Part shown: positions 1-64,000 of the stretch, one piece after another
Position numbering within the stretch: position 1 is the first letter of the stretch
Layout: every line of letters begins with the position of its first letter
Assembly: GCF_900182635.1 (NCBI RefSeq)
Contig: NZ_FXTD01000003.1
Span: 124,001 to 188,000 of the forward strand
Length of the DNA: 64,000 nucleotides
From: Halorubrum cibi
GTDB lineage: Archaea; Halobacteriota; Halobacteria; Halobacteriales; Haloferacaceae
Direction of reading: 5' to 3'
The notes under the pieces: generated by a model
The model's input: the letters and a program-made list of their open reading frames with translations, nothing else
What the model was told of the DNA's origin: nothing
Databases searched by the model: none
Program-made: the position numbers and the translations under genes

Positions 1-67
1 GGACGACGCGGCGGAGGCCGAACGGGCCGCCGCGTGGCTGCGGTACCGGGCGGAGTTGGTCGAGTGA
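1..67 (+). CDS. 3' end of an unidentified gene
   Basis: Only the last 21 codons are in the window. They read in the frame starting at base 2 and end with TGA at 65-67. The visible C-terminus is Ala/Glu/Arg-rich (DDAAEAERAAAWLRYRAELVE) and looks helical. That is too little to name a family. Confidence 0.6.
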   Translation, partial: DDAAEAERAAAWLRYRAELVE

Positions 68-109
68 CGAACGGGCCGTGAGGGGGACAGGGGATCGCGG
101 TCGCCGCGG

Positions 110-223
110 TCAGCGCGCGAGGTAGGCGACCCACACGGCGGTGACGATCAGGCTGACGGCGAGCACGGCGAGCGCGGTCGCCTCGATCGGGAGCGGCTCG
201 GGCTGGACGGCGGACAGGATCAT
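110..223 (-). CDS. 37-residue single-pass membrane protein
   Basis: A complete ATG-to-TGA reading frame encodes a very small protein. It has a short polar start (MILSAVQPEPLPIEA) followed by one hydrophobic helix (about residues 16-35: TALAVLAVSLIVTAVWVAYL) and a final Ala-Arg. This is the layout of the tiny membrane proteins common in haloarchaea. It lies 25 bases downstream of the M20 peptidase stop, on the same strand, so it is probably co-transcribed. I do not recognise its function. A short hydrophobic frame can arise by chance in GC-rich DNA, hence the moderate confidence. Confidence 0.55.
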   Translation of the reverse strand: MILSAVQPEPLPIEATALAVLAVSLIVTAVWVAYLAR

Positions 224-248
224 GCCCGCAGGTTGTCCGGGTCCCGGC

Positions 249-1505
249 TTAAATGTTGATCTTCGTCTCGGAACGCAGGAACGACGAGACGGCGTCGGCG
301 ATCACGTTCCGACTCGTCTCGACGTCGGACCAGCGGACCGACTCGTTCGGGAAGTGTCCCCGCTCGATGTTTCCGGGCCCGAAGAGCACCGTCGGGATCC
401 CCGCCGCCTGATAGTGCCGCGAGTCGGCCCCGTAGGTGGCTCCGACCGGAGACGCGTCGGAGAGGCCGTTGCGCGACATCGCGCCCCGAACCGACCGGAC
501 GACCGGTTCGTCGACGTCCACCGCCGCCGGTTCGAACTGGATCGAGAAGCGTTCGATCGACGGCGGGTGTTCGGCGAGCCAGTCGCTCTCGGCCGCGACG
601 GCGTCGATCGTCGACCTCACCGCCGACTCGACCTCGTCGACGGTCTCGCCCGGCGCGACGCCGACGCGGATCTCGGCGGTGAGCGACGCCGCGACGGAGG
701 ACGCCCACGCGCCCGCTTCGACGGTTCCTATCGATATCGGCCACGGGTTGTCGTACGCCTCGTACCGCGGGTGTGTGACCCGGTCGGCGCGAGTCGACTC
801 GAGCTCACGGAGCGCGGTGCGGATCCGTTCGAAGTGGGGCAGCACCGACTCCCCGTTCCATCGCGTCGCCGCGTGTGCGGACCGCCCCTCGAGACCCACT
901 CGGAGCATCACGGATCCCTCGACCGCCGTCACCGGCTTCAGCTCCGTCGGCTCGGCGACGATCGCGGCGTCACGGTCGAACGGATAGGGGTTGGAGACGG
1001 CGGCCGCGGCCGCGCCGATCCCGCCCTCCTCCTCGCCGACGACGCTCTCGACCACGACGCGCCCGTCGAGACCGGACGGGTCGCAGTCGGCGAGTTCCCT
1101 CGCGGCGAACACGCAGGCCGCGAGTCCGGACTTCATGTCGACCGCGCCGCGCGCGACGAGCCGGTCGCCGTCCCACGTCGGCGAGAACGGGTCCGTCTCC
1201 CACGCCTCGTCCTCGACCGGAACGACGTCGACGTGTCCGTTGAGGACCACGGTCGGGCCCCTTTCGGGGTCGCCGAACTCGAGGACGCCCGCGACGGACG
1301 GTCGACCCTCCACGTCGATCGCGTCGGGGTCCGACGGGAACGAGGGGTGTTCCGCGAGCTCGGCGGCGTCCGCGGTCCACCGGTACGTCTCGAAGCCGAA
1401 GGCGTCGAGCCGACCCTCGAGCCACTCCTGAGCGGATCCCTCGTTACCCGACGTCGTGCGGTGTGACAGCAGCTCCTCGGTGAAGCTCCGGAAGGCCTCG
1501 CTCAT
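249..1505 (-). CDS. M20 family metallopeptidase (ArgE/DapE/acetylornithine deacetylase-like)
   Basis: This 418-residue zinc-dependent amidohydrolase removes an acyl or amino-acyl group from a small substrate in the cytoplasm. The M20 metal and catalytic residues are visible: H91 and D93 (GHVDVVP), D123 (GAVDMKSG), an acidic triplet at 158-160 (GEEEGG) and a late His in ADSRHYQAAG. The region around residues 200-320 matches the lid/dimerisation insert of the family. The length is normal for the family. The substrate cannot be fixed from sequence: ArgE, DapE, succinyl-diaminopimelate desuccinylase and carboxypeptidase activities share this fold. No arg or dap genes are adjacent. It may be co-transcribed with the 37-residue ORF downstream. 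Confidence 0.85.
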   Translation of the reverse strand: MSEAFRSFTEELLSHRTTSGNEGSAQEWLEGRLDAFGFETYRWTADAAELAEHPSFPSDPDAIDVEGRPSVAGVLEFGDPERGPTVVLNGHVDVVPVEDEAWETDPFSPTWDGDRLVARGAVDMKSGLAACVFAARELADCDPSGLDGRVVVESVVGEEEGGIGAAAAAVSNPYPFDRDAAIVAEPTELKPVTAVEGSVMLRVGLEGRSAHAATRWNGESVLPHFERIRTALRELESTRADRVTHPRYEAYDNPWPISIGTVEAGAWASSVAASLTAEIRVGVAPGETVDEVESAVRSTIDAVAAESDWLAEHPPSIERFSIQFEPAAVDVDEPVVRSVRGAMSRNGLSDASPVGATYGADSRHYQAAGIPTVLFGPGNIERGHFPNESVRWSDVETSRNVIADAVSSFLRSETKINI

Positions 1506-1777
1506 CGTCCTCCCGCCGATCGTTCTTTCGCGGAGCGTTCCGGGTCGGTTCGGGCCTCGTCGTGTCCGGCGTGATCCCTCATACGCTTCGAGCCGAGAGA
1601 ACCAGTGAATATAAATCTATCTCAGAATCCGTATGTAATCGATAGATATACGTATAATTCCCGTTTGAATCCGATCCTGTTTCGTTTCAACCGAGTTTCG
1701 TTGTACACCGGCGCAGAGGAATTCGGACCGTCTCCCCGTCCGCGATCCGTTAAGTGGCCGCCGCCGAAACGTCGGGT

Positions 1778-2881
1778 ATGCACGTCGGCGTCGTGATGAA
1801 CCCGATCGCCGGGATGGGCGGTCGCGTGGGGCTGAAAGGGACCGACGGGAAGGTCGAGGAGGCTCGCGAGCGCGGGGCGAAGCCGCGCGCTCCCGACCGG
1901 GCGAGGCGGGCGATGGATCGGCTCGCCGCGGTCGCACCCGAGACCGCCGTCTCGACGGCGGCCGACCCGATGGGCGAGCGGATCGTCCGCGAGGCCGGCT
2001 TCGAGCCGGTCCGGGTCGTCGACCCGTTCGAGAGCGAAGAGCGGCGGGGGACCGACGACGCGCCCATCGAGACGACCGCCGAGCACACCCGTCGCGCGGT
2101 GGAGGCCTTTCTGGAGGCGGGCGTCGACCTCGTGTTGTTCGTCGGCGGCGACGGCACCGCGGCGGACGTGGCGACCGCCCTAGAGGGCACGGGCACGCCG
2201 ATGCTCGGCGTTCCCGCGGGCGTGAAGGTGTATTCCTCTGTGTTCGCGGTCTCCCCAGAGGACGCCGCGGAGGTGGCGGCGACCTTCTCGCGGACCGAGC
2301 GGCGCGAGGTGATGGACATCGACGAGGACGCCTACCGGGAGGGGGAGGTCCACCCGGAGCTTCGCGGGGTCGCACACGTCCCCGTCGCCGACGACCTTCA
2401 GTCGTCGAAACAGACGGCGAGCGGGACCGTCGAGTCGCTCGCGGAGGGGGTCGCGGACGACATTCGAGCGCGCGAGGGGGAGGGCGTCACCTACGTCCTC
2501 GGCCCCGGGTCGACGGTGGGCGCGATCAAGGCCGAACTCGGCTTCTCGCCCTCCCCGATCGGCGTCGACGTCTGGCGCGACGGCGAGGTGGTTGCCCTGG
2601 ACGCGACGGAGTCGGAGATCCTGGCGGCACTCGGCGAGGAGAACGAGATCGTCGTCTCGCCGATCGGCGGACAGGGGTTCGTCTTCGGGCGGGGGAACCC
2701 GCAGCTCTCGCCGGCCGTGATCCGCGAGTGCGACGTGCGGATCGTCGCGTCACGCACGAAGCTCGACGACGTGCGAGCGCTCCGTGTCGACACGGACGAC
2801 CCCGAGCTCGACGCCGAGCTGTCGGGGTGGGTGCGCGTCCGCGTCGGGAAGTTCGAGACGCGGATGATGAAGATCGTCTGA
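1778..2881 (+). CDS. ATP-NAD kinase family protein (COG3199-like)
   Basis: A 367-residue cytoplasmic protein of the NAD kinase/diacylglycerol kinase-like fold. It shows the N-terminal MNPIAGMGGRVGLKGTDG segment and the nucleotide-binding GGDGTAADV motif near residue 115, followed by GVPAGVKVYSSVF, all typical of the archaeal/bacterial COG3199 branch. A C-terminal IGGQGFVFGRGNPQLSP segment is also family-typical. The ATG at 1778 is chosen over an in-frame GTG at 1754 because the conserved N-terminus MHVGVVMNPIAG starts there. An AT-rich stretch at about 1605-1700 upstream probably holds the promoter. True NAD kinase activity is not proven for this branch; other phosphotransfer roles are possible. 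Confidence 0.8.
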   Translation: MHVGVVMNPIAGMGGRVGLKGTDGKVEEARERGAKPRAPDRARRAMDRLAAVAPETAVSTAADPMGERIVREAGFEPVRVVDPFESEERRGTDDAPIETTAEHTRRAVEAFLEAGVDLVLFVGGDGTAADVATALEGTGTPMLGVPAGVKVYSSVFAVSPEDAAEVAATFSRTERREVMDIDEDAYREGEVHPELRGVAHVPVADDLQSSKQTASGTVESLAEGVADDIRAREGEGVTYVLGPGSTVGAIKAELGFSPSPIGVDVWRDGEVVALDATESEILAALGEENEIVVSPIGGQGFVFGRGNPQLSPAVIRECDVRIVASRTKLDDVRALRVDTDDPELDAELSGWVRVRVGKFETRMMKIV

Positions 2882-2913
2882 CCGAGTCCCGCGGCGAGAG
2901 ATCCGGCGGCGAG

Positions 2914-3822
2914 CTAGTCGTCGAAGCCGTGGATGCCCGCCGTTGTCACCTCGACGCCGTCGTCGGTGATCAACAGGGTGTGTTCCGCCTGGCTCACGAG
3001 CGCGTCGTCGGCCTCCTTGAGTACGGGGTAGCCCTTGATCACGTTCGCCTGCTTCAGGCGGCGAAGCGCCATGCCGGCGCGGTCGTCGGAGAGCCACCGG
3101 GCGGCGAAGGGGAGCCCGTCGAATTCGGCGATCTCCTCGAGCGCCTGCCGCGCCCTGCGATCCCGGACGCTCTTCTCGCGTTCGAGCTCGAATATCTCCT
3201 CGTCGGTCCCCTCGCCGACCTTGCCGCGGCCGTCGGTCGCGAACGGCTCGATGGCCACCGCCTGCCCGGGCTCCAACTCGACGGAGCGGTCGACCCCGCG
3301 GTTCGGGACGTTCGGACCGGTGTGGGCGTCGTACCGCTCGACGCCGTGCCCGGAGAGGTTCAGAACCGGCGTGTAGCCGTACCCGCGGATCACGTCCTCG
3401 ATCGCCTTCCCGACCACGCCGACCTCGACGCCGGGACCCGCCTCGTCGACGGCGGCCTCCAGCGCCATCTCCGCGGCCTCGACGAGTTCGACGTTGCCGG
3501 TGTGATCGACGGTGACCGCGGCGTCGGCGATGTAGCCGTCCACGTGGACGCCCACGTCGAGACACACCATCTCCTCGCCGAACTCCGTCTCGTCGTCACG
3601 GGACGGGGTCGCGTGCGAGGCCTCGGAGTCGATGCTGAGGTTGACGGGGAACGCCAGTCCCGCGCCCTCCTCGCGGACGAAGTCCTCCACCCACTCGGCG
3701 ACCTCGAGTTGCGTTCGGCCCGGTTCGACCATCGACTTGGCCTCGTTCACCGCCTCGACCAGCACCGCGCCGGCCTCCCGATAGCTCTCGACCGCGTCGT
3801 CGTCGAGGGATCCGTGGCTCAT
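2914..3822 (-). CDS. map: Methionine aminopeptidase, type II
   Basis: This 302-residue enzyme removes the initiator methionine from new proteins. It is the archaeal type II form. Metal ligands are visible: D89 and D100 in DVGVHVDGYIAD, the His of LNLSGHGVERYDAHTG, the Glu of AIEPFATDG, and a final Glu near the C-terminus (SQAEHTLL). The type II insert with a winged-helix-like section lies between them. The reading frame stays open far upstream, but the start at 3822 (MSHGSLDDDAVESYREAG) gives the normal family length; anything earlier is antisense to the neighbouring gene. It converges with the NAD-kinase-like gene, with 32 bases between the stops. Confidence 0.93.
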   Translation of the reverse strand: MSHGSLDDDAVESYREAGAVLVEAVNEAKSMVEPGRTQLEVAEWVEDFVREEGAGLAFPVNLSIDSEASHATPSRDDETEFGEEMVCLDVGVHVDGYIADAAVTVDHTGNVELVEAAEMALEAAVDEAGPGVEVGVVGKAIEDVIRGYGYTPVLNLSGHGVERYDAHTGPNVPNRGVDRSVELEPGQAVAIEPFATDGRGKVGEGTDEEIFELEREKSVRDRRARQALEEIAEFDGLPFAARWLSDDRAGMALRRLKQANVIKGYPVLKEADDALVSQAEHTLLITDDGVEVTTAGIHGFDD

Positions 3823-3947
3823 GCCCTCGGGTTCGTCGAGGGGCCGCAAAGAGGTTGCGGGAGCGGATCGGTCGGCGCGTCGACCACGCTGACCGGCCCG
3901 GCCCGCCGCGGCGAACCGCACCGACCCGCACCGCCCCGCCTTCCCGC

Positions 3948-4490
3948 TCACCGCGGGTCCCACCCGTGGAACGCCGTTCCCGACTCCAACTCCAGGTCGA
4001 ACGCGCGGATGAGCCCGCCGAGCGCGGCGTACCCCTGCGCGGTGGCAGCGATCCCGACGATCTCGGACTCGTCGTACAGCGCGGCGATCGACTCGTGGGT
4101 GACGGCGTCGACCGACTCCCGAACGACGGCGCGGACGTACTCCACGAGCGTCCGTTCGCCGTCGTCGAGCGCGGTCAGATCCCCGGTTCCGACCCCGGCG
4201 ATGACGGCGTCGTCGATGCCGACGTCGCGCGCGATGTTGACGTGCTGGTGCCACTCGTAGCGGTTGTCGATCGTCGCCGCCGTCGCGAGGATGACGAACT
4301 CCCGTTCCCTGTCCGTGAGCCCGCTGTCGTGCCACAGCGAACGCAGGAACGCCCGCATCCCCGCGAGGACCGCGGGGTTATTGCCGAGCGATCGGTACAC
4401 GTTGAGCGGCTTCCCTTGGAGGACGGACTCCAGTAGCTCCTCGTGTTCGTCCGGAACGTCCGCCGGCTCAGCGTATGGGACACGCGCCAT
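3948..4490 (-). CDS. Carboxymuconolactone decarboxylase family protein (AhpD-like fold)
   Basis: A 180-residue all-helical protein of the CMD/AhpD family. The core segment LTDREREFVILATAATIDNRYEWHQHVNIARDVGI is typical. It has EWHQH where peroxidase-type AhpD proteins carry a redox CxxCH, so a thiol peroxidase role is unlikely. A gamma-carboxymuconolactone-type or other decarboxylase/lactonase-like role is possible, but the substrate is unknown. It lies 125 bases upstream of map on the same strand and may be a separate transcription unit. Confidence 0.8.
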   Translation of the reverse strand: MARVPYAEPADVPDEHEELLESVLQGKPLNVYRSLGNNPAVLAGMRAFLRSLWHDSGLTDREREFVILATAATIDNRYEWHQHVNIARDVGIDDAVIAGVGTGDLTALDDGERTLVEYVRAVVRESVDAVTHESIAALYDESEIVGIAATAQGYAALGGLIRAFDLELESGTAFHGWDPR

Positions 4491-4663
4491 ACGCCCGACG
4501 CGGTCGCACGGCTGTTAGGTGTACGTGAGCCGGCCGTCTTCACCGCGACCCGACTCGACCGGTCGTCGACGTGCGAGACCGCGGACGTCGAGTCCCCCCG
4601 TCGATGCCGGCGAACCCGCCGTCGATGGGAAGCTTAAGGGGAGACACCCCCCAAGCGTCGGTA

Positions 4664-5593
4664 ATGGCTACGGAGGTGTCGCGTCGGCGGGCGTGGGTGA
4701 TCGCCGCGCGACCGCAGACGCTCCCGGCGGCGGCCGCACCCGTGATCGTCGGCGTCGGACTCGCTCTCGGAGCCGGCACGTTCGCGCCGCTCCCGGCGGT
4801 CGCGGCGCTCGTCGGCGCGGCGCTGATCCAGATCGGGACCAACTTCGCGAACGACTACTACGACGCGATCCAGGGCGCCGACACCGACGACCGCGAGGGG
4901 TTCACCCGCGTCGTCGCCAGCGGCCTCATCGAACCCGCGGAGGTCAAACGGGCCATGTGGCTGACGTTCGCGGCCGCGATCGGCGTCGGCACCTACCTCG
5001 TCTCCGTCGGCGGCGTCCCGATACTCGTGATCGGACTCGCCTCAGTCGCCGCCGGCATCGCCTACACCGGCGGCCCCTACCCCCTCGGCTACCACGGGCT
5101 CGGCGACGTGTTCGTCTTCGTCTTCTTCGGGCTGATCGCGGTTGCCGGAACCTACTACGTTCAGGCGGCCGCCCTCGTGGGCGAGACGTTCCCGCTGTGG
5201 CTCCCCGACGGCACCGTCACGCTCGCGGCCGTCGTCGCCAGCCTGCCGGTGGCCGCGCTCTCGACGAACATCCTCGTCGTCAACAACGTCCGCGACCGCG
5301 AGGAGGACGCGGAGACGGGCAAACGGACCCTCGCCGTCCGCTTCGGCTACCGGTTCTCGCGGGTCCAGTACGTCGGCCTCCTCGGGCTCGCGTACGTCAC
5401 TCCGTTCTGGTTCGTCGCGACCGGGGACGGGCTCGCTCCCCTCCTCCCGCTCTCGACCCTCCCGCTCGCGGCCGGCGTCACCCGGACCGTCCTGACCGAG
5501 ACGTCCGGCGACGCGCTCAATCCCGCGCTCGAATCGACCGGCAAGCTGCTCGCGGCGTACGCGATCGCGTTCGCCGTCGGCCTCGCGGTCTGA
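4664..5593 (+). CDS. menA: 1,4-dihydroxy-2-naphthoate polyprenyltransferase
   Basis: A 309-residue integral membrane prenyltransferase that attaches the polyprenyl tail to 1,4-dihydroxy-2-naphthoate in menaquinone synthesis. Two Asp-rich Mg-pyrophosphate motifs are present: NFANDYYD at residues 60-67 and [16 protein letters not shown] near residue 206. Eight or nine hydrophobic helices follow the UbiA pattern. The N-terminal [13 protein letters not shown] segment is characteristic of MenA. The ATG at 4664 lies shortly after a TATA-like GCTTAAGG, consistent with a short leader. It overlaps menC by one base (TGATG), so the two are translationally coupled. Confidence 0.93.
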
Positions 5594-6693
5594 TGCGGCT
5601 CCGTCCGTTCTCCGTCGCGCTCGCGACTCCGCTACGGACCGCCCGCGAGGAGATGACCGAGCGGCGGGGGTTCCTCGTCGGCGTCGGCGGTGACGCGGAT
5701 CCCTCCGACACCGATTCTCCCGCCCCCGCCCCCGGCGTCGGCGAGGCCGCTCCGCTGCCCGGGTGGACCGAGTCGCGCTCGGCGTGTGAGCGCGCGCTCC
5801 GCGAGGCGGCCGCGGAGCCGGCCGGTCCGGCGACCGTCCTCGCCGACCTCGACGCCCGGGAGACCCCCGCCGCCCGCCACGGCCTCGCGCTCGCGCTCGC
5901 CGACGCGGCCGCCCGCGACGCGGACCGGTCGCTTTCCGCCCACCTCGCCGACCGAGCGGCCCACTCCGGCGACCGGTTCGACCCGCCGAAACCCGCTGAC
6001 TCCGTCCCGGTCAACGCCACGATCGGGGACGGGACTCCGGAGTCGACGGCGGCGGCCGCGGAGCGCGCGGTCGACGACGGCCACCGCTGTCTGAAGGTGA
6101 AGGCGGGCGCGCGCTCGCTCGAGGAAGACCTCGACCGCGTCCGCGCGGTCCGCGAGACCGTGGGGGCAGCGGTCGACCTCCGCGCGGACGCGAACGGCGC
6201 GTGGGACCGATCGAGCGCGCGCTGGATGCTCGACCGGCTGGAGTCGCTCGGTCTCGGGTACGTCGAACAGCCGCTTCCGGCGGCGGCCCTCGACGCGACC
6301 GCCCGGTTGCGCGCGGAGAGCGAGGTCCCGATCGCGCTCGACGAGTCGCTCGCGGCGCACTCCGTCGCGGACGTGTTGGCGGCCGACGCGGCCGACGCGC
6401 TCGTCATCAAGCCGATGGCGCTCGGCGGGCCGGATCGCGCGCTCGACGCGGCGCTCCGGGCTCGCGAAGTCGGCGTCGAGCCAGTTATCACGACGACGAT
6501 CGACGCCGTCGTCGCCCGGACTGCGGCCGTCCACGTCGCGGGCGCGGTCCCCGACGTCCCCCCCTGCGGGCTCGCGACGGGTGACCTGCTCGTCGAGGAC
6601 CTCGCGCCGGACCCCTGTCCGGTCGTCGACGGCCGGATCGAGGTGCCCGACGGACCGGGGATCAAGGGCGGCGCGTTCGACGGGCTGGTGTGA
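5593..6693 (+). CDS. menC: o-Succinylbenzoate synthase
   Basis: A 366-residue enolase-superfamily enzyme that dehydrates SHCHC to o-succinylbenzoate in menaquinone synthesis. The full catalytic set is visible: the KVK pair at 168-170 (K170 catalytic), metal ligands D199 (RADANGAW), E225 (YVEQPLP) and D250 (ALDESLA), and K273 (VIKPMALGG). The start at 5593 overlaps the menA stop and is supported by [17 protein letters not shown], a standard N-terminus of the family. The reading frame also remains open upstream through menA, which is a shadow. Dipeptide epimerases are close relatives, but the menA linkage favours MenC. Confidence 0.93.
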   Translation: MRLRPFSVALATPLRTAREEMTERRGFLVGVGGDADPSDTDSPAPAPGVGEAAPLPGWTESRSACERALREAAAEPAGPATVLADLDARETPAARHGLALALADAAARDADRSLSAHLADRAAHSGDRFDPPKPADSVPVNATIGDGTPESTAAAAERAVDDGHRCLKVKAGARSLEEDLDRVRAVRETVGAAVDLRADANGAWDRSSARWMLDRLESLGLGYVEQPLPAAALDATARLRAESEVPIALDESLAAHSVADVLAADAADALVIKPMALGGPDRALDAALRAREVGVEPVITTTIDAVVARTAAVHVAGAVPDVPPCGLATGDLLVEDLAPDPCPVVDGRIEVPDGPGIKGGAFDGLV

Positions 6694-6714
6694 CCCGATT
6701 CCGTCGGCGGGCTC

Positions 6715-7266
6715 TCAGTGGAACCCGCGGTCCACGTCGTCCTCGTCGATCAGGTCCTCGAGCTCCGCCGAGAGCAGCTCCTCCGCCTCCTCGAAGGTGT
6801 CACCCAGCTCGTCGAGCTCGTCGGGACGCCCGTCGAACTCGTAGTCCATGGGACCGAACGCCGGGGAGTCGATCGCCTCCATCACGTCCTCGAAGAGGTG
6901 ATCGGGGTCCGTGGGTGCCTCGGCGTGGACCTTCAGCGTCTCCTCAAGTCGGGTCGCCACGTCCTTCGCCTCGTCCTTGCTCTCGGGGGGCGACCGCACC
7001 GCGAACCGCCCCGGCGACCCCTCGGTGGGGAGGAGCGGGTCGAGTTCGTCGTCGACCCGGCGGGCGACCCGCGTGCCCACCCCGCGGAGGTCACGCGGGT
7101 TCTTCGCGTACGTCTTCAGGTGGTAGACGCCGACGCTCGGGTGCCCGAAGTAGAGGTCCTCGCCGAGCCCCCCGCGGCGGGAGCCGGCGACGGCGCGCCA
7201 GCCGTCCGGATCGGTCGAGTCGCTCGCGACGTCCGCGAGGATCTCCTGCCAGTCGCGTACGCGCAT
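6715..7266 (-). CDS. Hypothetical haloarchaeal protein (183 aa)
   Basis: An acidic soluble protein with no signal peptide or membrane segment. It opens MRVRDWQEILADV and contains GLGEDLYFGHPSVGVYHLKTYAKNP, which reads like a structured core. Residues 55-130 are charged, and a Glu/Asp-rich helical tail ends in DEDDVDRGFH. Codon and acid bias match the neighbouring real genes. An in-frame ATG at 7296 would add 10 residues (MRTPAQRDAD), and I cannot exclude it. It converges on menC, 21 bases from its stop. I do not recognise the family. Confidence 0.7.
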   Translation of the reverse strand: MRVRDWQEILADVASDSTDPDGWRAVAGSRRGGLGEDLYFGHPSVGVYHLKTYAKNPRDLRGVGTRVARRVDDELDPLLPTEGSPGRFAVRSPPESKDEAKDVATRLEETLKVHAEAPTDPDHLFEDVMEAIDSPAFGPMDYEFDGRPDELDELGDTFEEAEELLSAELEDLIDEDDVDRGFH

Positions 7267-7374
7267 GTCGGCGTCACGTTGCGCCGGAGTCCGCATGAGC
7301 GTGTCGGTCGCGGCGACGGAAGTCGGTGGATCGAGTCGCGAAGATGGACCACGGAGAGGGACTCCTCCGACGTC

Positions 7375-7740
7375 TCACCGCTCGTACACCGGCTTCCGCT
7401 CGGCGCGCGCGGAGTACGACTCCCACGCGATCAGAAGCGACCCGCCGACGAGAAAGAGGTAAGCCAGCGGCGCGTCCGCCCCGGCGATCAGGTCGGCCGA
7501 TCCCCAGAGCACGAGCACGCCGTACAGCGCGATCCGGAAGCGAGTGGTGTCGTACCCCTCGCGAAACGTCCCCCAGACGACGACCGCCGCGATGTAGAGG
7601 CTGACGAGCGCGTCGCCGGCGGCGGCGAGCCCGGCGCTCGAGACGCGGAGGTACGCGCTCGCGACGGACAGCGCCGCCAGCACGACGACGAATCCGACGA
7701 CGACGGGCCGCCCGTAGCGGTCGTACGGCGAGTCGCTCAT
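7375..7740 (-). CDS. Four-helix integral membrane protein, unknown function
   Basis: A 121-residue protein with four evenly spaced hydrophobic helices (about residues 11-30, 38-58, 70-88 and 92-108) between a short polar N-terminus (MSDSPYDRYGRP) and a basic C-terminal tail (SARAERKPVYER). No catalytic motif is visible. It starts 101 bases from the divergent Dna2-like gene, so the two promoters share this gap. The start at 7740 is preferred over an ATG four codons earlier. Confidence 0.65.
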   Translation of the reverse strand: MSDSPYDRYGRPVVVGFVVVLAALSVASAYLRVSSAGLAAAGDALVSLYIAAVVVWGTFREGYDTTRFRIALYGVLVLWGSADLIAGADAPLAYLFLVGGSLLIAWESYSARAERKPVYER

Positions 7741-7841
7741 GACCGGCCCCACGCGCCGGACGGTAAGGAACCCTCGGGTTCGCCCCGTCGGAGTCCGAAT
7801 CCGTCCCCCCGCACCGACAGCGTTTTTCGCCGCCGACGAGG

Positions 7842-10529
7842 ATGGGAGGCGTGAACGTTCGGGGTCCGATCGTCTCCGTAGGAGAGACGCGAACGGTGTC
7901 GACGTCGTACGGCGAGCGCGACCTCCGCGAGCTACGGGTCCGCCCGGAGCGCGGCGCGGCCGAGCCGGTCGACGTGACGCTGTGGGGCGACTGGACCGAG
8001 ACCGGCGAGCACGCCGAACCCGGCATGGAACTGCTCGTCACGGGAGCGGAGGAGGACGACTACGGGGGAGAGACGGGGTACGCGACGACCGGCGACTCGT
8101 GGGTCGTGCTCGAGCCCGACTTCCTCGTCGACGTGACCGGGATCCGGTCGTGGGTCCAGTGTCCCCGGATGTACTACCTGAACAAGCTCTCGGGGATCCC
8201 GCTGAACTACCCGGTCGTCAAGGGGACGATCGTCCACGAGGTGTTCGGCGACCTGTTGCGGGGGATGGACCTCGAGGCGTCCGTGAGCGACCGCGTCGAG
8301 GAGGCGGGGCTCGAGCTCGGCCTGCTCGGCTACGAGCCGTCGGAGGTGGAGGATGAGGTGCGGCGCAACGCGGCCGCGATCGAGGGGTGGCTCGCGCAGG
8401 GCACTCTCACGGACGAGGACACGTGGCGCTCGGAGTTCACGCTCCTCTCGCCGACGTTCGGGCTGAAGGGACGCGCCGACGCGCTCCGGCGCGGGACCCC
8501 GGTTGAACTCAAGACGGGCAAGAACACCAACCGCGAGCCCAGGTTCCAGGACAAGATACAGGCGGCCTGCTACGCGCTCATGCTCGAGGAACGCGGCGTC
8601 GACCCGGACATCGGGACGCTCCTGTACACCAAGAACACCGCGCTCGAGCGCAACGAGGAGAGCGGCGACCTCGCGCCCGCCAAGGAGTTCGCCGTCGGCG
8701 ACGGCCTGTTGAAGTTCGTCGTGCGCGAGCGCAACGCGCTCGCCGCGATGGAGTGGCGCGCGCTGGACGACCCCGGCGAGCGCCCGACGGTGCCCACGGG
8801 GTACGAGGCGGACGCGAACTGTAGCTACTGTTTCGAGCAGGACGCCTGTATGGTCGTCTCCGGTCGCCTCGACCAGGAGTCGAAGGCGGGACAGGTAGGG
8901 AGCCCCGTCCCCGACGAGGAACGCGACTACTTCGACCGCTTTTACACCGCCATCGAGGAGGAGCGCCGCGAGACGCACGCGGAGTACCGGAAGCTCTGGG
9001 AGCAGACCCCCGAGGAGCGCGCGGCCGACGACCGGGCGCTGATCGGTCTCGAACCCGTTTCGCGGACCGAGATCGACGACAACCGCTGGGAACTGCGCGC
9101 CCGGAAGCCGGACGACGCGGTCTCGAAGCTGCGCGAGGGCGACGTGGCGCTCGCGAGCGACGGCGACCCCGTGACCGGCCACGCCGAGCTCGGTCGGATC
9201 CGCGAGTTGGGCGAGGAGGTCGTCGTCGAGACCGACGAGCCGGTCGACCTCGGACGGCTCGACGTCTACCCCTCGGAGATCTCCGTCGACCGGATGCTCA
9301 CCGCCCTCCACGATGCGGTGTTGAAGGGGAGCGAGCGACGGAAAGACGTGGTCTTCGGCCGTCGCGAGCCGGAATTCGCCACTGACGGCGACTCCTCGAC
9401 GTACATCGACAACAACGCCGCCCAGAACGAGGCGGTCTCGCTCGCGGTCGACGCCGAGGACTGCGCGCTGATCCACGGCCCGCCCGGGACGGGAAAGACG
9501 TACACCATCGCGCGGACGATCCGCGCGCTCGTCGCCGACGGGAACCGCGTGTTGCTCTCGGCGTTCACGAACCGCGCCGTCGACAACGCCCTCGAGGCGC
9601 TTCGTGATCAGGGATTCAACGACGTGCTCCGGGTCGGCAGCGAGACCGGCGTCCGCGCCGACATGCAGGACGTTCGACTGGTCGAGCGCGGCGACCCGAA
9701 CGAGAAGGCGGCGGAGCTTCGGGACGCCCCCGTCGTCGCGGCCACGACCGCCGCCTGCGGCTCCCGCGTCATGCGCGAGTGCGAGTTCGACGTGGCGCTC
9801 GTCGACGAGGCCTCACAGCTCACGGAGCCGAGCACCCACGCCGCGATCACGCTCGCCGACCGGTTCGTCCTCGTCGGCGACCACGAGCAGCTCCCCCCCG
9901 TGGTCCGCGCCGAGAACGACCTGAAGACCTCGCTGTTTCAGCGACTCATCGAGGCGTACCCCGACGCGAGCGTGATGCTCGACCGGCAGTACCGGATGAG
10001 CCAGCGGATCCAGGCGTTCGCGTCCGCGGAGTTCTACGACGGTGCGCTCCGGCCCGCAACCCCCGAGGTCGCCGGCCAGCGGCTGAGCGACCTCGGCGTC
10101 GACCCCGCCGACCTCGCGCCCGAACTGACCGGCGGCGTGGGGTTCGTCGACCCCGGCGGCGAGCGCGACGGTAACCGCAACGTCCGGGAGGCCGAACGCG
10201 TCGCGGGGGTCGTCGACGCCTACCTCGCGGCCGGGGCCGACCCCGACGACGTCGGCGTCATCGCGCCCTTCCGCGCGCAGGTCGCGGAGATCGGCCGCCG
10301 CACGGACGTGACCGTCGACACCGTCGACCGGTTCCAGGGCTCCTCGAAGGAGGTGATCGTGGTCTCCTTCGTCGCGACCGGCGACCTCGACGGCCCGATC
10401 TTCGAGGACCACCGCCGGGTGAACGTCGCGCTCACTCGCGCGAAAAAGCAGTTGACGCTCGTCGGCGACGCGAGGGCGCTCGGTTCCGATCCCTTCTACG
10501 GGCGGATGCTCGAGTGGGCGCGGCGGTAG
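7842..10529 (+). CDS. Dna2-type nuclease-helicase (OB-like N-terminus, Cas4-type nuclease, SF1B helicase)
   Basis: An 895-residue protein with three parts. Residues 1-95 resemble an OB-fold nucleic-acid-binding region (VRGPIVSVGETRTV...). Residues 100-340 form a Cas4/RecB-like PD-(D/E)XK nuclease: the active-site set is D213, E222 and K224 (VELKTGK), and the Fe-S cysteines are C107 (WVQCPRMYYLN), C327, C330 and C336. Residues 500-895 are an SF1B helicase with Walker A GPPGTGKT (546-553), a DEASQ Walker B, GDHEQLPP, RQYRM and a final VNVALTRAKK motif. The role is DNA end or flap processing in replication or repair. An in-frame GTG at 7851 (VNVRG) is an equally good start, because a T-rich TATA-like box at 7821-7830 would place a leaderless 5' end there. 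Confidence 0.9.
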   Translation: MGGVNVRGPIVSVGETRTVSTSYGERDLRELRVRPERGAAEPVDVTLWGDWTETGEHAEPGMELLVTGAEEDDYGGETGYATTGDSWVVLEPDFLVDVTGIRSWVQCPRMYYLNKLSGIPLNYPVVKGTIVHEVFGDLLRGMDLEASVSDRVEEAGLELGLLGYEPSEVEDEVRRNAAAIEGWLAQGTLTDEDTWRSEFTLLSPTFGLKGRADALRRGTPVELKTGKNTNREPRFQDKIQAACYALMLEERGVDPDIGTLLYTKNTALERNEESGDLAPAKEFAVGDGLLKFVVRERNALAAMEWRALDDPGERPTVPTGYEADANCSYCFEQDACMVVSGRLDQESKAGQVGSPVPDEERDYFDRFYTAIEEERRETHAEYRKLWEQTPEERAADDRALIGLEPVSRTEIDDNRWELRARKPDDAVSKLREGDVALASDGDPVTGHAELGRIRELGEEVVVETDEPVDLGRLDVYPSEISVDRMLTALHDAVLKGSERRKDVVFGRREPEFATDGDSSTYIDNNAAQNEAVSLAVDAEDCALIHGPPGTGKTYTIARTIRALVADGNRVLLSAFTNRAVDNALEALRDQGFNDVLRVGSETGVRADMQDVRLVERGDPNEKAAELRDAPVVAATTAACGSRVMRECEFDVALVDEASQLTEPSTHAAITLADRFVLVGDHEQLPPVVRAENDLKTSLFQRLIEAYPDASVMLDRQYRMSQRIQAFASAEFYDGALRPATPEVAGQRLSDLGVDPADLAPELTGGVGFVDPGGERDGNRNVREAERVAGVVDAYLAAGADPDDVGVIAPFRAQVAEIGRRTDVTVDTVDRFQGSSKEVIVVSFVATGDLDGPIFEDHRRVNVALTRAKKQLTLVGDARALGSDPFYGRMLEWARR

Positions 10530-10566
10530 CGGTCGGCCGCGTCGGCGGCCGGCGTCGCGATCGCCC

Positions 10567-11637
10567 TCACAGCACGGCCTCCAGCGCGTCCATCGTCTCG
10601 TCCACGCGCTCGACGCGCGCGGCGTGGCCCATGTGTCCGACCCGCAACAGGTCGTCGGCGAGGTCGCCGAGCCCGGTCGCGACGAGCACGTCGTGTTCCT
10701 CGTGGAGCCGATTCTGTAGCTCTTCCGCCCGACCGGGGACCTCGAAGGCCGTCACCGTCGGCGAACACCGCTCGAGGTCGGCGAACGGCTCCAGACCCAA
10801 CTCCGCGCCCCGTTCGCGACAGCGCGCCGCGGCCGCCTCGTGTCGGGCGTAGACGTCGTCGAGGCCCTCCTCGAGGAGGAGCGAGAGTGCCTCGTCGAGC
10901 GCCACGACGTTCGTCGTGAGGTGGGTGTACGGGAACCCCCCGTCGGTGTCGCGCCACGGCAGGAAGTTCGTGTACAGCGAGTGCGGGTCGTGTTCCTCCA
11001 TCGCCGTCCACGCTCGTTCGCTGATCGCGGCGGTGGTGAGCCCCGGTGGCGCGCTGAAACACTTCTGGGAGGCCCCCAGACAGACGTCGATCCGCTCCGT
11101 CGGAACCGGCGTGCCGCCGAGCGAGGAGACGGCGTCGACGACGGTGAGGACCTCCCCGTCCGCCGCCTCCAGCAGGTCGAGCGCGGGGGCGAGGTCGTTG
11201 AGCGTTCCCGTGGGGGTCTCACAGTGGACCATCGTCGCGAGGTCGTAGTCGGCGTCGTCGGCCGCGAGCGCGTCCTCGAGGTCCTCGAGCGGAAGCGGGT
11301 CGTCGTAGGGGGCGTCGACCACGGTCGCCTCGCCGCCGTACGACTCGACGAAGTCGGCGAACCCGTCGCCGTAGAGCCCGTTGGACAGACACAGCACCTC
11401 GGTGCCGGGCTCGACGAGCGAGGCGATCGCGGCCTCCAGCCCCAAGATCCCCTCGCCGCCGGGGACGACGACGTCGTGTGAGTCATCCGTTTCGAGGCCG
11501 TACACCGACTCGAGCCGGTCGACGAGGTCGGCGTAGATCCCCTGAAACACGGGGTCGACGTCCGGGTTGATCAGCTCGCGACTCATCGCCTCGCGGACGG
11601 GTTCTGGGACCGCGGTCGGCCCCGGCGTCATGAGCAT
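10567..11637 (-). CDS. Class V aminotransferase (alanine-glyoxylate/serine-pyruvate type)
   Basis: A 356-residue PLP enzyme of the class V small-aminotransferase group that includes alanine-glyoxylate, serine-glyoxylate and purine-catabolism (PucG) enzymes. It begins with the family hallmark MLMTPGPTAVPEPVREAM. The PLP lysine is K192 in GASQKCFSAPPGL, preceded by the cofactor-binding DAVSSLGG. The length is normal. The gene converges on the Dna2-like gene and diverges from the YqcI-family gene. The exact amino donor and acceptor cannot be read from sequence. Confidence 0.87.
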   Translation of the reverse strand: MLMTPGPTAVPEPVREAMSRELINPDVDPVFQGIYADLVDRLESVYGLETDDSHDVVVPGGEGILGLEAAIASLVEPGTEVLCLSNGLYGDGFADFVESYGGEATVVDAPYDDPLPLEDLEDALAADDADYDLATMVHCETPTGTLNDLAPALDLLEAADGEVLTVVDAVSSLGGTPVPTERIDVCLGASQKCFSAPPGLTTAAISERAWTAMEEHDPHSLYTNFLPWRDTDGGFPYTHLTTNVVALDEALSLLLEEGLDDVYARHEAAAARCRERGAELGLEPFADLERCSPTVTAFEVPGRAEELQNRLHEEHDVLVATGLGDLADDLLRVGHMGHAARVERVDETMDALEAVL

Positions 11638-11766
11638 ACGTCGTCACTCGCGGCCGTCGGGATAAACGCCCCGGCGGGACGGCGGCACGGCGGCACGCAC
11701 CGGAGACGGGGAGGCCCGCGCGGACCTCGCCGAAAGCCAAAAGCCGGTCGCCCGCGGATTGGGCAC

Positions 11767-12666
11767 ATGAACGAGCCCGGAACCGAGGGCGTGCTGTTGG
11801 ACCAGGAGACGCTCCACGGTCGGCTCGGGGACGCGCCCGGCTGGCTCGCCGAGCACTACCGCACGTTCCGCGAGTCGATGCTGGGCGAGCGCGACGGGTC
11901 GCCGTTCCCGTGTTACTTCGGGATCGAGGTCGAGCGCGAGGGCGACCTGCTGTACGCGGCGTGCGAGTCAACGAGCGACCCCGCCGCGCTCCTCCGGCTG
12001 CGAGACCTCCTCCTCGAGTACCTCGAGACCTACCCGGACCACGCGGAGCGGGCACCGCTCGCAGTGTTCTTCCGTCCACCCGACGGGGACGAGACGGATA
12101 CGACGGACTCGACCGAGGCCGACTACCACGAGGCGCTCTGGCACGTCCTCGAGTTCCTCCACGTCCACGACCCCGAACCGTGGCCCGAGGAGATCCCGAT
12201 CGACCCCGACGACCCCTACTGGGAGTTCTGTTTCGGCGGCGAGCCGCTTTTCCCGACCTCGCGTGCGCCCTTCTATGACGACCGCAAGAGCCGCTACTCG
12301 CCGGTCGGCCTGGAGGTCACCTTCCAGCCGCGGGCGGTCTTCGAGGGGATCACGGCGGATACGGAGGCGGGTGAGCGCGCCCGCGACGCCATCCGCTCCC
12401 GGATGGAGGCGTACGACGGGGTCTGCCCGCACGCCGACCTCGGCGACTGGGGCGCGGCGGGCGACCGCGAGTGGAGACAGTACCTCTTCCGCGAGGACGA
12501 CGCGGAGAGCCCCGACGAGTGCCCGCTTGAGCCGACCCGCGAGCACCCGAAAGCATCCGAAGAACTGCTCGAGCGCGGCGCGTGGCGGCGGTTCGCGGAC
12601 GCGGATGGCGGCTCCGAGGATCCGGACGGGTCGCCGGCGACCGTTCTGGGGGTCGGCGATGACTGA
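11767..12666 (+). CDS. YqcI/YcgG family protein
   Basis: A 299-residue cytoplasmic protein matching the YqcI/YcgG family, whose function is unknown. Visible family features are [20 protein letters not shown] near residue 48, the [16 protein letters not shown] segment, [26 protein letters not shown] near residue 155, and [10 protein letters not shown] near the C-terminus. The start at 11767 follows a short AT-poor leader. It overlaps the downstream hydrolase by 8 bases, so the two are probably translated together. Confidence 0.8.
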
Positions 12667-13234
12667 TATCGATCCCTCCGACGACTCATCGCTCCCCGAC
12701 GACGCGGTCCTGCTCCTCGTCGACTTCCAGACCGGCTTCGACGAGCCGGGGTGGGGCGAGCGAAACAACCCCGAGGCGGAGGCGGTCGCCGCCGACCTCC
12801 TCGCGCGTTGGCGCGCGCGGGGCCGCCCGGTCGCGCACGTGCGACACGACTCGACGGAGCCGGAGTCGCCGCTCCGGGGCGACGCGCCGGGGTTCGCTTG
12901 GAAGGCGGAGACGGCCCCGGCCGACGGCGAGGCGACCTTCGTGAAGTCGGTCAACGGCGCGTTCCTCGGGACCGACCTCGACGACTGGCTGCGAGAGCGC
13001 GGCCGCGACACCCTCGTCGTCTGCGGGCTCACCACCGACCACTGCGTCTCGACGACGGTCCGGATGGCCGAGAACCGCGGCTACGACGTGTACCTCGTCG
13101 CCGACGCGACCGCGACCCACGAGCGCGAGGGGCCGGACGGGGAGCGGATCGATCCCGAGACCTCCCACCGGGTCGCGCTCGCACACCTCTCGAGGGAGTT
13201 CGCGACGGTCGTCGAGGCGGACGACCTCGGGTGA
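12659..13234 (+). CDS. Isochorismatase-family cysteine hydrolase
   Basis: A 191-residue hydrolase of the isochorismatase/nicotinamidase superfamily. The catalytic triad can be read as the Asp of [10 protein letters not shown] near residue 22, a central Lys (VKSVNGAF) and the Cys in [16 protein letters not shown]. The cis-peptide region precedes the catalytic Cys as expected. Members hydrolyse amides or vinyl ethers (nicotinamide, ureidoacrylate, isochorismate); the substrate here is open. The reading frame begins inside the last codons of the YqcI gene. Confidence 0.87.
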
Positions 13235-13281
13235 CCCGCCAGAGCCTCCTCGTTGCGACGGTGGCGGCGTCGTATCCGGTC

Positions 13282-14472
13282 TCAGAGGTGTTCTAACCCC
13301 CGCTCGAGGTCGGCGATCAGGTCGTCGGCGCTCTCGACGCCGATGGGCGCTCGGATCAGCGAGTCCGTGATCCCGGACGCCAGTCGCTCCTCCTCCGGAA
13401 CGTACGAGGCGGACATGCTCACCGGGTGTTCGATCAGCGACTCGACGCTGCCAAGGCTGACGGCCAGCGTGAACAGGTCGAGCGACTCCACGAACGCCCG
13501 CGCCTCCGCGGCCCCGCCGTCGATCTCGAACGAGACGATTCCCCCGAACCCGTCCATCTGGCGCGCGGCGAGGTCGTGTTGGGGGTGGGTTTCGAGACCG
13601 GGATAGTGGACCGCGGTGACCTTCTCGTGTTCCGATAGATATCTCGCGACGCGCGTCGCGTTCGCCTCGTGCTGGCGCATCCGGAGCGGGAGGGTCTTGC
13701 TCCCGCGGAGGACCAGATAACAGTCGAACGGCGGCATCATCGCGCCGAGGGCGTACTCCTGGACGAACCGGACCCGGTCGGCGAACGCGTCGTCGTCGGT
13801 CACGATCGCGCCGCCTATCGAGTCGGTGTGGCCGTTGAGGTACTTGGTCGTGCTGTGAACCGACACGTCCGCCCCGAGCGCGAGCGGCCGCTGGAAGTAC
13901 GGCGTCGCAAAGGTGTTGTCCACGGCGAGGAGGACGTCGTGGCCGTCGGCGATCGCGGCGATGGCCTCGATGTCGCACAGCTTCAAGAGCGGATTCGTCG
14001 GCGACTCCATCCAGAACAGCGCAGTCTCGGGAACGACCGCGTCGGCGACGGCCTCCGGGTCGGTCGCGTCGACGTACTCGACGGTCACGTCGAAGTGGTC
14101 GGCGAGGTACTCGTCGAAGAACACCTTCGTTCCGCCGTAGATACCGTCGAACGCCACGACGTGGTCGCCCGACTCGAGCGCGGTCAGACACGTCGTCGCG
14201 ATGGCGGCCATGCCGGACGCGAACGTCATCGCGTGATCCGCGCCGCTCAGCGTCGCCACGCGACGGTCGAGGGCCTCGCGGGTCGGGTTCCCCAGCCGCG
14301 AGTACTTGTACCCGTGGCTCGGGTTCCCCGTCTCGTCCATCGCGAACGTCGACGACAGGTGGATCGGCGACACGAGGTCGCCGGTGCCGCCGGGATCAAG
14401 GTCCGGCTCCTCGCCGGCGTGGATCGCTTCCGTCTCGAAGGTGTGATTCGAACGTTCCGAGGGGCCTTCCAT
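13282..14472 (-). CDS. Cystathionine gamma-synthase / trans-sulfuration PLP enzyme
   Basis: A 396-residue Cys/Met-metabolism PLP enzyme. The Schiff-base lysine is K210 in SVHSTTKYLNGH. Other family signatures are YSRLGNPTR, SGMAAI and the C-terminal SLGSVESLIEHP. It could act as cystathionine gamma-synthase, gamma-lyase or O-acetylhomoserine sulfhydrylase; these cannot be separated by sight. The start at 14472 (MEGPSERSNHTFETEAIHAGEEPD) gives the standard N-terminus, although the frame is open further upstream into the lipA promoter region. It diverges from lipA with 120 bases between. Confidence 0.88.
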   Translation of the reverse strand: MEGPSERSNHTFETEAIHAGEEPDLDPGGTGDLVSPIHLSSTFAMDETGNPSHGYKYSRLGNPTREALDRRVATLSGADHAMTFASGMAAIATTCLTALESGDHVVAFDGIYGGTKVFFDEYLADHFDVTVEYVDATDPEAVADAVVPETALFWMESPTNPLLKLCDIEAIAAIADGHDVLLAVDNTFATPYFQRPLALGADVSVHSTTKYLNGHTDSIGGAIVTDDDAFADRVRFVQEYALGAMMPPFDCYLVLRGSKTLPLRMRQHEANATRVARYLSEHEKVTAVHYPGLETHPQHDLAARQMDGFGGIVSFEIDGGAAEARAFVESLDLFTLAVSLGSVESLIEHPVSMSASYVPEEERLASGITDSLIRAPIGVESADDLIADLERGLEHL

Positions 14473-14592
14473 ACGTCCACACCGAGGAGGGATTTGATAT
14501 AGGTTCTCTCGTCGCGGACGAACGCGTTCCGACGGCTTCGGCGACCCCGGTCGACCCGCACGTTTTTCCACTCGCCCCCCGAGGGATCGGGT

Positions 14593-15582
14593 ATGCAACG
14601 CGGCCGGCGGAAACCGGACTGGCTGAAGTCGCGTCCCCCCTCGGGGAGCCGGTTCACGGAGATCAAGGCGAGCCTCCGCGATCGCGACCTCCACACCGTC
14701 TGTGAGGAGGCCAACTGCCCGAACATGGGCGAGTGCTGGTCAGGAGGCGCGAACGCGCCTCCGAACGACGAGGCGGCGGACGCCGCCGAGAGCGGTCCGA
14801 ACGGACCGGGCACCGCGACGTTCATGCTCATGGGTGACCGCTGCTCGCGCGGGTGTAACTTCTGTGACGTCGAGACCGGCGGGATGGACCCGCTCGACCC
14901 CGACGAGCCGGAGAACGTCGCCGACGCGGTCGCGGAGATCGGCCTGGAGTACGTCGTTCTCACCTCCGTCGACCGCGACGACCTCGCGGACGGCGGGTCC
15001 GCACACTTCGCCGAGACGATACGCGCGATCAAGCGGCGGGATCCGGGGATCCTCGTCGAGACGCTGATCCCCGACTTCGGCGGCGACCCCGAAGCGGTCG
15101 ACCGGATCGTCGACGCCGGTCCCGACGTGATCGCTCACAACGTGGAGACGGTCGAGCGCCTCCAGTGGCCCGTGCGCGACCGTCGCGCGAACTACGAGCA
15201 GTCGCTCGCCGTGCTCGATCGAGTCGACCGCGAGTCCGAGATCCACACCAAGACGAGCCTCATGCTCGGCGTCGGCGAGTACGACCACGAGGTGTACCGG
15301 ACGCTCGGCGACCTCCGTGAGGTCGGCGTCGACGTCGTCACGTTCGGGCAGTACCTCCAGCCGTCGCGTTCGCACCTCGACGTCTTCGAGTACGTCCACC
15401 CGGACGTCTTCGAGACGTGGCGCCGGGTGGCCGAAACGGAGTTCGACTTCCTCTACTGTGCGTCCGGCCCGATGGTCCGGTCGTCGTACAAGGCCGGCGA
15501 GCTGTTCGTCGACGCGCTCGTGCGCGAGGGGCAGTCCCCCGAAGACGCCAGGCGACGGGCGCGGGCGGCCGGCGGGGACTGA
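14593..15582 (+). CDS. lipA: Lipoyl synthase
   Basis: A 329-residue radical-SAM enzyme that inserts two sulfurs into octanoyl groups to make lipoyl cofactor for 2-oxoacid dehydrogenases and glycine cleavage. Both clusters are visible: the auxiliary cluster C37/C42/C48 (CEEANCPNMGEC) and the radical-SAM cluster C84/C88/C91 (CSRGCNFC). The family serine motif RSSYKAGE is near residue 296. Between the two Cys sets, residues about 50-73 form an Ala/Gly/Asp/Pro-rich insertion that most LipA proteins lack. A T-rich box about 30 bases before the ATG suggests a short or absent leader. Confidence 0.95.
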   Translation: MQRGRRKPDWLKSRPPSGSRFTEIKASLRDRDLHTVCEEANCPNMGECWSGGANAPPNDEAADAAESGPNGPGTATFMLMGDRCSRGCNFCDVETGGMDPLDPDEPENVADAVAEIGLEYVVLTSVDRDDLADGGSAHFAETIRAIKRRDPGILVETLIPDFGGDPEAVDRIVDAGPDVIAHNVETVERLQWPVRDRRANYEQSLAVLDRVDRESEIHTKTSLMLGVGEYDHEVYRTLGDLREVGVDVVTFGQYLQPSRSHLDVFEYVHPDVFETWRRVAETEFDFLYCASGPMVRSSYKAGELFVDALVREGQSPEDARRRARAAGGD

Positions 15583-15588
15583 AGTCGC

Positions 15589-17217
15589 TTAATACCCCTG
15601 CGCGTTCCCGTCCTTTCGCGGCTCCGTCGCCGCCGAGAGGACGCCACCCTCGTTGCGCGCCATCTGCGCGCCGCCGAACACCCCCGGTGACATCGTCCGC
15701 ACGTCGTGGTCCTTCCGGACGAGTTTGGCGGCCACGTCGTCGTCGAAGTGCGGCTCCAGCGCGAGGGTCCCGTCCTCGCGGTACCGCCACCGCGGCTCGT
15801 CGAGCGCGCGCTGGATCGGCATCCCGTAATCGATGACGTTCGAGAGGGTCTGAACGTGTCCCTGTGGCTGCATGTATCCGCCCATCACGCCGAAGGCCGC
15901 CCAGTCGTCCTCGTCGAGCCGGATGAGCCCCGGAATGAGGGTGTGAAACGGCCGCTTACCGGGCTCGAGGCTGTTCGGGTGCTCGGGATCGAGCGAGAAC
16001 GACGACCCCCGGTTCTGGAGAGCGATCCCGGTGTCGCCGGCGACGAGTCCGGAGCCGAAGCCGGCGAACCGCGAGTTGATGTACGACACCACGTTCCCCT
16101 CGTCGTCGGCGACGGTGAGGAGGACGGTGTCGGCGTCCTCGGCGTTCGCGTCGGGCACGCCGAAGCTCACGTCGTGGTTCGCGGTCTCGCCGACCGCCGC
16201 GGCGCGTTTCTTCGCCCACGACTTCGACCCCAGCGGGGGGTGGTCCTCGTACTCGGGGTCGGTGATGTAGCGGTGCCCGTCGTGGAAGGCGACCTTCAGC
16301 GCCTCCGAGAAGTAGTGGACGCGCTCCGCGGAGTCGTAGTCGTACTCGCCCGCGCCCAGTTCCTCGGCGACGTTGAGCGCCTCAAGCGCGATGAGTCCCT
16401 GGTTGTTCGGCGGCAGTTCGTACACCTCCGCGCCGTTGTACGTCGTCGAGACCGGCTCGGGCCACTCCACCTCGAAGTCCGCGAGGTCGTCGACGGTCAT
16501 GAACCCGCCCGCCCGCTGGACTTCGTTCGCGATCGCCTCACCGATCTCGCCCTCGTAGACCACGTCGGCGCCCTCCTCGGCGATCCGCTCCATGGACTCC
16601 CCGAGCTTCGGGAGCGTCACGCGCTGGCCGACCGACGGCGACTCCCCGTCGAAGAGGAACGCCTCGCGGGCGTGGTCGGTTTCGAAGAGCTCCTCGCCGT
16701 GTTCCCACTGGGCGGAGACGACCTCCGAGACGGGGTACCCATCCGTCGCCAGCCGGATCGCGGGGCGGAGCAGCTCGCCGAGGTCCATCGTCCCGAGCGT
16801 CTCGGCGGTCGCCTCCCAGCCGCGGGCGGTGCCGGGGACGGTGACCGCGTGCGGGCCGGTCGTCGGCATCTCGGCGTCAGCCGGGTCGTCGACGTCGCTC
16901 TCCTCGTCGTCGGCGATCGCCTCCCGAGCGTTCTCGATCGTCGCGTCGGCCGGCGCGCCACCGCAGGCGCGCATCGCGCCCACGTCGCCGTCGGCGGTCC
17001 GGTACAGCGCGAACACGTCGCCGCCCAGTCCGGTCGAGGTCGGTTCCACGACGTTGAGCGCGGCCGCCGTCGCCACCGCGGCGTCGAAGGCGTTCCCCCC
17101 GTCACGAAGGACGCCGATCCCCGCCTCGCTCGCGAGCGGCTGGCTCGCGGCGACGACGCCACCCTGCCCGTAGACGGTCGAGCGCCGAGACGTGAACCGG
17201 TCGAGGTCTGGTTCCAT
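15589..17217 (-). CDS. ggt: Gamma-glutamyltransferase family protein
   Basis: A 542-residue Ntn hydrolase that cleaves itself before a Thr to form two subunits. The catalytic Thr is T364 in DADTVLLTVADDEGNVVS; the position after it is Val where many relatives have Thr-His. Other hallmarks are the N-terminal GQGGVVAASQPLASEAG, GNAFDAAVA and the C-terminal GGYMQPQGHVQTL. No signal peptide is visible, so it may act in the cytoplasm. Its stop is 6 bases from the lipA stop (convergent). The glutathione analogue in haloarchaea is gamma-glutamylcysteine, which is a plausible substrate by inference. Confidence 0.88.
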   Translation of the reverse strand: MEPDLDRFTSRRSTVYGQGGVVAASQPLASEAGIGVLRDGGNAFDAAVATAAALNVVEPTSTGLGGDVFALYRTADGDVGAMRACGGAPADATIENAREAIADDEESDVDDPADAEMPTTGPHAVTVPGTARGWEATAETLGTMDLGELLRPAIRLATDGYPVSEVVSAQWEHGEELFETDHAREAFLFDGESPSVGQRVTLPKLGESMERIAEEGADVVYEGEIGEAIANEVQRAGGFMTVDDLADFEVEWPEPVSTTYNGAEVYELPPNNQGLIALEALNVAEELGAGEYDYDSAERVHYFSEALKVAFHDGHRYITDPEYEDHPPLGSKSWAKKRAAAVGETANHDVSFGVPDANAEDADTVLLTVADDEGNVVSYINSRFAGFGSGLVAGDTGIALQNRGSSFSLDPEHPNSLEPGKRPFHTLIPGLIRLDEDDWAAFGVMGGYMQPQGHVQTLSNVIDYGMPIQRALDEPRWRYREDGTLALEPHFDDDVAAKLVRKDHDVRTMSPGVFGGAQMARNEGGVLSAATEPRKDGNAQGY

Positions 17218-17383
17218 GGCTCACGCTCACGAGCGAGCGGCGTAAATAACTCCACAAACCGGATCGATCGTACCCCTTCGACGTCCGTTCGACCCGGTCC
17301 GTCGACGATCCGCGCGGCGTCGGTTCCCCCGCTAGCTGACCGGAACGAACACCGATATACGGGAGGCCGCCGTCCGAACCGTC

Positions 17384-18310
17384 GTGTCCAGGTATCGCGA
17401 CGTCCTCCTGTTCTTCCTCCTCGCTGCCCTCTGGGGCGGCTCGTTCGTCGCCATCGAGGTCGGCTTGGCGTACTATCCTCCCGTGTTGTACGCGGCCTAC
17501 CGGTTCGACATCGCCGCGTTGGTCCTCGTCACGTACGTCCTCCTGACCGAGTCGAGCCCGCTCCCGCGGACCCGCGGCGACTTCGCCGCGATCGGGCTCA
17601 GCGGCGGGTTCAACGTGGCCGTCAACAACTCGCTGCTCTTCACCGGCCAGCAGTACACGACGAGCGGGATCGCCTCGATCACCTACAGCCTCGTCCCCAT
17701 CGTCACCGCGGCCGTCGCGGCGCTGTGGATCGGCGAGTCGAGTCTCGACGCACGCGGAAGCCTCGGCGTCGTCCTGGCGTTCGTCGGCGTCGGCCTCGTC
17801 GCCCAGCCCGACCCCGCGAACCTGACCGGCGGCGTGACGATCGGGGTCGCGCTGATCTTCGTCGGCGTGGTCTCCGTCTCGTTCAGCAGCGTCGGGCTCC
17901 GAGTCGTCCGGACGTCGTTCTCGAGCGTCGCGCTCACCGCGTGGGCGATGCTGTTCGGCGGCCTCCTGATGCACGGGTTCAGCCTCGGGCTCGGCGAGGG
18001 ACAGCGGCTCCCCGCGACCGAACTCCCGGCGCTCGTCGCGTTGGCCTTCCTCGGCGTGTTGTCCTCGGCGGTCGCGTACACGATCTACTTCACGCTTCTC
18101 GACCGGCTCGGCGCGTTCGAGATCAACCTCGTCTCCTACGTCGTCCCCGTCGTCGCCACGGTCGCCGGCGCGGTCCTGCTCGCGGAGCCGGTGACTCCGA
18201 CGACCGTCGCCGGGTTCGTCACCATCCTCGGCGGCTTCGGGCTGGTCAAACGGCACGCGATCGCGGAGGAGGTGCCGAAGCTCGTCTCGCGAGTCGGCGG
18301 GTTCTTCTGA
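17384..18310 (+). CDS. EamA/DMT-family transporter
   Basis: A 308-residue inner-membrane permease with ten hydrophobic helices in two EamA repeats. The first repeat opens LFFLLAALWGGSFVAIEVGL and the second ends in AEPVTPTTVAGFVTILGGFGLV, both standard for drug/metabolite exporters. Translation starts at a GTG (17384); no in-frame ATG lies near. It diverges from ggt with 166 bases between. The substrate is unknown. Confidence 0.87.
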   Translation: MSRYRDVLLFFLLAALWGGSFVAIEVGLAYYPPVLYAAYRFDIAALVLVTYVLLTESSPLPRTRGDFAAIGLSGGFNVAVNNSLLFTGQQYTTSGIASITYSLVPIVTAAVAALWIGESSLDARGSLGVVLAFVGVGLVAQPDPANLTGGVTIGVALIFVGVVSVSFSSVGLRVVRTSFSSVALTAWAMLFGGLLMHGFSLGLGEGQRLPATELPALVALAFLGVLSSAVAYTIYFTLLDRLGAFEINLVSYVVPVVATVAGAVLLAEPVTPTTVAGFVTILGGFGLVKRHAIAEEVPKLVSRVGGFF

Positions 18311-18348
18311 GAAAGGGTCGAGAGAGCCTCCGCGTCGAACGCGCTCGA

Positions 18349-18816
18349 TCAGTCCTCGAGCGCCGCGACGTCCTCGAGGATCCGATCGGCGTGACCCTCC
18401 GGGGAGACGCCCTCGTACGCGAGGACGACCGTTCCGTCGTCGTCGACGACGTACGTGTTCCGGAAGACGCCGTCGAAGACGTCCCCGAACGTCTCCTTTT
18501 CGCCGTAGGAGTCGTACGCGCTCGCCACCTCGCCGTCCGGATCGGAGAGGAGTTGGAAGGGGAGGTCGTGTTTCGCCGCGAAGTCGGCGAGGTCGTCGAC
18601 CGGGTCGTCGCTGATCCCGAGCACCGCGACGCCGGCCGCCTCGAAGGCGTCCCACCCGTCTCGGAAGCCGCACGCCTCGGTCGTACAGCCGGGGGTGTCC
18701 GCCCGTGGATAGAAGTAGACGACCGTGTACGTCGCGTCGCCGTCGCCGAGCGAGATCGGCTCGCCGTGCTGGTTCTCGAGCGTGAACGTCGGCGCGTTTT
18801 CGCCGGAGTCGAGCAT
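18349..18816 (-). CDS. Peroxiredoxin (BCP/PrxQ type)
   Basis: A 155-residue thiol peroxidase that reduces hydrogen peroxide and organic peroxides using thioredoxin. The peroxidatic C44 and resolving C49 lie in PRADTPGCTTEACGFRD, the spacing of the BCP/PrxQ class. The FRNTYVVDDDGTVV segment is also typical. The length is normal for the family. It converges on the DMT transporter and has its own upstream gap of 167 bases. Confidence 0.92.
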   Translation of the reverse strand: MLDSGENAPTFTLENQHGEPISLGDGDATYTVVYFYPRADTPGCTTEACGFRDGWDAFEAAGVAVLGISDDPVDDLADFAAKHDLPFQLLSDPDGEVASAYDSYGEKETFGDVFDGVFRNTYVVDDDGTVVLAYEGVSPEGHADRILEDVAALED

Positions 18817-18983
18817 ACCGTTCCTGGGGCCGACGCTCGCTTATCCGCTCCGATCGATCCCCGATCGATCTCCGATCGAAACGGTCGGAACGATCGGACG
18901 ACCAAAACGATCGAAACGACGGATCCGAAGCGTTCGCGTTCTCCGTTCGATTTTTACCGCCGACTCACGTCCCCCCGGTATCG

Positions 18984-21047
18984 ATGGCCTGGCAGACGAC
19001 GCCGTACACGGTCCCCCTCCTCGTGGCCGGGTCGGCGTCGTTCGTCTTCGCGGCCTACGCCTTCGCCCGTCGGTTCCGCGGATCGAAGTGGCTCGTCAGG
19101 TCGTTTCTCGGCGTCACCGTCGGCGCAGGGGTGTGGGCCACGGCGTACGCGGTCCAGCTGTCGGCGACCACGCTGTCCGCGGTGCTGTTCTGGAATCGGT
19201 TCGTCTGGCTCGGCATCGGAACGCTGGCGGCCGCGTGGCCGGCGTTCGTGCTGGCGTACACCGGTCGGTTGGAGTGGTTCCGTCCCCGTCGGCTGTCGGC
19301 GATCTGTCTGATCCCCGCATCGGTCGTCGTCGCGGTGTGGTCTCTCGGTTCCGTTCCGCTGTTCTATCGCTATCCCTCGATCACGATCGCTGACGGGGCA
19401 TATCTGGCGTTGACGTATTCATCCACGATCGCGCTTCTGGCGTTCACCGCGTACACGTACGTCGTGAACCTGATGTCCTTCCTCGTCCTCGGATACGCCG
19501 CGGTCGACCGGACCGGGATCTTTCGACGGCAGGCCGGTCTCCTGTTTCTCGCCGGCACGCTTCCGATGACCATCGGCGTCGTCGGCGCGTGGTCGTCTCT
19601 GGGGCCGGTGTTCGTGGATCTCACGCCGATCTCCTTTTCGGTGACAGCGGCGATCGTCGCCTGGGTGGTGTTTCGGTACCGGCTCCTCGACCTCTCGCCG
19701 GTCGCTCGGAAGGCCGTGTTCGCGAACCTCTCCGACGGCGTGATCGTCCTCGACGACGACGATCGGGTCGTCGACGCGAACGACAGGGCCCGCGGGCTGT
19801 TCGACTCCCTCGAGTTGGGCCGCCCGGTCGGGGCGGCGTTCTCGAACGCGCCGGCGATCGTCGACGCGGTTCGGAGCGGTGAGACCGGAGAGGGTGGACG
19901 TGCGGCGATCGAGACGGATGACGGGCCGCGGTTCCTCACCGTCACCGAACGTGCCCTCTCCTCGGCCGGATCGGGAGACGAACGCGGCGGAAGCGTCCTC
20001 CTGTTCCGCGACGTCACCGAACGTGAGACGCTCCAGCGCCGATACCGGGCGCTCATCGAGAAGTCGCCGAACGTCATCGCCGTCTGCGGAACCGACGGCC
20101 TGCTTCGGTACGTGAGCCCCTCGGTCGACCGGCTGCTCGGCCACGACGCCGCGAGGATCGAGGGATGGCCGGTCCTCGACCTGATCCACCCGGCGGACCG
20201 CGAGGAGTGTCAACGTCGCTTCGAGGCCGCGCTGGAGACCGGCGATCCACAGGTGTTCGAACATCGGATCGCCCGCGAGAACGGCGATTGGCGGACCTTC
20301 GAGACGACCATCGAGCCGCTCTTCGAGAACGCCGCGGACGAGGTGGTCATCACCGCGACCGACGTGACCGAGGGGCGACGACACGAGCAGCGTCTCCAGG
20401 TACTCAACCGCGTTCTCAGACACGATCTGAAGAACGACGTGAACGTGATCGGCGGGTACGCGGACCTCCTTCGAAACCACGTCGACGGGGAGGGCGAAGC
20501 GCATCTCGACGTGATCGACCGAAAGGTGCGGACGCTGACGCACCTCAGCGATCAGGCCCGTGAGATCGACGTGGCGCTCCACGACGAGTCCGACCGCGCC
20601 GAGATCGACCTCGCGGCGCTGCTCCCGCGACTGTGCGACTCGCTTGAGGCGGCGTTCCCCGACGCGTCGGTGTCGCTCTCGACGCCCGAGAGGGCGGTGG
20701 TGTCGGCCGACGAGCTCCTCGAGTCGGCGGTACGGAACGTGCTGGAGAACGCGGTGGTCCACCACGACGGGGCCGTCGCGAACATCGACGTGTGGGTCGC
20801 GGCCGATCGCGACGGGTATCGCGTCGAGATCGCCGACGACGGTCCGGGCATCCCGCCCGTCGAGCAGACGGTGTTCTCGGAGGGGCGCGAGACGCCCCTC
20901 GAGCACGCGAGCGGGCTCGGGCTCTGGCTCGTCCACTGGATCGTCACGGGATCCGGCGGCGAGTTGGCGATCGAGACCCGCGAACCCACCGGAACGCTCG
21001 TTTCGATGTGGTTCCCGGCGGGCGACGAGGAGACCGGACAGGTGTAG
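18984..21047 (+). CDS. Membrane sensor histidine kinase (7TM N-terminus, PAS domains)
   Basis: A 687-residue kinase. Residues 1-225 form seven hydrophobic helices of the histidine-kinase N-terminal 7TM type. A PAS-like region follows (about 240-345), then a clear PAS domain (about 350-470, YRALIEKSPNVIAVCGTDGLLRYVSPS). The phospho-acceptor is H480 in NRVLRHDLKNDVNVIGGY, and the ATPase part carries the N box ENAVVHHDG and G1 box DDGPGIPP, with GLGLWLVHWIV after it. No response regulator is adjacent, so it is an orphan kinase here. The signal is unknown. The nearest downstream gene is a 96-residue hypothetical 74 bases away. Confidence 0.9.
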   Translation: MAWQTTPYTVPLLVAGSASFVFAAYAFARRFRGSKWLVRSFLGVTVGAGVWATAYAVQLSATTLSAVLFWNRFVWLGIGTLAAAWPAFVLAYTGRLEWFRPRRLSAICLIPASVVVAVWSLGSVPLFYRYPSITIADGAYLALTYSSTIALLAFTAYTYVVNLMSFLVLGYAAVDRTGIFRRQAGLLFLAGTLPMTIGVVGAWSSLGPVFVDLTPISFSVTAAIVAWVVFRYRLLDLSPVARKAVFANLSDGVIVLDDDDRVVDANDRARGLFDSLELGRPVGAAFSNAPAIVDAVRSGETGEGGRAAIETDDGPRFLTVTERALSSAGSGDERGGSVLLFRDVTERETLQRRYRALIEKSPNVIAVCGTDGLLRYVSPSVDRLLGHDAARIEGWPVLDLIHPADREECQRRFEAALETGDPQVFEHRIARENGDWRTFETTIEPLFENAADEVVITATDVTEGRRHEQRLQVLNRVLRHDLKNDVNVIGGYADLLRNHVDGEGEAHLDVIDRKVRTLTHLSDQAREIDVALHDESDRAEIDLAALLPRLCDSLEAAFPDASVSLSTPERAVVSADELLESAVRNVLENAVVHHDGAVANIDVWVAADRDGYRVEIADDGPGIPPVEQTVFSEGRETPLEHASGLGLWLVHWIVTGSGGELAIETREPTGTLVSMWFPAGDEETGQV

Positions 21048-21120
21048 GATCCGACGGAACCGTCCGAATCGAAACGATCCGGACCGACAGATACGACAGG
21101 GTTCGGACCCAACGCCGAGT

Positions 21121-21411
21121 ATGACGGATACGACGGAGTCGACGGCGACCGCCGGAGCGGCGGACATCGCGGCCCGCTACGAGGAGACGGACGCGGAGCG
21201 ACTGCTCACGTTCTCGTCGGACGGACGGACGGCGACGATCGCGCAGAACCGGGAGGGATACGCCATGCTCAAGGTCCGAACCGGTCCGGACGGCGACGAA
21301 CTGGAGCGATACTACGGGTTCGACATGGCGCTCGATCACGCCGCCGAGCTGCTCGCGGTGTCGCCCCGCGACCTCCCCGTGCCGGAGGCCGCGGCCGACA
21401 TGGGCATGTAG
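21121..21411 (+). CDS. Conserved-looking 96-residue hypothetical protein
   Basis: A small acidic soluble protein starting MTDTTESTATAGAADIAARY. Its core, REGYAMLKVRTGPDGDELERYYGFDMALDHAAELL, has the alternating pattern of a compact alpha/beta fold, and it ends PVPEAAADMGM. Codon use matches the neighbouring real genes. No cysteines or known motif are visible. It follows the sensor kinase by 74 bases and may share its transcript, but nothing shows that they work together. Confidence 0.7.
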   Translation: MTDTTESTATAGAADIAARYEETDAERLLTFSSDGRTATIAQNREGYAMLKVRTGPDGDELERYYGFDMALDHAAELLAVSPRDLPVPEAAADMGM

Positions 21412-21473
21412 GCGAGCGCGGGAGGTCGGTCGGATCCTCGTCCGGTGGACGACGGAGACGGCGGATCCCGCAC

Positions 21474-21557
21474 CGCCACGCGACTCCCCACCCATCTCTC
21501 CGTCACGCGACTCCCCACCCATCTCTCCGCCACGCGACTCCCCACCGCGCAACTTTC
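21474..21557 (+). repeat. 27-bp tandem repeat, about three copies
   Basis: Two near-identical 27-bp units (21474-21500 and 21501-21527, one mismatch) are followed by a third (21528 on) that matches for about 19 bases and then diverges. The key core is CACGCGACTCCCCACCCATC. It lies in the 298-base gap between the 96-residue gene and leuA. In frame, the plus strand would read as a nine-residue repeat (TRLPTHLSA), but no plausible start serves it. The rest of the gap (21558-21709) shows no gene and becomes AT-richer towards the leuA promoter. Confidence 0.85.
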
Positions 21558-21678
21558 CGCCACGAGCTATCTCCGAGATTTCGCCACCGCTCGCCGGTTA
21601 TCGCCGCTGTTTCTCGATTACTTCTCTCACGAGCGAACGAGACTGATCGAACGATCGGATCTCCTTCGGGACGTAATG

Positions 21679-21686
21679 CTTAAGTA
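21679..21686 (+). promoter_or_regulatory. TATA-like box of leuA
   Basis: CTTAAGTA lies about 24-31 bases before the ATG at 21710. That distance fits a leaderless archaeal transcript starting at or just before that ATG. It therefore supports 21710 as the true leuA start even though the frame breaks soon after. Confidence 0.55.
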
Positions 21687-21709
21687 GACAAACGTTCTGC
21701 TGTCAGTCG

Positions 21710-22931
21710 ATGACAGACATCACGGAGGCTTCGTCGGACACCCCGGCGGATCGAGTTCTTCCAGGGCACGATAGCTTCTAACATCGAAATCGGTCCTGTA
21801 CGGATCTTCGACACGACGTTACGAGACGGTGAACAGTCACCACGCACTTCGTTCAGCTACGACGAGAAACGCGAGATAGCGGCGACGCTGGACGACATGG
21901 GGACCCACGTCATCGAGGCCGGGTTCCCGGTGAACTCCGACGCGGAGTTCGAGGCCGTGAGCGATATCGCAGCCGCGACGGACACGACGGTCTGTGGGCT
22001 CGCCCGCGTCGTCGACGGCGACATCGAGGCCGCCATCGACTCGGGCGTGGAGATGATCCACGTGTTCGTCTCGACGAGCGACGTCCAACTCGAGGACTCC
22101 ATGCACGCGACGCGCATGGAGGCGAAGGAACGCGCGGTCGACGCCGTCGAGCAGGTGAAAGACGCCGGCGTCGAGTGTATGTTCTCACCGATGGACGCCA
22201 CTCGGACCGACCCCGACTACCTGACGGAGATAGTCGAGGCGGTCAGCGACGCCGGCACCGACTGGATCAACATCCCGGACACGTGCGGCGTCGCGATGCC
22301 GACGAGCTTCGGCAAGACGGTGAAAGCGGTCGTCGAGGCGACGGACGCTCGCGTCGACGTCCACACTCACGACGACTTCGGGATGGCCGCGGCCAACGCG
22401 GTCATGGGCTTCGAGAACGGCGCGGAGCAGGCGCAGGTGTCGGTCAACGGGATCGGCGAGCGCGCCGGCAACGCGGCCTACGAGGAGGTCGTGATGGCGG
22501 TCGAATCGGTGTACGGCGTCGACACCGGCATCGACACGACCCAGATCACGAAGCTGGCCCGGATCGTCGAGGACGCTTCGGACATCCCGGTGCCGGCAAA
22601 CAAGCCCGTCACCGGGCGGAACGCGTTCGCCCACGAGTCGGGTATCCACGCCGCGGGCGTGATCGAGAACGCCGACACGTTCGAGACGGGCGTGATGACG
22701 CCCGAGATGGTCGGCGCGGAACGCGAGTTCGTGCTCGGCAAGCACACGGGCACCCACAGCGTTCGAAAGCACCTGACCGAGGCCGGCTTCGATCCCACCG
22801 ACGGGGAAGTCCGCGAGATCACGAAGCGGGTCAAGGAGTACGGCGCGGGCAAGCGGCAGGTGACCGCCGGCGACGTCGAGCGGTTCGCCCGCGAGGCCGG
22901 CGTCGAGCGCGAGGAGGAGGTCCGGATCTGA
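21710..22931 (+). CDS. leuA: 2-Isopropylmalate synthase (apparent one-base frameshift near N-terminus)
   Basis: This condenses acetyl-CoA with 2-oxoisovalerate, the first step of leucine synthesis. The TIM-barrel signature FDTTLRDGEQSPRTSF, the metal-binding HTHDDFG and the late NAFAHESGIHAAG are all present. The body reads in one frame from about 21750 to 22931, but that frame has no ATG, GTG or TTG start that keeps FDTTLRDGEQ. The promoter-proximal ATG at 21710 reads MTDITEASSDTPADR in a frame one base out of phase and stops at 21779. Removing one base between about 21740 and 21752, for example from the CCCC run at 21741-21744, joins both into a normal protein of about 406 residues. Without that, only the ATG at 21897 remains and the active site is lost. 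Citramalate synthase is the main alternative, but the ilv/leu context favours LeuA. The stop overlaps the next ORF (TGATG). Confidence 0.85.
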
Positions 22932-23422
22932 TGGCCTCCCCCGTGGTCGCAACGATTCGCCAGCGACTGCCGAACGCGCCGCGACGTCCCGCCGACGGGT
23001 TCGTCGACGGCGGGTCCGCTCCCGGCGGGTCCGCGCTCGACGGCTCCGCGCTCGACGGCTCCGCGCTCGACGACTCCGAGCCTGACGGATCCACGTCGGA
23101 ACCACGGTGTGTGCCGACGGGTCGGCGTGTGGATCGCTCCCGTCGACAGGAATTTATAGGCGGCCCGCGTGAGTTCGGATCGAATGCGACGGTCACGGTA
23201 CTCCCGCGCGGACGACGCCCGGACGGGAGCCGTCGCCGTAGCGATCGTAGGGGTTTGATCCCCTACCACATTCCTTCCTCACCGACCCGACGTACCGACG
23301 GACGCGGACGCGTCGTCGACCGTTCGCCGATCGCCCACCGCGACGGCGACTCGTCGGCGCGATCCCCGTCCGGATCGACCGACGCTCGAACCCGAGAGAC
23401 ACCAACACACCACACACGATGA
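22931..23422 (+). CDS. Doubtful 163-residue ORF spanning the leuA-ilvB junction
   Basis: This frame starts at the ATG overlapping the leuA stop (TGATG) and ends with a TGA overlapping the ilvB start (ATGA), so it is coupled at both ends, as the real genes of this operon are. The first third looks coding (high GC at third positions) and carries GSALD repeats. The second half is Arg/Ser/Thr-rich, has weak codon bias, and runs across a TATA-like box and a hairpin. It is more likely a short ORF or plain leader DNA than a folded 163-residue protein. I give it because a reader would otherwise see an unexplained 487-base gap. Confidence 0.3.
   Translation: MASPVVATIRQRLPNAPRRPADGFVDGGSAPGGSALDGSALDGSALDDSEPDGSTSEPRCVPTGRRVDRSRRQEFIGGPREFGSNATVTVLPRGRRPDGSRRRSDRRGLIPYHIPSSPTRRTDGRGRVVDRSPIAHRDGDSSARSPSGSTDARTRETPTHHTR
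23027..23071 (+). repeat. 15-bp tandem repeat, three copies
   Basis: Units at 23027-23041, 23042-23056 and 23057-23071 share TCCGCGCTCGAC; the last two are identical (GGCTCCGCGCTCGAC). In the doubtful ORF's frame they encode GSALD repeats. A degenerate continuation follows up to about 23093. Confidence 0.8.
23151..23160 (+). promoter_or_regulatory. TATA-like box upstream of ilvB
   Basis: AATTTATAGG stands out in a GC-rich stretch. A transcript from it would begin near 23180 and carry a leader of about 240 bases before the ilvB ATG at 23419. This would be an internal promoter, letting ilvBNC-leuCDB be expressed apart from leuA. Confidence 0.45.
23247..23266 (+). promoter_or_regulatory. Perfect 7-bp stem-loop in the ilvB leader
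   Basis: GTAGGGG (23247-23253) pairs exactly with CCCCTAC (23260-23266) around a six-base TTTGAT loop. A pyrimidine-rich run (CACATTCCTTCCTC) follows. It sits about 150 bases before ilvB and after the TATA-like box, so it would be in the mRNA leader. It could be an attenuator, a protein-binding site or a processing site; nothing here decides which. Confidence 0.5.
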
Positions 23423-25254
23423 GCGATTCAGCAGCACACCCACGAGAGGACGACCCCGACGCCGATCCGGCGTCCGACCGGGCCGACGCGGACGACCCGG
23501 GCACGGCCGACCCGACCGGCGAGGAGAACCGACCAGACGGCGAGACGCCGACGGCGGTGTCGACCGGCGCGGAGTCGGTCGTCGCCGCCCTCGAGGCCGC
23601 GGGGGCGGAGACCGCCTTCGGCGTTCAAGGCGGGGCGATCATGCCGGTGTACGACGCGCTGTACGGTTCGTCGATCCACCACCTGACGATGGCTCACGAA
23701 CAGGGGGCGGCCCACGCCGCCGACGCGTACGGCGTCGTCTCCGGCGAGCCCGGCCTCTGTCTGGCCACCTCCGGCCCCGGCGCGACGAACCTCGTCACCG
23801 GGATCGCCGACGCCGACATGGACAGCGACGCGATGCTGGCGTTGACCGGGCAGGTCCCCACGGAGTTCGTCGGTAACGACGCGTTCCAGGAGACCGACAC
23901 GGTCGGCGTCACACGCCCGATCACGAAGCACAACTACTTCGCGGGCGACGCGGACTCCGTCGGCGACGTCGTCGGCGAGGCGTTCGAGCTCTCGCGGGTC
24001 GGCCGGCCCGGCCCGACGCTCGTCGACCTGCCGAAGGACGTCACGCTCGACGACACCGAGGAGTCGCCCGGTCCCGCGGAGGCACCGGCGGGAACGGACC
24101 CGAACCCCCGAGCCCGCGAGGACGCGGTCGCGGCCGCGGCCCGCGCGATCGAGGAGGCCGACCGACCGCTGTGTCTGTTCGGCGGCGGCGTGATCAAGGG
24201 CGAGGCGAGCGACGCGGCCCGGAAGTTCGCGCGCACCCACGAGATCCCCGTGACGACGACGATGCCGGGGATCGGCTCGTTCCCTGAGGACGACGAGCTG
24301 TCGCTGTCGTGGGCGGGGATGCACGGGACCGGGTACGCCAACATGGCGATCACCCACACCGACTGCCTGATCGCGGTCGGGACCCGGTTCGACGACCGGT
24401 TGACCGGCGGCATCGACACGTTCGCGCCGGAAGCGGAGGTCGTTCACGTCGACATCGACCCGGCCGAGATATCGAAGAACGTGTACGCCGACTATCCGCT
24501 CGTCGGCGACGCCGGAACCGTCCTCGAACAGCTGCTCGATGCCATCGTCGAGGAGCCGGACGCCGACGAGTGGCGCGAGCAGTGTCAAGAGTGGAAGGAG
24601 ACGTACCCGATGACGTACGCGACGCCGGACGACGAGCCGCTCAAACCGCAGTTCGTCGTCGAGGCGTTCGACGAGGCGACCGACGACGACACCATCGTCA
24701 CGACCGGCGTCGGCCAACACCAGATGTGGGCCTCCCAGTTCTGGACGTACACGGAGCCCCGGACGTGGGTCTCCTCGCACGGCCTCGGGACGATGGGGTA
24801 CGGCGTTCCGGCCGCGATCGGCGCGCGCGTCGCCGCCGACGCGATGGGCGACACCGACCGCGACGTGGTCTGTTTCGACGGCGACGGCTCCTTCCTGATG
24901 ACGATGCAGGAGCTGTCCGTCGCGGTCCGCGAGGACCTCGACGTCACGTTCGCGGTGCTCAACAACGAGTACATCGGAATGGTTCGTCAGTGGCAGGACG
25001 CGTTCTTCGAGGGGCGACACATGGCGTCCGACTACAACTGGATGCCGGAGTTCGACAAGCTCGCCGAGGCGTTCGGCGCGCTCGGGATCCGCGTCGACGG
25101 CTACGACGAGGTCGCTCCCGCGGTCGAGGAGGCGCTCGAGTACGACGGTCCCGCGGTGATCGACTTCCACGTCGACCCCGAGGAGAACGTGCTGCCGATG
25201 GTGCCGAGCGGCGGAGCGAACGGCCGGTTCGCGCTCACGGAGGACCAGCTATGA
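23419..25254 (+). CDS. ilvB: Acetolactate synthase, large (catalytic) subunit
   Basis: A 611-residue ThDP-dependent enzyme that joins two pyruvates, or pyruvate and 2-oxobutyrate, in valine, leucine and isoleucine synthesis. An acidic, low-complexity extension covers residues 1-45. The catalytic Glu is in MAHEQGAAHAADAYG. The ThDP/Mg motif GDGSFLMTMQEL and the downstream NNEYIGMVRQWQ are in the C-terminal third. FAD-binding is suggested by the central TRFDDRLTGG segment. Its stop overlaps the ilvN start (ATGA), so the two subunits are coupled for assembly. Confidence 0.95.
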   Translation: MSDSAAHPREDDPDADPASDRADADDPGTADPTGEENRPDGETPTAVSTGAESVVAALEAAGAETAFGVQGGAIMPVYDALYGSSIHHLTMAHEQGAAHAADAYGVVSGEPGLCLATSGPGATNLVTGIADADMDSDAMLALTGQVPTEFVGNDAFQETDTVGVTRPITKHNYFAGDADSVGDVVGEAFELSRVGRPGPTLVDLPKDVTLDDTEESPGPAEAPAGTDPNPRAREDAVAAAARAIEEADRPLCLFGGGVIKGEASDAARKFARTHEIPVTTTMPGIGSFPEDDELSLSWAGMHGTGYANMAITHTDCLIAVGTRFDDRLTGGIDTFAPEAEVVHVDIDPAEISKNVYADYPLVGDAGTVLEQLLDAIVEEPDADEWREQCQEWKETYPMTYATPDDEPLKPQFVVEAFDEATDDDTIVTTGVGQHQMWASQFWTYTEPRTWVSSHGLGTMGYGVPAAIGARVAADAMGDTDRDVVCFDGDGSFLMTMQELSVAVREDLDVTFAVLNNEYIGMVRQWQDAFFEGRHMASDYNWMPEFDKLAEAFGALGIRVDGYDEVAPAVEEALEYDGPAVIDFHVDPEENVLPMVPSGGANGRFALTEDQL

Positions 25255-25904
25255 GCGGCGAGGAAGCGGCCGGCATGCCCGGACCGGCACCGGACGAGCG
25301 GCCCCAACCGGAGGGGCGTCGAAACCTGGAGGGCCACCGGATCGACCCCGTCGTGGAGGCGGAACACGACTCGCGACGCGCGGTCATCTCGGCGCTCGTC
25401 GAGGACGAGCCGGGCGTGCTCGCGCGCGTCTCCGGGCTCGTCTCCCGGCGGCAGTTCAACATCGAGAGCCTGACCGTCGGGCCGACCACCGTCGAGGGCC
25501 ACTCCCGCATCACGATGGTGGTCGAGGAGACCGACCCGGGCATCGACCAGATCGAAAAGCAAATGGCGAAGCTGAAGCCCGTTATCTCCGTGGGCGAAGT
25601 CTCCGGCAGCGCCGTCACGTCCGAACTCGTCCTGTTGAAGGTCCACGGCGAGGAACCGGACAAGGTCCACGCCGTCTCGGAGATGTACGACGGCCAGACG
25701 CTCGACGCGGGACCGGAGACGATCACGGTGCAGCTCACCGGCGACGAGTCGAAGATCGACGACGCGATCGACGCGTTCGACCAGTTCGGGATCATCGAGA
25801 TCGCCCGGACCGGTCAGACCGCGCTCGCACGGGGGAACATCCCCACCGCGCCAGGAGAGAAACCCGGAACGGCCGGCGAACCGACGACGCCGAACACCCA
25901 GTAA
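25251..25904 (+). CDS. ilvN: Acetolactate synthase, small (regulatory) subunit
   Basis: A 217-residue regulatory partner of IlvB. After a low-complexity start of about 40 residues comes an ACT domain (VISALVEDEPGVLARVSGLVSRRQFNIESL), where end-product amino acids usually bind, and then the second ALS-specific half (SELVLLKVHGEEP... GIIEIARTGQTALARG). The start at 25251 overlaps the ilvB stop. Six bases separate it from ilvC. Confidence 0.94.
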   Translation: MSGEEAAGMPGPAPDERPQPEGRRNLEGHRIDPVVEAEHDSRRAVISALVEDEPGVLARVSGLVSRRQFNIESLTVGPTTVEGHSRITMVVEETDPGIDQIEKQMAKLKPVISVGEVSGSAVTSELVLLKVHGEEPDKVHAVSEMYDGQTLDAGPETITVQLTGDESKIDDAIDAFDQFGIIEIARTGQTALARGNIPTAPGEKPGTAGEPTTPNTQ

Positions 25905-25910
25905 CCGACA

Positions 25911-26963
25911 ATGACAGAAGACGACACCCAGACGTTCGATTCGACAGTGTACTACGACGACGACGCCGACAGCGAGGCGATCGTCCAGAAGACGGTAGCC
26001 GTGCTCGGATACGGCTCACAGGGGCACGCGCACGCGCAGAACCTCGCGGACAGCGGGGTCGACGTGGTCGTCGGCCTGCGCGAGAGCAGCTCCTCGCGGG
26101 AGGCCGCCGAGGGCGACGGGCTCCGCGTCGCGACCCCCGCGGACGCGGTCGCGGAGGCGGACATCGTGAGCGTGCTCGTTCCCGACACCGTCCAGCCGGA
26201 CGTGTACGAGAACGCCATCGAGCCGAACCTGGAGGCGGGCGACACGCTCCAGTTCGCACACGGGTTCAACATCCACTACAACCAGATCCAGCCGCCCGAG
26301 GACGTCGACGTGACGATGGTCGCGCCGAAGTCTCCGGGCCACCTCGTGCGCCGGAACTACGAGAACGACGAGGGGACGCCCGGCCTGCTGGCGGTCTATC
26401 AGGACGCCACCGGTGACGCCCACGACGAGGGGCTCGCGTACGCGGCCGCGATCGGCTGTACCCGCGCCGGCGTCGTCGAGACGTCGTTCCGCGAGGAGAC
26501 CGAGACGGACCTGTTCGGCGAGCAGGCGGTGCTTTGCGGCGGCGTCACCTCGCTCGTGAAACAGGGGTACGAGACGCTCGTCGACGCGGGCTACTCCCCG
26601 GAGATGGCGTACTTCGAGTGTCTCAACGAGCTGAAGCTCATCGTCGACCTGATGTACGAGGACGGGCTCGGCGGCATGTGGGATTCGGTCTCGGACACCG
26701 CCGAGTACGGCGGGCTCACGCAGGGTGACGTCGTCGTCGACGAGCACGCCCGCGAGAACATGGAGGAGATCTTAGAGAAGGTCCAGAACGGCCAGTTCGC
26801 CCGCGAGTGGATCGCGGAGAACCAGGCCGGTCGACCCTCCTACACCCAGCTCCGTCACGCCGAGAAGAACCACGAGATCGAGGAGGTCGGCGAGGAGCTG
26901 CGCGGGCTGTTCGCCTGGCAGGAGGAGGAGGACGAGGAGGAGTCGGCAGAGGTGAAGGCCTGA
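25911..26963 (+). CDS. ilvC: Ketol-acid reductoisomerase
   Basis: A 350-residue class I enzyme that isomerises and reduces acetohydroxy acids with NAD(P)H. The Rossmann motif [15 protein letters not shown] is near residue 30. Metal ligands are in the C-terminal knotted domain ([22 protein letters not shown]). The loop [17 protein letters not shown] after the second strand influences cofactor choice. A Glu-rich tail ends the protein. The stop overlaps the following 21-residue ORF (TGATG). Confidence 0.95.
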
Positions 26964-27028
26964 TGGGCGGACGCGGCGACGTGAACCGCTCCCACGAACC
27001 CGCGGATTCACGGAGTGATCCCCGATGA
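26963..27028 (+). CDS. 21-residue ORF coupled to ilvC and leuC
   Basis: An ATG overlapping the ilvC stop opens a 21-codon frame ([20 protein letters not shown] plus one Arg), whose TGA overlaps the leuC ATG. It is therefore positioned so that ribosomes ending ilvC could restart and be delivered to leuC. The peptide is polar and has no recognisable motif. It may be a translational relay rather than a functional protein. Small ORFs at this place occur in related operons as far as I recall, but I cannot verify that here. Confidence 0.45.
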
Positions 27029-28446
27029 GCGAGGGGACGCTGTACGACAAGGTGTGGGACCGTCACAAGGTGACGGGGTTGCCGACCGGGCAGGACCAGC
27101 TGTTCGTCGGGCTCCACCTCGTTCACGAGGTCACCAGTCCGCAGGCGTTCGGCATGCTGAAGGAACGCGATCAGGAGGTCGCGTTCCCCGAGCGCACCCA
27201 CGCGACGGTCGACCACATCGTGCCGACCGGCAACCGCGACCGGCCGTACCGCGACGAGGCCGCGGAGGAGATGATGGCGGAACTCGAGGAGAACGTCCGC
27301 GGGTCCGGCATCGACTTCTCCGATCCCGACTCGGGCGATCAGGGGATCGTCCACGTCATCGGCCCGGAGCAGGGGCTCACCCAGCCCGGCATGACCATCG
27401 TCTGTGGCGACTCGCACACGTCGACACACGGCGCGTTCGGCGCGCTGGCGTTCGGGATCGGCACCTCGCAGATCCGCGACGTGCTGGCGACGGGCTGTGT
27501 CGCCATGGAGAAACAGAAGGTCCGTCGGATCGAGGTCACGGGCGAGCTCGGCGAGGGCGTCACCGCCAAGGACGTCATCCTGACGATCATCGGGAAGCTC
27601 GGGACCGACGGCGGCGTCGGTTACGTGTACGAGTACGCCGGCGAGGCCATCGAGAAGCTGGGCATGGAGGGTCGGATGTCCATCTGTAACATGTCCATCG
27701 AGGGCGGCGCTCGCGCGGGGTACGTCAACCCGGACGAGACCACCTACGAGTGGCTGGAGGGGACGGACGCCTTCGCCGACGATCCCGAGAAGTTCGAGCG
27801 GCTGAAGCCGTACTGGGAGTCAGTCCGGACCGACGACGACGCCGAGTACGACGACGTGGTCACCATCGACGGGTCGGCGATCGAGCCGACCGTCACGTGG
27901 GGGACCACGCCCGGACAGACCGCGGGCATCACGGAGCCGATCCCGGATCCCGAGGACCTGCCCGAGGAGGACCGCGACACCGCCCGTCGCGCACAGAAAC
28001 ACATGCGCGTCGAGCCGGGCGACACGATGGAGGGCTACGAGATCGACGTGGCGTTCCTCGGCTCCTGTACCAACGCGCGGCTGAAGGACCTCCGCGAGGC
28101 CGCGGCGTTCGTCGAGGGCCGCGAGGTCGACGACGACGTGCGCGCGATGGTCGTCCCCGGCAGCCAGCGCGTCCGCGACGCCGCGGAGGCCGAGGGCCTC
28201 GACGAGGTCTTCAAGGACGCCGGCTTCGACTGGCGCGAACCCGGCTGTTCGATGTGTCTCGGGATGAACGACGACCAACTGGTGGGCGACGAGGCGAGCG
28301 CGTCCTCCTCGAACCGGAACTTCGTCGGCCGACAGGGCTCGAAGGACGGCCGGACCGTGTTGATGAGTCCGATCATGGTCGCGGCCGCGGCGGTGACCGG
28401 CGAGGTCACCGACGTGCGAGAGATGGAGGAGGTGGCGACCGTATGA
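27025..28446 (+). CDS. leuC: 3-Isopropylmalate dehydratase, large subunit
   Basis: A 473-residue aconitase-family subunit that holds the 4Fe-4S cluster and isomerises isopropylmalate in leucine synthesis. The signatures are [29 protein letters not shown] and the cluster pair in [10 protein letters not shown]. The C-terminal [13 protein letters not shown] is also typical. It is longer than the archaeal HacA-type minimal subunits (about 420 residues) and resembles the bacterial form. The stop overlaps the leuD start. Confidence 0.94.
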
Positions 28447-29099
28447 GTTCGCCCGAGTTCAGCGCCGGCGAGGCCCCGGCCGAGAAGGTGACGGAGGTCA
28501 CCGGGACGGGGATCCCCGTCCGTGGGAACGACATCGACACCGATCAGATCATCCCCGCCCGCTTCATGAAGGTCGTCACCTTCGACGGGCTGGGACAGTT
28601 CTCCTTTTTCGACCAGCGCTTCGACGACGACGACAACGAGAAGGACCACCCGTTCAACGAGGAGAAGTATCGGGGCGCGAACGTGCTCGTCGTCAACGCG
28701 AACTTCGGCTGCGGCTCCTCGCGCGAGCACGCCCCGCAGGCGCTGATGCGCTGGGGGATCGACGCCGTCGTCGGCGAGTCGTTCGCGGAGATCTTCGCGG
28801 GCAACTGTCTCGCGCTCGGGATCCCGACCGTCACCGCCGACCAGGAGTCCATCGAGGCGCTCCAGAACTACGTCGAGGCGAATCCCGACGCCGAGATCGA
28901 CATCGACGTGGCCGCGGAGACGATCACCTACGACGACACCGTGATCGACGCGACGGTCCACGACGCCCAGCGGAAGGCGCTCGTCGAGGGCGTCTGGGAC
29001 ACCACGGCGCTGATGGGTGCGAACGCGGGAGCGGTCCGTGAGACCGCCCGATCGCTGCCGTACGTCCCCGAGGAGGACATCCCGGGAGGCGACGCGTGA
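28443..29099 (+). CDS. leuD: 3-Isopropylmalate dehydratase, small subunit
   Basis: A 218-residue swivel-domain partner of LeuC. The substrate-recognition region includes [14 protein letters not shown] and the hallmark [15 protein letters not shown]. It continues through [15 protein letters not shown] to a family-typical end. Its start at 28443 overlaps the leuC stop and its stop overlaps leuB. Confidence 0.94.
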
Positions 29100-30094
29100 G
29101 CCACGATATCGCCGTCATCGAGGGCGACGGGATCGGACAGGAAGTCGTCCCGGCCGCCATCGAGGTGCTCGAGGCGCTCGAGGTCGACTTCGAGTTCGTC
29201 GAGGGCGAGGCCGGCGACGCGGTTCGGGAGGCGACCGGCGAGGCGCTCCCGGCGGAGACGTACGAACTGGTCGCCGACGCCGACGCGACGCTGTTCGGCG
29301 CGGCCGGCGACACCGCCGCGGACGTCATCCTCCCGCTGCGCGAGGCGGTCGACTCCTTCGTGAACGTCCGGCCTGCGAAGGCGTATCCCGGCGTCGACGC
29401 GCTGCGCCCGGAGACGGACGTGGTCTTCCTCCGTGAGAACACCGAGGGCGTCTACGCCGGCCACGAGGACCGGCTCAGCGACGACCTCTCGACGCTGACG
29501 CGCGTGGTCACGTCCTCGGCCTCCCGTGAGCTGGCCGAGTACGCTTGCGAGTTCGTCGCGGACGGTCGCGGGCCCGCGGGCGACTCCGAGGAGGGGTTCA
29601 CGGTCGCACACAAGTCGAACGTGATGCGCGAGACCGACGGTCGGTTCCGCGAGGCGGTGCTCGCGGTCGCCGAGGAGCGCGGCGTCGACGTCGACGAGGA
29701 GCTGATGGACGCGTTCGCGACGAAGCTCCCGCTCGACCCCTCACAGTACGGCGTCGTCGTCTGTCCGAACCTCGCGGGCGACGTGCTTTCGGACCTGGCC
29801 GCCGGGCTCGTCGGCGGGCTCGGCCTGCTCCCCTCGGCGAACGTCGGCCACGACAACGCCCTGTTCGAGCCGGTCCACGGCACCGCACCCGACATCGCCG
29901 GCGAGGGGATCGCGAACCCGACGGCGGCGGTGCTCTCGGCCGCGATGCTGTTGGAGTACCTCGGGCACGTCGAGGAGGGTCAACGGGTTCGGACCGCGGT
30001 CGAGTCCGTGCTCTCGGAGGGCCCCCGGACGGGAGATCTCGGCGGGGACGCGACGACCGAGGAAGTCACCGCGGCGATCGTCGACCGGTTGTAG
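29096..30094 (+). CDS. leuB: 3-Isopropylmalate dehydrogenase
   Basis: A 332-residue beta-decarboxylating dehydrogenase, the last pathway-specific step before transamination in leucine synthesis. The GTG start overlaps the leuD stop. Visible motifs are [32 protein letters not shown], the catalytic Lys in [13 protein letters not shown] and the cofactor loop [19 protein letters not shown] closely related homoisocitrate or isocitrate enzyme is possible by sequence but not by context. It is the last gene of the operon; 80 bases separate it from the next gene. Confidence 0.93.
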
Positions 30095-30174
30095 GTCGTT
30101 TCCCTTCTCCACCGCTTTCCGAGACGCCGCCGACGAACCACAAGAGACGAAACCCTGCGGCACCTCGGAGCGGT

Positions 30175-30555
30175 ATGAGCAACTACGCGGTCGCGATGGA
30201 AGCAGCCTGGTTGGTCCGTGACGTCGAGGAGACCGACGACGCCATCGGCGTCGCGGTCAGCGAGGCCGGAAAGCGACTCAACGAGACGGACAAGCAGTAC
30301 GTCGAGGTCGAACCCGGCGTCACCGGCTGTCCCGCCTGCGGCGAGCCGTTCGACGCGGCCTTCCTCGCCGCGAACACGGCGCTCGTCGGGCTCCTCTTGG
30401 AGATCGACGTGTTCAACGCCGACAGCGAGGAGCACGCGGAGCGGATCGCGAAAAGCGAGGTCGGCGGTGCGCTCCGCGACGTCCCGCTCGAGGTCATCGA
30501 CGTGATGGAGACCGAGGCCGACGACGACGAAGAGTCGGACGGCAGCGCGCGCTGA
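30175..30555 (+). CDS. DUF555 / UPF0212 family protein
   Basis: A 126-residue small archaeal protein of unknown role. It opens MSNYAVAMEAAWLVRDVEETDDAIGVAVSEAGKRLN and carries a zinc-ribbon-like CPACG (C52, C55) near the middle, both matching the UPF0212/DUF555 family as I know it. The C-terminus is acidic. It may be co-transcribed after leuB, but a separate promoter in the 80-base gap is equally possible. Confidence 0.8.
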   Translation: MSNYAVAMEAAWLVRDVEETDDAIGVAVSEAGKRLNETDKQYVEVEPGVTGCPACGEPFDAAFLAANTALVGLLLEIDVFNADSEEHAERIAKSEVGGALRDVPLEVIDVMETEADDDEESDGSAR

Positions 30556-30577
30556 GCGGCCGGCCGGCGAAACCTTT

Positions 30578-30600
30578 TCTAATAACCAAGGGTTATTAGA
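30578..30600 (+). promoter_or_regulatory. Perfect 10-bp palindrome upstream of the HTH-CBS gene
   Basis: TCTAATAACC (30578-30587) and its exact complement GGTTATTAGA (30591-30600) flank a three-base spacer (AAG) and end three bases before the ATG at 30604. The arms are AT-rich in a GC-rich region, so they also overlap the promoter start region. The position and symmetry fit an operator for a dimeric helix-turn-helix protein, most simply the adjacent gene product repressing itself. Confidence 0.75.
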
Positions 30601-30603
30601 CGT

Positions 30604-31143
30604 ATGGAACTCCCGACGCCGCAGGACCTGCGCGAACGGCGGACTTCACTCGAACTGACCCAGAGCGCACTCGCGGACGCCGCGGGCGTCTCACAGCCGC
30701 TCATCGCCCGGATCGAAGGCGGCGACGTCGACCCGCGGCTCTCGACGCTGCGCCGGATCGTGAACGCCCTCCAGGAGGCGGAAGGGGAGGTCGTGCGCGC
30801 GACGGATCTGATGAACGAGACCGTGATCAGCGTCGCCCCCGACGACGCCGTGAGCGACGCGGTCGAGCTGATGGAGCGGGAGGCGTACTCCCAGCTCCCC
30901 GTCCTCCAGAACGGAGTCCCCGTCGGCTCGATCAGCCAGGGGGACGTGATCCACGCCGGCGAGAACGTCGGGGATCACCCGGTCAGCGAGGTGATGAGCG
31001 AGTCGTTCCCCACGGTCGCGCCGGGTGCGACCGTCGACGAGGTGCGGAACCTCTTGGACCACTACAAGGCCGTGATGGTGACCGACGGCGGCGAGACGGT
31101 CGGGATCATCACCGAGGCCGACATCGCCGCGCACCTGTCGTAG
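30604..31143 (+). CDS. HTH (XRE-type) and paired CBS domain regulator
   Basis: A 179-residue protein. Residues 5-60 form an XRE-type helix-turn-helix (LTQSALADAAGVSQPLIARIEGGDVDPRLSTLRRIVNAL). Two CBS domains follow (about 68-120 and 125-178), with VISVAPDDAVSDAVELM and FPTVAPGATVDEVRNLL; such pairs usually bind adenine nucleotides such as AMP, ATP or SAM. The architecture suggests a transcription factor that senses energy or nucleotide state. A perfect palindrome directly before the start suggests self-control. The target genes are unknown. Confidence 0.87.
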   Translation: MELPTPQDLRERRTSLELTQSALADAAGVSQPLIARIEGGDVDPRLSTLRRIVNALQEAEGEVVRATDLMNETVISVAPDDAVSDAVELMEREAYSQLPVLQNGVPVGSISQGDVIHAGENVGDHPVSEVMSESFPTVAPGATVDEVRNLLDHYKAVMVTDGGETVGIITEADIAAHLS

Positions 31144-31180
31144 CGAGCTTCGAGAGGCAGGGGCTCGGAACCGCAACCGA

Positions 31181-31393
31181 TCAGCCGTCGCGGTTCTCCG
31201 AGAGGTGCTCCCAGATCTCCGTACAGCCCGCCCCGTCCTTCAGGTCCTCGAGGTGGTCGTCCTCCCCGCTTGGGGACTCGCTCGGCGCGAATCCGTTGGT
31301 CTCGTCCGCGTCGTCCGCGTCGTCATTCTCGGCCGAGCCGGTCGTTCGCTCGTCTTCGGCGGTCAGTCGTCGCGATTCGCCCGTTCCCGTCAT
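31181..31393 (-). CDS. 70-residue acidic hypothetical protein
   Basis: It opens MTGTGESRRLTAEDERTTGSAEN, has an Asp/Glu/Ser-rich disordered first half, and ends with a more structured segment, DLKDGAGCTEIWEHLSENRDG, with a single Cys. That C-terminal block looks conserved-like and helical. The ATG at 31393 overlaps the stop of the 42-residue ORF upstream (ATGA), which supports both. No function can be assigned. Confidence 0.6.
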   Translation of the reverse strand: MTGTGESRRLTAEDERTTGSAENDDADDADETNGFAPSESPSGEDDHLEDLKDGAGCTEIWEHLSENRDG

Positions 31394-31518
31394 GCCTGAC
31401 TCCGGACCGTATCGAACAGTTCGGGCGCGACGTCGGCGGACGTGTGCTGGCGGTGCGGTCGATCGTCGTCCCCCCCACCGCGACGATCGATCGCGGCCTC
31501 GGGTGTCGTCTCGGTCAT
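31390..31518 (-). CDS. 42-residue ORF coupled to the downstream acidic protein
   Basis: The frame opens MTETTPEAAIDRR, continues with an Asp/Gly/His-rich middle and ends VAPELFDTVRSQA, which looks helical. Its TGA overlaps the next ATG. A TATA-like GATCATAAGG (31541-31550) lies about 25-30 bases before the start, fitting a leaderless transcript of this two-gene unit. It is short and unnamed, so confidence is limited. Confidence 0.45.
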   Translation of the reverse strand: MTETTPEAAIDRRGGGDDDRPHRQHTSADVAPELFDTVRSQA

Positions 31519-31735
31519 CGATCCCGTCTATGGCCGTCCCGATCATAAGGGACGCCACAGGAGTAAATCGAACCACTACTCTCCGATACCGGATCCGACC
31601 TCCGGTATCCGTGACGCGGCTCTCACCCTCGATCGGTCCGCACTCGGGCGATCCTCTCGTCTCGCGTCGTCCTCGACGGCGACCCGGCTTGCGAGCACCG
31701 ACACCCATTGGGTCGGAACGGTCCAAAGAAGGGGT

Positions 31736-32044
31736 GTGACGACCCGCCTTCGCGTGCTCGATGACGGCGCATGGATTTCGGTCGACGACCACCGGGAGAT
31801 ACGCGTGAGCGAACTCTGGCGGCTCGACGCGCCCGGTTTCTGTAGCTGCGATCTGGCCGACCTCGTCGTCGAGAACTTCCAGGAGGTCGGCGTCGACGGG
31901 TCGCGTGTGGAGGCCCGCGTCTACGGACAGTGTATCGCGTGCGGCGGGGCCGGAATCACGGACTGGCTCCCGGTCGGTCGGGTTCGCGGCGGCGAGTTCG
32001 TCGAACTCGACCGTTCATGCGTCCGCCGGACGCGACGGGAGTAA
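31736..32044 (+). CDS. 102-residue Cys-containing hypothetical protein
   Basis: It starts at a GTG (VTTRLRVLDDGAWISVDD). Two Cys pairs, CSC near residue 39 and CIAC near residue 70, could bind a metal in a zinc-ribbon-like way. The body ELWRLDAPGFCSCDLADLV... WLPVGRVRGGEFVELDRSC has alternating strand character. The longer upstream reading frame is rejected because it is Ser/Arg-rich and unlike coding sequence here. It lies just before the siroheme reductase on the same strand. The function is unknown. Confidence 0.6.
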   Translation: MTTRLRVLDDGAWISVDDHREIRVSELWRLDAPGFCSCDLADLVVENFQEVGVDGSRVEARVYGQCIACGGAGITDWLPVGRVRGGEFVELDRSCVRRTRRE

Positions 32045-32095
32045 GTGGGGCGTCCGGAGAGAGCGGAGACGAGCGTGGCGACCTATCCGGCAGGT

Positions 32096-32124
32096 GTTGC
32101 CCCTTCGAGGGGGCACCGGGCAAC
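32096..32124 (+). promoter_or_regulatory. Two overlapping, mutually exclusive hairpins before the siroheme reductase
   Basis: TGCCCC (32098-32103) can pair with GGGGCA (32110-32115) around a TTCGAG loop. Alternatively GTTGCCC (32096-32102) can pair with GGGCAAC (32118-32124). The two stems share the same left arm, so only one can form. This lies 37-65 bases before the ATG at 32161. It may be a leader switch or simple GC-rich coincidence. Confidence 0.35.
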
Positions 32125-32160
32125 GTTGACTCCACGGGTCGCCCTATGTGGCCGGGGGGC

Positions 32161-33963
32161 ATGTCTCGGAACACGATGCCCACGGACGTAGAGAACTGGA
32201 AGTCGGAGGTGTACGGGAACGAGATCCGCGAGCACCTGTTCGAGTTCGCCGAGCGGGGGTTCGACTCGATCCCCGACGACGAGCGGGACGCGTGGTTCGA
32301 GCGGTTCAAGTGGTGGGGGTTGTACCACCAGCGGAACGGCCAGGAGGGGTACTTCATGATGCGCATCGGGACGCCGAACGGCGTGTTGAAACCCGGACAG
32401 CTCCGCGTCGTCGGCGAGATCGCCGACGAGTACGCCCGCGGGCCGGGGACGAACCCGATCTTCGGCGACGCCTACGCCGACTTCACGACCCGCCAGTCGA
32501 TCCAGCTCCACTGGATCGAGCTGTCGGACGTGCCCGCGATATTCGAGAAACTGGAGGAGAACGGACTCTCCACCCAACAGGCCTGCGGGGACTCCTGGCG
32601 GAACATCGTCGGCAACCCCGTCGCGGGCAAGGACGGCCAGGAGGTGATCGACGCGTGGCCGGTCATCCGCGACCTCAACGAGACGTTCAAAGGCGACGAC
32701 GACCACGCGAACCTCCCGCGGAAGTGGAAGGTGTCCGTGACCGGCTCCGCGGACGGCTCCGGGCAGGGCGACATCAACGACCTCGCGTTCGAGCCGGCGT
32801 ACAAGGACGTGGGCGGAGACGACGGCGAGGGAGGCGGAGACGGCGCCGAAGGGGGCGAGAGGATCGTCGGATTCAACGTCCGCGTCGGCGGCGGGCTCGC
32901 GCGCAACGAGCCGCGGTTCGCCCGCGACATCGACGTCTGGGTGCCTCCCGAGCGGGTGTCCGACGTGGCCGGCGGACTCTCCGCGCTGTTCCGCGACCAC
33001 GGCGACCGCGAGGACCGCTACAACGCCCGTATCAAGTTCCTCGTCGACGAGTGGGGGCCCGAGGAGGTCCGCGAGACGCTCCAGACGGAGTACGTCGACT
33101 TCGACCTCGAGACCGCCGGCCGGGACGTCCGCGAGGAGTACACCTACAACGCGGGCGAGGGCGAGCGAAACGACCTGATCGGCATTCACGACCAGAAGGA
33201 CGGGAGGAACTTCGTCGGCCTCAACGTCCTGGTCGGGCGGATGGGCGCGGCCGACGTGCTCGACCTCGCCGACTTCGCCGAGGAGTACGGCTCCGGCGAG
33301 GTTCGGCTCTCGCAGCGACAGAACGTGATCGTGACCGACGTGCCCGACGGGGAGTTGGACGACTTCCTCGCCGAGGACCTGCTCGAACACTACTCGCCGG
33401 AGCCGTCGCCGTTCATGCGCGGCTCCGTCGCGTGTACGGGCACCGAGTTCTGCTCGCTCTCCATCGTCGAGACGAAGAACCGGCAGGTGCGGTTCGCCCG
33501 GTGGCTCAAGGAGAACGCGGAGCTCCCCGACGGCGTCGAGGAGTTCCACGTCCACCTCTCGGGCTGTACCGCCTCCTGCGCGCAGCCGCAGATCGCCGAC
33601 GTGAGCCTCCGAGGAATGAAGACCCGAAAGGACGGCGAGCCGGTGGAGGCGCTCGACGTGGGGCTCGGCGGCGGGCTCGGAGAGGAGCCGGGATTCGCCC
33701 GCTGGGTGACCCAGCGCGTGCCCGCCGACGAGGTGCCGGGCGCGATCGCCAACCTGCTCGAGAGCTTCGCGGACCGGCGCGAGGAGGACGAGTCGTTCCG
33801 CGCGTTCGTCGCCCGCCACGACGACGAGGAACTCGACGCGCTCGTCGATCCGGAGGAGACCGACTACGAGGACCCGATGATGCACAACACGAAGCGCACC
33901 TGGTACCCGTACGCCGAGAACGACGGGCTTGAGGACGCCCCGCCGGTTCCGGCGGACGACTGA
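32161..33963 (+). CDS. Ferredoxin-dependent nitrite/sulfite reductase (siroheme, 4Fe-4S)
   Basis: A 600-residue assimilatory reductase that takes six electrons from ferredoxin to make ammonia from nitrite or sulfide from sulfite. The siroheme/cluster cysteines are in ACTGTEFCSLSI and SGCTASCAQPQIAD in the C-terminal half. The duplicated ferrodoxin-like/NiR domains are recognisable (FTTRQSIQLHWIEL; RLSQRQNVIVTDVP). The pseudo-symmetric N-terminal half reads TGSADGSGQGDIND. A Gly/Asp/Glu-rich insert spans residues about 217-235. No nitrate reductase genes are nearby, so a sulfite role is as likely as nitrite. An in-frame ATG at 32176 (MPTDVENWK) is an alternative start. The next gene follows after 18 bases. 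Confidence 0.85.
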   Translation: MSRNTMPTDVENWKSEVYGNEIREHLFEFAERGFDSIPDDERDAWFERFKWWGLYHQRNGQEGYFMMRIGTPNGVLKPGQLRVVGEIADEYARGPGTNPIFGDAYADFTTRQSIQLHWIELSDVPAIFEKLEENGLSTQQACGDSWRNIVGNPVAGKDGQEVIDAWPVIRDLNETFKGDDDHANLPRKWKVSVTGSADGSGQGDINDLAFEPAYKDVGGDDGEGGGDGAEGGERIVGFNVRVGGGLARNEPRFARDIDVWVPPERVSDVAGGLSALFRDHGDREDRYNARIKFLVDEWGPEEVRETLQTEYVDFDLETAGRDVREEYTYNAGEGERNDLIGIHDQKDGRNFVGLNVLVGRMGAADVLDLADFAEEYGSGEVRLSQRQNVIVTDVPDGELDDFLAEDLLEHYSPEPSPFMRGSVACTGTEFCSLSIVETKNRQVRFARWLKENAELPDGVEEFHVHLSGCTASCAQPQIADVSLRGMKTRKDGEPVEALDVGLGGGLGEEPGFARWVTQRVPADEVPGAIANLLESFADRREEDESFRAFVARHDDEELDALVDPEETDYEDPMMHNTKRTWYPYAENDGLEDAPPVPADD

Positions 33964-33981
33964 GATGAAGGGTACAGAGAG

Positions 33982-34278
33982 ATGAGCGATCGCCTGCTCC
34001 GCGTGAACGCCTACACGACGCTCGATTTCGTCGAGGCGAAAGTACGAGGCCACGACTTCGAGGCGGACGCGCCCGGTGTCGTGAACGTCACCGCGCCGCG
34101 GGAGGATCCCGACCGCGTCGGCCTCCAGGTCGAACTCGACGACACGGCGATCGACGACCTCCCCGCCCACGCCGACGAGGTCACTCTCTCGGCGGCGCAG
34201 GCGCGGACCCTCGCCGAGGCGCTGGAGTCGGCCGCGGACCGCGTCGAGGCCGCGCAGGGCGACGCCGACGGCGAGTGA
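33982..34278 (+). CDS. 98-residue hypothetical protein downstream of the siroheme reductase
   Basis: An acidic small protein opening MSDRLLRVNAYTTLDFVEAKVRGHDFEADAPGVVNV, with a strand-rich first two thirds and a C-terminal helix (LSAAQARTLAEALESAADRVEAA). It may belong to the haloarchaeal DUF6360 family, but I state that only from memory. It starts 18 bases after the reductase, so it is probably co-transcribed and may relate to that enzyme. Confidence 0.75.
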   Translation: MSDRLLRVNAYTTLDFVEAKVRGHDFEADAPGVVNVTAPREDPDRVGLQVELDDTAIDDLPAHADEVTLSAAQARTLAEALESAADRVEAAQGDADGE

Positions 34279-34494
34279 GTCGCGGCGGCGGCATCACTTA
34301 TTCACGGACTCGGCGGCGCGCCTCCGAGCGGCCGTCGGCCGCGAGGAGCCCGCGAGGGAGTTGCGAGCGCGAACGCGCGAGCAACGAGGCTGGGGAGGTG
34401 TGAGGTGCGGGGCTGTGCGGGGTGGGGCTTTGGCGGTGTTCGCTGCGGTCGTGTTCACTGCGTCGATGACGTACTACCGAACGACGACCGCTGC
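34279..34494 (+). repeat. Non-coding GT-skewed block, possible dispersed repeat
   Basis: This 216-base gap has no plausible gene on either strand. From about 34350 to 34460 it is unusually G/T-rich on the plus strand, with GCGAGCAACGAGGCTGGGGA followed by GTGTGAGGTGCGGGGCTGTG and GGGGTGGGGC. I recall similar G-rich blocks recurring between genes in Halorubrum-type genomes, so this may be one copy of a dispersed intergenic repeat. It has only one copy in this window. Confidence 0.4.
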
Positions 34495-35529
34495 TTATAG
34501 CTCCAGTCCGCGGATCGCGACGCCCCCCTCGTCTCCATCTTCCTCCTCGCCGTCACCTTCCTCCACCCGTCCGATCACGCGACCGCCCGTCGCCGCCGCA
34601 AGCGATTCGGCGGCGTCGGGGTCGACTGCGGCGACGAAGCCGGTTCCCATGTTGAACGTACGGTGCATCTCCTCGTCGGAGACGTTCCCCTCCGACTGGA
34701 CGAACCCGAAGACGGGTTGGGCGTCGTAGGGCTCGTCGACGACGTAGCGGTACGCTCCCAGCCGCGTCAGGTTCGTCCAGCCGCCGCCGGTGACGTGGGC
34801 CGCAGCCCGCACTCCGTGCTCGCGCATCGGGTCGAGCAGGTCGGTGTAGATCCGGGTGGGCTCCAACAGCGCCTCGCCGAGGGTGTCGTACCCCTCGAAG
34901 GGCGCCGGATCCGTGTACTCGTGTGCGCGCGTGACCGCCTCGCGCGCGAGCGTCAGCCCGTTCGAGTGGATCCCCGACGACTCCCAGCCGACGAGCGCGT
35001 CTCTCGCCTGCGCCTCGCCGTCGAACACGCCGTCCTTCGCGGCGAGGCCGGCGCAGGTTCCCGCCAGATCGAGCCCGCGGACGACCTCCGGCATCACCGC
35101 CGTCTCGCCGCCGACGAGCTCGATCCCGGACCGCTCCGCACCGCGGGCGAGCCCCTCGCCGACCTGCTCCGCGAACGCCTCGTTCGGCTCGTCGACCGCG
35201 AGGTAGTCGACGAACGCCACCGGGCGGACGCCGGCGGCGACGAGGTCGTTGACGTTCATCGCGATACAGTCTATGCCGACCGTCGAGTAGTCGGCCAGCG
35301 CCTCGGCGACGAGCAGCTTCGTCCCGACGCCGTCGGTCGCCAGCGCGAGGTAGCGGTCGCCGATGTCGAGCAGCCCGGCGTAGTCGCCCTCGCCCTCGCC
35401 CACCATCCCGACCAGCGCGGCGGTCGCGGCCTCGCTCGCGTCGATGTCGACGCCCGCGTCGGCGTACGTGAGTTCCTCGTCGTCGCCGCCGTCACCGCCA
35501 CCGTGGCCGTCGCCGCCGTTCTCGGTCAT
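34495..35529 (-). CDS. purM: Phosphoribosylformylglycinamidine cyclo-ligase (AIR synthetase)
   Basis: A 344-residue ATP-dependent ligase that closes the imidazole ring in purine synthesis. After a Gly/Asp/His-rich start, the core reads LTYADAGVDIDASE, LATDGVGTKLLVAEAL, NDLVAAGVRPVAFVDYLA, VGGETAVMPEVV and HVTGGGWTNLTRLG, all family motifs. A Glu/Asp/Gly-rich linker (EEGDGEEEDGDEGG) precedes the last residues. The start at 35529 is the first that gives the normal protein; the longer frame upstream is a shadow of the M50 gene. It stands alone, without other pur genes. Confidence 0.94.
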   Translation of the reverse strand: MTENGGDGHGGGDGGDDEELTYADAGVDIDASEAATAALVGMVGEGEGDYAGLLDIGDRYLALATDGVGTKLLVAEALADYSTVGIDCIAMNVNDLVAAGVRPVAFVDYLAVDEPNEAFAEQVGEGLARGAERSGIELVGGETAVMPEVVRGLDLAGTCAGLAAKDGVFDGEAQARDALVGWESSGIHSNGLTLAREAVTRAHEYTDPAPFEGYDTLGEALLEPTRIYTDLLDPMREHGVRAAAHVTGGGWTNLTRLGAYRYVVDEPYDAQPVFGFVQSEGNVSDEEMHRTFNMGTGFVAAVDPDAAESLAAATGGRVIGRVEEGDGEEEDGDEGGVAIRGLEL

Positions 35530-35615
35530 ACGCGTTTCGTAGCGCGCCGGAGCAAAAGGACACCGCTTGTCCGCGAACGGCGGGGGCCGACGCGAACGAC
35601 GGACGCGGTGCCCTC

Positions 35616-36284
35616 TCAGAACGGCCCGCCGAACCCGAGGCCGAGCACGAACACGAGAAGCACCGTGAGCAGGACCGAGGGAACGAACGCGACCGCCCAG
35701 ACGACGCGGCTCCAGTCCATCACCGTCTTCCCGTCGAGCGGCCCGTACGGCACCAGGTTGAACGCGGCGAGGAAGACGTTGATCGCGATCCCGCGCTCGC
35801 CGATCAGTGTCAGGACCTCGCCGCCAAGCAGGGTTCCCGCGTACAACACCGGGAGGAAGACGACCATGAGAAGCAGGTTGACGACGGGGCCGGCGAGCGC
35901 GATCCGCCCGTGTTCGCCCGCGGTCAGCCGCCCGCGGTGGTGGACCGCGCCGGGCGCGGCGAAGATGAACCCGAGCAGGGCGCTCGCCACCGCGAGGAAC
36001 AGCATGCCGTTGTCCGCGCGGAACTCCGCCACCTGGTCGTAGCGGACGGCGACGACCTTGTGGGCGATCTCGTGGAGGAGGAAGCCGACGCCCGCGGTCA
36101 GGAGACCGACGACGAGCGGAAGAACCACGCCGGCGGCGACGATCCGCGAGACGCCGGCGCTCCCGCCGACGAAGAAGAGCGTGAACGCCACGCCCAGCGC
36201 GAGCCACGCGACGAGGAGGTCCTTGAGCTCGGTACCGCTGAAGTAGAGGCCGCCGATCCGGCGGCCGGCGATGTTCGTTGCCAT
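35616..36284 (-). CDS. Site-2 protease-type M50 membrane metalloprotease
   Basis: A 222-residue integral membrane protein with about six helices. The zinc site is H71-E72-H75 (LLHEIAHK) inside a helix, with the third ligand region NLVPYGPLDGKTVMDWS near residue 187. This is the compact archaeal S2P form with no PDZ domain. It would cut substrate helices within the membrane; the substrate is unknown. It lies 8 bases after the TraB gene on the same strand, so they form an operon. Confidence 0.87.
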   Translation of the reverse strand: MATNIAGRRIGGLYFSGTELKDLLVAWLALGVAFTLFFVGGSAGVSRIVAAGVVLPLVVGLLTAGVGFLLHEIAHKVVAVRYDQVAEFRADNGMLFLAVASALLGFIFAAPGAVHHRGRLTAGEHGRIALAGPVVNLLLMVVFLPVLYAGTLLGGEVLTLIGERGIAINVFLAAFNLVPYGPLDGKTVMDWSRVVWAVAFVPSVLLTVLLVFVLGLGFGGPF

Positions 36285-36292
36285 GGTGTGTG

Positions 36293-38035
36293 TCAGGGAG
36301 CCAGCAGTCCGCGGAGCAGTTCGGCGCTGTTACGCGCGCCCTGGATCATCAGTCGGGAGACCTCCTCGACGCCGCCGATGTCGCCGAACATCGCGGGCAG
36401 GACGTAGACGGCGAAGAGGAAGCTCGCGACGATGCTGCCGACGTTCGTCATCGCGACGACCACGATGAGCTTGAAAAGCGGCACGTCGAGCATCTCGGAG
36501 ACGAGCTCGCCGGGCGGGCGCGTCTCGTCGGCCAACAGCTCGTTGAGTGTGCCGATGTCGCCGACGTTCACCGTCAAGTGACGCAACTCCACGTAGCCCG
36601 TGAACCAGCCGGGTGCGAGAAGCGGGTTGATCGAGGTCATCCACGCGACCGCGCCGCCGACGCCGGCGGAGGACCACCGCGCGCCGGCGAGCTTCGCGAA
36701 CCCGAACGCGAAGGCGGCGTTGATGAGGAACCACGCGCCGAACAGCCGGAGCAGGAACCCGTTCCGGACGCCCGCCATCGCGAGCAGGACGAAGAAGGCG
36801 ACGAACCCGACCGTGATCCCGTAGCCGACCAGCTTCTTCCAGGGGAACCCGCGCCCGGACTCCTCGCCGACCAGGTCCGCCATCGGCGGGAGGGTGTCGG
36901 GGTTCGCGAGATACCCCTCGATCCCCGCGCGGTGGCCCGCGCCGACGACGGCGACCACGTCGCGGCCGGCCTCCCGTAAGGCGACGAGCCGGTGGGCGAT
37001 GAACGCGTCGCGCTCGTCGATGAGCGCCTCCGCGCCGCCCGGGGAGAACTGTCTGAACTCCTCCATCATCATCGTCACCACGTCGGTGTCGGTGAGCTCC
37101 TCGATGTCGATATCCTCGATCCCGCCGTACTCCGCGTCGTCGCCGGATCTCGCGAGTCCGAACAGCCCGAGCAGCGTTGCGCCGACGACGCCGACGGACA
37201 GCCCGAGCGCGAGCCCCAGCCCGAGACTGCCGATCGCCCGGACCGTGAGCCCGCCGAGGTACGCCCCGACGAGCCCGTCGGCGACGCCGGAGGCCGCCAC
37301 CCCGATCCCCGCGAGCGGCCCGATCGCGGCCGCGGCGTACAGCCGGGCGTCGGGCGAGAGCCCGGCCTTCCCGACTTGGTCGACGACGATCGCGGCGGCC
37401 ACCGCCGCCAGCATCCCCGCGGTCACGCTCGTCAGGAGCGGTTCGGTGACGCCGAAGGAACCGCCGAAGAGACCGATCGCGGGACCGGCGATCACGCCGA
37501 TCAGGATCCCGGCGACCACGCCGACGACGCGGGAGTCGGTGACCCCGAACGCGAGCCCGCCGACCATCCGGAGCTTCTCGATAAGGGTCATGCGCGCCCA
37601 GAACCGCTGGATCGTGGTCTGGATGTCGCGATCGACGAGGGCGACGTCGATCCCCGTGCGCTCTGCGACGTCGACGGCGGCCTTCATGTCCGCGCCGGGC
37701 TCGATGTCGAACCGCTCGCCCAGTTGGGTCTGGACGTACGAGAGCATCCAGTAGGCGAGGAACTGAAAGACCGTGTTCCCCTGAAGCAGGTCGCTCGCGT
37801 CGAGGTCGTCCGGAGTCTCCCCCTGCATCTGTCGGTAGCGACCCTCGTCCAGTTCGACGGCGACGACGTCGGGGCGCTCGCGTTCGATCGCCTCCTCGAC
37901 CTCCTCGACGGAACGCTCCGAGACGTGGGCGGTGCCGACGACCGTCACCGACCCGGACTCGCGGCCCTCGGTAACGGGGGTGCTCTCGGAGGGGGCCGAC
38001 GCGACGTCGGCGGGCCCCTCGGGCGTCTCTGTCAT
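36293..38035 (-). CDS. TraB/PrgY-family membrane protein
   Basis: A 580-residue protein. The N-terminal TraB domain shows VTVVGTAHVSERSVEEVEEAIERERPDVVAVELDEGR, the two GxxH/Glu features thought to be its active site, and VVGAGHRAGIEGYL further on. Eight or more membrane helices follow or interrupt it (about residues 175-320 and 410-575). Bacterial PrgY limits a peptide pheromone, so a protease-like or processing role is suspected but unproven. The start at 38035 is preferred; a GTG at 38056 would add seven residues. The M50 protease gene follows directly, which suggests joint membrane-protein processing by inference. Confidence 0.85.
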   Translation of the reverse strand: MTETPEGPADVASAPSESTPVTEGRESGSVTVVGTAHVSERSVEEVEEAIERERPDVVAVELDEGRYRQMQGETPDDLDASDLLQGNTVFQFLAYWMLSYVQTQLGERFDIEPGADMKAAVDVAERTGIDVALVDRDIQTTIQRFWARMTLIEKLRMVGGLAFGVTDSRVVGVVAGILIGVIAGPAIGLFGGSFGVTEPLLTSVTAGMLAAVAAAIVVDQVGKAGLSPDARLYAAAAIGPLAGIGVAASGVADGLVGAYLGGLTVRAIGSLGLGLALGLSVGVVGATLLGLFGLARSGDDAEYGGIEDIDIEELTDTDVVTMMMEEFRQFSPGGAEALIDERDAFIAHRLVALREAGRDVVAVVGAGHRAGIEGYLANPDTLPPMADLVGEESGRGFPWKKLVGYGITVGFVAFFVLLAMAGVRNGFLLRLFGAWFLINAAFAFGFAKLAGARWSSAGVGGAVAWMTSINPLLAPGWFTGYVELRHLTVNVGDIGTLNELLADETRPPGELVSEMLDVPLFKLIVVVAMTNVGSIVASFLFAVYVLPAMFGDIGGVEEVSRLMIQGARNSAELLRGLLAP

Positions 38036-38211
38036 CACCCCGACGTACTGCGTCACGTCGTTTAGGGTTTGTGAGTCGATCTCGAGCGTCCGCGACCGGT
38101 CGGACCCGTTGGATCGATGTACCGAGCCGCGGCGGGACCGCCTCGAGGTCGACGCGACGTCGACGCGTCGCTCCCAACAGATTTGTATCCACACCCCGCG
38201 CATGTCCCCGT

Positions 38212-38958
38212 ATGTCGCGGCTGTTGCCCTCCCTGCCGGACGCCGAACCCGCCGACCGAGACCCCCGCGTCGTCGGCGTCGACGACGACGAAGCCGAAGA
38301 TCTGCTCGCGGCGCTCGGCTCCCAGACCGCCCGGAACGTCCTCTCGACCCTTCACGAGGAACCGGCGACGACCTCCGAGCTCGCCGACGAGCTCGACACG
38401 TCGCTCCAGAACGTCCAGTACCACCTCTCGAAGCTGACCGACGCGGAGGTCGTCGACGTCATCGACACGACCTACTCGGAGAAGGGGCGCGAGATGAACG
38501 TGTACGCCCCGGCGGACGAACCCTTGGTGTTGTTCGCGGGAAGCCAGGAGCAGTCCTCCGGGATCAAGACGGCGCTGAAGCGGCTGCTCGGCGGCTACGC
38601 GCTCCTCGGGATCGCGGCATTCGCCGTCCAGCGGCTCGCGGCGACGGCGACTCCGGACGCGGCCGAGCGATACACCGCTTCCGGTGACGCCGCGGGAGAC
38701 GCCGGGACCGACGGCGGCGGAAACGGCGGTGACGTGGGGATCGCGACCACCGAACCGGACGCCCCCTCGACGGAGTCGACCGTGGATTCGGAGGGGAGCG
38801 ACGGGGTCGTCGACGTCGCCGTCGACGCGGCGACAGATGTCCTCGTCGATCCCGCCGCGGCGCTCGCGGAGCCCGGCGTCGTCTTCTTCCTCGGCGCCGC
38901 GCTCGTGCTCTCGATCGGGGTGCTGTACTGGTACCGCCGAACCCGGATCGCTCCGTAA
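38212..38958 (+). CDS. Membrane-associated winged-helix (ArsR-like) regulator
   Basis: A 248-residue protein. Residues 30-95 form a winged helix (LGSQTARNVLSTLHEEPATTSELADELDTSLQNVQYHLSKL). Two hydrophobic segments follow, at about 122-141 (LLGGYALLGIAAFAVQRLAA) and about 224-241 (VVFFLGAALVLSIGVLYWY), separated by a Gly/Asp/Ser-rich loop that would face outside. The design suggests a DNA-binding domain tethered to the membrane to read an external or membrane signal. It diverges from the TraB-M50 operon, which it might regulate. Confidence 0.82.
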   Translation: MSRLLPSLPDAEPADRDPRVVGVDDDEAEDLLAALGSQTARNVLSTLHEEPATTSELADELDTSLQNVQYHLSKLTDAEVVDVIDTTYSEKGREMNVYAPADEPLVLFAGSQEQSSGIKTALKRLLGGYALLGIAAFAVQRLAATATPDAAERYTASGDAAGDAGTDGGGNGGDVGIATTEPDAPSTESTVDSEGSDGVVDVAVDAATDVLVDPAAALAEPGVVFFLGAALVLSIGVLYWYRRTRIAP

Positions 38959-38970
38959 CCACGAACGGTT

Positions 38971-39060
38971 GGGCGGCGAGCAGCGGGGCAGCGAGCGCTC
39001 GGGCGGCGAGCAGCGGGGCGGCGAGCGCTCGGGCGGCGAGCAGCGGGGCGGCGAGCGCTC
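38971..39060 (+). repeat. 30-bp tandem repeat, three copies
   Basis: Exact 30-base units lie at 38971-39000, 39001-39030 and 39031-39060; the first differs from the others at one base. Each unit contains GGGCGGCGAGCAGCGGGGC and ends GCGAGCGCTC. It fills most of the 149-base gap between the winged-helix gene and the bifunctional nuclease gene and encodes nothing recognisable. Confidence 0.92.
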
Positions 39061-39107
39061 GGAACGTCCGGGGACAGCTATTCATGTCGCTGTCACCATC
39101 CATCGGT

Positions 39108-39560
39108 ATGGAACACGAAGCCGAGGTCGTCGGGGTCGGAGCCGGCTCGGCACCCGGCGGCGACGTCCCGGCGGTGGTCCTCAGCGTCCGCGGCGAGTAC
39201 GTCCCCATCTTCGTCAGCGGCGACCAAGCCCGATCGATCGGGACCGTCTTGGAGGGCGAACCGTTCGACCGGCCGCTCACGCACGACCTGCTCGTGGAGA
39301 TCCTCACCGAGTTCGGCGGGGCGATAGACCGGGTTCGGATCGACGACCTCGCGGACGGAACCTTCTACGCGAAGGTCGACGCCGAGCGCTACGAGTCGGG
39401 CGAACCCGAGCGGTTCGTCTTCGACGCGCGACCCTCCGACGCGCTGGCGCTCGCCGTCCGCGTCGAGTGCCCGATCGTCGTCTCCGAGGAGGTGATAGAC
39501 GAGGCGGGTCGCCCGCCCGACTCGATCCGCTTCGGCGACGGTCGCCGCGAGGACTCGTAG
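39108..39560 (+). CDS. Bifunctional nuclease family protein (DUF151)
   Basis: A 150-residue protein of the DUF151/bifunctional nuclease family. The marks are VLSVRGEYVPIFVSGDQARSIGTVLEGEPFDRPLTHDLL, the central FYAKVDAE and RPSDALALAVRVECPIVVSEEVIDEAG. Members from plants have RNase and DNase activity; archaeal roles are untested. The start at 39108 is preferred over an ATG eight codons upstream because MEHEAEVVGVG fits the family start. Confidence 0.87.
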   Translation: MEHEAEVVGVGAGSAPGGDVPAVVLSVRGEYVPIFVSGDQARSIGTVLEGEPFDRPLTHDLLVEILTEFGGAIDRVRIDDLADGTFYAKVDAERYESGEPERFVFDARPSDALALAVRVECPIVVSEEVIDEAGRPPDSIRFGDGRREDS

Positions 39561-39596
39561 CCGCGGGTTCAAGTGACCGCCCGACCGAGCGAGGGT

Positions 39597-40130
39597 ATGA
39601 GCGACCCGGACGGCGAATCAGCGGAGGACGGAACGGAGCCGGCGGTCGGCGCGAGCGACGCGACGCTGGCCGACTCCCACACCGAGATGACCGAGATGCT
39701 CCTGCCGAACGACACCAACAACCTCGGGCGGGCGCTCGGCGGGGCGGTGTTACACTGGATGGACGTCTGCGGCGCGATAGCGGGCATGCGCTTCTCGAGC
39801 CGGCAGGTGGTCACCGCGTCGATGGACCACGTCGACTTCATCGCACCGATCGAGATGGGCGAGGTCGTTGTGATCGAAGGGTACGTGTTCAACACCGGGC
39901 GGACGAGTCTCGACGTGAAAGTCGAGGTCCACGCGGAGAACCCGCGGACCGGCGAGGAGCGCCGCACGACGGCGTCGTACTTCACGTTCGTCGCGCTCGA
40001 CGAGGAGGGACGTCCGACCGAGGTGCCCGACCTCGCGTGCCCGACGGACGCGGAGGAGGCCCTCCGGACGCGGGCCGTCGAGGGACGCCGCGAACAGCTC
40101 CGCGAGGTCGTCGAGCGATACGACCTCTAA
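39597..40130 (+). CDS. Acyl-CoA thioesterase (hot-dog fold)
   Basis: A 177-residue hydrolase of acyl-CoA thioesters. The core LLPNDTNNLGRALGGAVLHWMDVCGAIAGMRF and MDHVDFIAPIEMGEVVVIEGYV are hallmarks of the YciA/BFIT-type hot-dog family, with Asn/Asp catalytic residues in NDTNNLGR. Residues 1-30 are an acidic extension. The stop codon overlaps the stop of the convergent GIY-YIG gene. Confidence 0.9.
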   Translation: MSDPDGESAEDGTEPAVGASDATLADSHTEMTEMLLPNDTNNLGRALGGAVLHWMDVCGAIAGMRFSSRQVVTASMDHVDFIAPIEMGEVVVIEGYVFNTGRTSLDVKVEVHAENPRTGEERRTTASYFTFVALDEEGRPTEVPDLACPTDAEEALRTRAVEGRREQLREVVERYDL

Positions 40131-40651
40131 CCGGTGGGACCGGGGTCACCGGTCCGGGCCGTCGCCCCCTCCGCGTCGTACGCGCGAGCCACGCGGTCGA
40201 TCAGGTCCTCGAGGCTCACCGCCGCCGAGAGGTGGCTCGAACACCCGCAGTCGGACGCGCCGAAGCCGTCGATCGGACCGGCCGGGAGCCGGTCGGCCAC
40301 CGCGCACTCGGCGTCGACGCCGGGCGCGTGGACGACGCGGTCGATCCGGGCGTTCGTCTCGCCGAGCAGGTAGTCGACGTGCCAGTGACGAACGTCGTGG
40401 TCGCCGCGAGCGGTGCGTCGGTGCCGGCGAACGCGCGAGAATCCGCCGGATCCGAGCGCGCTGCCGGTGTACGCGTACGCACCGGCGGGAAACCGCTGAT
40501 CGCCGAGCGCGCCGACGGAGACGGTCGCGGAGGCCGGGAGGTCGACGAGGAGCGTGTATGTTCCGCCCGCCGCTCCGGGCGGAAGGTCGCGATCGGATTC
40601 CGTCCTGTTCGGCTTCGCCCGCGGTGACGCGGCCGCACTCGGTTCGGACAT
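40127..40651 (-). CDS. GIY-YIG / DUF123 family nuclease-like protein
   Basis: A 174-residue protein whose core GGTYTLLVDLPASATVSVGALGDQRFPAGAYAYTGSAL matches DUF123, a Uri-type branch of the GIY-YIG nucleases; GTYTLL and GAYAYTGSA stand for the GIY and YIG elements. The WHVDYLL segment and CGCSSHL are also typical. It may cut branched or damaged DNA, but activity is unproven. It lies 4 bases from the DCC gene (same strand). Confidence 0.82.
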   Translation of the reverse strand: MSEPSAAASPRAKPNRTESDRDLPPGAAGGTYTLLVDLPASATVSVGALGDQRFPAGAYAYTGSALGSGGFSRVRRHRRTARGDHDVRHWHVDYLLGETNARIDRVVHAPGVDAECAVADRLPAGPIDGFGASDCGCSSHLSAAVSLEDLIDRVARAYDAEGATARTGDPGPTG

Positions 40652-40655
40652 CGTC

Positions 40656-41090
40656 TCAGGCGGTCGGTTCTGGCGGCTCGCTCGCGGCCGGTCGGAGCGT
40701 CTCGACCAATTCGGCGGCCTCGTCGGTCAAGTCGTACGCGTCGTGGAAGTCGTCGGGGTCGCGGTCGCGGCCCGACAGCGCGCCGACGACGCCGGCGATC
40801 CGGTCGTAGTTGTCGCGAACGAGCCCGCCGACGATCCCCGGCGTCCCCGCTCGTTCGGCGAGCTCCTCGGCGGCCGAACGGCCCGCGTACACTCGTTTCT
40901 CGTCGGGGTCGACGAGCACCATCGCGAACGGTCGAGCGCCGAACTGCGCGTCGAGGAACAGCCCGACGGGATCGGCCTCCCACGGCACCGCCTCCACGTC
41001 GTCGAGCCGGCGGAGCGCGACCGCCGCGATCGAACAGTACGGACAGTCGCCGTCGAAGATCAACACCGGCGAGCCGGCCACGTCGGTCAT
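40656..41090 (-). CDS. DCC-family thiol-disulfide oxidoreductase (DUF393)
   Basis: A 144-residue thioredoxin-like protein. The family name-giving motif is seen as FDGDCPYC with C16 and C19 near the N-terminus. The body PWEADPVGLFLDAQFG... YAGRSAAEELAERAG is typical of DUF393. The partner proteins are unknown. It ends 4 bases before the GIY-YIG gene, so they are likely co-transcribed. Confidence 0.87.
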   Translation of the reverse strand: MTDVAGSPVLIFDGDCPYCSIAAVALRRLDDVEAVPWEADPVGLFLDAQFGARPFAMVLVDPDEKRVYAGRSAAEELAERAGTPGIVGGLVRDNYDRIAGVVGALSGRDRDPDDFHDAYDLTDEAAELVETLRPAASEPPEPTA

Positions 41091-41181
41091 GTCCTATCGT
41101 ACGGTCGGGGCGAACTTAAGCGGCCAGCCTTCCGAGCCGCGTCGACGGCGGATCGGCTCGGAGGACCTCCCCGCGAGTCGC

Positions 41182-42372
41182 TCAGTCGGCCTGTGCGCCG
41201 TCCCGTTCCGCCTCGGCCTCGATGTCGGCGTCCGCCACGACGCCGTGGGAGATCGCATCGCCCGTGTCCGAGTCGAACAGGTGGATCCGCGCGCGGTCGA
41301 GGGCGACCTCGACGTCCTCCTCCTCTCTGATGTCGGTCGCGGGATCGACGCTCATCAACAGCCCCTGCCGCTCCTCGAAGTCGGTCATGCCGCCGTCGTC
41401 AGTCGTGTCGAGGATCGGTTTGAGATAGACGAAGATCTCGTCGCCCATCGGTTCGAGCACGTCGGTCGTGACGGAGAACGTCCTGCTCGGATCCTCGGCC
41501 TCGCCGCTGTTGTCGGCGAGGTAGAGGTCCTCCGGGCGGATGCCGAACTCCACCGCGTCGCCTTCTGCCACGCCGTCGATCGCCGTCGTGTCGAAGGAGA
41601 CGGAGTAGCCGTCGGCGTCGAGAGTGCCGTCGCCGACGGTCGCGTCGACGAAGTTCATCGACGGCGACCCGATGAAGCCGGCGACGAACCGGTTTGCCGG
41701 CTGGTTGTAACAGGTCAACGGCGGGGCGATCTGCTGGAGTTCGCCCTTGTTGAGGACGGCGATCCGGTCGGACATCGTCATCGCCTCCGCCTGGTTGTGC
41801 GTGACGTAGATGATCGTCGTGTCCAGCTGCTTGTGGAGCCGCTGGAGTTCGGTTCGCATGTTGACGCGGAGCTTGGCGTCCAGGTTCGCCAGCGGCTCGT
41901 CCATCAGGAACACGTCCGGGTCACGGACGATGGCGCGTGCGATCGCGACGCGCTGTCGCTGTCCGCCGGACATCTCGCTCGGCATCCGGTCCAACATTCC
42001 TTGAAGCCGGACGACGCGTGCCGCCTCATCGACGCGCTCGTCCATCTCGTCCTGCGGGAAGTTCCGCAGCCGAAGCCCGAAGGAGATGTTGTCGTACACG
42101 TCCATGTGCGGGAACAGCGCGATGTTCTGGAACACCATCGCGATGCCGCGGTCCTTCGGCGGGAGGTTCGTCACCTCGCGGTCGCCGATCGTGATGGTTC
42201 CCGACGTGGGCTTCGTGAGCCCGGCGACCGTCTCGAGGGTCGTGGACTTCCCGCAGCCCGACGGCCCGACGAGACAGATGAACTCGCCGTCTTTCAGGTC
42301 GAGATTCATTTCGTCGACCGCCGTTACGTCGTCGTACTGTTTCGTGACGTCCGTGAGTTTGACTCGTGCCAT
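41182..42372 (-). CDS. Carbohydrate ABC importer, ATP-binding subunit (UgpC/MsmK type)
   Basis: A 396-residue ATPase that powers the adjacent permeases. Walker A is GPSGCGKS (36-43), the signature is MSGGQRQRV, and Walker B is VFLMDEPLANLDAKL. The C-terminal TOBE/OB region (from about 250) is the kind found in CUT1 sugar and glycerol-phosphate importers. It is the last gene of the operon: binding protein, two permeases, ATPase. The start follows the permease stop by 6 bases. Confidence 0.93.
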   Translation of the reverse strand: MARVKLTDVTKQYDDVTAVDEMNLDLKDGEFICLVGPSGCGKSTTLETVAGLTKPTSGTITIGDREVTNLPPKDRGIAMVFQNIALFPHMDVYDNISFGLRLRNFPQDEMDERVDEAARVVRLQGMLDRMPSEMSGGQRQRVAIARAIVRDPDVFLMDEPLANLDAKLRVNMRTELQRLHKQLDTTIIYVTHNQAEAMTMSDRIAVLNKGELQQIAPPLTCYNQPANRFVAGFIGSPSMNFVDATVGDGTLDADGYSVSFDTTAIDGVAEGDAVEFGIRPEDLYLADNSGEAEDPSRTFSVTTDVLEPMGDEIFVYLKPILDTTDDGGMTDFEERQGLLMSVDPATDIREEEDVEVALDRARIHLFDSDTGDAISHGVVADADIEAEAERDGAQAD

Positions 42373-42378
42373 GGTGGG

Positions 42379-43365
42379 TTACTCCTTGAGTGCCCCCTGC
42401 GTGAGGCCGCTTATGATCTTGTCCTGTGCGACGACGACGAGGATCGCCACCGGGATGATCGCGATCAGGCTCGCCGCCGCCTGGAGGTCGTAGCGAACGG
42501 TGTACTGCGTCTGAAACGCGATGACGCCGTCGACCACCGGCGCCCACTCCGCGGCGCTGTTGCCGGTCATCAAAAACGAGAAGAAGAACTCGGTGTACAC
42601 CGTGATGAAGGTGAGGATGCCGGCGGTCGCGACGCCGGGCGCCGAAAGCGGCATGATCACGCGGAACAGCGCGCCGAGCCGTGTCGTGCCCTCGACCCTG
42701 GCGGCCTCCTCGAGCCCGTCCGGGATCTGGCCGTAGAAGGTCGTCAAGATGAAGATCGCGAGCGGCATCGTGAACGCGCTGAGCGGTGCGACGACCGCAC
42801 CGGGCGTCCCGTATATCTCCACCGGGAGGGTGAAGAGTCCGAGCATCGGCACTTGCTGGTTGAACGCCCGGAACAGCGGGATGAAGAGCGTCGCCGGCGG
42901 GAAGAAGCTGAGCACCAACAGGGCGAAAAGCAGCGGCGTCTTCCCGCGGAACTCCAGGCGACCGAACGCGTACCCGGCGAGGCTCGCGACGAGGAGCACG
43001 AACACCGTCACCGTGAACGCGTAAAAGAGGCTGTTGAACATGAACCGCGCGAACGGGACCTGTTGGAAGACCTGAACGAACGCCGACAGGTCGATCGTCG
43101 CCGGAATCAGCGGGATGTCGGTCTGACCCGGCGGGGCCATCGCGACGTTGAACAGCCAGTACAGCGGGAACAGCGAGGTCGTCAACAGGACGCCGCCGAG
43201 GAACACCAACATGACGGCGTACGCCTTCTCCGGGTTCCGGATCCAGTCGTCGGCCCATCGCTGGATGGGCGATCTGTTCTCGTCGTCGCCCGGCTCGCCG
43301 CCCGATTCGTCTCCCGTGCCGTCGAACGTTTCCGCGTCCTCGTGGTTGCGTGCGTCGATGCTCAT
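42379..43365 (-). CDS. Carbohydrate ABC importer, permease subunit 2 (MalG/UgpE type)
   Basis: A 328-residue membrane protein with six core helices and an acidic cytoplasmic N-terminus (about residues 1-40). The coupling loop motif EAARVEGTTRLGALFRVIMPLSAPG is the EAA motif of binding-protein-dependent permeases. One base separates it from the first permease gene. Confidence 0.92.
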   Translation of the reverse strand: MSIDARNHEDAETFDGTGDESGGEPGDDENRSPIQRWADDWIRNPEKAYAVMLVFLGGVLLTTSLFPLYWLFNVAMAPPGQTDIPLIPATIDLSAFVQVFQQVPFARFMFNSLFYAFTVTVFVLLVASLAGYAFGRLEFRGKTPLLFALLVLSFFPPATLFIPLFRAFNQQVPMLGLFTLPVEIYGTPGAVVAPLSAFTMPLAIFILTTFYGQIPDGLEEAARVEGTTRLGALFRVIMPLSAPGVATAGILTFITVYTEFFFSFLMTGNSAAEWAPVVDGVIAFQTQYTVRYDLQAAASLIAIIPVAILVVVAQDKIISGLTQGALKE

Positions 43366-43366
43366 G

Positions 43367-44383
43367 TTATGCCAACCCCAGGCTCTGGTTGCTCCGCCGG
43401 ATGAATCCGAGGTACACCATGATGAACAGCCCCACGACGATGGCTATCAGTACGCTCACGGCGGCCGCGGAGCCGTACTGCGTCGCGGAGCCGAACATCA
43501 TCTGGGTGACGAGACACGTCATCGACGGGACGGTCGAACAGCCGACGGTGGTCGACTCGATGATGCCGTACACACGGAGTGCGCCCATCGTCCGGAACAG
43601 CATCGCGACCATCAACACCGGGAACACGAGCGGGAACGTGATGTAACGGAACCGCTGCCACCGCGAGGCACCCATCACGTCGGCCACCTCGTACAGGTCC
43701 TGATTGACGCTCTCCAACCCGGCCAGGATCAGGAGCGCCATGAACGCCGAGGTCTTCCAGATGTCCGCCACGGTCACGATGACGAAGCCGTCGAAGGTCG
43801 TGTTGAGGGGAAGACTCGAGAATATCCCGAGCTGCTGGAGCGGCTCGGTCAACAGGCCGTAACCGGGCCGGAACAGCAGGAAGAAGATCATCCCCTGGAT
43901 GACGATGGGGATCGCCCACGGCAGGATGATGAGAAGCCGGACGAGCCGCCGTCCCTTGTACTCGGCTTTCATCAGCATGGCGTAGAGGAACCCGAGAAGC
44001 GTCTCGCCGGTGACGCTCAAGACGGCGAACAGGACCGTCATGAACAGCGCCTGTTCCAAGATCGGCGTCTCGAAGGAGGGATCGACGAACGCCGCCGGAG
44101 CCAGCGCGTTGGTGTTCGTGAGCAGCCGGACGTAGTTCTGGAATCCGACGAACTCCCCGAGGCTAGCGCTGGTGATCACGTCGGCGAAAAACGACATCCT
44201 GATCGCCGAGGCCAGCGGCCAGAACGCGAACAGCAGCAGCACGAGGAACCCCGGAACCAACAACAGGTACGCGTACGCCTGTTCGCTCAGGTTCTCCGTC
44301 CACGTCGCGAGTCTCGACAGGATCCCGTCCCCTCCGCTCGACATCTCCGACCTGCCCTGTTCAACTGCCACGCCGTTCGACAC
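43367..44383 (-). CDS. Carbohydrate ABC importer, permease subunit 1 (MalF/UgpA type)
   Basis: A 338-residue membrane protein with six helices (first: YAYLLLVPGFLVLLLFAFWPLASAI). Its EAA-like coupling motif reads YEVADVMGASRWQRFRYITFPLV. An ATG 13 codons downstream (MSSGGDG) is an alternative start. An AT-rich promoter-like island lies between it and the upstream binding-protein gene. Confidence 0.92.
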   Translation of the reverse strand: MSNGVAVEQGRSEMSSGGDGILSRLATWTENLSEQAYAYLLLVPGFLVLLLFAFWPLASAIRMSFFADVITSASLGEFVGFQNYVRLLTNTNALAPAAFVDPSFETPILEQALFMTVLFAVLSVTGETLLGFLYAMLMKAEYKGRRLVRLLIILPWAIPIVIQGMIFFLLFRPGYGLLTEPLQQLGIFSSLPLNTTFDGFVIVTVADIWKTSAFMALLILAGLESVNQDLYEVADVMGASRWQRFRYITFPLVFPVLMVAMLFRTMGALRVYGIIESTTVGCSTVPSMTCLVTQMMFGSATQYGSAAAVSVLIAIVVGLFIMVYLGFIRRSNQSLGLA

Positions 44384-44427
44384 CTCCGGTTACTGCCCGC
44401 CGTTGTCGTACGAGCATCGCCCACCTG

Positions 44428-44475
44428 TTTTTCGTGCGAATATTTATCATTATTGTCTGTTTAACATGTGATTCG
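44428..44475 (-). promoter_or_regulatory. AT-rich island between binding protein and permeases
   Basis: On the minus strand this reads as an A/T-rich run containing ATAAATATT (44441-44449), a good TATA-like box about 57 bases before the permease start. It may be an internal promoter, or end the abundant binding-protein transcript, so that subunits can be made in different amounts. Confidence 0.45.
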
Positions 44476-44529
44476 ACGTTCGCGACCCCGGAACCGAACG
44501 GCGGAGAGCCGGTCAGCCGGCCGTCTCCG

Positions 44530-45960
44530 TCACGACTGTTCTTCGATCGCGGAGATCTGCTCTTGCATCGCCGTCGCCGCCTCCTGGGGCGACTGTTCCT
44601 GGCGGAGCGCCGAGTTGACTTCGCTGGCAATGATGGTCCGCTGATTCGGCCACACCGACGTCGTCGGCCGCGGGATCAGGTTCTCCGCCGAATACTGGAG
44701 CGCCTCGAAGTACGGGCCGTACGTGTCGCTCTCTTCGACGTAGCCGAACAGTTCCGGCTTCGGCGGCATGTAGTTCGCCGCGTCGAACTGGTGCTGGAGG
44801 ACGGAGTCCTCCCACCACGCCTTGATCACTTCCTTCGCGGAGGCCATGTTGTCGGTGTAGGGGTTCATCGACATGATCCATCCCCCCTGCGCGTGCCAGG
44901 ATCCGTTCGGACCCGCGGGCAGCGGCATCACGCCGAGCTCCATGTCCGTCCCCTCGAAGGCGCTCACCGCACCCCCGATGGAGTAGGTCCAGTTGCGCTG
45001 CGTGACCGCGCTTCCGTTCTCGAAGGTGGACTTCGTGTCGGGTTCGATCCAGCCGGCGACCTCCTGCGGCGAGACGCCCGAGATGTCCATCGGAGCGCTG
45101 CCCGTGCCGTGGATGATGTCCACCGCGGCTTCGATCCCGTCGATCGACTCCTCCGAGTCGAGGGTGACGGGGCGGTCACCGACCGGCCCGAAGAGGTTGT
45201 CCTGGCCGCCGAAGAACGCGCCGCCCATGCTCGTGAGGAACTCGTTGAACGTACAACACGCCAGTCCGGCGTAGTTGTTCCCCTGCCAGAGATGGCCGTA
45301 CTGAACGTCCGATCCTCCCATCGCCTCGGAGACGATCGTCGAGAACTCCGCCCACGTCGGCGGGTCGCTCCGCCACGTCTCGAAGTCCGAGTCGCCGTAG
45401 CCCGCGTTCCGTAGCAGGTCCTTCCGGTAGGTGATGACCGGGTAGTCCGGGAACACCGGGATCGAGTACAGGTCGCCCGTCTCGGGGTGCGTCCCCGTGT
45501 CGATCATCGACTGGACGCCCTCCTCTCTGACGCGGGAGATGAACTCCTCGTCCATCTCCTCCTCGAGGTTGACCAGGTCGTCGCGGACGATGAACGGGAT
45601 CGTCCACCCGTTGTCCGTCAACACCAGGTCAGGGTCGGACTCCTCGGCGTTGATCGCGGTCCGGAGCTGTTGTTGCTTGCTGCCGGTGTCCTGTGGCGGC
45701 ACGGTCATCTCGATCGTGACCGAGTCGGGAACGCCCGCCTCGTGGAGCGCATCCACGATGCCGGAGTCGACGAACGCCGATCCGGAGAAGACCGTGACCG
45801 TCCCCCCGATCTCGTCGCCCGACGATCCGGTAGTCGACCCGTCCGATCCGCCGCCACCGCCACCCCCGGCACAGCCCGCCAGGCCGGCGGCCCCCACCGC
45901 GCCGGCGGTCGTGAGATAGCGTCGTCTCGAGACACCACTTCCAGTGCTGTCGTCTGACAT
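44530..45960 (-). CDS. Extracellular solute-binding lipoprotein of the carbohydrate importer
   Basis: A 476-residue substrate-binding protein. The N-terminus has a twin-arginine signal (RRRYLTTAGAVGAAG) and a lipobox (LAGCAGG), so it is exported folded and lipid-anchored at the Cys, followed by a Gly/Ser-rich linker. The body matches family 1 solute-binding proteins (GGTVTVFSGSAFVDSGIVDALHEAG; SALRQEQSPQEAATAMQEQI). The sugar or polyol is not evident; glycerol-3-phosphate is possible but there is no direct evidence. The start at 45960 is chosen over an ATG eight codons earlier because the TATA box lies close to it. Confidence 0.92.
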   Translation of the reverse strand: MSDDSTGSGVSRRRYLTTAGAVGAAGLAGCAGGGGGGGSDGSTTGSSGDEIGGTVTVFSGSAFVDSGIVDALHEAGVPDSVTIEMTVPPQDTGSKQQQLRTAINAEESDPDLVLTDNGWTIPFIVRDDLVNLEEEMDEEFISRVREEGVQSMIDTGTHPETGDLYSIPVFPDYPVITYRKDLLRNAGYGDSDFETWRSDPPTWAEFSTIVSEAMGGSDVQYGHLWQGNNYAGLACCTFNEFLTSMGGAFFGGQDNLFGPVGDRPVTLDSEESIDGIEAAVDIIHGTGSAPMDISGVSPQEVAGWIEPDTKSTFENGSAVTQRNWTYSIGGAVSAFEGTDMELGVMPLPAGPNGSWHAQGGWIMSMNPYTDNMASAKEVIKAWWEDSVLQHQFDAANYMPPKPELFGYVEESDTYGPYFEALQYSAENLIPRPTTSVWPNQRTIIASEVNSALRQEQSPQEAATAMQEQISAIEEQS

Positions 45961-45983
45961 ACGTCCACAGTAAGGAACGATCA

Positions 45984-45992
45984 TTAATATAA
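45984..45992 (-). promoter_or_regulatory. TATA-like box of the carbohydrate importer operon
   Basis: TTAATATAA on the plus strand (TTATATTAA on the minus) is about 24-32 bases before the binding-protein ATG at 45960, which suggests a very short or absent leader. The gap from here to 46253 contains no supported gene. Confidence 0.6.
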
Positions 45993-46253
45993 GTGTGGGT
46001 ATTTACAACGGGTGATGTAAACGAGTATATCCGTGTCCGTCGGACGCGAGTTCGGCACTCAAACGCCGTTATACGGCCGAAATCCCGATTTTCGTCTCCC
46101 AGACGGGACGAAACGACCGCCGAACCACAGGCTCCGCAGTGATCGTGGAGCGGCGCGTTGGCGTCGCTCACGGGGAACGGATCGACTCTTCACGGCAGGC
46201 GGTCGAGAAAAGCGTGTCGTCGACGGGAGGGATCGCGCAGATCCCGGTTCCGA

Positions 46254-46538
46254 TCAGTGCGAATGACCGAGCGCGTCCTCGAGCGACTGGCCGAACCGCT
46301 CCTCGAAGAGCTCCTCCGCGGTCTCGTTCATCTCGGCGATGTCGTCGGGGACGCCGCCCTCGCTGTGGTGGGCGATGACGTGCGCCTGCTGGGCCATCGC
46401 CTGGACGATGACGTCGGTGACGACGCGCGTCGATGGCTCGCCCTGCTCGCTGAGCACGTCGACGAGGCCGGCTGGTAGCTCGAACGACTCCTCCTCGCCG
46501 TCGGGTCCGGTGACGGTGTAGGTCTCTGTCTCTCCCAT
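46254..46538 (-). CDS. 94-residue hypothetical protein
   Basis: An acidic small protein, MGETETYTVTGPDGEEESFELPAG at the start, then a helical stretch (LVDVLSEQGEPSTRVVTDVIVQAMAQQAHVIAHHSEG) and ending EERFGQSLEDALGHSH. Codon pattern and length fit a conserved haloarchaeal protein. The start at 46538 is chosen over an upstream ATG because of the better N-terminus. It sits downstream of the metal importer, 111 bases away, but no link is shown. I do not recognise the family. Confidence 0.7.
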   Translation of the reverse strand: MGETETYTVTGPDGEEESFELPAGLVDVLSEQGEPSTRVVTDVIVQAMAQQAHVIAHHSEGGVPDDIAEMNETAEELFEERFGQSLEDALGHSH

Positions 46539-46649
46539 ACCTCCGAGTCGCGGTCGGGACATAAGGGTCTGTGGAAACAGTGCTCGGTGCGCGCACGGCC
46601 GACCGGACGACACGCGGGCCGTCGACCCGTGACAGCGATGACCCGGCGA

Positions 46650-47717
46650 TCAGCCGTGTGCGGAGATCGCCCGGACGGAGAAGCCGGAGGCGGCGACCGC
46701 GAGGAGGTAGATACCGATCGCGACGACCACGATCGACCCCCCGGAAGGGAGCTCCCCGCCGATCGCGACCGCGAACCCGCCGATCACCGACAGCTGACCG
46801 AAGATCACGGAGAGGTACGTCGTCTCCCGGAAGCTCCGGGCGACCTGGGAGGCCGCGGCGACGGGGACGACGAGCATCGCGGCGACTAAGATTACGCCGA
46901 GCACCTGCATCGCGCCCACGACGACCACGGCGGTCAACACCACGAGGAGCGTGTTGTAGCCCGTCACGTTCAATCGGGCGACGCGGGCCGCCTGCTCGTC
47001 GAAGGTGATGAAGAGCAGCTGCTTGTACGTGGCCGCGACCGCGGCGACGACGACGACGGAGAGGGCGGCCATCAGGCGCGCGCCCTCGACGGTCACCACC
47101 CCGAGGTTGCCGAAGAGGTACCCCTCGATGGCGATCCCGGTGAGCCCGCGGCCGTAGCTGACGATCAGCGTCCCGACCGCGAAGCTCCCGGAGAGCATGA
47201 TCGCGATGGGCACGTCGCCGTAGGCGTCCGTGCGCTCCGTGAGCCACTGGACGCCGAGCGCGCCGAGGATGCCGACGACGAGCGCGACGAGGAGCATCGG
47301 GCCGTCCCACCCGGTGACGGCGTTCAGGAGGAAGCCGAGCGCGACGCCGGCGAAGGCGGTGTGTGCGAGCGTCTCGCCGATGAGCGCCATCTCGCGGTGG
47401 ACTAAGAACGTCCCGACGAGCGGGGCAACGACGCCGACGAGCACGCCGGTCGCCATCGACTGCCACATGAAGGGGTGCCTGAACACGTTGGTCCCGAACG
47501 CGGCGTCCATCGCGCGACCGACCGAGCGGAAGCCGGCGTACAGGTCGCTCGCGACCGGAAGTTCCTGCGCCCAGTACAGCAGCACGAACCCGATCATGGC
47601 GACGGCGAGGACGGCGGTGACGGCTACCCCCGCGAGTTCGACGATCCGGCGTCGACCACGCGTCGGGGCGGTCGTCGGGTTGGTCGGGGTCTCCGGGCTC
47701 GATCCCTCGCCGCTCAT
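46650..47717 (-). CDS. znuB: Metal ABC importer, permease subunit (ZnuB type)
   Basis: A 355-residue membrane protein of the ABC-3 family with eight or nine helices. Typical segments are FMWQSMATGVLVGVVAPLVGTFLVHREMALIGETLAHTAFAGVALG and LNVTGYNTLLVVLTAVVVVGAMQVLGVILVAAMLVVPVAAA. Residues 1-25 are a Pro/Thr-rich cytoplasmic lead. It overlaps the ATPase gene (ATGA). Zinc or manganese is the expected cargo. Confidence 0.9.
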   Translation of the reverse strand: MSGEGSSPETPTNPTTAPTRGRRRIVELAGVAVTAVLAVAMIGFVLLYWAQELPVASDLYAGFRSVGRAMDAAFGTNVFRHPFMWQSMATGVLVGVVAPLVGTFLVHREMALIGETLAHTAFAGVALGFLLNAVTGWDGPMLLVALVVGILGALGVQWLTERTDAYGDVPIAIMLSGSFAVGTLIVSYGRGLTGIAIEGYLFGNLGVVTVEGARLMAALSVVVVAAVAATYKQLLFITFDEQAARVARLNVTGYNTLLVVLTAVVVVGAMQVLGVILVAAMLVVPVAAASQVARSFRETTYLSVIFGQLSVIGGFAVAIGGELPSGGSIVVVAIGIYLLAVAASGFSVRAISAHG

Positions 47718-48544
47718 GGATGGTGGTGGTGGACGACCTGTCCGGTCGCGCCGTAGGCGTCCTCGAGCGCGTCGCTCTCGACGAACGACTCGGTGTCGCC
47801 GTGGTGGTACAGTTCGGTGTTGATACACGCCACGTGGTCGGCGCGGTCGGTGACGACGCCGATGTCGTGTTCGATCAACACGATCGTGATGCCGTCGTCG
47901 TTGAGCCGGTCGAGGAGCGCGTAGAAGGCGTCACGCGACTCGGCATCGACGCCGACGGTCGGCTCGTCGAGCGCGAGCAGGTCCGCCTCGCTCGCCAGCG
48001 CGCGGGCGATGTACGCGCGCTGTCGCTGTCCGCCGGAGAGCTCGTTCATCAGCCGGTCCGCGAGGTCGGCGATGTCGACCGTCTCCATCGCGGTCGTGAC
48101 CGCCTCCCGGTCCTCCCGACCGAGTCGACCGTGGCCGACGTGGGCGAACCGTCCCATCGTGACGCACTCGCGGACGGTGACCGGCATCGCTCCGCCCCGG
48201 TTCGTCGCCTGCTGTGAGACGTAGCCGATCCGGCTCCCGTCGTCGACCGCGCCGATCGGTCGGTCGAACAGCCTGACCGTCCCCTCGTCGGGGGTGTGAA
48301 GCCCCAACATGAGGTGGAGGAGGGTGGTCTTCCCGGAGCCGTTCGGGCCGACGAGCCCCAGGAAGTCGCCGGCCTCGACCGTGAGCGAGACGTCTCTCAC
48401 GGCGACGGTGTCGCCGTACGCGAACGTCACGTCCTCGAGTTCGATGACCGGATCCACTGTGTGTCTCGACGTTGCGTCCTCCGAAGGTTTAGCTCTTCCA
48501 TTCGCTTCGACGACGCGGTCGGCATGGGCGTCGATCGCGCCCAT
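47714..48544 (-). CDS. znuC: Metal ABC importer, ATP-binding subunit (ZnuC type)
   Basis: A 276-residue ATPase. It has Walker A GPNGSGKTT, signature LSGGQRQRAYIARAL and Walker B LLALDEPTVGVD. The C-terminus is His-rich (VVHHHHP), which is common in zinc ABC ATPases. The start at 48544 overlaps the stop of the binding-protein gene (ATGA), which makes it the likely start even though it adds a 30-residue N-terminal extension before the ABC domain (ELEDVTFAYGDTVAV). Confidence 0.92.
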   Translation of the reverse strand: MGAIDAHADRVVEANGRAKPSEDATSRHTVDPVIELEDVTFAYGDTVAVRDVSLTVEAGDFLGLVGPNGSGKTTLLHLMLGLHTPDEGTVRLFDRPIGAVDDGSRIGYVSQQATNRGGAMPVTVRECVTMGRFAHVGHGRLGREDREAVTTAMETVDIADLADRLMNELSGGQRQRAYIARALASEADLLALDEPTVGVDAESRDAFYALLDRLNDDGITIVLIEHDIGVVTDRADHVACINTELYHHGDTESFVESDALEDAYGATGQVVHHHHP

Positions 48545-49623
48545 CACTCCGCGCCGAGCGCACGCCCGAATGCGGGGACGTTGACCTCGAGCATCTGCTC
48601 GCGGTAGCCGTACCCCGCCTCGTTCCACTCCCGGGTCGACCCGCCCGCGGGCGTCACCGCCACCGTCTCCGTCGCGTTACTGTTCTCGACGACCGTCTCC
48701 GCGAGGTTCGGCGACTCGAAGCGGTCGTACAACACCACGTCGATGTCGTTCTCGTCGACGACCGCGATCGTGTCGGCGATGTCGCTCCCGCTCGGCTCGT
48801 TCTGCGGTGACACGCCGACCGGCGAGTGGATCTCGAAGCCGTACCGTTCGGAGAGGTACTGAAACGAGTCGTGTCCGGCGAGGACGGCGACGTCGCGCTC
48901 GGCGGCGTCGACGGTGGAGGCGAACGCCTCGTCGATCTCGTCGAGTTCCGCGTTGTACGCCTCGGCGTTTTCGGCGTAGTGGTCGGCGTTATCGGGGTCC
49001 GCCTCGCCCAGTCCGGCCGCGATCGTGTCGACGACGTCCTTCGCGAGGACCGGGTCGACCCAGACGTGCGGATCGATCTCGCCTTCGTGGCCGTGGTCGT
49101 CTTCCTCCTCGTGGCCATGGTCGTCTTCCTCCTCGTCGTGGCTTCCCTCCTCGTCGTGGCTTCCCTCCTCGTCGTGTGACTCCCGGCCGTGATCCCACGC
49201 GAGCAGCCGATCGTCGAGGCCGTCCAGGCCGTCGATAACCGCCACCCCCTCGTAATCCGACTCGAGCGTCGACGCGACGTCCTGTGCCCAGGTGAACTCG
49301 GGCGTATCGAAGTAGACGAACGCGTCGCTCGCGGCTACGTCGGTCGCGAGCGTTCCGCTCGGCTCCCAGCCGTGGCCGAGCTGCCCCACGTCGACCGGGT
49401 TCGTGAACGTCGCGCGGTCGCCGACGATCCGATTCGTCCAGTCGTGGAGGGGAAAGAACATCGCGTACCCGGAGTCGATCCCGGCGGCGCTTCCGCTCCC
49501 ACCCGACTCACCGCCGGCACCCGATCCGCCGCCAGCGCCGGCACACCCTGCGAGGGATCCGGCAGCACCGACGCCGATAAGTCCCGCGCTCCGCCGCAGC
49601 ACCGATCTGCGTGTGTCACCCAT
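48544..49623 (-). CDS. znuA: Metal-binding lipoprotein of the ABC importer (ZnuA type)
   Basis: A 359-residue cluster A-I binding protein. The N-terminus has basic residues (RRSVLRRSAG), a hydrophobic run and a lipobox (LAGCAGA). The mobile His/Asp-rich loop at about residues 148-185 contains three SHDEEG units and two DDHGHE units, and is the usual mark of zinc binders. The following DPHVWVDPVLAKDVVDTI and VLAGHDSFQYLSERYG supply conserved metal ligands. Translation probably begins near a short leader. Confidence 0.92.
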   Translation of the reverse strand: MGDTRRSVLRRSAGLIGVGAAGSLAGCAGAGGGSGAGGESGGSGSAAGIDSGYAMFFPLHDWTNRIVGDRATFTNPVDVGQLGHGWEPSGTLATDVAASDAFVYFDTPEFTWAQDVASTLESDYEGVAVIDGLDGLDDRLLAWDHGRESHDEEGSHDEEGSHDEEEDDHGHEEEDDHGHEGEIDPHVWVDPVLAKDVVDTIAAGLGEADPDNADHYAENAEAYNAELDEIDEAFASTVDAAERDVAVLAGHDSFQYLSERYGFEIHSPVGVSPQNEPSGSDIADTIAVVDENDIDVVLYDRFESPNLAETVVENSNATETVAVTPAGGSTREWNEAGYGYREQMLEVNVPAFGRALGAE

Positions 49624-49636
49624 ACCGATCGCTATG

Positions 49637-49688
49637 CCAGATTAATACAAAAGTGTTGTTATTTCATAAGTCGATCTTAATAATCTGG
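49637..49688 (-). promoter_or_regulatory. znu promoter region with an 8-bp dyad
   Basis: CCAGATTA (49637-49644) and its exact complement TAATCTGG (49681-49688) flank 36 bases that are very AT-rich and include the likely TATA box (GTATTAAT on the minus strand). The outer position around a promoter suggests a possible metal-dependent repressor site. An inverted repeat of this size with a long spacer can also arise by chance. Confidence 0.4.
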
Positions 49689-49736
49689 ATCGGATATGGT
49701 CACTCGGATCAACAACGCCCGCCGGATCTCCCATGA

Positions 49737-50717
49737 CTACTCGTCGAAGGCCCGTTCCAGGGCGTTAACGCGGGCGTCCCACGTCTCCCGTGAGATCCGT
49801 GCCTCGGGGGCAAACGTCTCGTAGGCGTGGTACGCGCCGGGCCAGAGGTGGAACTCGGTCTCCACTCCGCCGCCGAGCAGTCGTTCGGCATATGCTCGCG
49901 TCTCGTCGCGGAAGACGTCGTGGGTCCCGATGTCGAGGTACGTCGGCGGCAGCCCCGAGAGGTCCTCGAGCCGTCCGGGCGCGGCGTAGGGCGGAAGGTC
50001 GTCCGCCCCGCTCAGGTCTCCGAGGTACGCCTCCCAGGCCCGGACGTTCATCTCGCGGTCCCAGATGCCGACGTCGGTCACCTGCCGGCTCGACTCGGTG
50101 GCGTTCCGGTCGTCGAGCATCGGGTAGATCAGGTGCTGGTGACACAACTCGGGGCCGTCGTCCTCGTCGCGCGCGCGGAGCGCTACCGCGGCCGAGAGAC
50201 CGCCGCCGGCGCTCTGGCCGCCGATCGCGATCCGGGAGGGGTCCACGTCGAAGTCCACGGCGTTTCCGGCGACCCACTCCAGTCCCGCGTAGCAGTCGTC
50301 GACGGGGGCGGGGTAGGGGTGTTCGGGCGCGAGCCGGTAGTCGACCGAGACCACGACGCAGCCGACCTCGTCGACGAGCCGCTCGCAGGTGGGATCGTCC
50401 TGGTCGAGATCGCCCAACACCATGCCGCCGCCGTGGATCCAGTAGAGACACGGTAGGAGCCCCTCCGCGTCGACGGGGCGATAGACGCGGAGCGGGAGGT
50501 CCTCGTCGCCCGTCGGTCCGGGAACCACGACGTCCTCGGACTCGACTCCGGGGCGCTCCGGTGCCTCCGCCAGCATCGTCTCCATCAGCTGCGTCATCCG
50601 ATCGCGCGTGCCGGGCAGGTCGTCGAAGTCCACGACGTTCGCGAGCAGGAACTCGTCCGGAATTTCCTCGAGGGCGGCCGACAGCTCCGGGTCCATCGGT
50701 GGTAGGTCTCGTGCCAT
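49737..50717 (-). CDS. Alpha/beta hydrolase (HSL-type esterase)
   Basis: A 326-residue esterase or lipase. The oxyanion motif is YWIHGGGMVLGD and the nucleophile elbow is GGQSAGGG, both marks of the hormone-sensitive lipase branch. Asp in LDIGTHDVFRDET and His in GAYHAYETF complete the triad. No signal peptide is visible. The start at 50717 is preferred over an ATG 18 codons upstream. The substrate is unknown. Confidence 0.9.
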   Translation of the reverse strand: MARDLPPMDPELSAALEEIPDEFLLANVVDFDDLPGTRDRMTQLMETMLAEAPERPGVESEDVVVPGPTGDEDLPLRVYRPVDAEGLLPCLYWIHGGGMVLGDLDQDDPTCERLVDEVGCVVVSVDYRLAPEHPYPAPVDDCYAGLEWVAGNAVDFDVDPSRIAIGGQSAGGGLSAAVALRARDEDDGPELCHQHLIYPMLDDRNATESSRQVTDVGIWDREMNVRAWEAYLGDLSGADDLPPYAAPGRLEDLSGLPPTYLDIGTHDVFRDETRAYAERLLGGGVETEFHLWPGAYHAYETFAPEARISRETWDARVNALERAFDE

Positions 50718-50766
50718 GGTACCGATTGGCTCGCTGATGCGATAAACGTCAGGATCGATCGGGTAC

Positions 50767-50810
50767 GTCACCGCTACGGCTCGGTCGCGTCACCGCTACG
50801 GCTCGGTCGC
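50767..50810 (+). repeat. 22-bp tandem duplication
   Basis: The 22-base unit at 50767-50788 is repeated exactly at 50789-50810 and then begins a third time (GTCAC at 50811-50815). The unit contains CCGCTACGGCTCGGTCGC. It lies between the esterase and YbaK genes, outside any supported gene. Confidence 0.85.
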
Positions 50811-50841
50811 GTCACGATTCGGGCGGGAACGACTCCGCGGT

Positions 50842-51321
50842 CTACGACTCCGTCAGGTCGACGGCCGTCGCGTCCGCCAGGTCGGCGAGCCGACCGGGTT
50901 CGATCGCGAACACCGCGCTCGGGGTCCCTGCGGCCCCGTACACCGTCTCGAACGCCTCGAGCGTCGGGTCCATCACCGTCGGGACCGCCTCGTCGTGGCA
51001 GATCGGCGGGACGCCGCCGATGCTCCAGCCGACGACCTCGCGGATCCGTTCGGGGTCGCCCATCGAGGCGGACGACGCGCCGAAGTGCTCGGCGACGGCG
51101 TCCAGGTCGAGGCGGTTCGCCCCGCTCGTGATCGCGGCGACGAGGTCGTCCCCGCCCGACAGCGAGACGACGATGGTGGAGGCGATGGCCGCGGTCTCAC
51201 AGCCGACCGCGTCCGCCGCGGCCGCCGCCGTCTTCGTGCCGGCGTCGAACTCTAGGACCTCGAGATCGACGCCGTACCGATCGCGCGCCCGCTCCGCGAA
51301 CTCCGAGGCTCGCTGATGCAT
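50842..51321 (-). CDS. YbaK/EbsC (ProX)-family aminoacyl-tRNA deacylase
   Basis: A 159-residue editing-type domain that removes wrong amino acids from tRNA. Family marks are TKTAAAAADAVGCETAAIASTIVV, AAITSGANRLDLDAVAEHFG, SIGGVPPICH and the final SAVFAIEPGRLADLADATAVD. The length fits a free-standing deacylase. The start at 51321 (MHQRASEFAERARD) gives the standard N-terminus. Confidence 0.87.
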   Translation of the reverse strand: MHQRASEFAERARDRYGVDLEVLEFDAGTKTAAAAADAVGCETAAIASTIVVSLSGGDDLVAAITSGANRLDLDAVAEHFGASSASMGDPERIREVVGWSIGGVPPICHDEAVPTVMDPTLEAFETVYGAAGTPSAVFAIEPGRLADLADATAVDLTES

Positions 51322-51432
51322 GCCGGATCCCGCGCGGTCGCGCGGTATCAACCCTCGGGATGCGGTGAACGTCGGACGATCCCGAAGGTCGGTGGATCCC
51401 GAAGGGTTCACTGCGCCCGCGTCGCCGGGTGC

Positions 51433-52158
51433 TCACCGCGTCCGCAACTCGTCCTTGTCCTTGATGACGCGGGCGTCGCCCTCCCCGGAAGTGACCTCGT
51501 TGACGAGGTCATAGAGGTCGTTCTGTAGCCCGGCGGGGAAGGTGAGCACGCCGACCCACGAGCCGTCGTTCTGCCACTCCTCGCGCTCGAGATCGCCGAA
51601 CTCTCGGACCTTCGCCTGTCCGGACCCGGCGTAGTCCGCGGGCAGTTGGACCGCCATCGTCACCTCCTCGAAGCGGATCGGGATGACCGGACGGAGCGCC
51701 TCGAGCGCGTCGTCGACCTGGTTTTCGACCGGCTCCATCGGGTCGATCTGGAAGCCCGCCTCCTCGAGCGCGCGCTCGATCCGCTCGGGCGGGTGCGGCG
51801 AGTCGTCCATCTGCGGGTTCACGGCGTTGCGCGTGATCGTGTTCACGAGCTGTTTGTGTTTCCGAGCTTGCATCTCCTCGCGCTGCTCGGCGGTGATCTG
51901 GATCTCGCCGCGCTCGACCACCTGCGGGATGATCTCCAGCGGGTCGGTCGTTCCGAAGACCGTCTCTAAGTCCTCCTCGGCAGGTCTATCGCCACGTGAG
52001 GCGTTCTCGAAGACGTCCTCCGCGGCGATCACCTCCTCCAGTTCGCCCTCGAACTCTCCGCGTTTCATCGCCAGCGCGGCGTCCGGGTCGATGAGGACCT
52101 CGAATCGCTCCCCGTGTGACTCCAGTCTGGCGGTCACCGCCTCGTCGAGTGAGATCAT
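51433..52158 (-). CDS. Ribosome assembly factor SBDS
   Basis: A 241-residue archaeal SBDS protein that helps release the anti-association factor from the large ribosomal subunit. Three parts are visible: an N-terminal domain (RLESHGERFEVLIDPDAALAMKRGE), a central helical domain (ITAEQREEMQARKHKQLVNTITRNAVNPQ) and a ferredoxin-like C-terminal domain (RPVIPIRFEEVTMAVQLPADYAGS). The length is normal. Confidence 0.93.
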   Translation of the reverse strand: MISLDEAVTARLESHGERFEVLIDPDAALAMKRGEFEGELEEVIAAEDVFENASRGDRPAEEDLETVFGTTDPLEIIPQVVERGEIQITAEQREEMQARKHKQLVNTITRNAVNPQMDDSPHPPERIERALEEAGFQIDPMEPVENQVDDALEALRPVIPIRFEEVTMAVQLPADYAGSGQAKVREFGDLEREEWQNDGSWVGVLTFPAGLQNDLYDLVNEVTSGEGDARVIKDKDELRTR

Positions 52159-52197
52159 GTGTGAGACTTCTCGCCCCGCGGTAAAAAGCCTCCCGCG

Positions 52198-52374
52198 CTA
52201 CCGACCCCACTCCTCGCGGCACGCCTCCCCGCAGAAGTGCCGTCGTTCGACCGATCCGTCCGCCACCCACGTCACCGTCCGTCTCTCGACGCCGAGGGCC
52301 GGCTCCTCACAGGACGCACATCGCGGCGCGGACGCCTCGCCCTCCTCGCCGAGGTCGGATGTCGGATCCACCAT
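52198..52374 (-). CDS. 58-residue zinc-finger-like protein
   Basis: It has two Cys pairs, CASC near residue 19 and CGEAC near residue 48, spaced to bind one zinc, with TVTWVADGSVERRHF between them. The first half is acidic. It starts at 52374 (MVDPTSDLGEEG), and the stop is 39 bases upstream of the SBDS start on the same strand, so it may be co-transcribed with SBDS. The function is unknown. Confidence 0.7.
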   Translation of the reverse strand: MVDPTSDLGEEGEASAPRCASCEEPALGVERRTVTWVADGSVERRHFCGEACREEWGR

Positions 52375-52489
52375 ACCCGCCCGTGGACTCGCGGCCACTT
52401 GAACCCGCGAAGCGCGGCAGTTCTGGCCGGGCGACGTCCGTCCTCCAGTCCGCCGATCTGCTGGTTCATCGCCCGAACTCCTCGCCCGG

Positions 52490-53905
52490 TCACTCGACGC
52501 GCGCGGTCGGGTGAGCGACGTCGAGCTCGACGTTCGCGTCAGGATCAGTGATCGCCCACTCGCGGCCGTCCGGCCAGCGCACGACGACCCGTTCCGGCTC
52601 CCCGTCCCCCAGCCCGAAGTGGGCGACCGGCTCGGTCTGACAGAGGTACCCGCCGCCGGCGTCGATCACCCGACGTTGGATCCCACCGCCCGCGTCGCGG
52701 AGTTTCACGGTCGCCCCCCGAGCAGGCGCCCCCTGGGGCGTCGTCGGGCGGATCCGAAGCCAGTCGTTCTCGGCCGCCTCGGGCGCGGCGTACACCGAGA
52801 TCGGCTGGGCGGCCACTTCGCCGTGAACCACGACGAGTTCCAGGGTTCCGTCGCCGTCGACGTCCGCGGCGACCGCGCCCGTTCCGAACCCCCTCGACTC
52901 GGCCGCCGCTCCGATCGCCGTGGAGGCCCACCGCAGTTCGGCGGAGTCGTCGTCCTCGTCCCCCGCGGGATCGGTCCGTTCGAACAGACGGTTCGCCTCG
53001 CCGAACCCGTTACAGAACAGCTCCTGTCGCCCGTCGTTGTCGAAGTCGGCGGCGACCACGGAGCGAACGCCCTCGGCCGCGCGAAGCGCCGACGGGGCGA
53101 CGTCGCGGTACCGGCCCGAGGAGTCCGGCCTGAGGAGCCGGCTGCGTCCCTCCCAGTTGCCGACCGCGAGGGCGAACGACCCGTTCTCGTCGACCAGCGC
53201 GACCCCCCGGGCGTCGCCCGCGGGGTCGGCGAGGTCGGGCCCGCCGTCGACCTCCTCGTAGTGACCGCCGTCGTTGCGAAACAGCCGGTTCGCCCCGGTC
53301 TCGACGCCGACGAACAGGTCGGTCCCCTCCGAACACAGAGGACCGGGGAGCAGCGACCGGCAGCCATCCTCGACCGCCAGCCCGACCGCGCCGGCCATGT
53401 CCGAAGCCTCGCCGTCGTCGCCGAGTTCGTAGAACGCCAACGGCGCGCCGTAGCTCGCGACGGCGACCCCGTACCGCCCGGTACCGAGGCGGTCAAGCGC
53501 GGCGACCGAGCGGCCGGCCCTGAAGTTGAGCCGGTCGGCGTTGACGCGCAGGGCGAAGGTGTCCGTCCATCGGTACGTGTCCGCCTCCAGTCGGTCCAAG
53601 AGGAGATCTGAGTCGCCGGCGACCCCGACGCTGTTGGCGCAGTTGTGGACGTAGATCTCCTCACAGCCGTCCGCGTCGACGTCGGCCGCACAGACTCCCA
53701 TCGCGTGTCTGTCGCCATCGGCGACGATCCCACAGGCGGTGTCGACGAACGTCCCGGAGTCGCCCTTCTCTCGGGCGTACAACCGGTTCGGTTCGCCGTA
53801 CCCGGCGACGAAGACCAGCGGACCGTCCCGTCCGGGCGTCACGGCGACGCCGTACCCGCGGACCGGGTCGGCGTCGGCGAGCAGATCGGAACGGTCCGCG
53901 AACAT
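52490..53905 (-). CDS. CRTAC1-type FG-GAP/VCBS repeat protein with UnbV/ASPIC end
   Basis: A 471-residue beta-propeller-like protein. Repeated Ca-binding blades such as CAADVDADGCEEIYVHN, VAADFDNDGRQELFCNGFGEANRLF and VAADVDGDGTLELVVVHGE are visible. The C-terminal segment GATVKLRDAGGGIQRRVIDAGGGYLCQTEPVAHFGLGD... VVVRWPDGREW matches the UnbV/ASPIC domain. Most relatives are exported, but no signal peptide is visible here, so it may be cytoplasmic or use an unusual route. Confidence 0.87.
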   Translation of the reverse strand: MFADRSDLLADADPVRGYGVAVTPGRDGPLVFVAGYGEPNRLYAREKGDSGTFVDTACGIVADGDRHAMGVCAADVDADGCEEIYVHNCANSVGVAGDSDLLLDRLEADTYRWTDTFALRVNADRLNFRAGRSVAALDRLGTGRYGVAVASYGAPLAFYELGDDGEASDMAGAVGLAVEDGCRSLLPGPLCSEGTDLFVGVETGANRLFRNDGGHYEEVDGGPDLADPAGDARGVALVDENGSFALAVGNWEGRSRLLRPDSSGRYRDVAPSALRAAEGVRSVVAADFDNDGRQELFCNGFGEANRLFERTDPAGDEDDDSAELRWASTAIGAAAESRGFGTGAVAADVDGDGTLELVVVHGEVAAQPISVYAAPEAAENDWLRIRPTTPQGAPARGATVKLRDAGGGIQRRVIDAGGGYLCQTEPVAHFGLGDGEPERVVVRWPDGREWAITDPDANVELDVAHPTARVE

Positions 53906-54391
53906 GGCCGCCCGTCACCGCCCAGGGGTAATGAACGCACGGGTTGGATCCCTCACCCGCGGACCGCAGATCCCGCCTGACGTGCCGGGTAGCCGCCGTG
54001 AGTCGGTCGGGATCGGACCACTTCCCGACGGAATTCCCCTCTGGAATTCACCCGCGACATCGGTGTCGCCGACGCGTGACAGGGGTCCCGCGTCGGTTGG
54101 TCGGGATTACTCTCCGTGTCAGCGTTCCGGAATCCCGGTGATCCTCCGGGACGATTCGGGCGATGCTGTCGGGATTCGCTACTAAGCCGCCCTTATCGGT
54201 CACGACAGAGGCCCGTCGATTATCGGAGAACACCGGTCGAGAGTAAGTCGAGCGAAATCGAACCACGGCGACGCATAACAAAGCTAGGCCGGGTCGTGAT
54301 GTGCGCTGTGGTTCACACGAGGGTTGTAGACGAGCGAGCGGAGGACAGTTCGACGAACGAAACGCGACGGTTGAGCTGAGTTACAACGCAC
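53906..54391 (+). other. 486-base intergenic region before the Asp-rich secreted protein
   Basis: No gene is supported on either strand. The first 250 bases are mixed and carry GGAATTCCCCTCTGGAATTC (a direct GGAATTC pair at 54028-54048). From 54180 the sequence becomes AT-richer, with CTTATCG near 54190 and CGCATAACAAAG near 54271 as possible promoter elements for the secreted protein downstream. Confidence 0.5.
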
Positions 54392-56023
54392 ATGGAAGAT
54401 TCAACGAAGAAACTTATGGCGATCGTACTGGCGACGGTGATGATGAGCTCCGTCGCGGGGATGGTCGGAGCACAAGAACTACGGCCACAGGTCGAGGCTC
54501 CGGCAGGCAACGACGCCACGGTGGCGTTCTCCGACCAGACGACGGACGGCACGTCGGTGACAGTCGATTCGGTGAACACGCCCGACGGCGGGTTCGTGGT
54601 GATCCACGACGACAGCCTGCTTGACGGGGAGGTCACCGGGAGCGTGATCGGCGTCTCGGAGTACCTCGAGCCCGGGGAAAACGAGAACGTCACCGTCACG
54701 CTGTTCGATGACGTTCCGGGAGCGACGTTCGACCGAACGGAGCTCACCGAGAACGAGACGCTGATCGCGATGCCGCATCGCGACACGAACGCGAACGAGA
54801 CCTACGACTTCGTCGCGACCGACGGGTCGGATGACGGTCCGTACGTCGCCAACGGGTCGGCGGTCACCGACGCGGCGAACGTCACCGTGGAGGCCTCGGA
54901 GACCACCGGTGAATCGTTCGTCGTCGACAATCTGACCGCGCCCGCGGTCGTCGAACGGGGCGACGCCCTGGACGTCACTGCGACCGTCGAGAACCCCAAC
55001 GACGAAGCGGACACACAGACCGTGGAGTACCGGTTCGACGGCAACGTGTCGGCCCGCGAAGAGGTCAGCCTCGATGCCGGCGAATCGACTGACTTCACGA
55101 CCACGGTCGACACGTCGGAGATCGCTTCCGACGCGTACATCCACGGCGTGTACACGCGCGAGGACGGCCAGCCGGCCCAAGTCCTGATCGTCGACGAGAT
55201 CGTCTCCTTCGGAGTCACGGACCTCACCGCGCCCGAATCCGTGACCGCGGGCGACACCGTCAGCGTGAATGCCACGGTCTCGAACCCCAACGAGTTCGCC
55301 CACGAACAGCCGGTCCAGTTCCGGTTCGACGGCGACCTCGTGGAGACTCGAAGCGTCGAACTCGAAGCGTCGAACTCGACGACCGTCCAGTTCGAGATAC
55401 CCACCGACGGGACTCCAGCAGGCATGTACATCCACAGCGTCTTCTCGAACGACTTCGGGCAAGACGCGATCATCACGATCGAAGCCCCCGACGACGACGA
55501 CGATGCTGACGACGGCGACGCTGACGATGGAGATGTCGATGACGGCGATGCTGGCGACGACGCCGATGACGGCGACGCCGATGACGGCGACGCTGATGAC
55601 GGCGACGCTGATGACGGCGATGCTGGCGACGACGATGCTGACGATGGCGAGAGTGACGACGGCAACGCTGACGATGGAGACGCCGATGACGACGATGCTG
55701 GCGACGACGATGCTGGCGACGACGATGCTGGCGATGGTGACGATTCCGGTGAAGACGGAAGTGCCGACGACGGTGATGCCGATGACGGCGACATCGATGA
55801 CGGCGATGATTCCAGTGAAGATGCTGATGATGGCGGGAGCAGCGACGGTGACGCTGACGACGGCGATTCCGGTGAAGACGGAAGTGCCGACGACGGCGAC
55901 GCTGACGACGGCGACGATTCCGGTGAAGACGGAAGTGCCGACGACGGCGATGCTGGCGACGGCGACGATTCCGGTGAAGACGATGGCGACGAGGAGCAGC
56001 CGGAAACTCCTGAGGACGGGTAG
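54392..56023 (+). CDS. Secreted protein with DUF7282-like and CARDB-like domains and a long Asp/Gly tail
   Basis: A 543-residue exported protein. Residues 1-28 form a Sec signal ending VGA before Gln-Glu. A DUF7282-like domain follows (about 45-135: VTVDSVNTPDGGFVVIHDDSLLDGEVTG... ENVTVTLFDDVPG). Two CARDB-like Ig domains come next (about 175-265 and 268-365: NLTAPAVVERGDALDVTATVENPND; DLTAPESVTAGDTVSVNATVSNPNE). From about residue 367 to the end is a tail of Asp, Gly, Ala, Ser and Glu repeats. No PGF-CTERM or membrane anchor is visible after the tail, so it may be released or held by charge. Its role is unknown. Confidence 0.85.
   Translation: MEDSTKKLMAIVLATVMMSSVAGMVGAQELRPQVEAPAGNDATVAFSDQTTDGTSVTVDSVNTPDGGFVVIHDDSLLDGEVTGSVIGVSEYLEPGENENVTVTLFDDVPGATFDRTELTENETLIAMPHRDTNANETYDFVATDGSDDGPYVANGSAVTDAANVTVEASETTGESFVVDNLTAPAVVERGDALDVTATVENPNDEADTQTVEYRFDGNVSAREEVSLDAGESTDFTTTVDTSEIASDAYIHGVYTREDGQPAQVLIVDEIVSFGVTDLTAPESVTAGDTVSVNATVSNPNEFAHEQPVQFRFDGDLVETRSVELEASNSTTVQFEIPTDGTPAGMYIHSVFSNDFGQDAIITIEAPDDDDDADDGDADDGDVDDGDAGDDADDGDADDGDADDGDADDGDAGDDDADDGESDDGNADDGDADDDDAGDDDAGDDDAGDGDDSGEDGSADDGDADDGDIDDGDDSSEDADDGGSSDGDADDGDSGEDGSADDGDADDGDDSGEDGSADDGDAGDGDDSGEDDGDEEQPETPEDG
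55490..56020 (+). repeat. Asp/Gly-coding low-complexity repeat tract
   Basis: About 530 bases made of short GAC, GAT, GGC and GCT units, mostly 6-, 12- and 18-base periods such as GATGACGGCGACGC. It encodes the acidic tail. A longer unit encoding DSGEDGSADDGDADDGD recurs near 55740-55800, 55865-55920 and 55920-55960. Such tracts change length easily by replication slippage. Confidence 0.88.
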
Positions 56024-56171
56024 CTAACCCGGTTTCCTCAGTTTCGTACCTTCTGCCGAGTCCACGGGTTCGGTCATCAAGCACTGAGCGGACCGTCATC
56101 GTCACGGGAACGGCTTTCGAAGGTAGAGCGGCGGGTCACACGGTGACGGATCGTTCGCTTCCGTCGTGCCG

Positions 56172-57101
56172 TCACCCGCCCGCGGTCGACAGGTTTCTTC
56201 TGATGTACCGGCTGATGGCACGGAGACGGTCCGGATCGAACGTCCAGACGCCATGCCAGATCCGCGGCTTCGTCTCCACCGCCAGCAGACCGACCCCGCC
56301 GTTGACCCCCCGGGCGAGGTCGGTCTCCGCGTCCACGGAGGCCGGCCCGCCCGGCGGTTCGAACACGACGAACCAGCTGTCGGTGAAGTCGCTCGAGCGC
56401 CCGCCGTGGATGGTCGCCTCGAGACCCGTCGGCGGGTCGTCGGGCACGCCGTAGAGGTGGGCATCCACCCCGCCGTCGGCGACGCGTTCGTACACGCGCC
56501 GGGTTCCGAGCTCGTCTTCCAGCCGTGAGAGCCGCTGGAACGACGACCGGAGCGTCCCGCCGCCGGCCGTCAGCGCGGCACGCTCGATGAACCGCGAGAT
56601 GGTGATCAAAAGCAGTTTCTGTCGGTTCGACTCGGGATACCCGCGCAGGGTGAACACCGTGTCGTCGAGTCCGGTTATCACCGACGGCAACTCGAGGTCC
56701 TCCGGCGAGCGTGCGTTGGTGATGTACAGATCCGAGTTCACGAACAGGATCGCGTCGCTGAGCGCCTCGAGCGTCGAGCCCGCGATCACTTCGTTGTCGT
56801 CGACGAGTAGGACGAGGTTTTCTGCGTCCGCGACGCGATCGCCCTCGAACGGTACTCCGTCGTGGTCACGAAGGGTATCGACGTCGAGGACGCCGTCGGC
56901 GACGTCGACGAACCCGCTCGCGCCGGCTCCGCTCCATTCAGCGATCCCCCTCTCGCCGACTCTCCGCTCGGTCACGCGGACGGCGTCGTCGCCGAACGTC
57001 TCGACGAGCATGTCCCGAACCGGGTCCGGATCGCTCCGATTGACGACGACGATCGACCGCTCCGCGCTCTCGAACCGATCGACGAGCTGTTCCAGCGTCA
57101 C
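56172..57101 (-). CDS. DICT sensory domain protein
   Basis: A 309-residue soluble protein. The segment LRSSFQRLSRLEDELGTRRVYERVADGGVDAHLYG and the C-terminal DFTDSWFVVFEPPGG... LLAVETKPRIWHGVWTFDPDRLRAISRYIRRNL match the DICT domain, a sensory module found in signalling proteins. The N-terminal 150 residues (VVVNRSDPDPVRDMLVETFG) look like a second, Rossmann-like domain. No output kinase domain is present. An AACGTTTATTTTCGG run upstream (about 57124-57138) probably holds its promoter and ends the glp transcript. Confidence 0.8.
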   Translation of the reverse strand: MTLEQLVDRFESAERSIVVVNRSDPDPVRDMLVETFGDDAVRVTERRVGERGIAEWSGAGASGFVDVADGVLDVDTLRDHDGVPFEGDRVADAENLVLLVDDNEVIAGSTLEALSDAILFVNSDLYITNARSPEDLELPSVITGLDDTVFTLRGYPESNRQKLLLITISRFIERAALTAGGGTLRSSFQRLSRLEDELGTRRVYERVADGGVDAHLYGVPDDPPTGLEATIHGGRSSDFTDSWFVVFEPPGGPASVDAETDLARGVNGGVGLLAVETKPRIWHGVWTFDPDRLRAISRYIRRNLSTAGG

Positions 57102-57180
57102 GATACCCGAACCAGCCGGCTACCGAAAATAAACGTTCGTCTTCCGTTATCGCGTCTGAAAACGAGTGACGACGACCGGC

Positions 57181-58773
57181 CTACGCCACGACCGTCTCCT
57201 CGAGCAGCTGGAGCGGGTGTTCGATCTCGTAGCCGGTGCCGTGTTCCATCTGCATCGCGCAGGTCGGACACTCCGTCATCCCCACCTTGCCCTCGGCCTC
57301 TTCCATGTGGTCGAACATCTCCTCGCCGATCTGCATCGACTTCTCGTACTTCTCGCTCTTCCAGCCGTAGGTGCCCGAGATCCCCGAACAGGAGTCGCCT
57401 ACGTCCTCCATCTCGACGCCGTCGACGTCGCGGAACGTCTCGACGGCCTGCCGGGCGAGCCCCTGGTTGCGGGCGTGACACGGCGCGTGGTACGCGAACG
57501 ACTGCTCGTCGCCGGGGCCGTCGCTCTCGGCGAGCGCGCCGTCCAGGTCCTCGTGGATCCGGAGGTACTCGAGCGCCTCGAAGGTGTGATTCGAGACGTC
57601 CTCGATGCCGTGGATGTCGAACAGCTCGGGGTACTCCTGGCGCAGCGACATCGAACAGGAGGTACACGACGCGATCACGTCCGCGCCGTCGCCGATCGCC
57701 TCGATCAGGTTCTCGACGTTGGTCTCGGCGTGCCGGCGGGCGTCCTTCAACATCCCGTTGGCGAACATCGGCGTCCCCGAGCACTTCTGGGGCGGCACCA
57801 ACACCTCGTAGCCGAAGTGTTCGTACACCCGCACCATCGCCTTGCCGACCTCCGGCGTGTTGTAGTTGGAGTAACAGCCGTGGAAGTACGCCACGCGCTT
57901 GTCGGGGTTCTCGACCTGCGCGCCGCCGCGGTCGCGCCACCACTCGCGGAACGTCGTCGTCGCGAACTCGGGGAACTCTCGCTCCTTCGGGATCCCGAGC
58001 ACCTTGTCCATCGCCCAGCGCGCCGGCCCGAAGTTCATCGCGAACGAGGAGAGCCGCGGGACCACGCTGGCCAGCCGCGCGGAGGTCCGGTAGTTCGCGA
58101 GGATGCGATTGCGGACGTACTCCAGCGAGAGCTTCTCCATCTGCTCTTCGACGAACTGGCCGCGCGCCTCGTTGTGCATCTGCGAGAGTGGCACGGAGGA
58201 GGGGCAGGCGTCGTCACACCGCATACAGTTCGAACAGGAGGTGATCGACTCGTCGATGTCGTGGTCGTCCTTCCGCTTGAGCCGCCACTGCTCGGGCCCC
58301 TGGAACTTCGGGCCGGGGAACTCGTCGTCGACCTCCGCGACCGGACACGACGTATCACACGACGTACATTTATAACAGGAGTCGGCCCCGTCACGCAGGT
58401 CGAGGTCGCCCTCGGGGAACACGTCGATCGGGTCGTAGGCGTCGGGGTCGAGCTCGGTCGAGTCGCTGCCGCCGGTCGCGCTCTCGACGCCCCCGTCGGT
58501 CGCCGTTCGGGGGGCGTCCGCGGGTCCTCCCCGCTCCTCCGACTCCTCGTCGGGGACGAATATCGCCGGACGCTCGTCGCGACCGATCTCGGGGACGTTC
58601 GGCTGGGGCGTCCCGTCCGCGCTCCCACAGCCGCAGCGGTCGCCGTCGGCCGACCCCCGCGGTTCGTCGTCGGTCCGCCCCCGTGGTTCGTCGTCGCTCG
58701 TCCCGTCGATGCCGTGTGATTCGTCGGTACCACTCGTCTCGTCCCCGTCGTCGCTCCCTGTGTGTCGTGTCAT
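57181..58773 (-). CDS. glpC: Anaerobic glycerol-3-phosphate dehydrogenase, subunit C (Fe-S)
   Basis: A 530-residue membrane-linked Fe-S subunit that passes electrons from GlpAB to the quinone pool. Two 4Fe-4S sets are seen: C133/C136/C139/C143 (CYKCTSCDTSC) and C180/C183/C186/C190 (CSNCMRCDDAC). Two CCG-type repeats follow (YFHGCYSNYNTPEVG... KCSGTPMFANG; YHAPCHARNQGLA... SCSGISGTYGW). Residues 1-110 form a low-complexity Asp/Gly/Arg extension with a CGCG, absent from the bacterial protein. The start at 58773 overlaps the glpB stop (ATGA). Confidence 0.93.
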   Translation of the reverse strand: MTRHTGSDDGDETSGTDESHGIDGTSDDEPRGRTDDEPRGSADGDRCGCGSADGTPQPNVPEIGRDERPAIFVPDEESEERGGPADAPRTATDGGVESATGGSDSTELDPDAYDPIDVFPEGDLDLRDGADSCYKCTSCDTSCPVAEVDDEFPGPKFQGPEQWRLKRKDDHDIDESITSCSNCMRCDDACPSSVPLSQMHNEARGQFVEEQMEKLSLEYVRNRILANYRTSARLASVVPRLSSFAMNFGPARWAMDKVLGIPKEREFPEFATTTFREWWRDRGGAQVENPDKRVAYFHGCYSNYNTPEVGKAMVRVYEHFGYEVLVPPQKCSGTPMFANGMLKDARRHAETNVENLIEAIGDGADVIASCTSCSMSLRQEYPELFDIHGIEDVSNHTFEALEYLRIHEDLDGALAESDGPGDEQSFAYHAPCHARNQGLARQAVETFRDVDGVEMEDVGDSCSGISGTYGWKSEKYEKSMQIGEEMFDHMEEAEGKVGMTECPTCAMQMEHGTGYEIEHPLQLLEETVVA

Positions 58774-60152
58774 TGCTGAACCTCCCGTGCCGCCTCCCGG
58801 CCCGCCACGAGGCCGGTCGCGAGCGAGACGCCGCTCGCGGACTTCTCCCGCGCCACGTCCGCGCCGCCGACGACCGCGCCGGCGACCCGGATGTTCCCGT
58901 ACGCCACCTCCCCCGTCTCGTCGAGCGGACGCAGCCGCTCGTCCGGTCGCACCCCGAACCGCGCGTACGGCTGCTCGCCGAACGCGTCGTCGACGAACCA
59001 CTCGTAGCGGTCCGCCGGCTGCGGGACGTGTAAGTCGAGGACGGGCTCGCGGACGCCGTCGCGATCCGAGTCGAGCCCCTTCCCGACCAGCCCGCCCGTC
59101 GCGAGCACGACCGCCTCCGCGCCGTAGGGCACCTCGCTGCCCTTCCGGTCCATCACGAGGTGGTCGATCCGGTCGCCCGCGTCGGTGACGGCGTACCCCA
59201 CCGCGGGCGTCCCCGTCTCGAACCTGACCCCCGCGTCGTCGAGCGCGTCGTACAGCAGGTCCTCGAGCCGGAGCCCCGGCAGGCTCGGCGGCCCCATCGG
59301 GATCTCGAAGACGTCCGCGCCGAGCCGGTCTCCGAGGTCCGCGCGGACTTCGGCCGGGTGGTCGTCTCCGAGGAACGCCGGGAAGCCGACCCGTTCGACG
59401 CGGTCGACGCCGCCCTCCTCGTCGACGACGTCGTGGAGGTGCGGTCCCACCGCCTTCGCCAGCGCCTCGCGAGCGGGCGTGCCGTCGATCGGCTCGTCGC
59501 GGTCGAGCGCCTTCGCGAGTCGCGTGATCTTCGCGTCCGCGCGGAACGCCTCCGCGAACTCGACCTCCGCGCCGGCGACGTCGAAGGGGACGTCCGCCGC
59601 CGCGAGCCGGTCGGCGAACGCCCGCGCGTCGTACTCCGTGAGCGACCGGAACCCCACGATCAGCGTCGGGCGGTCGTCGCTCGCCAGCCCCGCCGCCGCC
59701 GACGCGGGGTAGCGGGCGGTCGGCTTCACGCTGCCCCCGAACGTCGGGACGAGGGCGTTCCGGTCGGTGTGACCGCCGAGGTACGCGTCGCCGACGAGGT
59801 CGTCGAACAGTTCGAGCCCCTCCCGCAGCGCGTCCGCGCCGACGAGCCGGTACGGGTGGTCCTCAGGGAGCCGGTCGATCGCCTCGAAGGGGTCGGTCAG
59901 CGGTCCCTCCGGGTCGGGCCACTCGTCGGGGTCGAGATTCCGGCCCGCGGTCGGCGGCCCCTCGCGTAAGGGCTTCGCCGGCTCGGTCGCGGGGAGGTAA
60001 CCGAGCGCGTCGATCAGCCCGGAGGCCTGCCGCAGCGTGCTCGCCTTGTGCGAGACGAGCCGGGTGTCGGCGCCCTCGCGGGCGGCCGCGATCGCAGCCG
60101 TGATCCCGGCCATCCCGCCGCCGACGACGAGGACCTCGCTATCGATCGCCAT
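58770..60152 (-). CDS. glpB: Anaerobic glycerol-3-phosphate dehydrogenase, subunit B
   Basis: A 460-residue flavoprotein subunit. The FAD-binding motif [28 protein letters not shown] lies at the N-terminus. The body [13 protein letters not shown]... [23 protein letters not shown] and C-terminal [37 protein letters not shown] match GlpB. It acts with GlpA and GlpC in glycerol-3-phosphate oxidation. It overlaps glpA by 14 bases. Confidence 0.92.
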
Positions 60153-61947
60153 GCGTGCCCCCGTCGGTCGCGTCGGGGCTCCCGGTCGCGTCGAGCCCGC
60201 CGTCGGTCGCCGTGACGCCCGCGGCTGAGCCGTCCGACCCGGAGTCGTCGGCGCCGGCGGACCCGTCGGTCCCCGGCTCCGCCCCCGCGTCGAACGCGCC
60301 GAAGTCGACGTCGGCGTCGGTCGTCGCCGGGTCGCCGTCGCGGTTCATCGTGGTGGCGTGGAGGAGGTGGTTCAACATCGCCTGCGAGAGCTGGCGGCCC
60401 CACAGCGCGTGTCGCTGGCCCTTCCAGCGCTCCTGATACAGCTCGTCCTCGGCGTCGCGCGCGACGGGCTCGGGGTACTCCCGTGCCAGTTCCGAGGCGA
60501 TGCGGTGGGTACAGAAGCCGCCCTGACAGTTCCCCATCGAGGCGCGAGTGCGCAGCCGGACCGCGTTCAGGTCGGAGCCGGCCTGTTCGATCCCGTCTCG
60601 AACCTCCGCGCGGGTGACGCCCTCGCACTCGCAGACGACGGGGTTGGGGTCCGTCCCCCCCAACACGTCGTCGGTCCGCGAGCCGAGCCGCTGGGCGGAG
60701 CGGCGGCCGATCGGCGACCGGATCCCGAACTCCTCCATGTAGTCGCGGAGGACGCTGAAGTCCTCGGATCCGGGCAGCGGCGCGTCGGCGGTGTCGCAGT
60801 CGGCGTCGTACTCGAGCTTCTCACAGACGTGGTCGGTGATCGACTCGGCCATCATCCGGTAGGTGGTGAGCTTCCCGCCGACGATGCTCGTCATGCCGGG
60901 AAGGTCGTCGCGCTCGGCGTGGTCTAAGAGGAAGTAGTCGCGCGTGATGTCGGTGGGGTCGTCGGTGCCGGTTCCGGGCGGCTCGTAGAGGGGACGAACG
61001 CCCCAGAACGAGCGGAGCGTGCGGGCGTCCTTGAGCGCGGGAACCAGCTCCGAGAGCGTCTCGATCATCAGGTCGACCTCCCACTCCTCCTCGGGGTAAT
61101 CCTCGGGGTCGTCGACCTCCTCGTCGGTCGTCCCCAGGATACAGGCGGTCTCGTGGGGGACGACGATGTCGGCGTCGCCCTTGGGTCGACAGCGGTTGAT
61201 CACGGTGTCGACCTGTCGGGTGTTCATCACGGTCATCACGCCCTTCGACGGGCGGACCTCCACGTCGACGCCGGCCATCTCGCCGAGCTGCCCGGCCCAC
61301 GCGCCGGTCGCGTTGACGACGTAGCGCGCGCGGATCTCCTCGGTCGTCCCCGGCTCGCGGTGGACGCGCTTGCCCGGCCCGGTGTCGTGTTCGATCTCGA
61401 CGCCGACGACCTCGTCGTCCTCGACGAGCACGTCCGTCACCTCGGCGTGGGTCTCGACGCGCGCGCCGTGCTCGCGGGCGTCGGCGGCGTTGGCGACGCA
61501 GAGCCGGAACGGGTCGACCGCCCCGTCGGGGACGACGATGGCCTTCTCCACGTCGCGCGCGAGGTACGGCTCACGCCTGCGCGCCTCCTCGCCGTCGATC
61601 ACCTCGGCAGGGATGTCGCACGCGCGACACCCCTCCAGTTTCTCCCGAAAGTACTCCTCGGAGTCCTCGGGCCGCTTGACGAACATCCCGCCCGTCTCCT
61701 CGACGCAGTGGGCGGCGATGTCGCGGAGCACCCGGTTCTCCTCGATACACTCGCGCGCGCTCTTCTGGTCCGAGACGGCGTACCGGCCGCCGCTGTGGAG
61801 GAGCCCGTGCATGCGACCCGTGGTCCCGTGCGTGAGGTTCCCCTTCTCGACGAGGACCGCGTCGAGCCCCCGTCGCGCGAGGTCCCGTATCACGCCGCAG
61901 CCGGTCGACCCCCCACCGACGACGACGACGTCCACTTGATCGTCCAT
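60139..61947 (-). CDS. glpA: Anaerobic glycerol-3-phosphate dehydrogenase, subunit A
   Basis: A 602-residue FAD enzyme that oxidises glycerol-3-phosphate to dihydroxyacetone phosphate. The FAD motif [21 protein letters not shown] is at residues 7-27, and [19 protein letters not shown] follows. A BFD-like 2Fe-2S domain is present ([27 protein letters not shown]). The last 60 residues are an Asp/Gly/Ser/Ala-rich tail that runs into the glpB start. A TATA-like box (GATAAAGTAAAG on the minus strand) lies about 25 bases before the ATG, suggesting a leaderless transcript. Confidence 0.95.
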
Positions 61948-62330
61948 GTCATAGCGCTTGGACCGGGATCACTTTACTTTATCTCCCGTACGCACCCGAT
62001 CATAACTATCAGGGATATTCATTGGATCTTGTTGGATCGCTAACCCACAAATTTATATATGGTTCTTTTTTATACGGGGCAACTTGCGGATTTTAACGGG
62101 AAGATTATTATGGTAGTACATTATGTTCACGAATGGCGTGGTAGCTTTCGTGAAGATATGCCGTGGCGGCGACGACGGCGACCCCGCGTCCCCGATGTTC
62201 GGGCCGGCGTGAGGCCCGAATCGACGTTTCGGGGCGGGGTGTGTGACGGGTTCGGTCCCGGATTCGGCCGGGACACGGACGGTGGCGTCGTCGTTTCGGC
62301 CGGGCCAGCGCCGCAGGAGGGATCCAGAAC
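61948..62330 (+). promoter_or_regulatory. Divergent glpA-glpK control region
   Basis: This 383-base gap separates the glpABC and glpK transcripts. The minus-strand promoter lies near 61966-61981. For glpK, a strong TATA-like run (AAATTTATATATGG, 62049-62062) implies a leader of about 250 bases, within an AT-rich island at 62040-62140. A Shine-Dalgarno-like GGAGGG (62317-62322) precedes the glpK ATG by about nine bases, so glpK is translated from a leadered mRNA, unlike most genes here. A frame at 62059-62334 also ends over the glpK ATG, but I do not treat it as a gene. Confidence 0.65.
62198..62220 (+). promoter_or_regulatory. 8-bp hairpin in the glpK leader
   Basis: TTCGGGCC (62198-62205) pairs exactly with GGCCCGAA (62213-62220) around a seven-base loop. 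Flanking CCCCGA (near 62190) and TCGGGG (near 62228) could lengthen the structure imperfectly. It lies about 110 bases before the glpK start, in the long leader. Confidence 0.45.
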
Positions 62331-63872
62331 ATGACACAGTACGTCGGTGCGATAGACCAAGGGACGACCGGAACCCGCTTCATGGTGTTCGACCACGGCG
62401 GGCAGGTCGTCGCGAACGCTTACGAACAACACGAACAGATCTACCCCAATCCGGGCTGGGTCGAACACGACCCGATAGAGATCTGGGAGAACACTCAACA
62501 GGTCGTCCTCGACGGGCTCGCTGACGCCGGATTGGAGGCGAACCAGCTCGACGCGATCGGGATCACGAATCAGCGCGAGACCACGATCGTGTGGGATCGC
62601 GAGACCGGCCGGCCGGTCCACAACGCGTTGGTCTGGCAGGACCGCCGGACGACCGACCGGGTCGAGGAGCTTCAGGAGGCGGAGATGGTCGAGGAGATCC
62701 GCGAGAAGACCGGCCTCGAGGCCGACGCGTACTTCTCGGCGACCAAGACCGAGTGGATCCTCGACAACGCCGAGCCGCTCAAGATGCAGAGTTCCCGCGG
62801 CGGCGACCTCCGAGACCGCGCCCGCGAGGGCGAGCTCGTCATGGGCACGATCGACTCGTGGCTCATCTACAACCTCACGGGTAACCACATCACGGACGTG
62901 ACGAACGCGTCCCGGACGATGCTGTACAACATCCGGGAGCTGGAGTGGGACGACGAGCTGCTCGAGGAGTTCGGCGTGCCGAAGGAGATGGTACCGGAGG
63001 TACGACCCTCCTCCGACGAGGAGTACTACGGCCACACGGACGCTGACGGCTTCCTCGGCGAGGAGATCCCGGTCGCGGGCGCGCTCGGCGACCAGCAGGC
63101 CGCGCTGTTCGGACAGACCTGCTTCGACGAGGGCGACGCGAAGAACACCTACGGCACCGGCTCCTTCTACCTGATGAACACGGGCACCGAGGCCGTCGAG
63201 TCCGATCACGGACTCCTGACGACCATCGGCTTCCAGATGTCCGGCGAGCCCGTCCAGTACGCGCTGGAAGGCTCGATCTTCATCACCGGCGCGGCGATCG
63301 AGTGGCTCGAGGACGTCGACCTGATCAACAACGCGGCCCAGACCGCCGAACTCGCGCGGTCGGTCGAATCGACCGACGGCGTCTACATGGTCCCGGCGTT
63401 CACGGGCCTCGGCGCGCCCCACTGGGACGGCCGCGCCCGCGGCACCATCGTCGGGATGACCCGCGGCACGAGCAAGGAGCACATCGTGCGGGCGACGCTC
63501 GAGTCGATCGCCTACCAGACGCGCGACGTGGCGGAGGCGATGGAGGCCGACTCCGGCGTGGAGACGACGAGCCTCCGCGTCGACGGCGGCGCGGTGAAGA
63601 ACAACTTCCTCTGTCAGCTCCAGTCCGACATCATCCAGACGGAGATCGCGCGACCGGAGGTGGACGAGACGACCGCGCTCGGCTCCGCGTACGCCGCCGG
63701 GCTCGCGGTCGGCTACTGGGACACCGTCGACGAGCTGCGCGACAACTGGCAGGTCGACCGCGAGTTCACGCCCGAGAAGGAGCAGGCGGAGGTCGACAAG
63801 CTGTACGACCGCTGGGGCGACGCGGTCGAGAAGTCCCTCGACTGGGCGAGAGACGACGAGGGGGACGAGTAG
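62331..63872 (+). CDS. glpK: Glycerol kinase
   Basis: A 513-residue FGGY kinase that phosphorylates glycerol to glycerol-3-phosphate, the first step of glycerol use, and feeds GlpABC next door. Visible motifs are the ATP loop AIDQGTTGTRFMVFD, the glycerol-binding NQRETTIVWDRETGRPVHNALVWQDRRT, GALGDQQAALFGQTCFDEGDAKNTYGTG and LRVDGGAVKNNFLCQLQSDI. A downstream membrane gene begins on the next base. The length is normal. Confidence 0.96.
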   Translation: MTQYVGAIDQGTTGTRFMVFDHGGQVVANAYEQHEQIYPNPGWVEHDPIEIWENTQQVVLDGLADAGLEANQLDAIGITNQRETTIVWDRETGRPVHNALVWQDRRTTDRVEELQEAEMVEEIREKTGLEADAYFSATKTEWILDNAEPLKMQSSRGGDLRDRAREGELVMGTIDSWLIYNLTGNHITDVTNASRTMLYNIRELEWDDELLEEFGVPKEMVPEVRPSSDEEYYGHTDADGFLGEEIPVAGALGDQQAALFGQTCFDEGDAKNTYGTGSFYLMNTGTEAVESDHGLLTTIGFQMSGEPVQYALEGSIFITGAAIEWLEDVDLINNAAQTAELARSVESTDGVYMVPAFTGLGAPHWDGRARGTIVGMTRGTSKEHIVRATLESIAYQTRDVAEAMEADSGVETTSLRVDGGAVKNNFLCQLQSDIIQTEIARPEVDETTALGSAYAAGLAVGYWDTVDELRDNWQVDREFTPEKEQAEVDKLYDRWGDAVEKSLDWARDDEGDE

Positions 63873-64000
63873 ATGAACTCCGCAGTCGCGACGGGAGTCC
63901 TCGCGCAGGCCAGCGGCTGGAACGCGGGCTCCGTCGACGCGGTGCTCGAGATCTTACTCGATCCGACCATCTGGCTCGGCGCGGCCGCAGGCGGCGCGTT
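63873..64000 (+). CDS. 5' end of a membrane gene, probably a glycerol facilitator-like protein
   Basis: Only about 42 codons are present; the gene continues past the window. It starts directly after the glpK stop (MNSAVATGVLAQASGWNAG), and the visible end (ILLDPTIWLGAAAGG) begins a hydrophobic helix. In other haloarchaea a putative glycerol transporter gene follows glpK, so that role is likely by position. The sequence seen here is too short to confirm it. Confidence 0.55.
   Translation, partial: MNSAVATGVLAQASGWNAGSVDAVLEILLDPTIWLGAAAGGA

Follow-up and report, generated by a model that had tools for sequence, protein, structure and literature searches.

The window analyzed here, a 64,000-nucleotide stretch of the Halorubrum cibi genome, carries a gene for a protein in which a signal peptide, a DUF7282 domain, and two CARDB domains are followed by a long acidic tail (Table 1). 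Comparison of the family established this domain order, the tail in every complete relative, the lack of any known sorting signal, and a similar charge density maintained over a changing sequence. From these patterns we infer that the protein is exported and that its tail works through physical chemistry. The reading that we favor, tentatively and at somewhat less than even confidence, is that of a Sec-exported modular protein that would not be covalently anchored, and whose disordered polyanionic tail would act by physical chemistry, associating via divalent cations.

Table 1 Features of the tail-bearing gene and of the stretch that it shares with other genomes (window coordinates)
Feature	Position	Strand	Basis or remark
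CDS, 543 aa: signal peptide, DUF7282, two CARDB domains, acidic C-terminal tail	54392..56023	+	core conserved in 15 other members
Predicted Sec-type signal peptide, residues 1-27 (KK, hydrophobic stretch, VGA/QE)	54392..54472	+	assigned by eye
DUF7282 domain (PF23951), residues 42-165	54515..54886	+	E 1.3e-39
Conserved HRDTNANETYDF loop of DUF7282; residues resemble a DxDxD-type cation loop (putative)	54776..54811	+	motif in 63/73 domains
First CARDB/Ig-like domain, residues about 172-268	54905..55195	+	Pfam CARDB; AlphaFold2 pLDDT about 84-94
Second CARDB/Ig-like domain, residues about 270-366	55199..55489	+	Pfam CARDB 275-345; AlphaFold2 pLDDT about 86-92
Acidic low-complexity tail, 177 aa, residues 367-543, net charge -99	55490..56020	+	sequence composition
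Stop codon of the tail-bearing gene	56021-56023	+	translation
75-bp tandem unit, 3.1 copies, 80% matches	55493..55725	+	Tandem Repeats Finder
51-bp tandem unit, 2.8 copies, 93% matches; youngest-looking duplication	55843..55982	+	Tandem Repeats Finder
Stretch shared with Halorubrum yunnanense and the Halobellus plasmid, without flanking synteny (outer limits)	54067..56063	.	sequence comparison

The tail of the window protein consists of 50% Asp, 21% Gly, 12% Ala, 7% Ser, and 6% Glu, and contains no Lys or Arg, hence no trypsin site, and no aromatic residues. Its repeat letters are DDGDA, and its identity at a lag of five residues was 0.55, versus 0.32 ± 0.03 in composition-preserving shuffles, none of which (0/2000) reached the best lag of the tail. 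An earlier note on this DNA had described an Asp/Gly/Ala/Ser repeat tail of about 177 residues starting at position 55490; the coordinates turned out to be exact, and the period of five goes beyond what the shuffles produce.

Sixteen proteins of the same domain order were read, from Halorubrum, other Haloferacaceae, and Haloarculaceae. Fifteen of them are complete, and one (L015) breaks off where the end of its contig falls inside the tail. Two members (G291 and G358, the rest of the group of L055) were assigned to Haloarculaceae from shared family and genus labels, and another (G141) has about 80 additional residues separating its signal from DUF7282. No member count includes the more distant DUF7282 proteins, whose domains are arranged differently. 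Also left out were a record (L084) at the same place as L055 in apparently the same genome, 38 plasmid records besides the Halobellus one, and the matches of G059, G072, G155, G165, and G169, which fell between 1e-40 and 1e-58 in a family search at E ≤ 1e-40; as far as inspected, these matches and plasmid records had other domain orders or were partial.

An acidic low-complexity tail is present in all 15 complete members, with a charge per residue of -0.36 to -0.67 (mean -0.53, sd 0.07). Orthologues lacking any acidic tail, which the earlier note had named as evidence against its own interpretation, therefore number zero among complete proteins of this order. The same note had expected the tail to vary in length, and this was borne out between species (67-184 residues in the complete members). 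A single basic residue was found among the 1840 tail residues of the 16 members, the cut one included, versus 139 among 5515 residues of the mature cores. The proteins with other domain orders have different ends: one (L041, from G169) is without a long acidic tail, another (L044 and L058, the same protein) has a Thr/Pro/Glu stretch and then a short hydrophobic-leaning end, the domains of L059 are flanked by acidic stretches and its last residues are ISLI, and L056 has acidic repeats after DUF7282 that run to the end of the contig.

Within the family, the sequence of the tail changes more freely than its charge, which seems to be the property that counts. The repeat letters are GEDGTD in Halorubrum lipolyticum and EADEGD in L038, the Halobellus tail is built on a 15-residue DGDTGNETSTPEDGT unit carrying N-glycosylation sequons, and the tails of the three Haloarculaceae members consist of EEPT-like Glu/Pro/Thr units, with 0-8% Asp and 41-46% Glu. 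Composition switches among D/G/A, E/D/A/G, D/T/G/E with sequons, and E/P/T, and a strong negative charge persists. The Halobellus tail, which has four sequons in total, is clearly less charged than the others, with the lowest value of the family (-0.36 per residue); therefore, even charge varies. The charge-hydropathy formula called all tails disordered; this is weak evidence of disorder because the folded cores straddle its boundary.

The Glu/Pro/Thr tails also bear on the proposal of the earlier note that the tail could seed minerals. An Asp-specific job of this kind is unlikely because these three members hold their charge with so little Asp. Similarly, we consider it very improbable that the tail is an Asp-rich nucleator of mineral or calcium in the manner of mollusc Aspein. 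The likeness lies in composition, as Aspein and other acidic shell-matrix proteins are described in the accessible part of PMC4660305 as Asp-rich, of low complexity, and devoid of trypsin sites. The organisms are unrelated, Asp is not conserved in the window family, three orthologues are rich in Glu instead, and no neighboring gene hints at biomineralization.

The tail had also been called extreme even for a haloarchaeon. Within the window this holds, since the tail frame reaches 57 Asp per 100 residues and the runner-up 22 (highest counts in 362 stop-to-stop frames of at least 100 aa); genome-wide the statement is softer, as the acidic tracts of two further proteins reach 47 and 49 Asp in 100 residues. 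These proteins (L079:1457-2635, plus strand, and L080:1182-2567, minus strand) are apparently secreted and anchorless, and the tract of the latter lies in the middle of the protein. An acidic tail also ends the protein of L081, which is presumably ribosomal protein L10/P0. A degenerate acidic-repeat pattern, modelled on the window tail itself, occurred exactly at nine places in the genome, eight of them in the window tail, and with up to one mismatch at 44 places, many overlapping, of which 14 lie in the window tail; the reversed control gave 0. A protein search of the same genome with the window tail matched only the tail itself, which says little about other acidic tracts, given that the pattern search detected them. 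With comparable tracts in other genes, this genome can be said to use them habitually.

Such tracts are frequent in the proteins of haloarchaea, those of this genome included, and this counts against the reading that we favor. It could be a mere solubility or entropy tag, preventing aggregation in brine or helping export, with no binding role. We hold this explanation to be somewhat unlikely. It agrees with what is kept in the family, namely charge and the absence of basic and aromatic residues, with no motif common to all members, and with the similar tracts that unrelated proteins of the genome carry terminally or internally. However, the remainder of the protein is already acidic (net charge of -45 to -62 in 14 cores) and should be soluble, and a mere tag would be expensive when it makes up as much as a third of the chain. 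Our best reading of the sequences remains that of a disordered and hydrated polyanion for which divalent cations are possible partners. Such cations may act as bridges, and a tail that serves solubility alone would show the same pattern in the sequences.

The DNA of the tail is repetitive. Tandem Repeats Finder reported units of 15, 51, and 75 bp, among others. The nearest relatives of the window protein, from Halorubrum rubrum and Halorubrum aquaticum, share 93% and 89% core identity with it and have tails of 155 and 184 residues; this is a comparison between species, with one genome per species in the genome sets. Within the window tail, 31% of the in-frame 18-mers occur more than once, and 6-10% of them are found in the tails of these two species, and core 18-mers are shared between the window and the two species at 29-37%. 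The H. rubrum tail gave similar figures (28% within, 7-18% between), and the contrast was weak for H. aquaticum (13% within, 10-11% in the other two). Codon usage is skewed as well. Ala is encoded by GCT in 15 of 22 cases in the window tail versus 2 of 35 in the core (Fisher p = 7e-7), and likewise in H. rubrum and H. aquaticum (three species tested), and the skew of Asp toward GAT was significant in two of the three species (p = 0.02 and 0.03; p = 0.31 in H. rubrum). The codon skew and the species-specific repeats fit a recurrent duplication of small DNA units. As the assembly is a 35-contig draft, the repeat count of the window tail may be imprecise; a collapse of repeats during assembly would mean that the real tail is longer, not shorter.

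These DNA-level patterns, together with GNN codons making up 90% of the window tail, are what would be expected if the tail were mostly neutral, a product of replication slippage and unequal recombination of GNN repeats in an acidic-biased genome that is tolerated at the C terminus. We judge this unlikely. The +1 frame and all three antisense frames across the tail are free of stops in the six species tested, as a consequence of the repeat composition, and only the +2 frame is full of them (5-31 stops in the six tails). Thus, all 15 complete members have retained the acidic frame, even with a +1 frame that is also stop-free in the tails tested, and the charge persists in Glu/Pro/Thr tails in which just 50-52% of the codons are GNN. 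An antisense ORF at 54802-55794 (330 aa) was taken as a shadow ORF, its counterparts having 162 aa in H. rubrum and 117 aa in H. aquaticum.

The earlier note had called the protein secreted and without an anchor, and both statements agree with our results. A putative signal peptide, recognized by eye, suggests export, and the N termini of the other Halorubrum members resemble the signal-like start of the window protein; the haloarchaeal signal-peptide model TIGR04207 matched one of 14 members, weakly (E 0.047). A match of four of these 14 members to ExtJ (residues 6-59 in the window protein) scored 25.4 bits, under its NCBIfam cut-off of 52.5, and was set aside. For the anchor, 16 members were searched (14 aligned and two further), one of which is cut, so that 15 are informative. 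No C-terminal sorting model of NCBIfam matched the window protein or any complete member at E ≤ 0.1. NCBIfam collagen-like adhesin matches, in six or fewer of 14 members, were attributed to the low complexity of the tails.

According to the accessible part of PMC8559796, archaeosortase removes PGF-CTERM segments and is also responsible for attaching the lipid. Neither the window protein nor its relatives matched the PGF-CTERM model (TIGR04126), which describes a C-terminal PGF motif with a transmembrane helix and a basic cluster, at E ≤ 0.1, and this sets them apart from PGF-CTERM-anchored surface proteins. As a positive control, a paralogue from the same genome (L083/L004) matched the model with 43.4 bits (cut-off 24.5). 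This paralogue, on contig C14 (L083, 6500-12500; domain matches C14:8432-10267), has five DUF7282 domains, an acidic linker, and then PGF-CTERM. Such archaeosortase-anchored proteins likewise combine a signal peptide, DUF7282, and an acidic segment near the C terminus. A multi-DUF7282 paralogue of H. lipolyticum (G018:C4:15417-17468) seems broken, with matches over several frames, one of them containing a TGA.

The acidic linker right before PGF-CTERM in the five-domain paralogue raises the thought that the tail descends from the acidic stalk of a surface protein that once carried PGF-CTERM and has since lost this anchor. This appears improbable, as all 15 complete members are without an anchor, and no PGF motif was seen by eye in the in-frame continuations past the stop codons of the members inspected. 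Any loss must therefore be old, with the anchorless tail kept and remade since.

The extreme C terminus was also considered as a sorting tag or terminator. The last residues, P-E-D-G/A-stop, recur throughout the eight-member clade of the window, in contrast to repeats that cannot be aligned, and are not conserved in members outside this clade. Of five sequences that were folded, those of the window, H. rubrum, and H. aquaticum placed these residues in a hairpin across the stop codon, with z-scores of -1.1 to -2.3. Among seven distinct sequences, 78.6% of the cells were paired versus 78.0% after shuffling, with one double-change pair, giving no support from covariation. Pairing exceeded that of slid versions (26-60% paired), which is expected because the structure was taken from these same sequences. 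We dropped both ideas in view of the unimpressive z-scores, the absence of covariation support, and the clade-limited end. The best match to RNA families was an antisense, sub-threshold match to sbcD (E 0.061, 23.8 bits versus a cut-off of 40), and a scan with models of bacterial promoters only, and of terminators, returned 0 sites of both kinds.

In front of the tail, Pfam matched the window protein to DUF7282 with 135.3 bits (cut-off 27) and, in two stretches, to CARDB (PF07705) with 38.6 bits (cut-off 22.7). The earlier note had placed tidy Ig-like domains before the tail; these are the two CARDB domains, and the DUF7282 domain preceding them had been overlooked. We compared 73 non-identical DUF7282 stretches, a Halorubrum-biased set that includes paralogue repeats. 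The His of an A-M-P/A-H motif was present in all 73, followed two residues later by Asp in 70 and Glu in three, and the His of GGFVxIH was present in 71. When the position within the domain was left free, D-x-[DN]-x-[DN]-x-x-Y was found in 63 stretches and H-x-D-x-[DN]-x-[DNG] in 65. The near-invariant His, His, and Asp, together with the D-x-[DN]-x-[DN] loop, suggest a putative metal site, with His72, His129, and Asp131 of the window protein as candidate residues. AlphaFold2 modelled DUF7282 alone (nine sequences) with a mean pLDDT of 53, and a Foldseek search with this model gave no match at E ≤ 0.001, the azurin rows (E 3.5-9.2) not being meaningful. In the literature searched, with most subscription papers outside it, DUF7282 is not named and no publication on the window protein was found.

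For the CARDB pair, AlphaFold2 (eight sequences, no DUF7282 model) predicted two confident all-beta Ig-like domains, and a Pfam A2M match at residues 158-211 (28.4 bits, cut-off 21) was taken as general Ig-like similarity of the first of them. Structural matches of the pair are at the level of the general Ig/FnIII fold, with Z values of up to 12.7 over 90 residues, and the window core had no phmmer match to PDB chains at E ≤ 1. RbmA matched at a Z of 10.8, with an rmsd of 17.4 over both domains (Foldseek, VIA-align; the VIA-align run barely covered the DUF7282 part). We know of no acidic tail in RbmA. It is a matrix protein with two tandem FnIII domains (accessible part of PMC5605196), and with an identity to the CARDB pair of 12-17% and an rmsd of 17-18 Å over both domains, the likeness lies in the common fold.

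The distribution of the gene is patchy. A full-length core relative occurs in nine of 52 Halorubrum genomes, and in an even draw across the class 15 of 391 genomes, the nine Halorubrum ones included, matched at E ≤ 1e-70, in four of 86 genera. A plasmid of Halobellus sp. DFY28 carries a member with 78% identity. No relative was found in the phage collection at E ≤ 1e-3, and none in viral contigs. Among the loci compared, only H. rubrum and H. aquaticum have flanking synteny with the window. The stretch shared with H. yunnanense and the Halobellus plasmid starts at about 54067-54087 and ends at about 56046-56063, and thus comprises about 300 bp upstream, the ORF minus most of the tail, and about 40 bp downstream. 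The roughly 300 bp upstream (about 54087-54391) accompany the gene to both of these places. H. lipolyticum, Halorubrum salsamenti, and sp. Hd13 have the ORF in common with the window and an unrelated upstream region; the first two have another gene context, common to both. In the core tree, the Halobellus copy fell within the eight-member clade of the window (100/99), the inner order of which has little resolution, and the Halorubrum copies of G033 and G011 grouped with genus g20 (100/99). Transfer between genera is the simplest reading of these sequence comparisons, with ancient duplication as a possible alternative.

Ten neighbor proteins of four loci (L051, L052, L053, and L055) fell into unrelated families in eight cases and into none in two. 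An operon or module was rejected, as synteny is limited to two species and no partner gene occurs among the neighbors; nor does any neighboring gene support a role in the matrix. We made three further observations on neighboring genes. In the Halobellus plasmid, a single case, genes for a heavy-metal P-type ATPase, an AsnC-type regulator, and a heavy-metal-associated domain protein adjoin the orthologue (L057:1780-5472). Directly downstream in the window (56172-57101, minus strand) lies a gene whose product weakly resembles DICT (19.4 bits, under the Pfam cut-off of 23.8); the gene is absent from H. rubrum although both flanks are syntenic. Farther away, a minus-strand ORF (48544-49623) looks like a putative metal ABC-transporter binding protein, and tandem 24- and 18-bp units within it (49085-49176) encode a His/Asp/Glu-rich loop.

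More speculatively, the gene might be a horizontally mobile one that by itself encodes an extracellular adhesin, with the charge-selected tail as a cation-bridged substitute for a lipid anchor and DUF7282 as a metal-dependent binding head; we give this combined scenario little weight. In the reading that we prefer, a DUF7282 head, two Ig-like CARDB domains acting as spacers or in adhesion, and a long disordered polyanionic tail would be united in one exported protein. The tail would stay hydrated and extended in molar salt, keeping the protein soluble, and bridging Mg2+ or Ca2+ would associate it reversibly with the negative charges of the S-layer or of the extracellular matrix, replacing a lipid anchor. 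Its DNA would grow and shrink through tandem duplication, and selection would keep the acidic, basic-free composition, not any motif.

Two systems known from haloarchaea are reminiscent of this protein by description only. Halomucin of Haloquadratum walsbyi, a mucin-like protein of 9159 aa, is proposed in the accessible part of PMC4378361 to form a water-retaining hull. In hypha-forming haloarchaea, which are other organisms of the family Halobacteriaceae, predicted secreted or membrane proteins have Asp-rich repeats for which Ca2+ coordination is proposed (accessible part of PMC10067837).

Based on these findings, two points deserve attention, namely a tail that keeps its charge while changing its sequence and the DUF7282 motif. 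The metal-site-like His/Asp motif of this uncharacterized domain is the most testable lead. The 15 tails form a natural series of similar charge density and different chemistry (Asp/Gly/Ala, Glu/Pro/Thr, and glycosylatable Asn/Thr), useful for studying disordered polyelectrolytes in brine. If the tail is not an ionic anchor, this would be an ordinary acidic secreted protein of a halophile. If it is one, it would provide a salt- and Mg2+-tunable way of holding on to extracellular proteins without archaeosortase.
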